Positions 1 through 34,267 of a stretch of DNA of 34,267 nt are shown here, in pieces (the stretch's first letter is position 1; each line of letters begins with the position of its first letter). The stretch comes from Bacteroidales bacterium. Its GTDB lineage: Bacteria > Bacteroidota > Bacteroidia > Bacteroidales > Marinilabiliaceae. The notes below the pieces were generated by a model. That model searched no databases. It saw only the letters and a list, made by a program, of their open reading frames with translations, and was not told the DNA's origin. The translations under genes were made by a program, and so were the position numbers. The stretch lies in contig JAKSLG010000025.1 in assembly GCA_024401295.1 (NCBI GenBank), positions 1 to 34,267 on the forward strand, read 5' to 3'.

Positions 1-185
1 CAGCGTAAAGCACGGCGAATGTCTGAGCGAAGCGAGTTTTTGCCGTGTAGCTGAGCGAGACGATTTTTTAGCGAGACAGCTCTCTGCGACGAGGTTTCTT
101 CTTTGGTTCGGTTTCTTCTTTGACCGGTGCAAAGAAGAAATGAACAGAAACTGCGATGCTGAGCGCAAGCTAAAGGAAGACAAAA
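1..185. repeat. Left arm of long inverted repeat
   Basis: Bases 1-153 are the reverse complement of 3819-3972 with one substitution and one 1-base insertion. Weaker similarity continues to about base 185 (partner about 3789). The arm contains a perfect 11-bp hairpin at 112-140 (TTTCTTCTTTG, 7-base loop, CAAAGAAGAAA) and several GAGCGA-type short repeats. It starts at the window edge, so it may extend further left. No coding capacity is evident. The stretch 186-363 up to the first gene holds a conserved tail module at 175-197, a 12-base direct repeat (CGCCGTTCGTCA at 232-243 and 252-263) and a candidate promoter. Confidence 0.95.
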
Positions 186-280
186 CCAAGCAAGAAGAGA
201 CAATAAACGAGAGCATGAAACAGGAAAAAAACGCCGTTCGTCACCGATTTTGCGCCGTTCGTCAAAAAGAGCAACAAAAA

Positions 281-312
281 TTTGTTCGTTGACCATATTT
301 TATGTTTATTTG
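281..312 (+). promoter_or_regulatory. Candidate Bacteroidota promoter for the large secreted protein
   Basis: TTTG at 281-284 is followed after 20 bases by TTTATTTG at 305-312, close to the Bacteroidota consensus TTTG-N19/20-TAnnTTTG (the TA is TT here). It would place the transcript start near 316-319, about 45 bases before the preferred ATG at 364. The promoter lies between the two arms of the inverted repeat, so it would turn together with the gene if the segment inverted. Confidence 0.4.
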
Positions 313-363
313 CACAACGTTTTAAAACACAGAAAATTAACAAAATTAAATAAATTCATGCTT

Positions 364-3300
364 ATGAAAAAACTGATGACTCTGTTAGCGTCACTCATGG
401 TCTTCTGCTCCTTTGCATGGAGCCAAGACAATGTGATGACTGTTAATGTGAAACTGCCACGTGGTGTAAAAATCACAGGGACAAATGCTTCGGGAGAGGA
501 TCCCATTGTAAAGAACGACGATGGTTCTTGGACTATCACTTATGAAGGTTCCAATTCTCGTGAAATTAAACTTTCTAATGCGGATGATTGTGTTTACTTC
601 ATAGATGGTAATGATGCAAACGGTGGACAGCTTAGAAAGGCAGATTTTTATGAATATCAAATCGAAATTAGTAAAGATTTCGTGGGAAGTTGCAGTGTTG
701 AGGTGTGTCTTAAGAAGGATATAATCTATTTCCATGAAATCAGTTATGATTTTGCGGTTGAGGCGGGAGAGAATGTTTATAATCAGACTTCGCATGACCT
801 AGGCCGATTCGTCAAGAAAGGTGCTGACGTTACGTTGAAAAGTGCGCCGCCGAGCGAAGACAATGAGTCTCGTAGTTTCTACTATTTGGACGGAAATGAC
901 AACGAGTGGAAGCCGTTCTCTCGTAAGGATCTCGAAGAAGGGAAAGTACTCAAAAATGTACAAAACCTTGTTTCTGGCTATCTGATACAGTCTGACGTAA
1001 GCTTGACTTCTAATAGACCAGACTCATTGTTCAATATCACACCGAAAAATGTCAGCAATAATAAAGTTGGCGACGAAAGTGAACATCCATACACATACAT
1101 TTATAGAGGATCACAGAGTATTTTTGTTAGAACGGATTTTCCGGAATCAGTGAAGCCTGTGTATATGCGTAGTGATGAAGAGAAAGATGGAGATGAAGAG
1201 GAAGATGAAGGAGAAATGCTTTTGGGCAATATCGGCAGCCCGTTTGGAGATGTTGTCTTATATCAAAAGGAAAAAGACCCTACATACTGCAGGATCGATT
1301 TGCCAAGAGACCGTAATGGCAGTCCTCTTTGTGAAATATCTACTGTCTCACCAACTGAACACAACGACGAAATAATAGAATATTATGCCCCAGGTAATCC
1401 AGAAATACCTGAATTCTATTATGTCAAAGAAGGTACGGAAATTAGAGTACGACGTTATGAATGGCTTAATACTGTGTTTAATTTATACTTAAATGATTAT
1501 GCCGATGAAAAAATTGGTGAAGATAACGGAACTATAACAGTCAATGGCAGTGTCATAATATTGATGTCGTGTGAAGTTAAAAATCCCAATTGGGTATACA
1601 CAGGATATGTCGGTTGTCACAATGTGAAGGTTGAATATACGGGTCATACGTATGTGGGTGTGACATTAAACGAAGACGGAAATGAAGTTGAAACAGAAGG
1701 TTGGATTGCACTTGTAGATTATACCGGCAACTACAGTAATTGCACAATCTATGGCTATGTTGGCGATTTAACAAAAGTCACTGTTCCCTCATCTCTTAAA
1801 GATGGCTCCGGTGGTCAAGATAGACTTAATGTCGCTAAAATTAATATTGATGGCTTTAATGGCACGAAAATCGAAGAGTTGAAATTTGAGGACGAATATC
1901 TTCGAAGTTGGTATGATGAACCGACGCTATCTGGTCAGATCACAGTAAATGGCGCTCTCAAAGAGGTTGTTGTGCCTACGTATGAGATGTATCGCCAATC
2001 GTTAGAACCATCTCGTGAAGGTTCTGAAGGTCGACCAACAGGGACCTTTGGAAATGCAAAAATAGTTCTTGATCCGAATAATACGGAAACAATAAACGAT
2101 CTGATCTTGTATCAGAATGGTATTGAGGACAGAATTCCGCTGTACACCCTCATTGGAGTTGCTGACAACGCAGGTTTGGTCGTAAGACGTCCTTTTATTG
2201 GAAAAGACTATCATATAACGGCTGTTGGTCCAATGCAAGCGAACGATAATGTCCTCTACTTCGGTCTGACTGGAGATAAAGATGTTTATTATGGTGATGC
2301 CAATTTCATTCAGATGACATCTCTCAGAGGCCTGTGCGCAGGTGGCAAGGGTAATGGTCTTTTTGAGCCATATCCAGGCGTGAATATCGGCGAAAATGTG
2401 GATATGTTTGGCACTTCTGATGACGCATTTGATGTCTCTATCTTTGAAGCGCTGGACAATATCAGCAAGGTAGAAGATGCAGGAGTTGAATATGACAAGG
2501 AGAACGACATCCTTACGGCAAAGGTAAGCAACAATACGAACATTGGAGATGTTGCCACATTCGTCAACAGCGGTATCTCTCTCGCGGAGAACATCAACAT
2601 CTCGCTTGTTGAGGATATCGACTTGACAGAGTCTGCCACACCACAGACATGGTCGCAGCTCGGCACCTCAGAGAACCCATTCACGGGCATCTTCGATGGC
2701 GCAGGCCACAGCCTGAACGTGGGTGAGATTGCAGGCTCTCTCTTCGGCACAATCGGCCACGAGGCTGAACTCGGCGAGGAAGACCCGACATTCGGCATCA
2801 AGGACCTCAGCGTCATAATCGGTCAGTCGGCAGCAGATGTAAATCAGGGCGTTGACTCAGACGACATGCTCGAGAAATACTTTGGTCTGCTCGCACAGAA
2901 CAACTACGGCACAATCAGCAACGTGATAGCTTCCGGCCTGATATATCTGGCCAACGACGAGGACGCCAAGAATGCCGTTGCGACCCTCATCGCCAACAAC
3001 GAAGGCGTGATGGATCATGTGGTTGGCTTCTTCGGCACGGAGGAAGAGACAGCCAACAAGGCTTCTATCATCGTGATCCAGAACATGGGCCGTGGCCGTA
3101 CGAAGGGCCGCGTCTCGAAGTCTGCATCGAACGGCAAGGCAAAGGGCAATGCTACAATCAGCTATGAGCCAAACGAGGCCGAGATAAAGCTCAACTACCG
3201 CCTCTACACCGACGAGGAGTTTGCGGGCGGCGAACCTGCATACTGGCTCAACTTCGACGGCGAAGGCTACTCGGGCAACTTCAATGGCGAATGGGCAAAG

Positions 3301-3708
3301 GGCTCAAAGCATCCGGTAAAGGCTGTTGCCGACGGTCAGGGCGCAGCAGTAAGAATCAGCTACGAGGTCGAAGGCCGTGAAGAAAACGAGGTGAACGTCA
3401 AGGGAGCCTTCTTCGCCAACGACAAGACAGGCCTCAAGCTCGACTACGACATCAAGCCTGATGCCATCAAGATCAACGGTTCCGTTGTCGATAGCGACCC
3501 GGCAAGCGGCTCTGCAGTCGTAAGCCTTGTCTCAGGCGCACGCAACAATAAGGGCGAGATGGTTGTGACGCTCCACTATAATGCGACAGGTGTCAAGGAT
3601 ATCGAGGCAGACAAGAAGAACTCTGTTGTCAAGACTCTCGAGAATGGCCGTGTCGTAATCATCCGCGATGGCAAGAAATATGATCTTGCAGGACGCGTGG
3701 TTGAGTGA
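364..3708 (+). CDS. Large secreted protein with GLUG-like beta-helix region
   Basis: About 1114 aa. The ATG at 364 (or 358) is preferred over the upstream in-frame ATG at 250 because it opens a clear signal peptide (MKKLMTLLASLM..., probable cleavage near residue 20) and the sequence before it is unlike an export signal. Residues about 270-284 form an acidic run (EEKDGDEEEDEGE). Residues about 730-890 resemble GLUG/right-handed beta-helix adhesin repeats, with a W-x-x-LG...PFTGIFDGAGHSL pattern followed by FG, I-x-x-L-x-V and GLLAQNNYGTISN blocks. The last 25 residues (LENGRVVIIRDGKKYDLAGR...) resemble a short C-terminal beta motif often seen on secreted Bacteroidales proteins and may act as a sorting signal, which is an inference. 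Base composition changes sharply within the gene. The specific function is unknown; a surface or secreted adhesin-like role is plausible. Confidence 0.75.
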   Translation: MKKLMTLLASLMVFCSFAWSQDNVMTVNVKLPRGVKITGTNASGEDPIVKNDDGSWTITYEGSNSREIKLSNADDCVYFIDGNDANGGQLRKADFYEYQIEISKDFVGSCSVEVCLKKDIIYFHEISYDFAVEAGENVYNQTSHDLGRFVKKGADVTLKSAPPSEDNESRSFYYLDGNDNEWKPFSRKDLEEGKVLKNVQNLVSGYLIQSDVSLTSNRPDSLFNITPKNVSNNKVGDESEHPYTYIYRGSQSIFVRTDFPESVKPVYMRSDEEKDGDEEEDEGEMLLGNIGSPFGDVVLYQKEKDPTYCRIDLPRDRNGSPLCEISTVSPTEHNDEIIEYYAPGNPEIPEFYYVKEGTEIRVRRYEWLNTVFNLYLNDYADEKIGEDNGTITVNGSVIILMSCEVKNPNWVYTGYVGCHNVKVEYTGHTYVGVTLNEDGNEVETEGWIALVDYTGNYSNCTIYGYVGDLTKVTVPSSLKDGSGGQDRLNVAKINIDGFNGTKIEELKFEDEYLRSWYDEPTLSGQITVNGALKEVVVPTYEMYRQSLEPSREGSEGRPTGTFGNAKIVLDPNNTETINDLILYQNGIEDRIPLYTLIGVADNAGLVVRRPFIGKDYHITAVGPMQANDNVLYFGLTGDKDVYYGDANFIQMTSLRGLCAGGKGNGLFEPYPGVNIGENVDMFGTSDDAFDVSIFEALDNISKVEDAGVEYDKENDILTAKVSNNTNIGDVATFVNSGISLAENINISLVEDIDLTESATPQTWSQLGTSENPFTGIFDGAGHSLNVGEIAGSLFGTIGHEAELGEEDPTFGIKDLSVIIGQSAADVNQGVDSDDMLEKYFGLLAQNNYGTISNVIASGLIYLANDEDAKNAVATLIANNEGVMDHVVGFFGTEEETANKASIIVIQNMGRGRTKGRVSKSASNGKAKGNATISYEPNEAEIKLNYRLYTDEEFAGGEPAYWLNFDGEGYSGNFNGEWAKGSKHPVKAVADGQGAAVRISYEVEGREENEVNVKGAFFANDKTGLKLDYDIKPDAIKINGSVVDSDPASGSAVVSLVSGARNNKGEMVVTLHYNATGVKDIEADKKNSVVKTLENGRVVIIRDGKKYDLAGRVVE

Positions 3709-3739
3709 TAGGTTTTAAGTCTGAAAGTTATAAGTTTAG

Positions 3740-3776
3740 AAGCGGCGCCGAGTTTTGACTTGGCGTCGCTTTTTTT
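3740..3776 (+). terminator. Rho-independent terminator of the large secreted protein gene
   Basis: A 9-bp GC-rich stem (AGCGGCGCC at 3741-3749 with GGCGTCGCT at 3762-3770, one G-U pair) is followed by a run of seven T from 3770. It lies 32 bases after the stop codon and just before the right arm of the inverted repeat. Confidence 0.9.
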
Positions 3777-3788
3777 GTTATGCGATTA

Positions 3789-3972
3789 TTTTGTTCATTT
3801 AGCTTACGCTCAGTTTCACAGTTTCTTGTTCATTTCTTCTTTGCACCGGTCAAAGAAGAAACCGAACCAAAGAAGAAACCTCGTCGCAGAGAGCTGTCTC
3901 GCTAAAAAATCGTCTCACTCAGCTACACGGCAAAAACTCGCTTCGCTCAGACATTCGCCGTGCTTTACGCTG
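3789..3972. repeat. Right arm of long inverted repeat
   Basis: Bases 3819-3972 are the reverse complement of 1-153 with a single substitution (3917 A against the G expected from the left arm) and one extra T near 3826. Similarity weakens over 3789-3818. The arm includes the 11-bp hairpin at 3833-3861, mirrored from the left arm. Open frames crossing the arm have no recognisable protein features, so none is called as a gene. Confidence 0.95.
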
Positions 3973-4016
3973 ATCTTACCGATTTTTTTTAACGCAAACA
4001 GCTCAAGGCGACATTC

Positions 4017-4133
4017 ATGGCTTCGTTGAAGCCATTTCTTCTTCTTGCTTCGGTTCTTCTTCTGACGGCCAGAAGATGGAAGACATGACCAAGCAAGAAG
4101 ATGAAGCATGCAAGGCTGGAGCCTACGCCGAAC
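4017..4133. repeat. Intergenic hairpin and repeat cluster
   Basis: Three elements lie in order. First, a perfect 8-bp hairpin at 4017-4035 (ATGGCTTC, gtt, GAAGCCAT) followed by a pyrimidine run. Second, a 7-bp hairpin at 4058-4076 (TCTTCTG, acggc, CAGAAGA) followed by GAAGACATGACCA at 4079-4091, a 13-mer repeated exactly at 34252-34264, with a variant at 176-188. Third, GCAAGGC-tgga-GCCTACGCCGAAC at 4111-4133, whose reverse complement matches pieces of the paired hairpins at 34122-34175. The 3709-4291 stretch contains no convincing gene. Confidence 0.85.
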
Positions 4134-4162
4134 GAGAGAAATACAATGAAGGACATTCCGTT

Positions 4163-4201
4163 GACAAACGGCATTTTGTCGATAAAAGAATGCTGTTTGT
4201 C
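4163..4201. repeat. 13-bp inverted repeat upstream of the His/Cys-rich gene
   Basis: GACAAACGGCATT (4163-4175) and AATGCTGTTTGTC (4189-4201) are complementary over 13 positions with one G-T pair, separated by 13 bases. No T-run follows on either strand, so it does not look like a terminator. It lies about 90 bases before the start codon at 4292 and could be an operator or an mRNA structure; this is an inference. Confidence 0.6.
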
Positions 4202-4291
4202 TAAAAACGGCAAATACTAACCCATTATGACAAAAAATGGCACCGCATTTGTATCTGCAAAATCATAAAAACAACCTAAAACGATTAGACA

Positions 4292-4795
4292 ATGAACAAG
4301 AACATTTTCATGGCAGGTCTGATGATGATAATTATCGCTGTCACAGCAGTCAACGCATCAGCACAGGAGAAGCAGCACAGAGGCATGCATCGCCATCACA
4401 CCGAAGCTGCAGCAGATGCAAATGCAGAGGCAATGAAAGACACAGCAAATATCAAGTTTCATCGCGGAGGCCATCACCGCGACATGAAGTTCGGCTGTGG
4501 TTGCCAGTGCTGCCAGCCACAGAAGATGCACAGAAACCGTCGCGTATATATGGGCAAGAGAGGTCACCAGGCTTTTGAGGTCGAGACTGTAAAGTTGACT
4601 GAAGGTCAGATTCTCGACATGTTGCCACGTGGTGCCCGTGCCGACGTGAAAGATGGCAAGCAGGTATTCTTTTCGCGCGGGGCAAAGCTCGAGATGATTG
4701 TAGAAAAAGGTGATGTAAAATACAAAGTGGTCGAAGTTCACGAGCCAAAGAAGGTGACAAAGCCTCGTCCAGGGGTTGCCGAGCCTACAGCATAG
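4292..4795 (+). CDS. Small secreted His/Cys-rich protein, possibly metal-binding
   Basis: 167 aa. A signal peptide is clear (MNKNIFMAGLMMIIIAVTAV..., likely cleavage after Ala24). The mature N-terminal half is rich in potential metal ligands: His29, 33, 35, 36, 57, 61, 62 and 80, and a C-G-C-Q-C-C cluster with Cys at 69, 71, 73 and 74. The C-terminal half (about 92-155) is hydrophilic with alternating hydrophobic residues, as in a small beta domain, and ends in a Lys/Pro-rich tail. I do not recognise the family. Periplasmic or secreted metal binding fits the composition but is unproven. The gene is monocistronic, with the 13-bp inverted repeat upstream and a strong terminator directly downstream. 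Confidence 0.75.
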   Translation: MNKNIFMAGLMMIIIAVTAVNASAQEKQHRGMHRHHTEAAADANAEAMKDTANIKFHRGGHHRDMKFGCGCQCCQPQKMHRNRRVYMGKRGHQAFEVETVKLTEGQILDMLPRGARADVKDGKQVFFSRGAKLEMIVEKGDVKYKVVEVHEPKKVTKPRPGVAEPTA

Positions 4796-4816
4796 AGGTG
4801 AGCAGCAAGACAAGTG

Positions 4817-4850
4817 AAAGTCCATACATCTTTCCGTGTATGGACTTTTT
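4817..4850 (+). terminator. Rho-independent terminator after the His/Cys-rich gene
   Basis: A perfect stem GTCCATACA (4820-4828) / TGTATGGAC (4837-4845), extendable to 12 bp with flanking A-T pairs, has an 8-base loop and is followed by TTTTT. Confidence 0.93.
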
Positions 4851-4929
4851 CTATACTTATAATATAAGTATAAAGAGAAAACTCAAAAAAACTTAATAGA
4901 TAATCTGTTTTTTTGTTGATGAAAATCTG

Positions 4930-4937
4930 TAATTTTG
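4930..4937 (+). promoter_or_regulatory. Candidate -7 box for topA
   Basis: TAATTTTG fits the Bacteroidota TAnnTTTG -7 consensus exactly and lies 43 bases before the topA ATG. A TTTG occurs at 4912-4915, closer than the ideal spacing, so the -33 element is uncertain. Confidence 0.45.
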
Positions 4938-4980
4938 TCGCCGGTGCGAATTTTATCGTGTCTGATTTTGAAGTTAACTG

Positions 4981-7353
4981 ATGGGAAAGCAAAGCAACAT
5001 ATATGATCTTGTGATCGTCGAGTCTCCTGCGAAGGCAAAGACAATAGGTCAGTTTCTTGGCAATAATTATGTTGTCAAGTCAAGTTATGGCCACATACGT
5101 GATTTGAAGAAAAACAACTTTGGTGTAGATGTTGAAAATGGCTTTTTGCCAGAATATATAATACCGGAAGACAAGACAGCGGTTGTTGACGAGTTGCGTA
5201 AACTTGCTTCGAAAGCCAATTCGGTATGGCTTGCATCCGATGAGGACCGCGAGGGAGAGGCCATCTCATGGCATTTGTCAGAAGTACTTGGCCTTGACGC
5301 GGCAACAACAAAACGAATCGTCTTCCACGAAATCACCAAAGAGGCAATCCTTAATGCCATCAAGTCGCCTCGCACAATCAATCTCGACCTTGTCAATGCT
5401 CAGCAGGCACGTCGTGTACTCGACCGCCTCGTGGGCTTTGAGCTCTCACCGGTCCTTTGGCGCAAGGTCAAGCCATCGCTCTCGGCCGGACGTGTGCAGT
5501 CAGTTGCTGTGCGCATCATCGTTGAGCGTGAACGCGAGATATTTGCATTCAAGCCACAGGTTGCATTCCAGACAGTTGCAACATTCGTCATCGAAAATGA
5601 CGGACAGAAATTTGAACTCAAGGCAGAACTCAACAGCCGTCTTGCCAACGAAGACAAGGTGATGAAACTGCTCGAGGACTGCAAGACTTCCGACTTCACG
5701 ATCGGTTCAGTCGAGCAGAAGCCTGTGTCGCGCTATCCGGCTCCACCATTCACGACTTCGACACTCCAGCAGGAGGCAAGCCGCAAGCTCGGCTTCTCTG
5801 TTTCGCAGACAATGTCTGTGGCACAACATCTCTATGAAGCCGGTCTCATCACATATATGCGTACCGACTCGGTAAACCTTGCCGAGGCAGCCATCAAGAG
5901 TTCGGCAGCCGTCATCTGCGACACGATGGGCAAGGAATATCTCCATTCACGCAGATATAAGACAAAGTCGGCGGGTGCACAGGAAGCTCACGAAGCAATC
6001 CGCCCTACGAATATGGCCAATCCACATATCAGTGGCGACTCGCAGCAGCAGAAACTCTATGATCTCATCTGGAAACGCACAATCGCGTCGCAGATGGCTG
6101 AAGCACAGCTCGAAAAGACAATCATACATATCAAGGGCAGCAATGTTGAACAGGCATTTGTCGCAACTGCCGAAGTCGTCAAGTTCGACGGTTTCCTCCG
6201 CGTCTATTCCGAATCGACAGACGATGATGCTTCAGAGACATCATCAGTATTGCTGCCAAGCGTTGCCGTCGGTCAGAAACTGAAGGCAAAAGACGTGACA
6301 TCCCGCGAAAAGTGGACTCAGCGTCCTGTTCGCTACAACGAAGCTTCGCTCGTACATAAGCTTGAAGAGCTCGGCATCGGACGTCCATCAACATACGCGC
6401 CAACAATCTCTACGATCCAGCAGCGTGGCTATGTCGTCCGCGAAAGTCGCGAAGGCGAAAAACGCCAGTACACACAGATACGTCTCGCCTCTGGCAAAAT
6501 CGACAAGTCGCAGAAGTCCGAAGTGGTCGGCACAGAGAAGAACAAACTCTTCCCAACAGACATCGGCATGATTGTCAACGACTTCCTTCTCCAGAACTTC
6601 GATGAGGTCATGAGCTATGACTTCACGGCAAACGTCGAGAAGCAGTTCGATGAAATCGCAGAAGGCTCTCTCCAATGGCAGAAAGTCATGAAAGACTTCT
6701 ATGCGCCATTCCACGAGAAAGTCGAAGACACGATGGAACACTCGCAGAAAAACACAGGCGAGCGCATCCTTGGCAACGACCCTAAGACCGGCAAACCGGT
6801 AAGCGTTCGCGTAGGCCGTTTCGGACCTATGGCTCAGATTGGCGACTCTCAGGATGAAAACGAGAAACCACAATATTCGGCACTCCGACATGGACAGCAC
6901 ATCGAGACAATAACCCTCGAAGAGGCACTCCAGCTGTTTGAGCTGCCACGTCACATCGGCCAGTTCGAAGACAAAGAAGTCGTGATTGGCGTAGGTCGAT
7001 TCGGACCATATATCCGTCACGATGGCAAATTCATCTCCCTCAAGAAAGGCGTTGACGATCCATATACGATTGACCTTGAGACTGCGATTGTCCGAATCGA
7101 GGAAAAACGTGTCAGCGATAGCCAGAAGCTGATCAAGGAATTCGACGAAGACCCGGATGTCAAAGTGCTCAACGGCCGATGGGGACCATACGTCGCATGG
7201 GGCAAGACCAATGTCAAGATTCCTAAGCAGACTGATGCCTCAAAACTGACATACGACGATTGCAAGCAGCTTTACGAAAAGCAGGAATCGGCTGGAGGTG
7301 CCAAAACGACATCGAAAGCTGTCGCAAGGCGTAAGGTTGCCGCAAAAAAATAA
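4981..7353 (+). CDS. topA: DNA topoisomerase I (type IA)
   Basis: 790 aa, typical for Bacteroidota. The enzyme relaxes negatively supercoiled DNA through a transient 5'-phosphotyrosine link. The N-terminal Toprim domain shows VIVESPAKAKTI (Glu14, Lys18) and the metal-binding ASDEDREGEA motif (Asp87, Asp89, Glu91). The catalytic tyrosine is Tyr292 in LITYMRTDS. The conserved RPSTYAPT segment follows near residue 467. The C-terminal third carries repeated VGRFGP / GRWGP type TopA C-terminal modules rather than Cys4 zinc fingers, and ends in a Lys/Arg/Ala tail. The ATG at 4981 gives a normal N-terminus. It is probably transcribed alone: terminated genes flank its 5' side, and 160 bases separate it from porP. 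Confidence 0.98.
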   Translation: MGKQSNIYDLVIVESPAKAKTIGQFLGNNYVVKSSYGHIRDLKKNNFGVDVENGFLPEYIIPEDKTAVVDELRKLASKANSVWLASDEDREGEAISWHLSEVLGLDAATTKRIVFHEITKEAILNAIKSPRTINLDLVNAQQARRVLDRLVGFELSPVLWRKVKPSLSAGRVQSVAVRIIVEREREIFAFKPQVAFQTVATFVIENDGQKFELKAELNSRLANEDKVMKLLEDCKTSDFTIGSVEQKPVSRYPAPPFTTSTLQQEASRKLGFSVSQTMSVAQHLYEAGLITYMRTDSVNLAEAAIKSSAAVICDTMGKEYLHSRRYKTKSAGAQEAHEAIRPTNMANPHISGDSQQQKLYDLIWKRTIASQMAEAQLEKTIIHIKGSNVEQAFVATAEVVKFDGFLRVYSESTDDDASETSSVLLPSVAVGQKLKAKDVTSREKWTQRPVRYNEASLVHKLEELGIGRPSTYAPTISTIQQRGYVVRESREGEKRQYTQIRLASGKIDKSQKSEVVGTEKNKLFPTDIGMIVNDFLLQNFDEVMSYDFTANVEKQFDEIAEGSLQWQKVMKDFYAPFHEKVEDTMEHSQKNTGERILGNDPKTGKPVSVRVGRFGPMAQIGDSQDENEKPQYSALRHGQHIETITLEEALQLFELPRHIGQFEDKEVVIGVGRFGPYIRHDGKFISLKKGVDDPYTIDLETAIVRIEEKRVSDSQKLIKEFDEDPDVKVLNGRWGPYVAWGKTNVKIPKQTDASKLTYDDCKQLYEKQESAGGAKTTSKAVARRKVAAKK

Positions 7354-7513
7354 TGCCCTGTAGATTTTACAGCGTAAGACTCTGGTAATAAGTTGCCAAC
7401 GTGATAATTATCAGAGGAATAAATCAAAACGAAAGAGAAATATTATATCTGAAAAATAAAAATTGGTTTTCAAAACGACCGAGTAAAAACAAAACTTATT
7501 GAAATTTTTGTAA

Positions 7514-8485
7514 ATGTTTTGCTTCAGAAAAGATATAATATTGCATTTTTTTGTTTTATTTTGCATTTTGGAATGTGAAACATCTTCGGCTCAGAACGAA
7601 ATGCAGTTCAGTGGATATGCCAACATGCCTATTGTTGTCAACCCCGGAGCAGCTGGACGGTCGGGCGCTTTTGAGGCTGTCGGAGCATTCCGAAAGCAGT
7701 GGGTTGGCTTCGAAGGAGCGCCTCAGACAACGATTCTTGGACTCGATGGCGAGGTGAGGTTTCTCGGAAACTTCCATGGCGTTGGAGCAAGCGTCTTTCA
7801 CGACAAAGAAGGTGCGCTGACGACGATGAATATAAATGCCAGCTATTGCTATCACATTGAGCTGAATAAGGGACTCCTCGGGTTGGGAGTAAGGCTTGGA
7901 GCATTGAATGTCGCATTCAAGGTGTCGGATTTGAATCCGTCCGTCAGCGGTGGCGAGAACGACTATCACCAATCGAGTGATATGGCTCTTGAAGGTGCCG
8001 ATGACAGTGGAACGACATTTGACGTAGGCTTTGGTGCTTTCTATCAATCAGATAAGAGCTATCTCAGTTGGTCGATGCTTCATCTTACATCGCCTACTGT
8101 CGAGATGAAAAGTGGCGCTAAAGTCAATGCGAGACCAGTCATGACGTTTGGAGCAGGTCGCAGACTTGGCAACAATGGAAACATTGAGATAGAGCCAAGA
8201 ATCTTCTTCAAAACGGACTTCGCGTCCACTCAGATTGAGATGAGCGGGGCGGTCAATGTGAAGAAAAAATTATCGTTCGGGGTGGGATATCGATTGCAAG
8301 ATGCAATTTTTTTCCAGCTTGGAGTAAACCTTTCTAATGGTGTATGCGTAGGATACACATACGACTTGTGTATTTCCGACCTTCGCCGATACAATAGTGG
8401 ATCGCACGAAATCGCTGCAAGCTATACGTTTAGCATAGATGTAGAGAAGCGAACGAAGAGATATAAAAGTGTAAGAATACTTTAG
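7514..8485 (+). CDS. porP: Type IX secretion outer-membrane protein, PorP/SprF family
   Basis: 323 aa. It has a signal peptide (cleavage likely after Ala26), then the family's N-terminal QFSGYANMPIVVNPGAAG and an early FRKQWVGFEGAP block, followed by alternating strands of a beta-barrel (for example HFGVGYR-like and YTYDL segments at the C-terminus). PorP/SprF proteins are outer-membrane partners of the type IX secretion/gliding machinery and link to the GldK-GldN ring or to secreted cargo. It is the first gene of the operon, 18 bases before gldK. The 7354-7513 gap upstream is AT-rich; I see no exact TAnnTTTG box with a matching -33 box in it. Confidence 0.93.
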   Translation: MFCFRKDIILHFFVLFCILECETSSAQNEMQFSGYANMPIVVNPGAAGRSGAFEAVGAFRKQWVGFEGAPQTTILGLDGEVRFLGNFHGVGASVFHDKEGALTTMNINASYCYHIELNKGLLGLGVRLGALNVAFKVSDLNPSVSGGENDYHQSSDMALEGADDSGTTFDVGFGAFYQSDKSYLSWSMLHLTSPTVEMKSGAKVNARPVMTFGAGRRLGNNGNIEIEPRIFFKTDFASTQIEMSGAVNVKKKLSFGVGYRLQDAIFFQLGVNLSNGVCVGYTYDLCISDLRRYNSGSHEIAASYTFSIDVEKRTKRYKSVRIL

Positions 8486-8503
8486 GTAGATATATAGGCT
8501 ATT

Positions 8504-9829
8504 ATGAAGAATATATTTGTTTTTGCATTTGCTCTGCTGTTGCTGAGCAGTTGCGGTGGAACTGGATCAGGAGAATTGGTGGGCGTTTCGCGCAATGCCA
8601 ACTTCTTTGAACCAAACCCTTATGGAATGTTGTTCATTGCTCAGGGAAGTTTCAATATGGGACAGAATGAGCAGGACGTAGCGCATACTTCAAATGCGAA
8701 TTCTAAAACTGTAACGGTTCGTTCGTTCTGGATTGATGAGACAGAAATCACCAATTCGGAATATCGCCAGTTCGTATATTGGGTCCGCGACTCAATTGCT
8801 CGTCGTCTTCTCGGCGACCAGTTCGATGAATTCCTTATTACTGAGGACGCTCTCGGTAATGAGATCGATCCTCCATTCCTTAACTGGGACGAGGAACTCG
8901 ACTGGACAAACACAGAGTATGCTGAGATTCTCGAGGAGATGTATTATCCAGAGAAGGAGCGTTTCTTCCGCCGCAAGGAACTCGACACACGCAAGCTCGA
9001 ATACGAGTATGAGTGGGTTGACCTCCAGCAGGCTGCAAAGCGTTCTAATCGCTATAACTTCGAGACAAAGCAGTATGAAGGCCAGGTCTACAATGCAAAG
9101 GGCGAATTGAATGATATAGCCGATCGTTCGTCTTTCATCATGAAGGACCGTGTCCTCGTTTATCCTGATACACTCTGCTGGATTGCAGACTTCACATATT
9201 CATTCAATGAACCATGGACTCAGATGTATTTCTGGCACCCAGGTTTCGACGAATATCCTATAGTAGGTGTGAGCTGGAAGCAGGCTACTGCATTCTGCAT
9301 CTGGCGTAGTAATCTCTTGAACAACTTCCTCCAGTCAGAAGGTCAGCCATTTGCAATGGACTACCGTCTGCCAACAGAGGCAGAATGGGAATATGCAGCT
9401 CGCGGTGGTATCAAGGCTGGTGTATATCCTTGGGGTGGTTACTATACACGTAACAACAGAGGTTGCTTCGTTGCAAACTTCAAGCCATTGCGTGGCCGTT
9501 ACGTAGATGATGGCGCAGCTTCAACAACAGTTGTCGCATCTTACGCTCCAAACGATTATGGTTTGTATGACATGGCAGGTAACGTAGCAGAATGGACATC
9601 TAGCGCATTCGATGAGTCTGCATACGCATACACACACGACTTCAACCCAGATTACAAGTACAACGCTCGTCCAGACGAGTCGCACGTGATGAAGAGAAAG
9701 GTAATCCGTGGCGGTTCATGGAAGGACATCGCATATTACATGCAGTGTGGTACGCGTACATATGAGTATCAGGATTCCGCAACATCATACATTGGTTTCC
9801 GTTGCGTCCGTGATTATATTGGTGAATAA
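8504..9829 (+). CDS. gldK: Type IX secretion lipoprotein GldK/PorK
   Basis: 441 aa. The lipoprotein signal ends at LLLSSC with lipidated Cys17, so the protein sits on the periplasmic face of the outer membrane. The rest is a formylglycine-generating-enzyme-like (FGE-sulfatase) fold: GSFNMG near the start, YRLPTEAEWEYAARGG, YDMAGNVAEWTS, VIRGGSW and GFRCVRD at the end. In GldK this fold is structural; with GldN it forms the large periplasmic ring of the type IX secretion system. It is the second gene of the operon, 39 bases before gldL. Confidence 0.96.
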   Translation: MKNIFVFAFALLLLSSCGGTGSGELVGVSRNANFFEPNPYGMLFIAQGSFNMGQNEQDVAHTSNANSKTVTVRSFWIDETEITNSEYRQFVYWVRDSIARRLLGDQFDEFLITEDALGNEIDPPFLNWDEELDWTNTEYAEILEEMYYPEKERFFRRKELDTRKLEYEYEWVDLQQAAKRSNRYNFETKQYEGQVYNAKGELNDIADRSSFIMKDRVLVYPDTLCWIADFTYSFNEPWTQMYFWHPGFDEYPIVGVSWKQATAFCIWRSNLLNNFLQSEGQPFAMDYRLPTEAEWEYAARGGIKAGVYPWGGYYTRNNRGCFVANFKPLRGRYVDDGAASTTVVASYAPNDYGLYDMAGNVAEWTSSAFDESAYAYTHDFNPDYKYNARPDESHVMKRKVIRGGSWKDIAYYMQCGTRTYEYQDSATSYIGFRCVRDYIGE

Positions 9830-9868
9830 CAAATAAGAAAATAATAGTACAAGAAATAAATTAGCATT

Positions 9869-10705
9869 ATGAGTATACAAGAATTAGTAGAAAGCCCAGG
9901 CTATAAGAAGGTTATGGCTTATGTTTACGGCTGGGGTGCAGCTGTTGCGATTGTAGGAGCATTGTTTAAGATCATGCACTTCCCTGGTGCAGGCGTCATG
10001 CTTGTTGCCGGTCTTGGTGTAGAAGCATTGATCTTCTTCCTTTCAGCATTTGAACCACCTCACGCAATGCCAGATTGGACACTTGTTTACCCAGAACTCC
10101 TCGGTCTCGACGAAGAGGATCCAGCAGACAAAATCGGTAAGAAGTCATCTGCACACAACACAGGTAACGGTGGCAATGGTGGTAGCGAGCTTTCTGCACT
10201 TGTTTCTGCAGGTGCTATTGACCAGACAACAATCAATCAGCTCTCTGAAGGTGTCAAGAAACTTGCAAGCACAACTTCACAGATGGCTGATCTCACAGAC
10301 GCAACTTCTGCAACAAAGGCATATGTTGATAATGTAAAGGTTGCAAACGACTCGTTGAGCCAGTTCGCAGCTGCTCAGTCACAGGTTGCTGCTGTTGGTT
10401 CTAAGTTCTCTGAATCAAGCAACAAACTTGCTGAGTCTATCGCATCTCAGGCAGAAGTATCAAAGCAGCTTAACACAAACATGACAGCAGTAAATGCTGC
10501 ATATGAAAAGCAGCTCTCAGGTTTGAACAACCAGCTTAAGTCAACTGAGTCACTCGCATCTGGTCTCAACACTATTTCGAGCGAACTTGCAGCATCTGTT
10601 CAGAGCGTACAGCAGTATCGTGAGCAGATTGCTTCACTCAGCAAGACTGTTGGTGAGTTGAATTCGATTTACGGTAATATGCTTAGCGCGGTTACTAATC
10701 GATAA
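9869..10705 (+). CDS. gldL: Type IX secretion/gliding motor protein GldL/PorL
   Basis: 278 aa. Two N-terminal membrane helices (about residues 16-33 and 41-61) carry the charged residues typical of the GldL motor: GALFKIMHFPGAG between the helices (Lys34, His37) and Glu52 within the second helix. The cytoplasmic part is Ser/Ala/Gln-rich and heptad-like (about 115-278), consistent with long helices or coiled coil. With GldM it forms the proton-driven inner-membrane motor of the type IX system. It is 44 bases before gldM. Confidence 0.96.
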   Translation: MSIQELVESPGYKKVMAYVYGWGAAVAIVGALFKIMHFPGAGVMLVAGLGVEALIFFLSAFEPPHAMPDWTLVYPELLGLDEEDPADKIGKKSSAHNTGNGGNGGSELSALVSAGAIDQTTINQLSEGVKKLASTTSQMADLTDATSATKAYVDNVKVANDSLSQFAAAQSQVAAVGSKFSESSNKLAESIASQAEVSKQLNTNMTAVNAAYEKQLSGLNNQLKSTESLASGLNTISSELAASVQSVQQYREQIASLSKTVGELNSIYGNMLSAVTNR

Positions 10706-10749
10706 TTTGAGTTAATTCACGGAATTATTAACCCTAAATTCGATTATCG

Positions 10750-12306
10750 ATGAGTGGTGGTAACTGTCCCGAAACCCCGAGACAAAAAATGATCGGCATG
10801 ATGTATCTCATGCTGACTGCCATGCTTGCCTTGAACGTGTCGGGAGACCTTCTGAATGCTTTTATCCTCGTGGATAACGGCATCAAGAACTCGACAGAGG
10901 TGGTTGACCAGAAGATACGTAAGCAGTATTATGACTTTGATGCTGCGAATACGCAGAATCCAAAGAAGGCCGGCGATAAGTATAAGTTGGCTCTTGAATT
11001 GAAAGAGAAGGCTGATGCATTGTATAACCAGATCCAGTATTACAAGTGTCTGATGGTTTACACTGCCGATGGCCCAGGTGATGAAGAGAACCCATTTACT
11101 CCAGACAACTATCTGTCTGTAAGCAATCAGGATATTGCTGCGCAGGTTATGATTGTTGAGCAGGGTGGTGCACGAGGCGATTCTCTTAAGGCGATGATTG
11201 ACGAGTATCGTGAGTATCTCATTGGTATTTGTGGCGATGATTCAGCTCGCGTAACATCTCTTAGAGAGCAGTTCAATACAGATGATATTGAGAATGAGCC
11301 AGGTGAATGGGAGCCATGGATTGCAAAGATTACTGAGCACATCCCAATGGCAGCAACAATGTCTATCTTGAGTAAGGTTCAGAATGACGTCCGCAGTTCA
11401 CAGTCGGACATTGTGAATGTTCTTTATGCAAAGGTTGACGAGGCATCGTTCAAGTTCACAGGTATCCGTCCTCTCGTTATTCCTGAGTCGAACTATGTGC
11501 TCAGAGGCGGACGTTTCAAGGCTGATATCATGTTGGCAGCGTACGACGAGACAATGGACCCTATCGTAACTGTTGCTGGTGAGAAATTGCCAGTTGAGGC
11601 AGGTCAGGGTAAGTATGAAGTGGCTGCTACATCAGTTGGTTCGAAGAAATTTACAGCAACAATTCAGATTCCAGATCCTGTAACAGGTGATTTGAAGTCT
11701 TATTCTGTTGATTCAGAATACGAGGTTGGCGAGCCTTCAGTCGTAGTTTCTCCAACAAAGATGAACGTATTCTACATTGGTTTGGACAACCCTGTTGATA
11801 TCTCTGCAGCAGGTATTCCTTCGAGCGATTTGAAGGTGTCTGCAACAGGTGCAACAATTTCGAAGTCAGGCAGTGGCTGGATTGTCCGTCCAAGTGCAAG
11901 TGCAGCTAAGGCTAGCATTAATGTCTCTGCAGATGTTAATGGTAAGGTACAGTCGCTCGGTTCTAAGGAATTCCGTTTGATGCGAGTACCAAATCCAGAG
12001 GCTTCTATTGCAGGTCTCACAGGCGGTAAGATTAAGAAGGGCGTTTTGTCAGCTCAGTCTGCCGTATTTGCTGAGATGAAGGACTTCGTGATGGATGTTC
12101 AGTTTAAGGTTACGAAATTCACTATCTCTACGACAAAGGGTGGATTCCTTACGAGCCTTACATCGAATGATCAGACATTCACAAAGGAGCAGAAATCGAT
12201 GTTAAGCGGTTTGGCAAAGGGTGCTAAGTTCTACCTCGAAGATGTTCAGGCAACAGGTCCTGGCGGTTCACGTAAGCTTTCATCTCAGTCATTCACAGTT
12301 GATTAA
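10750..12306 (+). CDS. gldM: Type IX secretion/gliding motor protein GldM/PorM
   Basis: 518 aa, the usual family length. The N-terminus MSGGNCPETPRQKMIGMMYL runs into a single membrane helix (about residues 14-36, ending NVSGDLLNAF), followed by a long periplasmic region of several beta-rich domains. GldM spans the periplasm and transmits motor force from GldL to the GldK/GldN ring. It is followed after 19 bases by gldN. Confidence 0.97.
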   Translation: MSGGNCPETPRQKMIGMMYLMLTAMLALNVSGDLLNAFILVDNGIKNSTEVVDQKIRKQYYDFDAANTQNPKKAGDKYKLALELKEKADALYNQIQYYKCLMVYTADGPGDEENPFTPDNYLSVSNQDIAAQVMIVEQGGARGDSLKAMIDEYREYLIGICGDDSARVTSLREQFNTDDIENEPGEWEPWIAKITEHIPMAATMSILSKVQNDVRSSQSDIVNVLYAKVDEASFKFTGIRPLVIPESNYVLRGGRFKADIMLAAYDETMDPIVTVAGEKLPVEAGQGKYEVAATSVGSKKFTATIQIPDPVTGDLKSYSVDSEYEVGEPSVVVSPTKMNVFYIGLDNPVDISAAGIPSSDLKVSATGATISKSGSGWIVRPSASAAKASINVSADVNGKVQSLGSKEFRLMRVPNPEASIAGLTGGKIKKGVLSAQSAVFAEMKDFVMDVQFKVTKFTISTTKGGFLTSLTSNDQTFTKEQKSMLSGLAKGAKFYLEDVQATGPGGSRKLSSQSFTVD

Positions 12307-12325
12307 TGATTTAATTATTTGAAAT

Positions 12326-13204
12326 ATGAAGAAGTTTATTTCATTGTTGGCCATGGCGATGTTCGCTACTGTGTCATTTGCACAGGACGATGCGTCAGAG
12401 GTTGAGCAATCACCTTTCAAAGGTGTTGACAACGTTGCCAAAAAGGAGCATATTGCAAATAAGAAAGGCATTCCTTACGTTCATGTTCGTGAGGCAGATG
12501 TAATGTGGTCAAAGACAATTTGGCGTATCATTGATATGAGAGAGAAGATGAATCACCCTCTCTATTATCCGACACAGCCACAACTTGATGGCCGTCGTTC
12601 TATGGTACGTGTGATGCTTGACGCAATCAGCCATGGTGAGCTCACAGCTTATGATGCACAGATTGGTATCGGTCATGAGTTTGAACGTCGTCTTGACTAT
12701 GCTGCTGTTCAGTCAAAGATGGGTGCTGGAATTGATACAGTTGAAGTCCGCAATCCAGATACAGGTCTCTACGAGCGTCAGGTTGTGACATCAGAAATGG
12801 ATGTTACGCTTGCGAAGAAGCTTCTTGTTAAGGAAGTATGGTTCTTCGATAAGAAGTATTCTCGTATGGATGTCCGTATCATTGGCATCTGCCCAATTCT
12901 TGAGAAGGAGTCTGAGGACGGCGAGCGTGTTGACCAGATGTTGGGTTTCTGGGTTTACTTCCCAGAGCTTCGTCCACACTTGATGGTTCAAGAAGCTTAT
13001 AACACCAAGAACGAGATGCAGCGAGATTCATTTGACGATCTTTTTGCAAAGCGTCGTTTCGGAAGCTACGTTTATTCCGAGGCGAATGTATATGATAACC
13101 GAACAATTCTTGAATTTGCACAGGGTGTAACAGATACAAACCTTGAAGCTGAAAGAATAAAGAGTGTTCTTTTCCAGAAAGAGCACGATGTTTGGGAATA
13201 TTAA
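12326..13204 (+). CDS. gldN: Type IX secretion periplasmic ring protein GldN/PorN
   Basis: 292 aa with a signal peptide (MKKFISLLAMAMFATVSFA, cleavage after Ala19). Family features include VREADVMWSKTIWRIIDMREKMNHPLYYP near residue 55, the WFFDKKYSRMDVRIIGICP block, and LGFWVYFPELRP. It binds GldK to form the outer-membrane-associated ring. It is the last gene of the operon and is followed by a terminator. Confidence 0.97.
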   Translation: MKKFISLLAMAMFATVSFAQDDASEVEQSPFKGVDNVAKKEHIANKKGIPYVHVREADVMWSKTIWRIIDMREKMNHPLYYPTQPQLDGRRSMVRVMLDAISHGELTAYDAQIGIGHEFERRLDYAAVQSKMGAGIDTVEVRNPDTGLYERQVVTSEMDVTLAKKLLVKEVWFFDKKYSRMDVRIIGICPILEKESEDGERVDQMLGFWVYFPELRPHLMVQEAYNTKNEMQRDSFDDLFAKRRFGSYVYSEANVYDNRTILEFAQGVTDTNLEAERIKSVLFQKEHDVWEY

Positions 13205-13228
13205 TTATTTCTTGATACTATGAAGAGA

Positions 13229-13263
13229 GAGGGAATAGCTCACGGGTTGTTCCCTCCTTTTTT
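13229..13263 (+). terminator. Terminator of the type IX secretion operon
   Basis: GAGGGAA (13229-13235) pairs with TTCCCTC (13250-13256), followed by C and six T (13258-13263). It starts 25 bases after the gldN stop codon. Confidence 0.88.
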
Positions 13264-13299
13264 CGCTTAAAAGAAAGTATACTTTTACATAAGGGTTCA

Positions 13300-14328
13300 A
13301 TGGGAAAACTTATATTGGTCACCGGAGGAACTGGTTTTATTGGTTCTCATACTGTTGTTGAGTTGCAGCAGGCTGGTTTTGATGTTGTTATTGTTGACAA
13401 TCTTTCGAATTCAAAGAAAGAGGTTGTCGATAATATTGAAAAGATAACAGGTGTTCGTCCTAAGTTTGAATGTTTTGACTTGGCAAACCGAGAATTGACG
13501 CGCGACTTCTTTTCACGCAACAAGAACATTGATGCCATAATCCACTTTGCTGCATTTAAAGCCGTTGGTGAATCAGTTCAAAAACCTCTTGAATACTACA
13601 GGAATAACCTTACAGCTCTGATGAATCTGTTGGAGTGTATGAAGGATTTCAATGTGAACAATTTTGTTTTCTCATCGTCGTGCACGGTTTATGGTCAGCC
13701 GGAAAAGTTGCCTGTAACTGAATCGACACCACGACGTCCTGCAGAGTCACCATATGGAAATACAAAAGCTATTGCAGAGGATATCATTCGCGATTTTGCT
13801 TTTGTCAATCCACAGGCTAAGTGTATAGCCTTGAGATATTTCAATCCGATTGGTGCGCATCCATCATCATTGATTGGCGAGTCACCTGTCGGTGTTCCGA
13901 ATAATCTTGTGCCTTATATCACTCAGACTGCGGCTGGAATCCGTAAAGAACTTAGTGTTTTTGGCAATGACTACAATACGCCAGACGGTACGCCGATACG
14001 TGATTATATCAACGTTGTTGACCTGTCGAAAGCTCATGTCGTTGCTATCGACAGGCTCATAAATGATAAGAATAAGTCGAACTACGAATATTTCAATATA
14101 GGCACAGGCAATGGTTATTCTGTCATGGAGCTTGTCAATGCCTTTATGAAAGCAACAGGTGTCAATTTGCCATATAAGATTGTTGGACGTCGTGCCGGTG
14201 ATATCGAAAAGATCTGGGCAGACACCTCGTATGCAAACAACGAACTTGGTTGGAAGGCTGAGAAAAGCATTGAAGAGACGTTGCTTTCTGCCTGGAATTG
14301 GGAGAAGAAATGCAGAGGCATCAAATAG
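13300..14328 (+). CDS. galE: UDP-glucose 4-epimerase
   Basis: 342 aa, full length. It interconverts UDP-glucose and UDP-galactose using tightly bound NAD. The Rossmann motif GGTGFIG lies at 9-15, the catalytic SSSCTVYG at about 125-132, and the YxxxK pair at Tyr152/Lys156 (SPYGNTK). ALRYFNPIGAHPSSLIGE and the GDGTPIRDYI-like segment (TPDGTPIRDYINVVDL) are diagnostic of GalE rather than of dTDP-glucose dehydratases. It starts 36 bases after the gldN terminator and is the first gene of a packed run (34 bases to glmS). A 12-bp palindrome (AAAGTATACTTT, 13274-13285) lies just upstream; its role is unknown. Confidence 0.96.
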   Translation: MGKLILVTGGTGFIGSHTVVELQQAGFDVVIVDNLSNSKKEVVDNIEKITGVRPKFECFDLANRELTRDFFSRNKNIDAIIHFAAFKAVGESVQKPLEYYRNNLTALMNLLECMKDFNVNNFVFSSSCTVYGQPEKLPVTESTPRRPAESPYGNTKAIAEDIIRDFAFVNPQAKCIALRYFNPIGAHPSSLIGESPVGVPNNLVPYITQTAAGIRKELSVFGNDYNTPDGTPIRDYINVVDLSKAHVVAIDRLINDKNKSNYEYFNIGTGNGYSVMELVNAFMKATGVNLPYKIVGRRAGDIEKIWADTSYANNELGWKAEKSIEETLLSAWNWEKKCRGIK

Positions 14329-14362
14329 TCTGTGCAAAATTTGTGAGTAAAACTGATATAGT

Positions 14363-16198
14363 ATGTGCGGAATAGTTGGATATATAGGAAATAGAACTGC
14401 TTATCCGATTCTTGTGAAAGGCTTGCAACGCCTCGAGTATAGAGGATATGACTCGGCTGGTATTGCATTGCTTGACGACGAGATACGAGTTTATAAGTGC
14501 AAGGGAAAGGTCCGTGATCTCGAGCAGCTTACAAAGGGCAATAACATAAGTGGCAATATTGGTATCGGCCATACCCGATGGGCGACGCATGGCCTTCCAA
14601 ACGACATCAATGCGCATCCGCATAAATCGATGAATGGCAAGTTTGTTGTTGTTCACAATGGTATTATTGAGAACTACACTCACTTGAAAAATACGCTCAA
14701 GAAGCGTGGATATAAGTTTGTAAGTGAGACAGATACGGAGGTTCTTGCAAATTTGATTGAAAGCATTTATCTGGAGAATAAGCTTTCTGCGGAGAATGCA
14801 GTCCGACTTGCATTGACCAAAGTTATTGGTGCCTATGGCCTTGTCGTATTGTGCGTAGATGAGCCAGATAAGATTATAGGTTCACGCAAGGGCAGTCCGC
14901 TCGTTGTCGGTGTGGGAAATGGTGAATACTATCTTGCGTCGGATGCTACTCCAATCGTTGAATATACAGACAGAATGATATATCTCAATGATGAAGAGTT
15001 GGTGGTTCTTTCGGCGCAAGGCTTGAGAGTCACAACGCTTGATGATGTTCAGAAGAATCCAACAATCACTCATGTTGATATAAACATAGACAATATCGAC
15101 AAGGGTGATTTTGAGCATTTTATGCTTAAAGAGATATATGAGCAGCCGACGTCGATATATGATACATTCCGCGGACGTGTGGATTTGAATACGCATCAGA
15201 TTAATCTGGGCGGCATAAACGAAGTGATGCCACGTCTGGCAAAGGCAAAACGCATTATCATAGTTGCGTGTGGCACATCGTATCATGCGGGTCTTGTCGG
15301 TGAGTATCTCTTTGAAGAGTATGCTCGAATGTCTGTCGAGGTTGAATATGCATCAGAATTCAGATATAGGAATCCGATTATTGAGCCGGATGATGTTATC
15401 ATTGCGATTTCGCAAAGTGGCGAGACGGCAGATACCTTGGCGGCAATACGAATGGCCAAAGAGAAGGGAGCGTTAATCCTTGGAATTTGCAATGTTGCGG
15501 GTTCATCTATTCCTCGCGAGACACATGCCGGAATCTATACGCATGCGGGTCCGGAGATTGGTGTCGCATCAACAAAGGCGTTCACAGCCCAGGTTATGGC
15601 GCTCACGATGATGGCTTTTGTGATGGCCAGAAAACGCAATAAGATAAGTGCTGAGAAATTTGAGCAGATGGTTGGTGATCTTGTGAAGATTCCAGATGCC
15701 ATCACAGAGATGCTTAAAGAGGAGAAGAATATCAAGAAGATTGCGGAAGAGTATAAGAATGCGACAAACGCAATATATCTTGGTCGTGGTTATCTTTATC
15801 CGGTTGCTCTTGAGGGTGCACTTAAGCTCAAGGAGATTTCCTACATTCATGCCGAGGGTTATCCTGCTGCAGAGATGAAACATGGTCCTATTGCCTTGAT
15901 TGACAATAATATGCCAGTATTTGTACTCGCAACGAAGGATAAATATTACGAGAAAGTTGTCAATAATATCCAAGAGGTCAAAGCCCGTCAGGGAAAGGTT
16001 ATAGCCATTGTTTCGAAGGGTGACGAGACGATACGCAAGATGGCAGACCATGTCATTGAGGTCCCTAATGTCGATGAATCGCTGATGCCTCTTGTTGCTG
16101 TTGTTCCGTTGCAGATAATCAGCTATCACATAGCAGTTATGCGCGGGTGTAACGTCGATCAGCCACGAAATCTGGCAAAGTCGGTTACAGTTGAATAA
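14363..16198 (+). CDS. glmS: Glutamine--fructose-6-phosphate aminotransferase (isomerizing)
   Basis: 611 aa, the standard length. It makes glucosamine-6-phosphate, the first step of the hexosamine branch to peptidoglycan and LPS. MCGIVGYIG exposes the catalytic Cys after removal of Met. The N-terminal glutaminase domain contains RGYDSAGI and GHTRWATHG. Two SIS domains follow (CGTSYHAG with SQSGETADT; GRGYLYPVALEGALKLKE), and the C-terminus ...NLAKSVTVE carries the conserved Lys606. No glmS ribozyme is recognisable in the 34 bases upstream. It is 14 bases before rbfA. Confidence 0.98.
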   Translation: MCGIVGYIGNRTAYPILVKGLQRLEYRGYDSAGIALLDDEIRVYKCKGKVRDLEQLTKGNNISGNIGIGHTRWATHGLPNDINAHPHKSMNGKFVVVHNGIIENYTHLKNTLKKRGYKFVSETDTEVLANLIESIYLENKLSAENAVRLALTKVIGAYGLVVLCVDEPDKIIGSRKGSPLVVGVGNGEYYLASDATPIVEYTDRMIYLNDEELVVLSAQGLRVTTLDDVQKNPTITHVDINIDNIDKGDFEHFMLKEIYEQPTSIYDTFRGRVDLNTHQINLGGINEVMPRLAKAKRIIIVACGTSYHAGLVGEYLFEEYARMSVEVEYASEFRYRNPIIEPDDVIIAISQSGETADTLAAIRMAKEKGALILGICNVAGSSIPRETHAGIYTHAGPEIGVASTKAFTAQVMALTMMAFVMARKRNKISAEKFEQMVGDLVKIPDAITEMLKEEKNIKKIAEEYKNATNAIYLGRGYLYPVALEGALKLKEISYIHAEGYPAAEMKHGPIALIDNNMPVFVLATKDKYYEKVVNNIQEVKARQGKVIAIVSKGDETIRKMADHVIEVPNVDESLMPLVAVVPLQIISYHIAVMRGCNVDQPRNLAKSVTVE

Positions 16199-16212
16199 TA
16201 AAAACTATTATC

Positions 16213-16554
16213 ATGGAATCTACACGTCAAAAAAAGATATCGCGTCTCTTGCAGAAAGAGTGTGCAGAGATGTTTCAGAAGGAGTTGCGCGAATTGACTC
16301 TCAACACGATGTTGTCGATAACGATTGCTCGTGTGTCGAGTGATTTGTCGATTGTGAAGTTCTATATTTCTGTGTTTCCATCGGAAAAGACAGAAGCAGT
16401 TCTGAAGAACATCAACGACAACAAAGTACGCGTAAGATACACACTGGGTCAGCGAATTGGCAAGCAACTTCGCATTGTGCCTGAGCCTGCATTTTATATC
16501 GACGACAGTCTTGACTATCTTGAGCATATTGACAAATTGCTCGACCAGAAATAA
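16213..16554 (+). CDS. rbfA: 30S ribosome-binding factor A
   Basis: 113 aa. It is a KH-like fold assembly factor for 30S maturation. The start STRQKKISRLLQKECAEMFQKELREL, the central VSSDLSIVKFYISVFPSE and the end RYTLGQRIGKQLRIVPEPAFYIDDSLDY are typical of RbfA. It lies 14 bases after glmS and 20 bases before the methyltransferase gene, within the same packed run. Confidence 0.94.
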   Translation: MESTRQKKISRLLQKECAEMFQKELRELTLNTMLSITIARVSSDLSIVKFYISVFPSEKTEAVLKNINDNKVRVRYTLGQRIGKQLRIVPEPAFYIDDSLDYLEHIDKLLDQK

Positions 16555-16574
16555 CAACAAAGTTTTAGCAGTCA

Positions 16575-17393
16575 ATGCAGTACGATCCGATAAAGCGTTC
16601 ACTTGGCAAGGTGTTCAATGCAACACCAATGCTGCGAGTGCTGTTCTATAAGATGCTGGATGTCTTGCTTTTGCGCTCGTGGTATATTCATCGTGAATTG
16701 CGAAAGTTGACTAGCAGCATGGGTGCAGTTGGAATTTCTGCTCTTGATGCAGGTTGCGGTTTTGGTCAATATGTATATAATTTGGCTCGTCTCAATAAAT
16801 CGAACAAGGTTCTTGGCGTTGATGTAAAAGATGAGCAAGTTGCAGATTGCAATGGCTTCTTTGCCCGTCTGGGAATGGCTGAGAGAGTCCATTTCGAGGT
16901 TCAGGATCTGACGACGTTTTCATCACATGAGGCTTTCAACCTGATATTGTCTGTTGATGTCATGGAGCATATACTGGAAGATCGAAAGGTATTTTCGAAC
17001 TTTTATGATTCGCTTGCAAAAGGTGGAATGTTATTGATTTCCACACCATCTGATATGGGCGGATCAGATTCGGACAATCATGACGAAGAGGCACATGGTT
17101 TTGTGGATGAACATGTTCGTGACGGATATAGCATTTCGGATATAACCGAAAAACTGACGACGGCAGGTTTTAGCCATGTCGAAGCACTCTATTCGTATGG
17201 TACGCCCGGTCATATTGCATGGGTCCTTTCGATGAAATGGCCTATCATTGCCATCAATGCGACAAAATTGGCATTTCTCATACTCCCTTTCTATTATTTA
17301 GCTTTTATGCCAATATGCTTGATCCTGAACGCATTCGATGTGTGCATGAAGCATAGCAGTGGAACAGGTCTGATCGTAAAAGCCATCAAATGA
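16575..17393 (+). CDS. Class I SAM-dependent methyltransferase with hydrophobic C-terminus
   Basis: 272 aa. The SAM-binding motif I is DAGCGFGQY (about residues 57-66), followed by acidic VLGVDVKDEQ (motif II) and ILSVDVMEHILED (motif IV/post-I). The catalytic domain ends near residue 200. A hydrophobic segment (about 228-260, IAINATKLAFLILPFYYLAFMPICLIL) suggests membrane association. The substrate is unknown; lipid, quinone or envelope small-molecule methylation would fit the hydrophobic tail but is speculative. The stop overlaps the start of the next gene (ATGA), indicating translational coupling with the LolC/E-like permease. Confidence 0.85.
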   Translation: MQYDPIKRSLGKVFNATPMLRVLFYKMLDVLLLRSWYIHRELRKLTSSMGAVGISALDAGCGFGQYVYNLARLNKSNKVLGVDVKDEQVADCNGFFARLGMAERVHFEVQDLTTFSSHEAFNLILSVDVMEHILEDRKVFSNFYDSLAKGGMLLISTPSDMGGSDSDNHDEEAHGFVDEHVRDGYSISDITEKLTTAGFSHVEALYSYGTPGHIAWVLSMKWPIIAINATKLAFLILPFYYLAFMPICLILNAFDVCMKHSSGTGLIVKAIK

Positions 17394-18637
17394 GTTCGCT
17401 CGCTCTGGTCATAGCAAAGCGTTATCTTTTCGCAAAGAAATCGCAGAATATCATCAACATAATATCGATGATTTCTTCGATTGGCATTTTGGTCGGAACG
17501 GCCGCCTTGCTTATCGTCTTGAGTGTTTTCAATGGATTGAATATATTTGTCGGATCACTTTTCGGAGCATTTGATCCAGAGCTGAAGATCGAGCCTGTGC
17601 AAGGCAAAGTCTTTGAGGCCGATAGTGTCTTTGTTCAGGAAATCATTGATTTGGATGAAGTCAAGGCCGCATCATGCATCTTGTGCGACAATGCCCTTTT
17701 GGCTTATCAGAAACGACAGATGCCGGCAATGGTTATGGGCGTCGATTCAGCGTTTCAGATGGTGACGGATATAGACAGCATCATCTATGAAGGGCGATAT
17801 CTGATTGATAGCGAACAGTTTGATTATTGTATGCCAGGTGCAATACTTGCAGATCAGTTGGGTGCCCGTTCGACATCGGTGGCCTCGCGCATTACGCTTT
17901 ATACGCCACGAAGAACGGGTAAAATAAACATGGCGATGCCAGAAAAATCGTTCGTTCAAGAAGAAGCAAGCATCTGTGGCGCATTTGCAGTCAAGCAAGT
18001 TGACTATGATTCAAACTATGCTCTTGTGTCGATAGAGCAGGCGCGCAGGTTGTTCTGCTATGATGGCGATGAAGTCTCGGCTATTGGATTAAGATTGAAA
18101 GAAGGAACGGATGTAGATGCCCTGAAGGAAAAAATAATGCTCATTGCGGATGGAAGGAATCTTGTTGTGAACGATCGTTTCGAGCAACACAAGTCTTTTT
18201 TCAGAATGATGCAGGTCGAGAAATTCATGGCATTTCTGATACTCACGTTCATAATCGTCATTGCGGCATTCAACATAATCGGTTCGCTCTCGATGCTGAT
18301 ATTTGAGAAAAAAGAGAGCATTGGCATTTTGAAAAGCATGGGCGCAAGTCAAAGTCTCGTAACAAGGATATTCCTTTTCGAAGGATGGCTTGTATCGCTT
18401 GGCGGCGTTGTTCTTGGTATTATTCTTGGCATTATTCTGGTGCTTGTGCAGGAACATTTTGGAATTATCGGATTTGCTAATTCTGAAGATTATATCATTA
18501 GTGCATATCCAGTAGAGTTGCGCATTGGCGATGTTTTTCTCGTCTTTGTGACAGTTTCGATTGTTGGTATTCTTGCAGCATGGTATCCTGTAAAGGCCAT
18601 TGTCGGCCGATATTACAACCAGAGTAGCGAAGAATAG
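17390..18637 (+). CDS. FtsX-like ABC transporter permease, LolC/LolE family
   Basis: 415 aa. It has one N-terminal membrane helix (about residues 21-47), a large periplasmic domain (about 50-275) and three C-terminal helices (about 279-303, 333-357 and 378-400). The N-terminus LALVIAKRYLFAKKSQNIINIISMIS and the FEKKESIGILKSMGAS loop between membrane helices are typical of lipoprotein-releasing LolC/E proteins. These extract outer-membrane lipoproteins from the inner membrane with the ATPase LolD, which is not in this window. It overlaps the methyltransferase gene by 4 bases and is the last gene of the galE-glmS-rbfA run. Confidence 0.92.
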   Translation: MSSLALVIAKRYLFAKKSQNIINIISMISSIGILVGTAALLIVLSVFNGLNIFVGSLFGAFDPELKIEPVQGKVFEADSVFVQEIIDLDEVKAASCILCDNALLAYQKRQMPAMVMGVDSAFQMVTDIDSIIYEGRYLIDSEQFDYCMPGAILADQLGARSTSVASRITLYTPRRTGKINMAMPEKSFVQEEASICGAFAVKQVDYDSNYALVSIEQARRLFCYDGDEVSAIGLRLKEGTDVDALKEKIMLIADGRNLVVNDRFEQHKSFFRMMQVEKFMAFLILTFIIVIAAFNIIGSLSMLIFEKKESIGILKSMGASQSLVTRIFLFEGWLVSLGGVVLGIILGIILVLVQEHFGIIGFANSEDYIISAYPVELRIGDVFLVFVTVSIVGILAAWYPVKAIVGRYYNQSSEE

Positions 18638-18682
18638 TACGTTTTTTGAGTGCCATAAGCATTTATCAATAGAAGGAATTAA

Positions 18683-18874
18683 CCTGAAATAGCAGAACGT
18701 CGAAATCAGACATTACCTCAGATGGCATTGGCTTGGCTTCTTGCACACGAGGGTGTAACGAGTGTGATTGTGGGTGCGAGCAGTGTCTCTCAGCTTGATA
18801 GTAACCTTGATGCAGCATCAAATCTGACATTCACAGAGGCAGAAATGAATGAAATAAATCAGATTTTGGGCTGA
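18683..18874 (+). pseudogene. C-terminal remnant of an aldo/keto reductase gene
   Basis: An in-frame stretch of 63 codons, with no start codon of its own at the left edge and a stop (TAA) directly before it, reads PEIAERRNQTLPQMALAWLL and then ...VTSVIVGASSVSQLDSNL...FTEAEMNEIN. This is the C-terminal third of the aldo/keto reductase family (YghZ/MgrA-like), including the NADP-binding VGA(S) segment. The rest of the enzyme (about 260 residues) is missing; 18638-18682 holds nothing like it. It is a decayed gene, not an expressed protein. Confidence 0.88.
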
Positions 18875-18928
18875 ATGAGAATCAATGTTGGGCAAAAATT
18901 TCTAATTTAGCGGAAAAATTGAATTCCT

Positions 18929-19951
18929 ATGGAAAACACTATTGATTGGAACAGCCTTGCCTTCCAATATATGAAGGCTGACTATAACGTACGTTGCTAC
19001 TACAAAGACGGTAAATGGGGCGAACTCGAAGTTAGCTCTGACGAGAACATTCACATCCACATGGCTTCTACATGCCTCCACTACGGTCAGGAAGCATTTG
19101 AAGGCTTGAAGGCCTTCCGTGGTAAAGACGGCAAGATTCGCGTCTTCCGCATGGATGAGAATGCAAAGCGTCTCCAGAAGACTTGTGATGGCATTTTGAT
19201 GGCAAAATTGCCTATCGAGAAGTTTGAAGAAGCCGTGCGCAAGGCCGTTTTGCTCAACGAGCGTTTCGTTCCACCATATGAGTCAGGTTGCTCGCTCTAT
19301 ATTCGTCCACTTTTGATAGGTGTTTCACCTCGCGTAGGCGTTAACCCATCAACAGAATATCTCTTTGTCATCTTCGTGATGCCTGTAGGTCCATACTTCA
19401 AGGATGGCTTCAAGTCGACACCTGTCTGCATCCTTCGTGGCTATGACCGTGCAGCTCCACTCGGCACTGGTACATTCAAGGTCGGCGGCAACTATGCAGC
19501 ATCATTGAAGCCTGGTTCAATCGGCAAGGAGAAGGGTTATTCGGCTGTTCTCTATCTCGATGCAAAAGAGAAGAAATATCTCGACGAGTGTGGTCCTGCA
19601 AACTTCTTTGCAATCAAGGACAACAAGTATATCACTCCAAAGTCAAGTTCGATTTTGCCTTCAATCACAAACATGAGTCTCCAGCAGCTTGCAAAGGACA
19701 ACGGACTCACGGTTGAGCAGCGTCAGATTCCAGAAGATGAACTTGCAACGTTTGAAGAGGCAGCAGAGTGTGGTACTGCAGCTGTTATCAGCCCAATTTG
19801 CCGTGTTGACGACCTTGACCTCAACAAGACTTACACTTTCGGTAAGGAAGGCGAGTGCGGACCAGTCTGCACCAAGCTTTACAATCAGCTTCGTGCAATC
19901 CAGTATGGTGATGCACCGGACACACATGGCTGGGTAAGCATCATCGAATAA
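18929..19951 (+). CDS. ilvE: Branched-chain amino acid aminotransferase
   Basis: 340 aa, fold class IV PLP enzyme. It transfers amino groups between glutamate and Leu, Ile or Val (last synthetic or first degradative step). Motifs include HMASTCLHYGQEAFEGLKAFRG near residue 46, YIRPLLIG, and GTFKVGGNYAAS, in which Lys184 is the expected PLP-binding lysine. ECGPANFFAI and EECGTAAVISPI complete the family pattern. It appears to be a single-gene unit ending in a terminator 35 bases after the stop. Confidence 0.96.
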   Translation: MENTIDWNSLAFQYMKADYNVRCYYKDGKWGELEVSSDENIHIHMASTCLHYGQEAFEGLKAFRGKDGKIRVFRMDENAKRLQKTCDGILMAKLPIEKFEEAVRKAVLLNERFVPPYESGCSLYIRPLLIGVSPRVGVNPSTEYLFVIFVMPVGPYFKDGFKSTPVCILRGYDRAAPLGTGTFKVGGNYAASLKPGSIGKEKGYSAVLYLDAKEKKYLDECGPANFFAIKDNKYITPKSSSILPSITNMSLQQLAKDNGLTVEQRQIPEDELATFEEAAECGTAAVISPICRVDDLDLNKTYTFGKEGECGPVCTKLYNQLRAIQYGDAPDTHGWVSIIE

Positions 19952-19985
19952 TATTTCGGATATAAAACGAAAGAAATAGAAGTCT

Positions 19986-20019
19986 AAAGGCAGTCGCTCG
20001 TGTGGTGGCTGCCTTTTTT
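19986..20019 (+). terminator. Terminator after ilvE
   Basis: AAAGGCAG (19986-19993) pairs with CTGCCTTT (20009-20016), and the T-run extends to 20019. Confidence 0.85.
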
Positions 20020-20056
20020 GTCACTTGTTCGTGGTGTCAGCTCGCTGAAAAAGAGT

Positions 20057-20064
20057 TATCTTTG
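20057..20064 (+). promoter_or_regulatory. Candidate -7 box for riboflavin synthase
   Basis: TATCTTTG matches the Bacteroidota TAnnTTTG consensus exactly, 63 bases before the ATG at 20128. The nearest TTG (20025-20027) is too far upstream to be a good -33 box. I do not recognise an FMN riboswitch in the short leader. Confidence 0.5.
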
Positions 20065-20127
20065 TGGCGGTTGTTCTGCACAATAGAGCAAATTCATAAG
20101 TCAAAAAACAAAAGACAAGATAAGAAT

Positions 20128-20727
20128 ATGTTTTCAGGAATAGTAGAGGAGACAGCGATCGTGACACGCATCGTTGACGAAAACAGCAATAAGCATTTCA
20201 CGTTGAAATGTTCGTTTACCAACGAGTTGAAGATTGATCAGAGTGTTGCGCACAATGGTGTGTGTCTGACAGTTGTTGACATCAAGGGCGACGAATATAC
20301 GGTGACAGCCATGATTGAGACGCTCAACAAGTCGAATTTGGGTCTGCTGAAAGTCGGCGACAAGGTGAATGTAGAGCGTTCGATGATGATGAATGGCCGT
20401 CTGGATGGTCATATCGTGCAGGGCCATGTTGATATGACAGCCGACTGCATCGAGAAGATTGACCAGAATGGTTCATATACGTTCACGTTCAGATATTCGT
20501 TTGACCGCGAGATGGCGAAGAAGGGCTATATGACTGTTGATAAGGGAAGTGTGACGGTCAATGGTGTGAGCCTGACGGTATGCAATTCTGAAAATGACAG
20601 TTTCCAGGTCAACATCATTCCTTATACTTACGATAATACGAATTTTCATCAGATTGAGGTCGGTACGAAGGTCAATCTTGAGTTCGATATCATCGGCAAG
20701 TATATTGCTCGCATGAACAGTATCTGA
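20128..20727 (+). CDS. ribE: Riboflavin synthase, alpha subunit
   Basis: 199 aa when started at 20128, the usual family length. An upstream in-frame ATG at 20002 would add 42 residues unlike the family and would start inside the ilvE terminator, so it is rejected. The enzyme dismutates two 6,7-dimethyl-8-ribityllumazine molecules into riboflavin. The two lumazine-binding repeats are visible: MFSGIVEE...[11 protein letters not shown]...SNLG in the first half and GHIVQGHVD...[13 protein letters not shown]...NTNFH in the second. The rlpA-like gene follows after 2 bases. Confidence 0.95.
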
Positions 20728-20729
20728 TT

Positions 20730-21173
20730 ATGAAGATTCTACGCTTTATCTTGATGCTTGTCGTCGTTGCGATGCTGGCATCGTGCGGCTCGTCGCGTCC
20801 ATCGTCTTATTCTCCAACGACAAAGAAGAAGCCGACGACAACGACGAAGCCATCGAGTGGTGGAAGTCAGGTTGGCAAAGTGTTGACGGGCAAGGCTTCA
20901 TATTATGCCGATAAATTTCATGGTCGTCCGACGGCCAGCGGTGAGAAATATGACAAACGAGCCTTGACGGCGGCACACCGCACGTTGGATTTTGGCACGA
21001 AGGTGAAAGTGACAAATCTCAGCAATGGCAAGTCGGTGACGGTGCGGATAAATGACAGAGGGCCATTTGTCGAAGGGCGTATAATTGACCTTTCGAGTGC
21101 AGCTGCAGACAAGATTGACATGAAGACTGCGGGTGTTGTCAATGTGAAAGTTGAGATATTGAGCGTGCCATAG
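20730..21173 (+). CDS. rlpA: RlpA-family septal ring lipoprotein
   Basis: 147 aa. The lipoprotein signal ends at LASC with Cys19, and a Ser/Thr/Lys/Pro-rich linker spans about 21-45. The double-psi beta-barrel domain follows: [35 protein letters not shown] (His83) and RINDRGPF (Asp109), the catalytic region of RlpA lytic transglycosylases that cut denuded glycan strands. No SPOR domain is present, so it may not localise to septa as the E. coli protein does. It starts 2 bases after ribE, so it is probably cotranscribed. Confidence 0.9.
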
Positions 21174-21190
21174 CACGCGATGCTAAGGAC

Positions 21191-21239
21191 GAAAAAAGCA
21201 CGGACTTGAAGGTCAATCCTCTTGTCCGTGCTATCTGTT
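21191..21239. terminator. Bidirectional terminator between rlpA and the ThiD/AraC gene
   Basis: AGCACGGAC (21197-21205) pairs perfectly with GTCCGTGCT (21224-21232). On the minus strand the stem is followed by TTTTTTC, a good terminator for the gene at 21254-22366. On the plus strand the tail is ATCTGTTTTG, a weaker one for rlpA. Confidence 0.85.
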
Positions 21240-21253
21240 TTGTTTAATTCTGA

Positions 21254-22366
21254 TTATCGCAGTTTTGAAGGCGAAACGCCCTTTATCTTTTTGAAATATG
21301 TTGCGAACTGCGATTGCGAACTGAATCCGAACTCAAAAGCCACTTCCTGAATAGTCTTTTGAGTGCATAGGAGAAGGCGTTCGGCTTCGTTAGTGATATA
21401 TTCAGCAATAAGCTGCTTTGGCGATTTGCCCGCCACGCGACGTGTGATTTGGGCCAGATATCTGTGAGTTACGCAAAGCATGTTGGCATACGTATGTGTG
21501 TCTCGAATCTGCTTGTGGCAGTTGGCGACGTGCTCCATGAACATGTTGTAGAGCTGCATCTGTCTGTTGCTGACATCGTGGCTATTCTCGCGTTGCATCA
21601 ATCGATGAGTGATGCCGAAACTCGATTCGAGCGAATAGAGCACGAGTGATTTGATGTAGTCGTGGGCACGTGCGACGGCATTTTCAGTCGATTCGCCCAT
21701 TGCAAGGAATGTCGTGATGGCAGATGACAAGCTGCCATGTATGCCATGCGTCTTCCAGTTGTCTGTGTCTGGCAGGGTGAAAAGCGAAACGTTGTCATTG
21801 GCCATGAGCACGTTGGTCAGCACCCCTTTGGCATGACGGCCACCGCATATGAGAACCGCCTTCGGCCCGCTCTTGATGAGCTCTGTTGCGGCTTCGATCA
21901 TGCCCGTCGAGCCAACGATGGAATGATTGAGCAGGATTTCGGCATCATGAAATTTGAGAACCAGAATGTCGGTCATAGGCCATATTGTGCGCTTCATGGC
22001 GTCGATGGCATCGTTGTCCATCAGCGATCTGCCTTGCGACGATTCGATGCTCATGCCACACACGATGTTCGGCATTGCGTGAATTTCCTTTGTTATGGCA
22101 TCGATGATGTCCGGCGTCCCAACCATGCCGATTTTGATGGCATTCGGGCGAATGTCGTTCAATAGTGACCTGATCTGGTCTCCGATGATGTTGGTAGGAA
22201 GATTGAAGACCGAATGTATGCCTTGGCTATTCTGCACAGCAACGGAAGTGAGTGCTGTGACGGCATATGCCCCAAGTGCTCCGATTGTGCGTATGTCGCC
22301 CTGAATACCCGCGCCACCCGTTGAGTCTGAGCCAGTTATTGATAGTATGGTTGTCAATCGTTCCAT
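21254..22366 (-). CDS. Degenerate ThiD-like kinase domain fused to AraC-type DNA-binding domain
   Basis: 370 aa from the ATG at 22366. The upstream in-frame start at 22435 is rejected because a good promoter lies between the two. Residues 1-245 follow the hydroxymethylpyrimidine (phosphate) kinase fold: ILSITGSDSTGGAGIQGDI, LGAYAVTALTSVAVQN, IKIGMVG. Key motifs are altered: the NTHGTGCT anion hole/catalytic Cys is KTHGIHGS (206-212), the DPVM segment is GMSI (104-107), and TPN is VLK (136-138). Residues about 265-370 form a complete AraC/XylS domain with two helix-turn-helices (YANMLCVTHRYLAQITRRVAGKSP; IQEVAFEFGFSSQSQFATYFKKIKGVSP). The likely reading is a transcription factor whose kinase-like domain senses an HMP, pyridoxal or related ligand; this is an inference. 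No thiamine or B6 synthesis genes lie nearby. Confidence 0.88.
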   Translation of the reverse strand: MERLTTILSITGSDSTGGAGIQGDIRTIGALGAYAVTALTSVAVQNSQGIHSVFNLPTNIIGDQIRSLLNDIRPNAIKIGMVGTPDIIDAITKEIHAMPNIVCGMSIESSQGRSLMDNDAIDAMKRTIWPMTDILVLKFHDAEILLNHSIVGSTGMIEAATELIKSGPKAVLICGGRHAKGVLTNVLMANDNVSLFTLPDTDNWKTHGIHGSLSSAITTFLAMGESTENAVARAHDYIKSLVLYSLESSFGITHRLMQRENSHDVSNRQMQLYNMFMEHVANCHKQIRDTHTYANMLCVTHRYLAQITRRVAGKSPKQLIAEYITNEAERLLLCTQKTIQEVAFEFGFSSQSQFATYFKKIKGVSPSKLR

Positions 22367-22370
22367 AATG

Positions 22371-22402
22371 CAAAAATAGATATGAATAGCGATTGTACCA
22401 AA
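22371..22402 (-). promoter_or_regulatory. Promoter of the ThiD/AraC gene, nearly leaderless
   Basis: Read on the minus strand: TTTG (22402-22399), 20 bases, then TATTTTTG (22378-22371), an exact fit to the Bacteroidota TTTG-N20-TAnnTTTG consensus. The last G of the -7 box is only 5 bases before the A of the ATG at 22366, so transcription is predicted to start at or within a few bases of the start codon. Confidence 0.6.
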
Positions 22403-22563
22403 TTGCCATTCCCGTTTTGAAAATAAAAATGTCATATTTGAAATGTCAGAATGAGAACGCTGATGTCTGATATTGTAAATTTTTTTGTCAGCAAATCATG
22501 GCTTCAGGCATAATTCATCTCGATTGAAAAGCCATGAAAAAGTGACAAATGCGAAAAACTCGC

Positions 22564-22571
22564 TATTTTTG
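22564..22571 (+). promoter_or_regulatory. Candidate -7 box for polA
   Basis: TATTTTTG matches TAnnTTTG, 22 bases before the polA ATG. No clear TTTG lies at the expected -33 distance. The polA and ThiD/AraC promoters are divergent within a 227-base gap. Confidence 0.45.
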
Positions 22572-22593
22572 CAGAAACATATAAAACGGAATC

Positions 22594-25389
22594 ATGAAAA
22601 ACGCATATCTCCTCGACGCATACGCTCTTATCTATCGAGCCTATTATGCCTTTTTGCGTTCGCCACGCATCAATTCGAAAGGTGTCAACACTTCTGCAAT
22701 TTTTGGCTTTGTCAATACGGTCGTTGATGTTCTTTCGAAGCGTAAGCCCGACTACATAGCCGTGGCATTTGATGTTCATGGCCCGACATTCCGTCATGAG
22801 ATGTATCCGGAATACAAGGCGCAGCGCGAGGCCCAGCCGGAAGATATTAGTGTTGCTGTCCCATATATCAAGCAATTCCTCAAGGCAATGAATATCACCG
22901 TTGTTGAATGTCCTGGTTATGAGGCAGATGATATCATCGGAACGCTCTCTGTGCAGCTCAAGGATAAAGTCGACACCGTTTTCATGATGACTCCCGACAA
23001 GGACTATGCGCAGCTCGTTCGCGACAATGTCAAGATGTATCGTCCATCGACGAGCGGCGGTGCAGAAGAGTGGGGTCTTGCCGAGATTCAGGAGCACTAC
23101 GGTGTTGAGCGTGCCGATCAGATTATCGACCTTCTTGGTTTGTGGGGCGATTCGTCCGACAACATTCCGGGATGCCCTGGAGTTGGCGAGAAACGTGCCA
23201 AAGAGCTTCTTGCAAGTTATGGTTCCATAGATGGAATCTATGAGCATATCGACGAGATCAAGGGAAAGATGAAGGATAATTTCATCAACAACAAGGATTT
23301 GGTCATGCTGTCGCGCACGTTGGCAACGATCATAACCGATGCTCCTGTAGATTTTGATTTTGAAGGTTCGCAGATGAAGGCGCCGAACAGGGTAGAGCTT
23401 CAGAAACTTTTTGCAGAACTTGAATTCCGCAATGTCATGCCTCGCATCGATGCTCTTTTTGCGCCACAGCAGCAAAGTGAGCTTGGCGGACTTTTCGGTT
23501 CGGCCGACGATAATGCGGCAGCAGAAGAAGAAATCATACCCGAAATCGCCCTCAAGACGAGCAAAGATGTTGAACATGAATATATCGTCGTCAACACCGA
23601 TGAGGAGCTGAAGCGTCTTGCCGATGAACTCCGAAAGGCGCCTTTGGTATGCTTCGATACGGAGACGACCAGCATCGAAGCCATGCAGGCAGATATTGTC
23701 GGAATGTCGTTTGCAACAGAAGCCCACAAGGCTTATTATATTCCCTTTGCCGCCGAGGAAGGTCTCTTTGCTATGGATAATTACGGCGATGCCAAGCGTC
23801 GTCTGGAATATTTCAAGGATATCTTCGAGTCGGATAGCATCATCAAGGTGGGGCAGAACATGAAATATGACATCCTCATCTTGTCACATTATGGCATCGA
23901 GGTCAAAGGAACGCTCTATGATACGATGATTGCTCACTTCCTTCTTTATCCGGGGCAGCGTCATAACATGGATGACATGTCAGCCACTTTGCTCCACTAT
24001 CAGCCGATATCCATCGAGACTTTGATTGGCAAGGGCAGCCAGCAGAAGAGCATGAAAGATGTTCCGCTCGAAACGATAAAAGAATATGCTGCAGAAGATG
24101 CCGATGTGACATTGCAATTGTGGCAGGCACTTGAGCCAAAACTGAAGGCTCAACCGGAAATATTCAAGCTGTTTACTGAAATTGAAATGCCGCTCATGCC
24201 TGTCCTTGCCGACATGGAGAAGACCGGTGTCGCCCTCGATTCGGCGTCGATGGATGTTTTTTCGGTTCATCTGAAAGAGCAGATTGCCGCTTCGGAGCAG
24301 AAGATATATGAATATGCAGGCGAGACATTCAACATCGGCAGTCCGAAGCAGGTCGGCGAAATTCTTTTCGAGAAGATGAAGGTCGATGATTCGGCGAAGA
24401 AGACCAAGACAGGCCAGTATTCAACGAGCGAAGAGACACTTCAGAAACTTGCACACGACCATCCGATTGCAGCTGAGATTTTGAATTATCGAGGTTTGCT
24501 CAAATTGCTCAACACATATTCGGAAGCATTGCCGAAACTTGTCAATCCGCGCACAGGCCGCATTCACACGTCGTTCAATCAGACGGTTGTCATCACAGGT
24601 CGTCTGTCGAGCACGAATCCGAACTTGCAGAACATTCCGATCCGCGATGAGAATGGTAAGGAGATACGCAAGGCTTTTGTCGCAACTGATGACAGCCACG
24701 TGCTTCTCGCGGCCGACTATTCGCAGGTTGAATTGCGTCTGATGGCTCATTTCAGCAATGACGAGCATCTGATTGCAGCCTTCAATCGTGGCGAAGATAT
24801 CCATGCAGCTACGGCTGCCAAAGTCTTCAAGGTGCCGCTCGACGAGGTCACTAAGGATATGCGTCGCAAGGCAAAAACGGCCAATTTCGGCATAATATAC
24901 GGCATCAGCGCCTTTGGTCTGGCCGAGCGTCTCGACATTCCGCGAAAGGAGGCCAAGGAGATTATCGATGGCTATTTCGAGAGCTTCCAGGGCGTGCGTG
25001 ATTATATGGACAAGTGCATCGAAGATGCCAAGACAACGGGCGCTGTAACCACGCTTTTCGGCCGTCGTCGTGAACTTGACGACATTAACTCCAAGAACTC
25101 CGTCGTGCGCGGCGTGGCCGAGCGCAATGCGATAAATGCACCAATACAGGGCACGGCTGCCGACATCATCAAGATTGCGATGATAGAAATCTTCAAGGCT
25201 CTCAACGAAAAACAACTCAAGACCAAGATGATTCTGCAGGTGCATGACGAACTTGTCTTCGACACGCCGGTCGATGAGGTCGAAGTCGTAAAGCAGTTGG
25301 TTTGCGAAAAGATGGAAAATGCATGCAAGCTCAATGTGCCCCTGTTGGCAGAAGTCGGCATCGGCAAGAACTGGCTTGAGGCGCATTGA
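22594..25389 (+). CDS. polA: DNA polymerase I
   Basis: 931 aa with all three domains. The 5'-3' flap nuclease domain opens with YLLDAYALIYRAYYAF and contains AFDVHGPTFRHEMYPEYKAQR and the helix-hairpin-helix IPGCPGVGEKRA. The 3'-5' exonuclease looks active: FDTETT (Asp355, Glu357), VGQNMKYD and YAAEDADVT are intact. The polymerase domain has motif A ADYSQVELR (Asp708), the O-helix RRKAKTANFGIIYG, and motif C QVHDELVFD (Asp885). It acts in Okazaki fragment processing and repair. The start is the first Met of the conserved N-terminus. The aminotransferase gene follows after 27 bases. Confidence 0.98.
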   Translation: MKNAYLLDAYALIYRAYYAFLRSPRINSKGVNTSAIFGFVNTVVDVLSKRKPDYIAVAFDVHGPTFRHEMYPEYKAQREAQPEDISVAVPYIKQFLKAMNITVVECPGYEADDIIGTLSVQLKDKVDTVFMMTPDKDYAQLVRDNVKMYRPSTSGGAEEWGLAEIQEHYGVERADQIIDLLGLWGDSSDNIPGCPGVGEKRAKELLASYGSIDGIYEHIDEIKGKMKDNFINNKDLVMLSRTLATIITDAPVDFDFEGSQMKAPNRVELQKLFAELEFRNVMPRIDALFAPQQQSELGGLFGSADDNAAAEEEIIPEIALKTSKDVEHEYIVVNTDEELKRLADELRKAPLVCFDTETTSIEAMQADIVGMSFATEAHKAYYIPFAAEEGLFAMDNYGDAKRRLEYFKDIFESDSIIKVGQNMKYDILILSHYGIEVKGTLYDTMIAHFLLYPGQRHNMDDMSATLLHYQPISIETLIGKGSQQKSMKDVPLETIKEYAAEDADVTLQLWQALEPKLKAQPEIFKLFTEIEMPLMPVLADMEKTGVALDSASMDVFSVHLKEQIAASEQKIYEYAGETFNIGSPKQVGEILFEKMKVDDSAKKTKTGQYSTSEETLQKLAHDHPIAAEILNYRGLLKLLNTYSEALPKLVNPRTGRIHTSFNQTVVITGRLSSTNPNLQNIPIRDENGKEIRKAFVATDDSHVLLAADYSQVELRLMAHFSNDEHLIAAFNRGEDIHAATAAKVFKVPLDEVTKDMRRKAKTANFGIIYGISAFGLAERLDIPRKEAKEIIDGYFESFQGVRDYMDKCIEDAKTTGAVTTLFGRRRELDDINSKNSVVRGVAERNAINAPIQGTAADIIKIAMIEIFKALNEKQLKTKMILQVHDELVFDTPVDEVEVVKQLVCEKMENACKLNVPLLAEVGIGKNWLEAH

Positions 25390-25416
25390 TCAAATAGAAA
25401 AATAGAACTGGAAGAA

Positions 25417-26556
25417 ATGAATCCGCAGGTAGATAAGATGACATCGTTTCTCGTGATGGACGTTCTCGAAAAGGCCAACGAGATGCAGCGTAACGGCATC
25501 GATGTCATTCATCTTGAGGTTGGCGAACCCGATTTTGACGTTTCGCAATGTGTCAATGAAGCGGTCGGACAGGCGCTCGCGAATCATGAAACTCACTATA
25601 CGCATTCGCTAGGACTTGTTGAGTTGCGCGAGGAAATTGCGCAGTTATATAAACGCGAATATGGGGTTGATGTCGATCCAGACTGCATCGTCGCAACGAC
25701 AGGCTCGTCGCCGGCAATTTTGTTCCTCATGCTGATGTTATGCGAACCTGGCAGCGAGGTCATCCTCTCAAATCCGGGATATGCATGCTACAAAAACTTC
25801 GTGTTGGCGGCGCATGCCAAGCCTGTCTATGTCTCGCTTTCGGCCGATGACGGGTTCCAGTTCAACGTCGAAGAAATCAAGAAGAGCATCACGCCAAAGA
25901 CTGCTGCCATATTCATCAATTCGCCGATGAACCCAACCGGAACATTGCTCAATCCGCAGTTTATGGCTGAAGTTGCAAAACTCGGCGTGCCAGTCATCTC
26001 TGACGAGATTTATCATGGCCTCGTCTATGGCGGAGCCAAGGCTCATTCGATTCTTGAATATACGGGCGATGCCTTTGTTCTCAATGGCTTCAGCAAGCGT
26101 TTTGCAATGACAGGCTTGCGACTGGGCTATCTGATTGCCCCAAAACGCTATATGCCGACGCTGCAGAAGATGCAGCAGAATTTCCTGATATGCGCTTCGA
26201 GCGAGGCACAACGTGCCGGCATTGCTGCTTTGCGCGACACGAGCGACTATCATGCGCAGATGCTGAAAGCCTATGACGAACGTCGTCTCTATATGCTCGA
26301 CAGGCTCAAGGCCATGGGCTTCAGAATACCGCACAATCCTGAGGGCGCCTTTTATGTCTTTGCCGATGCTCGCAGGTTCACAGGCGACTCGTTGCGTTTC
26401 GCATTCGATGTGCTCGAAAATGCCCATGTCGGAATAACTCCGGGCATCGATTTCGGCAGCAATGGCGAGGGCTTTGTACGATTCTCATATGCCAATTCAA
26501 TCGAGAACATACGCGAGGGAATGAATCGATTGGAGAGATATCTGCAGAAATTGTAA
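25417..26556 (+). CDS. PLP-dependent class I/II aminotransferase
   Basis: 379 aa, fold type I. The N-terminus VIHLEVGEPDFDVSQ, the YTHSLGLVELREEIAQLY block, the TTGSSPAILFLM cofactor loop, NSPMNPTG, SDEIYHGLVY and NGFSKRFAMTGLRLGY (PLP lysine Lys227) are standard for aspartate/aromatic or alanine-type aminotransferases. C-terminal GEGFVRFSYANSIENIREGMNRL fits the same family. The amino donor and acceptor cannot be decided from sequence. It is probably cotranscribed with polA (27-base gap) and ends at a convergent terminator. Confidence 0.9.
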   Translation: MNPQVDKMTSFLVMDVLEKANEMQRNGIDVIHLEVGEPDFDVSQCVNEAVGQALANHETHYTHSLGLVELREEIAQLYKREYGVDVDPDCIVATTGSSPAILFLMLMLCEPGSEVILSNPGYACYKNFVLAAHAKPVYVSLSADDGFQFNVEEIKKSITPKTAAIFINSPMNPTGTLLNPQFMAEVAKLGVPVISDEIYHGLVYGGAKAHSILEYTGDAFVLNGFSKRFAMTGLRLGYLIAPKRYMPTLQKMQQNFLICASSEAQRAGIAALRDTSDYHAQMLKAYDERRLYMLDRLKAMGFRIPHNPEGAFYVFADARRFTGDSLRFAFDVLENAHVGITPGIDFGSNGEGFVRFSYANSIENIREGMNRLERYLQKL

Positions 26557-26577
26557 TATCGTATCGTCAGATAAGAA

Positions 26578-26609
26578 AAACGGCACCGAGCTTTTGCACG
26601 ATGCCGTTT
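26578..26609. terminator. Convergent terminator between the aminotransferase and phosphatase genes
   Basis: AAACGGCA (26578-26585) pairs with TGCCGTTT (26602-26609). The minus-strand reading ends in GTTTTTC, and the plus-strand reading in GTTTCTTCGTTT. The element probably serves both genes. Confidence 0.75.
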
Positions 26610-26633
26610 CTTCGTTTATTTCTGAATCTCTCG

Positions 26634-27917
26634 TTATTTCTCTTCGAGCTTGCTCATGAAAAAGGCGCGGACATCATTCCAATGATAATATGGGAAAATG
26701 TCGGTCTTGACAGGTATTGATGTCTCGTTCTCGTTGTGGAGAATCTTGACGATGACGTCATTTTTCTTGTTCTTGAAGAATATGAGCTGAATGTTTGCGC
26801 CCATTGGTGAGACATAGTAGTTGCGCCACTCCTTTTCGATGCTGAACAGATCTTCAACCTCGGCGTCGCAACCTTTCAACTGCATGATGGCTGCCAGCGG
26901 AATGATGTTGCCGTCATGTCCGAAGCGGAGCGTAGCTGCATCGCCCTTGCCCTCGATGGCCAGGTCGGCGCTCTCGACGATGTTGCGAAGGAGCGGACGT
27001 GTGCTCTCGATGGCTGTGCCAAGGTTGTGCGGACTGTTGGCATCGCAGTGGTAGAACCAGCTGTTGCTGTTGCGCCAGAGTTCGTAGAGCTCTTCTGTCG
27101 TGAAGAGGTCATAGAGCGAGAGGTCTGTCTCCATGTCCTGCAGATTTGCAGCGATGTCATACATGTTGCTCATCAGCATTCTAGGGAAAATTCTCTCTGT
27201 GCGGAAAAACGATGTGTCGCTCACGAGCTGCGAAACGAATCTGTCGGCCTTGATTTCGCGCGAAACGAATTCGTTGTGTTTCTTGTTCCATCCGTTGCGG
27301 TCTCTCTTCAGGTCGTCATAACGCTTTGTGTGATAGTTGAGATATGACATGTTCTTGCGGCTTGTCTCCCAGTCGAGGTCAAGCTTCGGATTGAGTTCCT
27401 TGAGGCGTTCGCAGAATGCCACCATGCTCAGCGCCACGCGCATCGATGTTGTTGAACGTGCAGTCACGCGTGCGTTGCCCTTGAAGACCTGTGGATAGGA
27501 TGCATACATGCGTTCGGCAATGCCACGATGCTGACGTTTGCCAAGTGGAGCCAGCTCGTCGCCATGAAACTCTGCCTCTTCCCATATTTTCTCAAGACGC
27601 TTGAGGACATCCTTGCCTTTTTCTGTCAGGATGTTCTTCTCGTTGGCCTTCTGCAAGGCGTTGAGAGGACGTCGGTAGTCGTTGTCGCTCAACAGGTAGC
27701 GCGAACCATGGCGGCCATAATGGCTGATGTAGAATGGTTCATAGCCTTTTGGTGCTGGTGTCTGTTTTGTCGTTGGCGTTGGATATGCATAGAGCACACC
27801 TCCACATCGCTGTGGATTCTGGCTTATCTCTTCAAATGCTGTCTGTGCCGATGCGCAAATGCCTTGCGCGATGATTGCGAGTGCAAGAAATCCCTTGCAG
27901 ATGGGTTTTATATTCAT
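26634..27917 (-). CDS. Secreted histidine-type acid phosphatase
   Basis: 427 aa. A signal peptide (cleavage near CASA, residue 24) indicates periplasmic or outer-membrane export. The catalytic RHGxR motif is YGRHGSRY (Arg69, His70, Arg73) and the proton-donor pair is FGHDGN (His334, Asp335), typical of the branch-2 histidine phosphatase/phytase clan. TARSTTSMR around 152-160 supplies a further conserved Arg. The substrate could be inositol phosphates or sugar phosphates, and sequence alone does not decide. It is transcribed alone, opposite to its neighbours. Confidence 0.9.
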   Translation of the reverse strand: MNIKPICKGFLALAIIAQGICASAQTAFEEISQNPQRCGGVLYAYPTPTTKQTPAPKGYEPFYISHYGRHGSRYLLSDNDYRRPLNALQKANEKNILTEKGKDVLKRLEKIWEEAEFHGDELAPLGKRQHRGIAERMYASYPQVFKGNARVTARSTTSMRVALSMVAFCERLKELNPKLDLDWETSRKNMSYLNYHTKRYDDLKRDRNGWNKKHNEFVSREIKADRFVSQLVSDTSFFRTERIFPRMLMSNMYDIAANLQDMETDLSLYDLFTTEELYELWRNSNSWFYHCDANSPHNLGTAIESTRPLLRNIVESADLAIEGKGDAATLRFGHDGNIIPLAAIMQLKGCDAEVEDLFSIEKEWRNYYVSPMGANIQLIFFKNKKNDVIVKILHNENETSIPVKTDIFPYYHWNDVRAFFMSKLEEK

Positions 27918-27939
27918 GATTTTATGATAAGATTTTATG

Positions 27940-27947
27940 CAAAGATA
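27940..27947 (-). promoter_or_regulatory. Candidate -7 box for the phosphatase gene
   Basis: The minus strand reads TATCTTTG, an exact TAnnTTTG match, 22 bases before the ATG at 27917. No TTTG is visible at the -33 distance. Confidence 0.5.
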
Positions 27948-28028
27948 GTATTATTTGCGTATTTTGACACTTTTTTAATAAAAATATCATTTCCAGGTTC
28001 TTTTTATCGGCATGACAATCTCGTCTCG

Positions 28029-28062
28029 TTTGCAGAAAATTGACGACAGTTTCTTAACTTTG
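28029..28062 (+). promoter_or_regulatory. Promoter of the flavin reductase operon
   Basis: TTTG (28029-28032), 22 bases, TAACTTTG (28055-28062). The -7 box fits the consensus exactly and the spacing is slightly long. The start codon is 26 bases further on. Confidence 0.5.
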
Positions 28063-28088
28063 AGGCATCAAAACATAAACTTTAAGAG

Positions 28089-28598
28089 ATGAAAAAATCA
28101 GATATTTCGGTGTTGGGCAAAGAAAATGCCTTCGACCTTATCAGCAAGCAATGGATGCTTGTGACTGCCGGCAATGCAGACTGTTTCAACACGATGACTG
28201 CGTCGTGGGGCGGTGTCGGTTTCATTTGGAATAAGCATGTGGCTTTCCTCTTCATTCGTCCCGAACGCTACACTCACGATTTCATCGAGAAGAATGAGCG
28301 TCTGACGCTCTCGTTTTTCAGCGAAGAGTTCCGTCCTGCCTTGCAGATTTGCGGCTCAAAGTCGGGTCGCGATACCGATAAGGTCAAGGAATCGGGCCTC
28401 ACGCCTGTTGCAACTGAATCGGGCAGCATCACTTTTGAGCAGGCTCGAATGACACTCGACTGCCGCAAGCTCTTCAGGGTCGATATGCAGAACGAATCGT
28501 TTGTCGACAAGAGTCTCCTCGAGCGTTGGTACAACAGCAATCCTGGCGGCGGACTCCATTCGGTCTATATCGTCGAAATCGAAAATGTTTACGAATAG
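28089..28598 (+). CDS. Flavin reductase family protein (FMN-binding split barrel)
   Basis: 169 aa. The fold is recognisable from WMLVTAGNADCFNTMTASWGGVGFIWNKHVAFLFIRPERYT, in which the TAS(W)GG and RPxRYT blocks contact FMN in this family, and from LTLSFFSEEFRPALQICGSKSGRDTDKV. Members reduce flavin with NAD(P)H or act as small flavoproteins; the partner is unknown. It is the first gene of a three-gene run, 6 bases before the MBL-fold gene. Confidence 0.88.
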   Translation: MKKSDISVLGKENAFDLISKQWMLVTAGNADCFNTMTASWGGVGFIWNKHVAFLFIRPERYTHDFIEKNERLTLSFFSEEFRPALQICGSKSGRDTDKVKESGLTPVATESGSITFEQARMTLDCRKLFRVDMQNESFVDKSLLERWYNSNPGGGLHSVYIVEIENVYE

Positions 28599-28604
28599 GC
28601 GTTG

Positions 28605-29360
28605 ATGACGCTCACCTACATATTCCACAGCGGATTCATGCTTGAAACCGATGAAGTCATCCTTGTCTTCGACTGTTGGCATGACCCCTCGGATGTGATT
28701 GCGAAGGTTTTGAATGGTGACAAGCCGATGTATGTCTTCGCAAGTCATTTTCATGAAGATCATTTCTGTCGCGACATCTTCAAATGGCGTCAGAGACATG
28801 CCCCTACGACATATATCCTCTCGAAGGATATTCTGCGCCGCCGACGTGCGGAATCGTCCGAGGCCGATGTATGGATGGGCAAGGGTGCTGTGTGGAATGA
28901 TGAGCATGTCAGCGTAACGGCCACAGGCAGCAACGATAGCGGTGTCTCATGGATTGTCGAAACGGGTGGAAAGCGTTTTTTCCACGCAGGCGATCTCAAT
29001 AACTGGTATGCGCGTTTCCTGGCCGATGATACTCCCGATGCCGTCATACATAGCATCGAATTCGATGAGGATGTCAATCCCGTGGCCGAAGAGAAGCGTT
29101 TCCTCGGTGAACTCAAGGACATCGCCAGGAAAACAGGTTCGTTCGATATAGCAATGTTCCCTGTCGATGGCCGTATCGGAAACGGCTACACGCGTGGCGC
29201 ACGCCAATTCATCGAGCGTTTCGAGGTGAAACTCTTCGTACCGATGCATTTTGTCGCTAGTGGCTACGAGTCGGCTTGGCGCATGGAACCTTTCTGCACA
29301 GAAAAAAGCATAAGATTCTGGTCTATCAGCAGAATTGGCGAATCAATAGGCATAGCATAA
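28605..29360 (+). CDS. MBL-fold metallo-hydrolase
   Basis: 251 aa from the ATG at 28605; a TTG directly before it is in frame but less likely. The metal-binding motif ASHFHEDHF gives the HxHxDH signature (His48, His50, Asp52, His53), and the second-shell HAGDLNNW supplies a further Asp. The protein has no signal peptide, so it is cytoplasmic. The best general match is the UlaG-like/YjjU-type stand-alone metallo-beta-lactamase fold, and the substrate is unknown. It sits between the flavin reductase and the AlaX-like genes with gaps of 6 and 8 bases, so the three are almost certainly cotranscribed. Confidence 0.88.
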   Translation: MTLTYIFHSGFMLETDEVILVFDCWHDPSDVIAKVLNGDKPMYVFASHFHEDHFCRDIFKWRQRHAPTTYILSKDILRRRRAESSEADVWMGKGAVWNDEHVSVTATGSNDSGVSWIVETGGKRFFHAGDLNNWYARFLADDTPDAVIHSIEFDEDVNPVAEEKRFLGELKDIARKTGSFDIAMFPVDGRIGNGYTRGARQFIERFEVKLFVPMHFVASGYESAWRMEPFCTEKSIRFWSISRIGESIGIA

Positions 29361-29368
29361 GTAAGAAA

Positions 29369-29821
29369 ATGAAACTAAACGAACATAACAAAGCGGAATT
29401 TCCGCCAGCACATACCGCAGAACATCTGCTCAATCAGACGATGATAAGAATGTTCGGATGCGAACGTAGCAGAAATGCACACATCGAGCGCAAGAAAAGC
29501 AAGATCAACTATAATCTTCCCGAATGCCCTTCGGCAGAACAGATTGCCGAAATCGAAAAAACCATAAATGATATCATCGCGGCCGACCTCCCGGTGACCT
29601 TCGAATTCGTCACACGCGACAATATCCCGGCTGGTGTCTCGCTCGACAAGCTCCCTGAAGATGCCAGCGAAACACTCCGCATCGTCCGCATCGGCGACTA
29701 CGACATCTGCGCATGCATCGGCACTCATGTCAATTCAACAAAGGAGATCGGCAATTTCCGAATCACCAGCACAAGCTACGGCGATGGCAGTTTCCGCATT
29801 GTCTTTAAGGTGGCGGAATAG
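29369..29821 (+). CDS. AlaX-like alanyl-tRNA trans-editing protein
   Basis: 150 aa from the ATG at 29369. A longer frame starting at 29276 overlaps the MBL gene and adds unrelated residues, so it is rejected. The zinc-binding HxxxH (HTAEHLL, His15 and His19) and CxxxH (CIGTHVNST, Cys116 and His120) match the editing domain of AlaRS/AlaX/ThrRS proteins. These hydrolyse mischarged Ser- or Gly-tRNA(Ala). It is short and lacks an oligomerisation or AlaRS C-Ala region, as in AlaX-S types. It is the last gene of the three-gene run. Confidence 0.87.
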   Translation: MKLNEHNKAEFPPAHTAEHLLNQTMIRMFGCERSRNAHIERKKSKINYNLPECPSAEQIAEIEKTINDIIAADLPVTFEFVTRDNIPAGVSLDKLPEDASETLRIVRIGDYDICACIGTHVNSTKEIGNFRITSTSYGDGSFRIVFKVAE

Positions 29822-29863
29822 CGCATATCTTTTTGCAATCATACCAGACAAATGACAATACCC

Positions 29864-30610
29864 ATGAAGAAAATAATCTATCCAGTCATCGTTCTCCTAT
29901 GTATGACCGCCATGTCATGCGCGTGGTTAGGTGTCGGCAAGAAAGCGGCAATAGGCACTCCTGTCGATCTCGGTCTCACAAGTGGCACCTTATGGGCCGA
30001 CCGCAACATTGGTGCAGAAGCTCCGGAAGAAATGGGGCAATACTATGCCTGGGGCGAGACTGCATTCAAGTTGTCTTTCGCTTTCCCAAATTATAAGTGG
30101 TGTAAGGGCTCGTATGATACACTGACCAAGTACTGCACAGACAGTTCATACGGCGATGTTGACAACAAGACTGAGCTCGACGATGTCGACGACGTTGCCG
30201 TACAAACATGGGGTAGAACATGGAAGATGCCCACACGCGAACAGCTGAAAGAACTTTACAACGAATGCTATTGGGTATTGGTCCACACATACAATGGCAA
30301 GAGAATGAATGGCTACATTGTTTATAAGGCGAGGAAAGACAGCGACAAAGGCGTAAAAACCAATGATGATGCCGCCGATGCATCATACAATGTAGCTTCT
30401 GATCCCCACATTTTCCTTCCTGCCACAGGCTACATCGATAGTAAAAACCTCTGTGACAGTTTCTATTACGGCTACTATTGGTCGCGTTCGCTCGGCACTG
30501 ACGACTCTCACGCATACTACCTCTACTTTCATTCAGACCTCGTGTATTACGACGAGTACTGCCGCGACTTCGGATTCCAGGTTCGCCCAGTCTGCAAAGC
30601 TACAAAGTAG
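29864..30610 (+). CDS. FISUMP/DUF1566-like lipoprotein
   Basis: 248 aa from the Met at 29864, which opens a lipoprotein signal (MKKIIYPVIVLLCMTAMSC, Cys19); an ATG four codons upstream (29852) is also possible. The mature part begins VDLGLTSGTLWADRNIGA and contains YYAWGET, WKMPTREQLKEL, YWSRSL and a terminal FGFQVRPVC. This pattern is common in Bacteroidales surface proteins related to Fibrobacter major-paralogue/DUF1566 domains. The function is unknown. It stands between the AlaX gene and a repeat-containing gap. Confidence 0.8.
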   Translation: MKKIIYPVIVLLCMTAMSCAWLGVGKKAAIGTPVDLGLTSGTLWADRNIGAEAPEEMGQYYAWGETAFKLSFAFPNYKWCKGSYDTLTKYCTDSSYGDVDNKTELDDVDDVAVQTWGRTWKMPTREQLKELYNECYWVLVHTYNGKRMNGYIVYKARKDSDKGVKTNDDAADASYNVASDPHIFLPATGYIDSKNLCDSFYYGYYWSRSLGTDDSHAYYLYFHSDLVYYDEYCRDFGFQVRPVCKATK

Positions 30611-30656
30611 CCATGCAAAGTCGCGCCAATGTCGTAGTGACGTAAGTTAGAGCTTT

Positions 30657-30669
30657 GTTCGGCGTAGGC
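30657..30669 (+). repeat. Copy of the GTTCGGCGTAGGC intergenic repeat
   Basis: This 13-mer recurs exactly at 34122-34134 and inverted at 4121-4133. Here it is followed by CAAGAAGAACGAAGGACATTG instead of a paired right arm, so the hairpin is incomplete. The 30611-30815 gap holds no gene. Confidence 0.75.
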
Positions 30670-30736
30670 CAAGAAGAACGAAGGACATTGCAAGGTCATC
30701 ATTCCACTCAAACACCATTGGTTATTAATATTTTTA

Positions 30737-30744
30737 TATCTTTG
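30737..30744 (+). promoter_or_regulatory. Candidate -7 box for the GPH transporter operon
   Basis: TATCTTTG matches TAnnTTTG exactly, about 70 bases before the transporter ATG. A TTG lies at 30718-30720, 16 bases upstream, which is short for a -33 box. Confidence 0.45.
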
Positions 30745-30815
30745 TGGCATAATACAGATTTTAATGACTATTTGTCGCTAAAATCAAACGAATTTCAATC
30801 TTCGCTTGCCAAACT

Positions 30816-32225
30816 ATGAATGATGGATGCTACAAACTGAGTTGGAGAGAACGTATCAGTTTCTGCTCTGGCGACTTGGCTCAGAATATTATTTTCCAGA
30901 CAGTCAGCATCTGGCTGCTCTTCTTCTATACTAATGTCTATGGACTCGCTCCCGGCGTTGCTGCGGTAATGTTCCTTGTCGTCCGCATTGTCGATGTGGT
31001 CTGGGATCCTATTGTCGGAGCGTTTATCGACAAGTCCAATCCTCGGTGGGGCAAGTATCGCTCTTGGCTGTTGTTGAGTGGCATCCCTCTTGCGGGCTTT
31101 GCCATGCTCTGTTTCTGGAATGGTTTCAGCGGCTCACTTTTTTATGCATACTTTACTTATATAGGTCTGAGTATGTGCAATACGTTGATCAATGTCCCTT
31201 ATGGCGCTCTCAATTCGTCTCTCACTCGCGACACCGACGAGATTACCATACTGACCAGCGTCCGCATGTTGTTCAACAATTTTGCGGCCCTTCTGGTCAA
31301 GACTTTGCCTCTGGTCATCGCCATCTTCGCACCTAAGGTTCTCAATCCCGAAACTGGCGAGATGGAAGTGCAATACAATACTCCCGAGGCTGGCAATGCA
31401 TGGTTCATCACTATGAGCATCTTTGCGTTGGTCGGACTTGCCTTGTTGGTCTATTGTTTCATAGGCACAAGGGAGAAGGTCGTGATGGACAAGGCCCGCT
31501 CGCACGATGTGAAGGTGAGTGATGTCTGGATGGAGTTCTTCCGCAACCGGCCTTTGCGAATCCTTGCTTTCTTCTTCGTTATCGCTTTCACGATGATGAG
31601 TGTCAGCAATGCCGCCGATTCCTATTTTATGACCTACAATATCGGTGCTGATACTTTCATGACTACTGCCTTCATGTGGCTTGGCACTATTCCTGCCTTC
31701 ATCTTTATGCCTCTGCTTCCTTTCATCAAGCGTCGCGTTGGCAAGAGAGGCATGTTCAGCATTTTTATTGTCATCGCCATTCTGGGTATGATTATGATGT
31801 ATCTCTTCGTCTCGATTCCTGCCACTAGGTCAATGTTCTGGCTGTTGTGCATCGCCCAGTTTGTCAAGAGTTCCGGTCTTCTGGTCGCTACGGGCTACAT
31901 GTGGGCTTTGGTGCCTGAGGTGGTGACCTATGGCGAGTACACCACAGGACGTCGCATCGCTGCCATCGTAACGGCCATAACATGTCTTTTCCTCAAGGCC
32001 GGAATGGCTTTGGGTGGTGTCATTCCTGGTTTCGTCCTCGCTTGGGTGGGGTTCGACGCCCAGCTGGCCAAGCAGCCTCTCCTCGCCGAACAGGGCATCC
32101 TCTGGCTCGTCACCATTATTCCTGCCATCTTGCTCCTTCTCGGATTGTTCGTGATTAGCAAATATGAACTCTCCGACGAGATGATGGACGAGATAAATAA
32201 ATCTATCGCTCAAAAAAACAAATAA
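30816..32225 (+). CDS. GPH-family sugar:cation symporter (MFS)
   Basis: 469 aa with about 12 predicted membrane helices. Family marks are WRERISFCSGDLAQNIIFQ at the start, DPIVGAFIDKSNPRWGKYRSWL (the conserved Asp-rich loop after helix 2), NVPYGALNSSLTRDTDEIT, and the central GTREKV. It imports glycosides, pentosides or hexuronides with H+ or Na+. The substrate cannot be named. It is the first gene of a three-gene unit: the oxidase-like gene follows after 4 bases and the isomerase-like gene 27 bases after that. Confidence 0.93.
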   Translation: MNDGCYKLSWRERISFCSGDLAQNIIFQTVSIWLLFFYTNVYGLAPGVAAVMFLVVRIVDVVWDPIVGAFIDKSNPRWGKYRSWLLLSGIPLAGFAMLCFWNGFSGSLFYAYFTYIGLSMCNTLINVPYGALNSSLTRDTDEITILTSVRMLFNNFAALLVKTLPLVIAIFAPKVLNPETGEMEVQYNTPEAGNAWFITMSIFALVGLALLVYCFIGTREKVVMDKARSHDVKVSDVWMEFFRNRPLRILAFFFVIAFTMMSVSNAADSYFMTYNIGADTFMTTAFMWLGTIPAFIFMPLLPFIKRRVGKRGMFSIFIVIAILGMIMMYLFVSIPATRSMFWLLCIAQFVKSSGLLVATGYMWALVPEVVTYGEYTTGRRIAAIVTAITCLFLKAGMALGGVIPGFVLAWVGFDAQLAKQPLLAEQGILWLVTIIPAILLLLGLFVISKYELSDEMMDEINKSIAQKNK

Positions 32226-32229
32226 TAAT

Positions 32230-33147
32230 ATGCAATATCATTCTTCTCCGGATAAGATAACACGCGACTTCTTCGATTCGCTCTTGCTCGAGTCGCGTTA
32301 TCTCGATTCAGGTCTCGCTTCGACCGAGGTTGAGATCTTTGGTCATCGTTTCTCAACTCCTGTCATGACGGCCGCTTTGTCTCATCTCGGTTCGATGGGA
32401 CGTAAGGGAGCCGACTTTATTGAACATTCGGCTGTCAATGGCATGATTGTCTACGCCGAGGCTGCTGCCCGAAGCAACACTCTCCACTGGGTCGGAATGG
32501 GTGACGATAAGGAACTTGAAGATATTGTGGCTACAGGAGCCAAGACTGTCAAGGTCGTGAAGCCTCATGCTGATAATGCCGAGGTCTTCCGCAAGATCAG
32601 TCACGCCGTGGGGGCTGGTTGCGTGGCTGTCGGCATGGATATCGACCATGCTTTCAACGGTTCTGGAGGCTATGACAATATCTTCGGACTCGAAATGAGA
32701 CCCAAGACTACTGATGAGATTGCCCAGTTCGTGAAGGCTGCCGGCGTACCTTTTGTTGTCAAGGGCGTTCTGAGTGTCCGCGATGCCGAGAAGTGTGCCC
32801 AAGCCGGTTGTGCTGCCATCGTGGTCTCTCATCATCATGGCATGATGGCTTATAATGTCCCACCGCTGATGGTTATTGAAGATATCCTGAAGACTGTTGG
32901 CAAGGATATGGATATATTTGTCGATTGCGGCATCGAAAGTGGCATGGATGCATACAAATGTCTTGCCCTTGGAGCCAAGGCCGTGTCTGTAGGTCGCCAC
33001 CTCATGCCTCTGCTGAAGCAGGGACCTGAAGCGGTGTCCGACAGAATCAATGCGATGACATCCGAACTCGCAAGTGTGATGTCAAGAACAGGAGTCAAGA
33101 CTCTCAACGAGATGGACCCGTCCGTTCTGCATCACCGTCATTTTTAA
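32230..33147 (+). CDS. FMN-dependent alpha-hydroxy-acid oxidase-like protein
   Basis: 305 aa TIM barrel. The fold is shown by PVMTAALSHLG (residues 44-54), PFVVKGVLSVRDAEKCAQAGCAAIVVS (174-200; Lys178 expected at the FMN) and VDCGIESGMDAYKCLALGAKAVSVGRHL. The catalytic His motif, usually SNHGGRQLD, reads SHHHGMMAY (200-208): His202 aligns with the catalytic base, but the substrate-carboxylate Arg is Met205. The Arg of the usual DGGIRxG motif is Glu236. The enzyme therefore probably oxidises something other than simple lactate or glycolate, or works differently. It is embedded with a sugar symporter and a sugar isomerase, which suggests a sugar-derived substrate. Start ATG 4 bases after the transporter stop. 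Confidence 0.83.
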   Translation: MQYHSSPDKITRDFFDSLLLESRYLDSGLASTEVEIFGHRFSTPVMTAALSHLGSMGRKGADFIEHSAVNGMIVYAEAAARSNTLHWVGMGDDKELEDIVATGAKTVKVVKPHADNAEVFRKISHAVGAGCVAVGMDIDHAFNGSGGYDNIFGLEMRPKTTDEIAQFVKAAGVPFVVKGVLSVRDAEKCAQAGCAAIVVSHHHGMMAYNVPPLMVIEDILKTVGKDMDIFVDCGIESGMDAYKCLALGAKAVSVGRHLMPLLKQGPEAVSDRINAMTSELASVMSRTGVKTLNEMDPSVLHHRHF

Positions 33148-33174
33148 TCGACAAATTCCCATAAAACGCACACT

Positions 33175-33990
33175 ATGTATTTAGGTATATCATCACGTCT
33201 GGAACATTCGTCTCCAGAAGAATGGGCAGCCAAACACGCAGCCCTCGGATTGAAATGTGTCAACTTCCCAGTCGACTATCTGGCTGGCGAAGATGTATAT
33301 ATGGCTTACAAGGAGGCTGCTGACAAAGCAGGACTGGTCATCGCCGAGGTGGGTGTCTGGCGCAATACTTTGGCGGCCGACCCTGCCGAACGTGCTCAAT
33401 GGATCGACTACGCCATCAACCAGCTCCGAATGGCCGATCGCATCGGAGCCATCTGCTGCGTCAATGTTGTCGGCACGCCCTACGGACCTCGTTGGGATGG
33501 CGGATACCGAGAAAATTTCAGTTCCGAACTCTGGACAATGGCTGTCAAGATGATCCAGCAGATCATCGATACTGCCAATCCACAACACACCAAGTTCTGC
33601 ATCGAGTCCATGCCTTGGATGATACCAAGCAGTCCCGACGAATATCTCCGCTTGATTCACGATGTCAACCGTCCGCAGTTCGGCGCTCATCTCGATGTTG
33701 TCAATATGATAACCTCTCCTGAGCGTTACTTCTTCAACGACCGCTTCCTCATCGAATGCTTCGATAAGCTCAAAGGCACTATCTGCAGTTGCCACCTCAA
33801 GGATATCCGCCTCAAGGAGGAATACACGTTCCAATTGCAGGAATGTGCCTGTGGCGAAGGTTCGCTCGATATCCAGCTCTATCTAAAGCTCGCTTCCGAA
33901 GCCGATCCGTCGATGCCGATGATAATCGAACACCTCATAACCGACGAGGAATATGAAGCAAGCGTCAAGTATATAAACAAGTTCCTGTGA
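33175..33990 (+). CDS. Sugar phosphate isomerase/epimerase (xylose-isomerase-like TIM barrel)
   Basis: 271 aa. The AP-endonuclease-2/xylose-isomerase-like fold is indicated by the start YLGISSRLEHSSPEEWAAKHAALGLKCVNFP and a full set of metal ligands: CIESMPW (Glu144), AHLDVVN (His172, Asp174), CSCHLKDI (His207) and MIIEHL (Glu252). Such enzymes isomerise or epimerise keto-sugars, inosose or sugar acids with a divalent metal. It is the third gene of the transporter-oxidase-isomerase unit. The exact substrate is unknown. Confidence 0.87.
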   Translation: MYLGISSRLEHSSPEEWAAKHAALGLKCVNFPVDYLAGEDVYMAYKEAADKAGLVIAEVGVWRNTLAADPAERAQWIDYAINQLRMADRIGAICCVNVVGTPYGPRWDGGYRENFSSELWTMAVKMIQQIIDTANPQHTKFCIESMPWMIPSSPDEYLRLIHDVNRPQFGAHLDVVNMITSPERYFFNDRFLIECFDKLKGTICSCHLKDIRLKEEYTFQLQECACGEGSLDIQLYLKLASEADPSMPMIIEHLITDEEYEASVKYINKFL

Positions 33991-34121
33991 AAATCCGCCT
34001 CGTAAAGCGCGTAAATACTACTTCACCATAACGGCCTCATCTCGAACGGATCCCGAAGGCATCCCGAAGGAATGCCGAAAGGTTAGGCGAGCCAGAACGC
34101 TCACGCAAAAAGGTCCCCATT

Positions 34122-34175
34122 GTTCGGCGTAGGCTCCTGCCTACGTCGAAGCTAAAAGCAAGGCTCCCGCCTTGC
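34122..34175. repeat. Pair of related hairpins, intergenic repeat
   Basis: Hairpin one: TTCGGCGTAGGC (34123-34134), loop TCCT, GCCTACGTCGAA (34139-34150), 12 bp with one G-T pair. Hairpin two: GCAAGGC (34158-34164), loop TCCC, GCCTTGC (34169-34175). Both share the GGCTCCYGCCT centre. No strong T-run follows, so a terminator role for the isomerase gene is uncertain. The 33991-34121 stretch has short imperfect repeats of ATCCCGAAGG and no gene. Confidence 0.8.
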
Positions 34176-34228
34176 ATACTGTATAATGTAATTGCCCTCT
34201 CAGCGACGAACTCTTTTCTTGCCTCCGT

Positions 34229-34267
34229 CTTTTCGTCGGCACGAAAAGATAGAAGACATGACCACGA
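34229..34267. repeat. Hairpin plus GAAGACATGACCA module at the window end
   Basis: CTTTTCGT (34229-34236), loop CGGC, ACGAAAAG (34241-34248) is a perfect 8-bp hairpin. It is followed by GAAGACATGACCA (34252-34264), identical to 4079-4091. The element is cut by the end of the window. Confidence 0.8.

Follow-up and report, generated by a model that had tools for sequence, protein, structure and literature searches.

The question raised by this locus is whether a gene that joins a vitamin-kinase fold to a transcription regulator codes for an enzyme or for a sensor, and which pathway it serves. The gene lies in a stretch of 34,267 nucleotides (the window) from the genome of a Bacteroidales bacterium of the Marinilabiliaceae. 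The initial annotation, made from the sequence alone, had described an enzyme turned into a sensor for HMP, pyridoxal or a similar molecule which controls genes elsewhere. Here we surveyed the fusion in related genomes and analyzed its domains, neighbours and promoters. With a probability of about three in four, judged from sequence data, the fusion is a dead kinase which would sense a B6 vitamer and regulate PLP synthesis through either of two pathways.

Architecture and distribution of the fusion

The fusion gene is located at 21254..22366 on the minus strand and codes for 370 aa; it was delimited by its open reading frame, by Pfam and by homologous fusions. An alternative upstream ATG at 22435 gives 393 aa, and the start at 22366 was preferred because it has a predicted operator box and a -7 promoter element between it and the upstream ATG. 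Counted in the 393-aa form, the Phos_pyr_kin domain covers residues 37-270 (192.3 bits; 21626..22327, minus strand) and the HTH_18 domain of AraC type covers residues 316-393 in the same frame (76.5 bits, profile positions 1-78 of 80; 21257..21490, minus strand). HTH_AraC was also matched with 39.1 bits, and the AraC helix-turn-helix domain is complete. The presence of a ThiD-type kinase fold and a full AraC domain in one protein, as had been claimed, is thus borne out by both Pfam domains in a single frame. The AlphaFold model of the protein has a pLDDT of 88.3 and a pTM of 0.68, with a flexible linker of pLDDT below 50 at residues 246-264 (21575..21631, minus strand).

The kinase-like identity of the first domain was further supported by Foldseek, in which ThiD was nearest (best E 6.9e-25) and 1jxi, an HMP complex, stood among the first 13 matches. 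Foldseek also matched the ThiD-like pyridoxal kinases 2i5b and 4c5n, and listed 4ywr, according to its title a ThiD-like protein in non-covalent complex with a B6 compound. The comparison with ThiD- and PdxK-type structures that the initial annotation had proposed therefore places the kinase part nearest to ThiD and ThiD-like pyridoxal kinases. The window protein scores 183.9 bits against the ThiD equivalog TIGR00097, below the cut-off of 204.95, and 108.8 bits against the ThiD-like pyridoxal kinase family NF009077, far below the cut-off of 385. Among its Pfam matches there is neither a GntR helix-turn-helix nor an aminotransferase-like domain, as in PdxR and MocR, and no ThiN (thiamine-phosphate synthase) domain, in agreement with the claim that the fold differs from that of the ThiN-type archaeal regulators (ThiR).

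The fusion was sought by a protein search in 61 related genomes and by a profile search in 393 genomes of the order. In total 24 distinct fusion genes were read, namely the window copy and 23 further ones in other genomes, which rules out an assembly chimera; the survey of Bacteroidales that had been suggested thus shows the same two-domain protein recurring. L121 was left out of these counts, as its contig is equal in length to that of G326 and it was taken to be the same locus. Carriers make up 10 of the 393 genomes, the own genome counted, and the fusion is also present in G004, G005, G008 and G014, which belong to the window's genus and stand outside those 10. A scan of named genomes with N-terminal patterns only gave at least 10 fusions among the best 80 of 592 relatives, all from metagenome-assembled genomes, of which nine are named as a Bacteroidales or Bacteroidota lineage and one as "uncultured bacterium"; the sources include gut samples of yak, horse and roe deer. 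In a phylum-wide scan of 395 genomes at E <= 1e-50, a setting that could miss weaker or short forms, both domains were matched in the own genome only.

A quick tree without outgroup was made from 23 fusions and 56 ThiD proteins; L119 stands outside both the tree and the motif table, hence the 23 fusions compared. The fusions all fall on one side of a branch with SH-aLRT 99, and within them the full-length forms (14 rows, SH-aLRT 96) and the short forms (9 rows, 99) are separate groups. The window fusion has the longest end branch among the fusion rows, 1.02. One genome, G054, carries two fusions, a full one at L037:7301-8380 which is divergent from pdxST and a short one at L040:7273-8187 elsewhere.

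Three motif changes had been reported for the window protein (THGTGCT to THGIHGS, DPVM to GMSI and TPN to VLK) and all three are as stated. They are also family-wide, except that the Asp of DPVM is retained in 8 of 23 fusions, so that this motif is only partly lost; its Met is found in none of the 23, against 52 of 56 ThiD proteins. The catalytic Cys is present in 0/23 fusions and 56/56 ThiD, the window protein having GIHG for GTGC, and the same fractions hold for the Asn of TPN, the position of which is taken by Lys in 13 fusions, Arg in nine and His in one. The GTG loop is lost in every fusion compared. The substrate-side segment, which had been described as well kept, is kept throughout the family: GSD, Lys78 and Gly80 occur in 23/23 fusions and Gln45 (window numbering), also the usual ThiD residue, in 22/23, the gap being in L123. 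The nine short forms are without some 45-65 residues of the ATP side, and their spacing from TPN to HG is 5-24 residues against 67-79 in the 56 ThiD proteins. In the four short forms that were scanned the best Pfam stretch ends at profile position 122-124 of 246. One short form was modelled with a pLDDT of 90.8, a confidence that makes it plausible that the pocket folds although the ATP side is incomplete.

The fusions therefore have the fold and the substrate-side motifs in common with ThiD and ThiD-like pyridoxal kinases, and differ from ThiD in the loss of Cys, TPN Asn and GTG loop, in the added AraC domain and, for the window protein, in a score under the equivalog cut-off. From this pattern we infer that the kinase domain may act as a binding domain without catalysis, in which the Lys or Arg at the TPN Asn position perhaps holds phosphate. 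Two related fusions, L122:6989-8185 and L123:6989-8155, have an altered VQN loop, by an insert in L122 and a loss in L123, and 91 and 109 residues between the TPN and HG positions instead of about 70; their sensor pocket may have changed.

Linkage to vitamin B6 genes

The fusion gene immediately adjoins pdxS (PLP synthase) in 14 of 24 cases, on the same strand in G008, G014, G090, G146, G358, G381, L117 and L124 and divergently in G054, G185, G326, L118, L119 and L120. In L123 the distance to pdxS is 5.6 kb. The window copy, G004, G005, G335, G397, L128 and the second, short copy of G054 are not beside pdxS, and in L122 and L127 the downstream neighbours run off the stretch that was read. pdxS is itself rare, being above the cut-off in 18 of 393 genomes of the order: it is found in seven of the 10 fusion carriers, adjacent in all seven, against 11 of the 383 others (Fisher p 1.3e-8, relatedness ignored). 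At 11 fusion-free pdxS loci, read for mostly about 4 kb on each side and some shorter, no fusion was seen.

The gene pdxJ belongs to the other B6 pathway. Among the 24 genomes tested it is absent above the cut-off from all nine genomes having both fusion and pdxS, and present in three carriers without pdxS, namely the own genome (G000), G335 and G397. Neither gene was found in G004 and G005, which are 84-85% complete. In the own genome, which is 75% complete, pdxS was not found and the fusion gene is not beside B6 genes.

These neighbours, together with the boxes described below, indicate that the pathway is probably vitamin B6 rather than thiamine. The initial annotation had named pyridoxal as one possible ligand, and the B6 side of its proposal gained ground by pdxST and pdxJ; the thiamine side did not, and HMP is the less likely ligand.

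Predicted operator boxes at fusion, pdxJ and pdxS promoters

Upstream of the fusion start there is a predicted operator box, TTTTCAAAACGGGAA, at 22409..22423 (minus strand; score 17.6), which ranked best against 400 sampled controls in a leave-one-out test. When the window's genus, G335, G397 and L118 were withheld from motif training, its promoter gave p = 0.046, and this site is the only one in the own genome that matches the 26-bp pattern 22398-22423 with zero mismatches. A second, weak box (score below 8) may lie 21 bp downstream at 22388..22402 on the minus strand, over the -33 region, as placed from the spacing. The putative -7 promoter element TATTTTTG was found as a pattern match at 22371..22378 (minus strand), 45 bp downstream of the box, start to start; the -33/-7 consensus used is that of Bacteroidetes promoters. 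As four bases separate this element from the start codon, the fusion mRNA may be nearly leaderless.

The motif, TTGTC-N5-GGGAA, was searched in 19 of 21 collected fusion promoters, G397 and L118 being left out; the promoters of L119, L122 and L123 stand outside the 21-promoter tests. Its log-likelihood was 127.5, against 68-78 for five shuffled sets (width 24). In the leave-one-out test 16 of 21 fusion promoters reached p <= 0.02 (400 controls sampled from 924), values that are indicative since the seed boxes came from the same set and close relatives of G397 and L118 stayed in. The box is missing in L117, L120, G008, G004 and L128 (5 of 21 promoters), three of which are beside pdxS. Boxes are often paired 20-22 bp apart, with the second often weak. 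A -7 element follows the box at 44-46 bp in 14 of the 21 fusion promoters, against 1 of 923 controls once the L127 fusion is taken out of the 924, and this distance played no part in building the matrix. In G381 a second box pair, pointing the opposite way, was noticed at L081:4506-4542 before a gene that looks FMN-reductase-like by eye; the first box of this pair is identical to the fusion's own box.

The same boxes were found before pdxJ, the promoters of which played no part in motif building. They occur in 3/3 genomes with fusion and pdxJ and in 0/7 same-genus genomes without fusion, the three sites being not independent because the own PdxJ (L102:1489-2205) shares 84-86% identity with its counterparts in G335 and G397. 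The pdxJ boxes of G397 score 17.9 and 16.5, those of G335 16.4 and 11.9, and those of the own genome 14.0 with a weaker one of 8.6, in each case 21 bp apart. The single-box p is <= 0.008 (924 controls) in these three promoters, and 0.20 at the lowest in the seven fusion-free ones. Under the same held-out motif as was applied to the window promoter, the own pdxJ promoter has p 0.034 and the other two 0.005 and 0.001, against 0.22-0.80 in six control pdxJ promoters; G009 and G013 were left out of the control sets, and G012 was included in the seven-genome test only. In the own pdxJ promoter, box and -7 element are 45 bp apart, and in the pdxJ promoters of G335 and G397 no -7 element was matched.

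A genome-wide search for the tandem pattern in 24 genomes gave six zero-mismatch matches, at pdxJ in G335 and G397, in the intergenic region between fusion and pdxS in G185, and in G010, G090 and G358. Among the divergent pdxS promoters, those of G185, L118 and L119 have a box at 45 bp; the box of G054 is weak (3.9), L120 lacks one, and in G326 a phased pattern match faces pdxS, 275 bp before the pdxS start. In 11 pdxS promoters without fusion no phased box was found, and no box above 7.5. The phased pattern has four matches in the own genome, at the fusion, at pdxJ and at two other places not at B6 genes, compared with two for the reversed control pattern. These two places are C37:13346-13398 (L269), before a KilAC-domain gene, and C36:82419-82471 (L267), before a gene that is CorA-like by eye. 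The search for a shared operator at thiamine or B6 genes, which the initial annotation had advised, has thus yielded predicted boxes common to fusion, pdxJ and some pdxS promoters.

The own PdxJ is closer to the proteins of G335 and G397, which belong to another family, than to those from seven genomes of its own genus (61-67% identical), and this suggests a likely horizontal transfer of the box-tagged pdxJ operon. In all three genomes the 3' end of pdxJ is overlapped by a gene of 226-227 aa, at L102:824-1504 (contig C15 of the own genome), L099:2196-2879 and L100:821-1504, which matches no Pfam family at 0.01. This partner gene is present in 7 of 393 genomes of the order, the three with fusion and pdxJ and four of one other genus, and in the stretches read from these four neither pdxJ nor boxes were seen. 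It may be considered a candidate new B6-related gene. The occurrence of box-tagged pdxJ operon and partner gene in distant families suggests that the regulon moves between lineages.

Proposed mechanism, alternatives and related regulators

In the mechanism we propose, the catalytically inactive ThiD-type domain would provide a pocket for a B6 vitamer (PLP, PL or PNP), and the AraC domain would bind the direct-repeat TTGTC-N5-GGGAA boxes, which mostly lie 20-22 bp from one another. The usable box nearest the promoter begins 44-46 bp ahead of the -7 element and hence would adjoin the -33 region. The predicted targets are the fusion's own gene plus pdxST, or the pdxJ operon as in the window's genome. 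Under PLP shortage the protein, free of ligand, would occupy the boxes and assist RNA polymerase at these targets, and a B6 vitamer in the former kinase pocket would end activation. Activation by the apo-form, ended by PLP, is proposed by analogy with PdxR, and this sign of control is the least certain step; repression has about one chance in four. The wider picture, in which these proteins are undescribed Bacteroidales B6 regulators with PLP in a dead active site, one operator would serve two pathways, one branch has lost the ATP side and the regulon is mobile, stands at even odds when all its parts are taken jointly.

Other readings of the same data were weighed against this B6 sensor. A regulator of the thiamine pathway which senses HMP or HMP-P and controls thiamine genes would account for the ThiD-type domain and for the kept substrate-side residues including Gln45; since Gln45 is the usual ThiD residue, the pocket might accept an HMP-like ligand. 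Yet none of the neighbours seen at the fusions is a thiamine gene, both the linkage and the boxes point to pdxST and pdxJ, and the thiamine clusters of G054 and G014, with ordinary ThiD genes inside them, are headed by TPP riboswitches, so that this was rejected as the main reading and is regarded as very improbable. No riboswitch was found at the gathering score at seven fusion loci searched or at the ThiD locus of G005 (L042), and a riboswitch in the window was discarded, as there is no Rfam match at gathering scores. NadR and RbkR are at once enzyme and regulator, and a protein that is still a B6 or HMP kinase besides being a regulator would suit the conserved fold and substrate side; the loss of Cys, GTG loop and TPN Asn in 23/23 fusions, and of part of the ATP side in the short forms, makes such a protein hardly credible.

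The window gene might also have lost its former regulon and now drift as a remnant in its own genome, a thought prompted by the missing pdxS in an incomplete assembly, the distance from B6 genes and the long end branch of 1.02. Its open frame, its kept box with the 45-bp phase and the box-bearing pdxJ of the same genome argue otherwise, and we give this little credence. It is somewhat less improbable, and still unlikely, that the fusion controls B6 synthesis in response to another signal, such as an HMP-type pyrimidine cross-signal or ATP, or with no ligand at all. The pocket keeps ThiD-type residues, and its ligand is deduced; against this, deletion of the ATP-side segment in 9 of 23 fusions speaks against ATP, pathway products usually exert the feedback themselves, as with PdxR, and B6 vitamers are substrates of ThiD-family kinases, so that the fold is able to accommodate them (the last two points after excerpts of PMC5320631). 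The B6-vitamer sensor is thus preferred, and the general idea of an enzyme turned into a sensor which controls genes elsewhere is made more credible by the lost Cys and Asn, the ATP-side deletion and the predicted operator at other loci.

Joining a vitamin- or cofactor-pathway enzyme to a DNA-binding domain is a logic common to the fusion and to ThiR, RbkR, NadR and BirA, which use other enzyme folds, other DNA-binding domains and other vitamins. The usual sensor of the AraC family is a cupin-like domain, whereas that of the fusion has a ThiD-type kinase fold; the complete HTH_18 is as in the family, and so would be binding to the predicted direct-repeat boxes, about two helical turns apart and by the -33 region. 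Closest in function would be PdxR (MocR), the apo-form of which activates pdxST, with PLP as anti-activator, in several Gram-positives according to the excerpts of PMC5320631. As depicted there, PdxR resembles the fusion in having an enzyme-derived sensor with a DNA-binding domain and, if the fusion acts as proposed, in controlling pdxST, often from a divergent gene, and in serving the PLP pathway; it differs in being made of a GntR-type helix-turn-helix and an aminotransferase-like domain instead of the ThiD-type fold and AraC domain. The fusion also has other DNA boxes, and pdxJ as an alternative predicted target. Enzyme-derived vitamin regulators are therefore already known, and the present architecture and regulon are not, as far as our literature search in open-licence papers shows, in which no description of a kinase-AraC fusion was found.

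If the proposal is true, a second and independently evolved kind of PLP-pathway regulator would exist beside PdxR, in which an enzyme's substrate pocket is reused as a gene switch recognisable by sequence and DNA site. Such a regulator would keep its job while the pathway underneath differs, pdxST and pdxJ being non-homologous, and B6 control in uncultured gut Bacteroidales would become directly testable. Annotation of the fusions' kinase domain as ThiD should be avoided, a point of consequence when vitamin pathways are reconstructed from these genomes; one such reconstruction for the gut microbiome used PdxR among its regulators, according to excerpts of PMC6593275.

Elsewhere in the window, the open reading frames at 250-3708 (1152 aa) and 29852-30610 (252 aa) are without Pfam match at E 1e-6. 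The region 7514-13204 codes for PorP/SprF, an FGE-sulfatase-domain protein, GldL, GldM and GldN, and represents a type IX secretion/gliding cluster.
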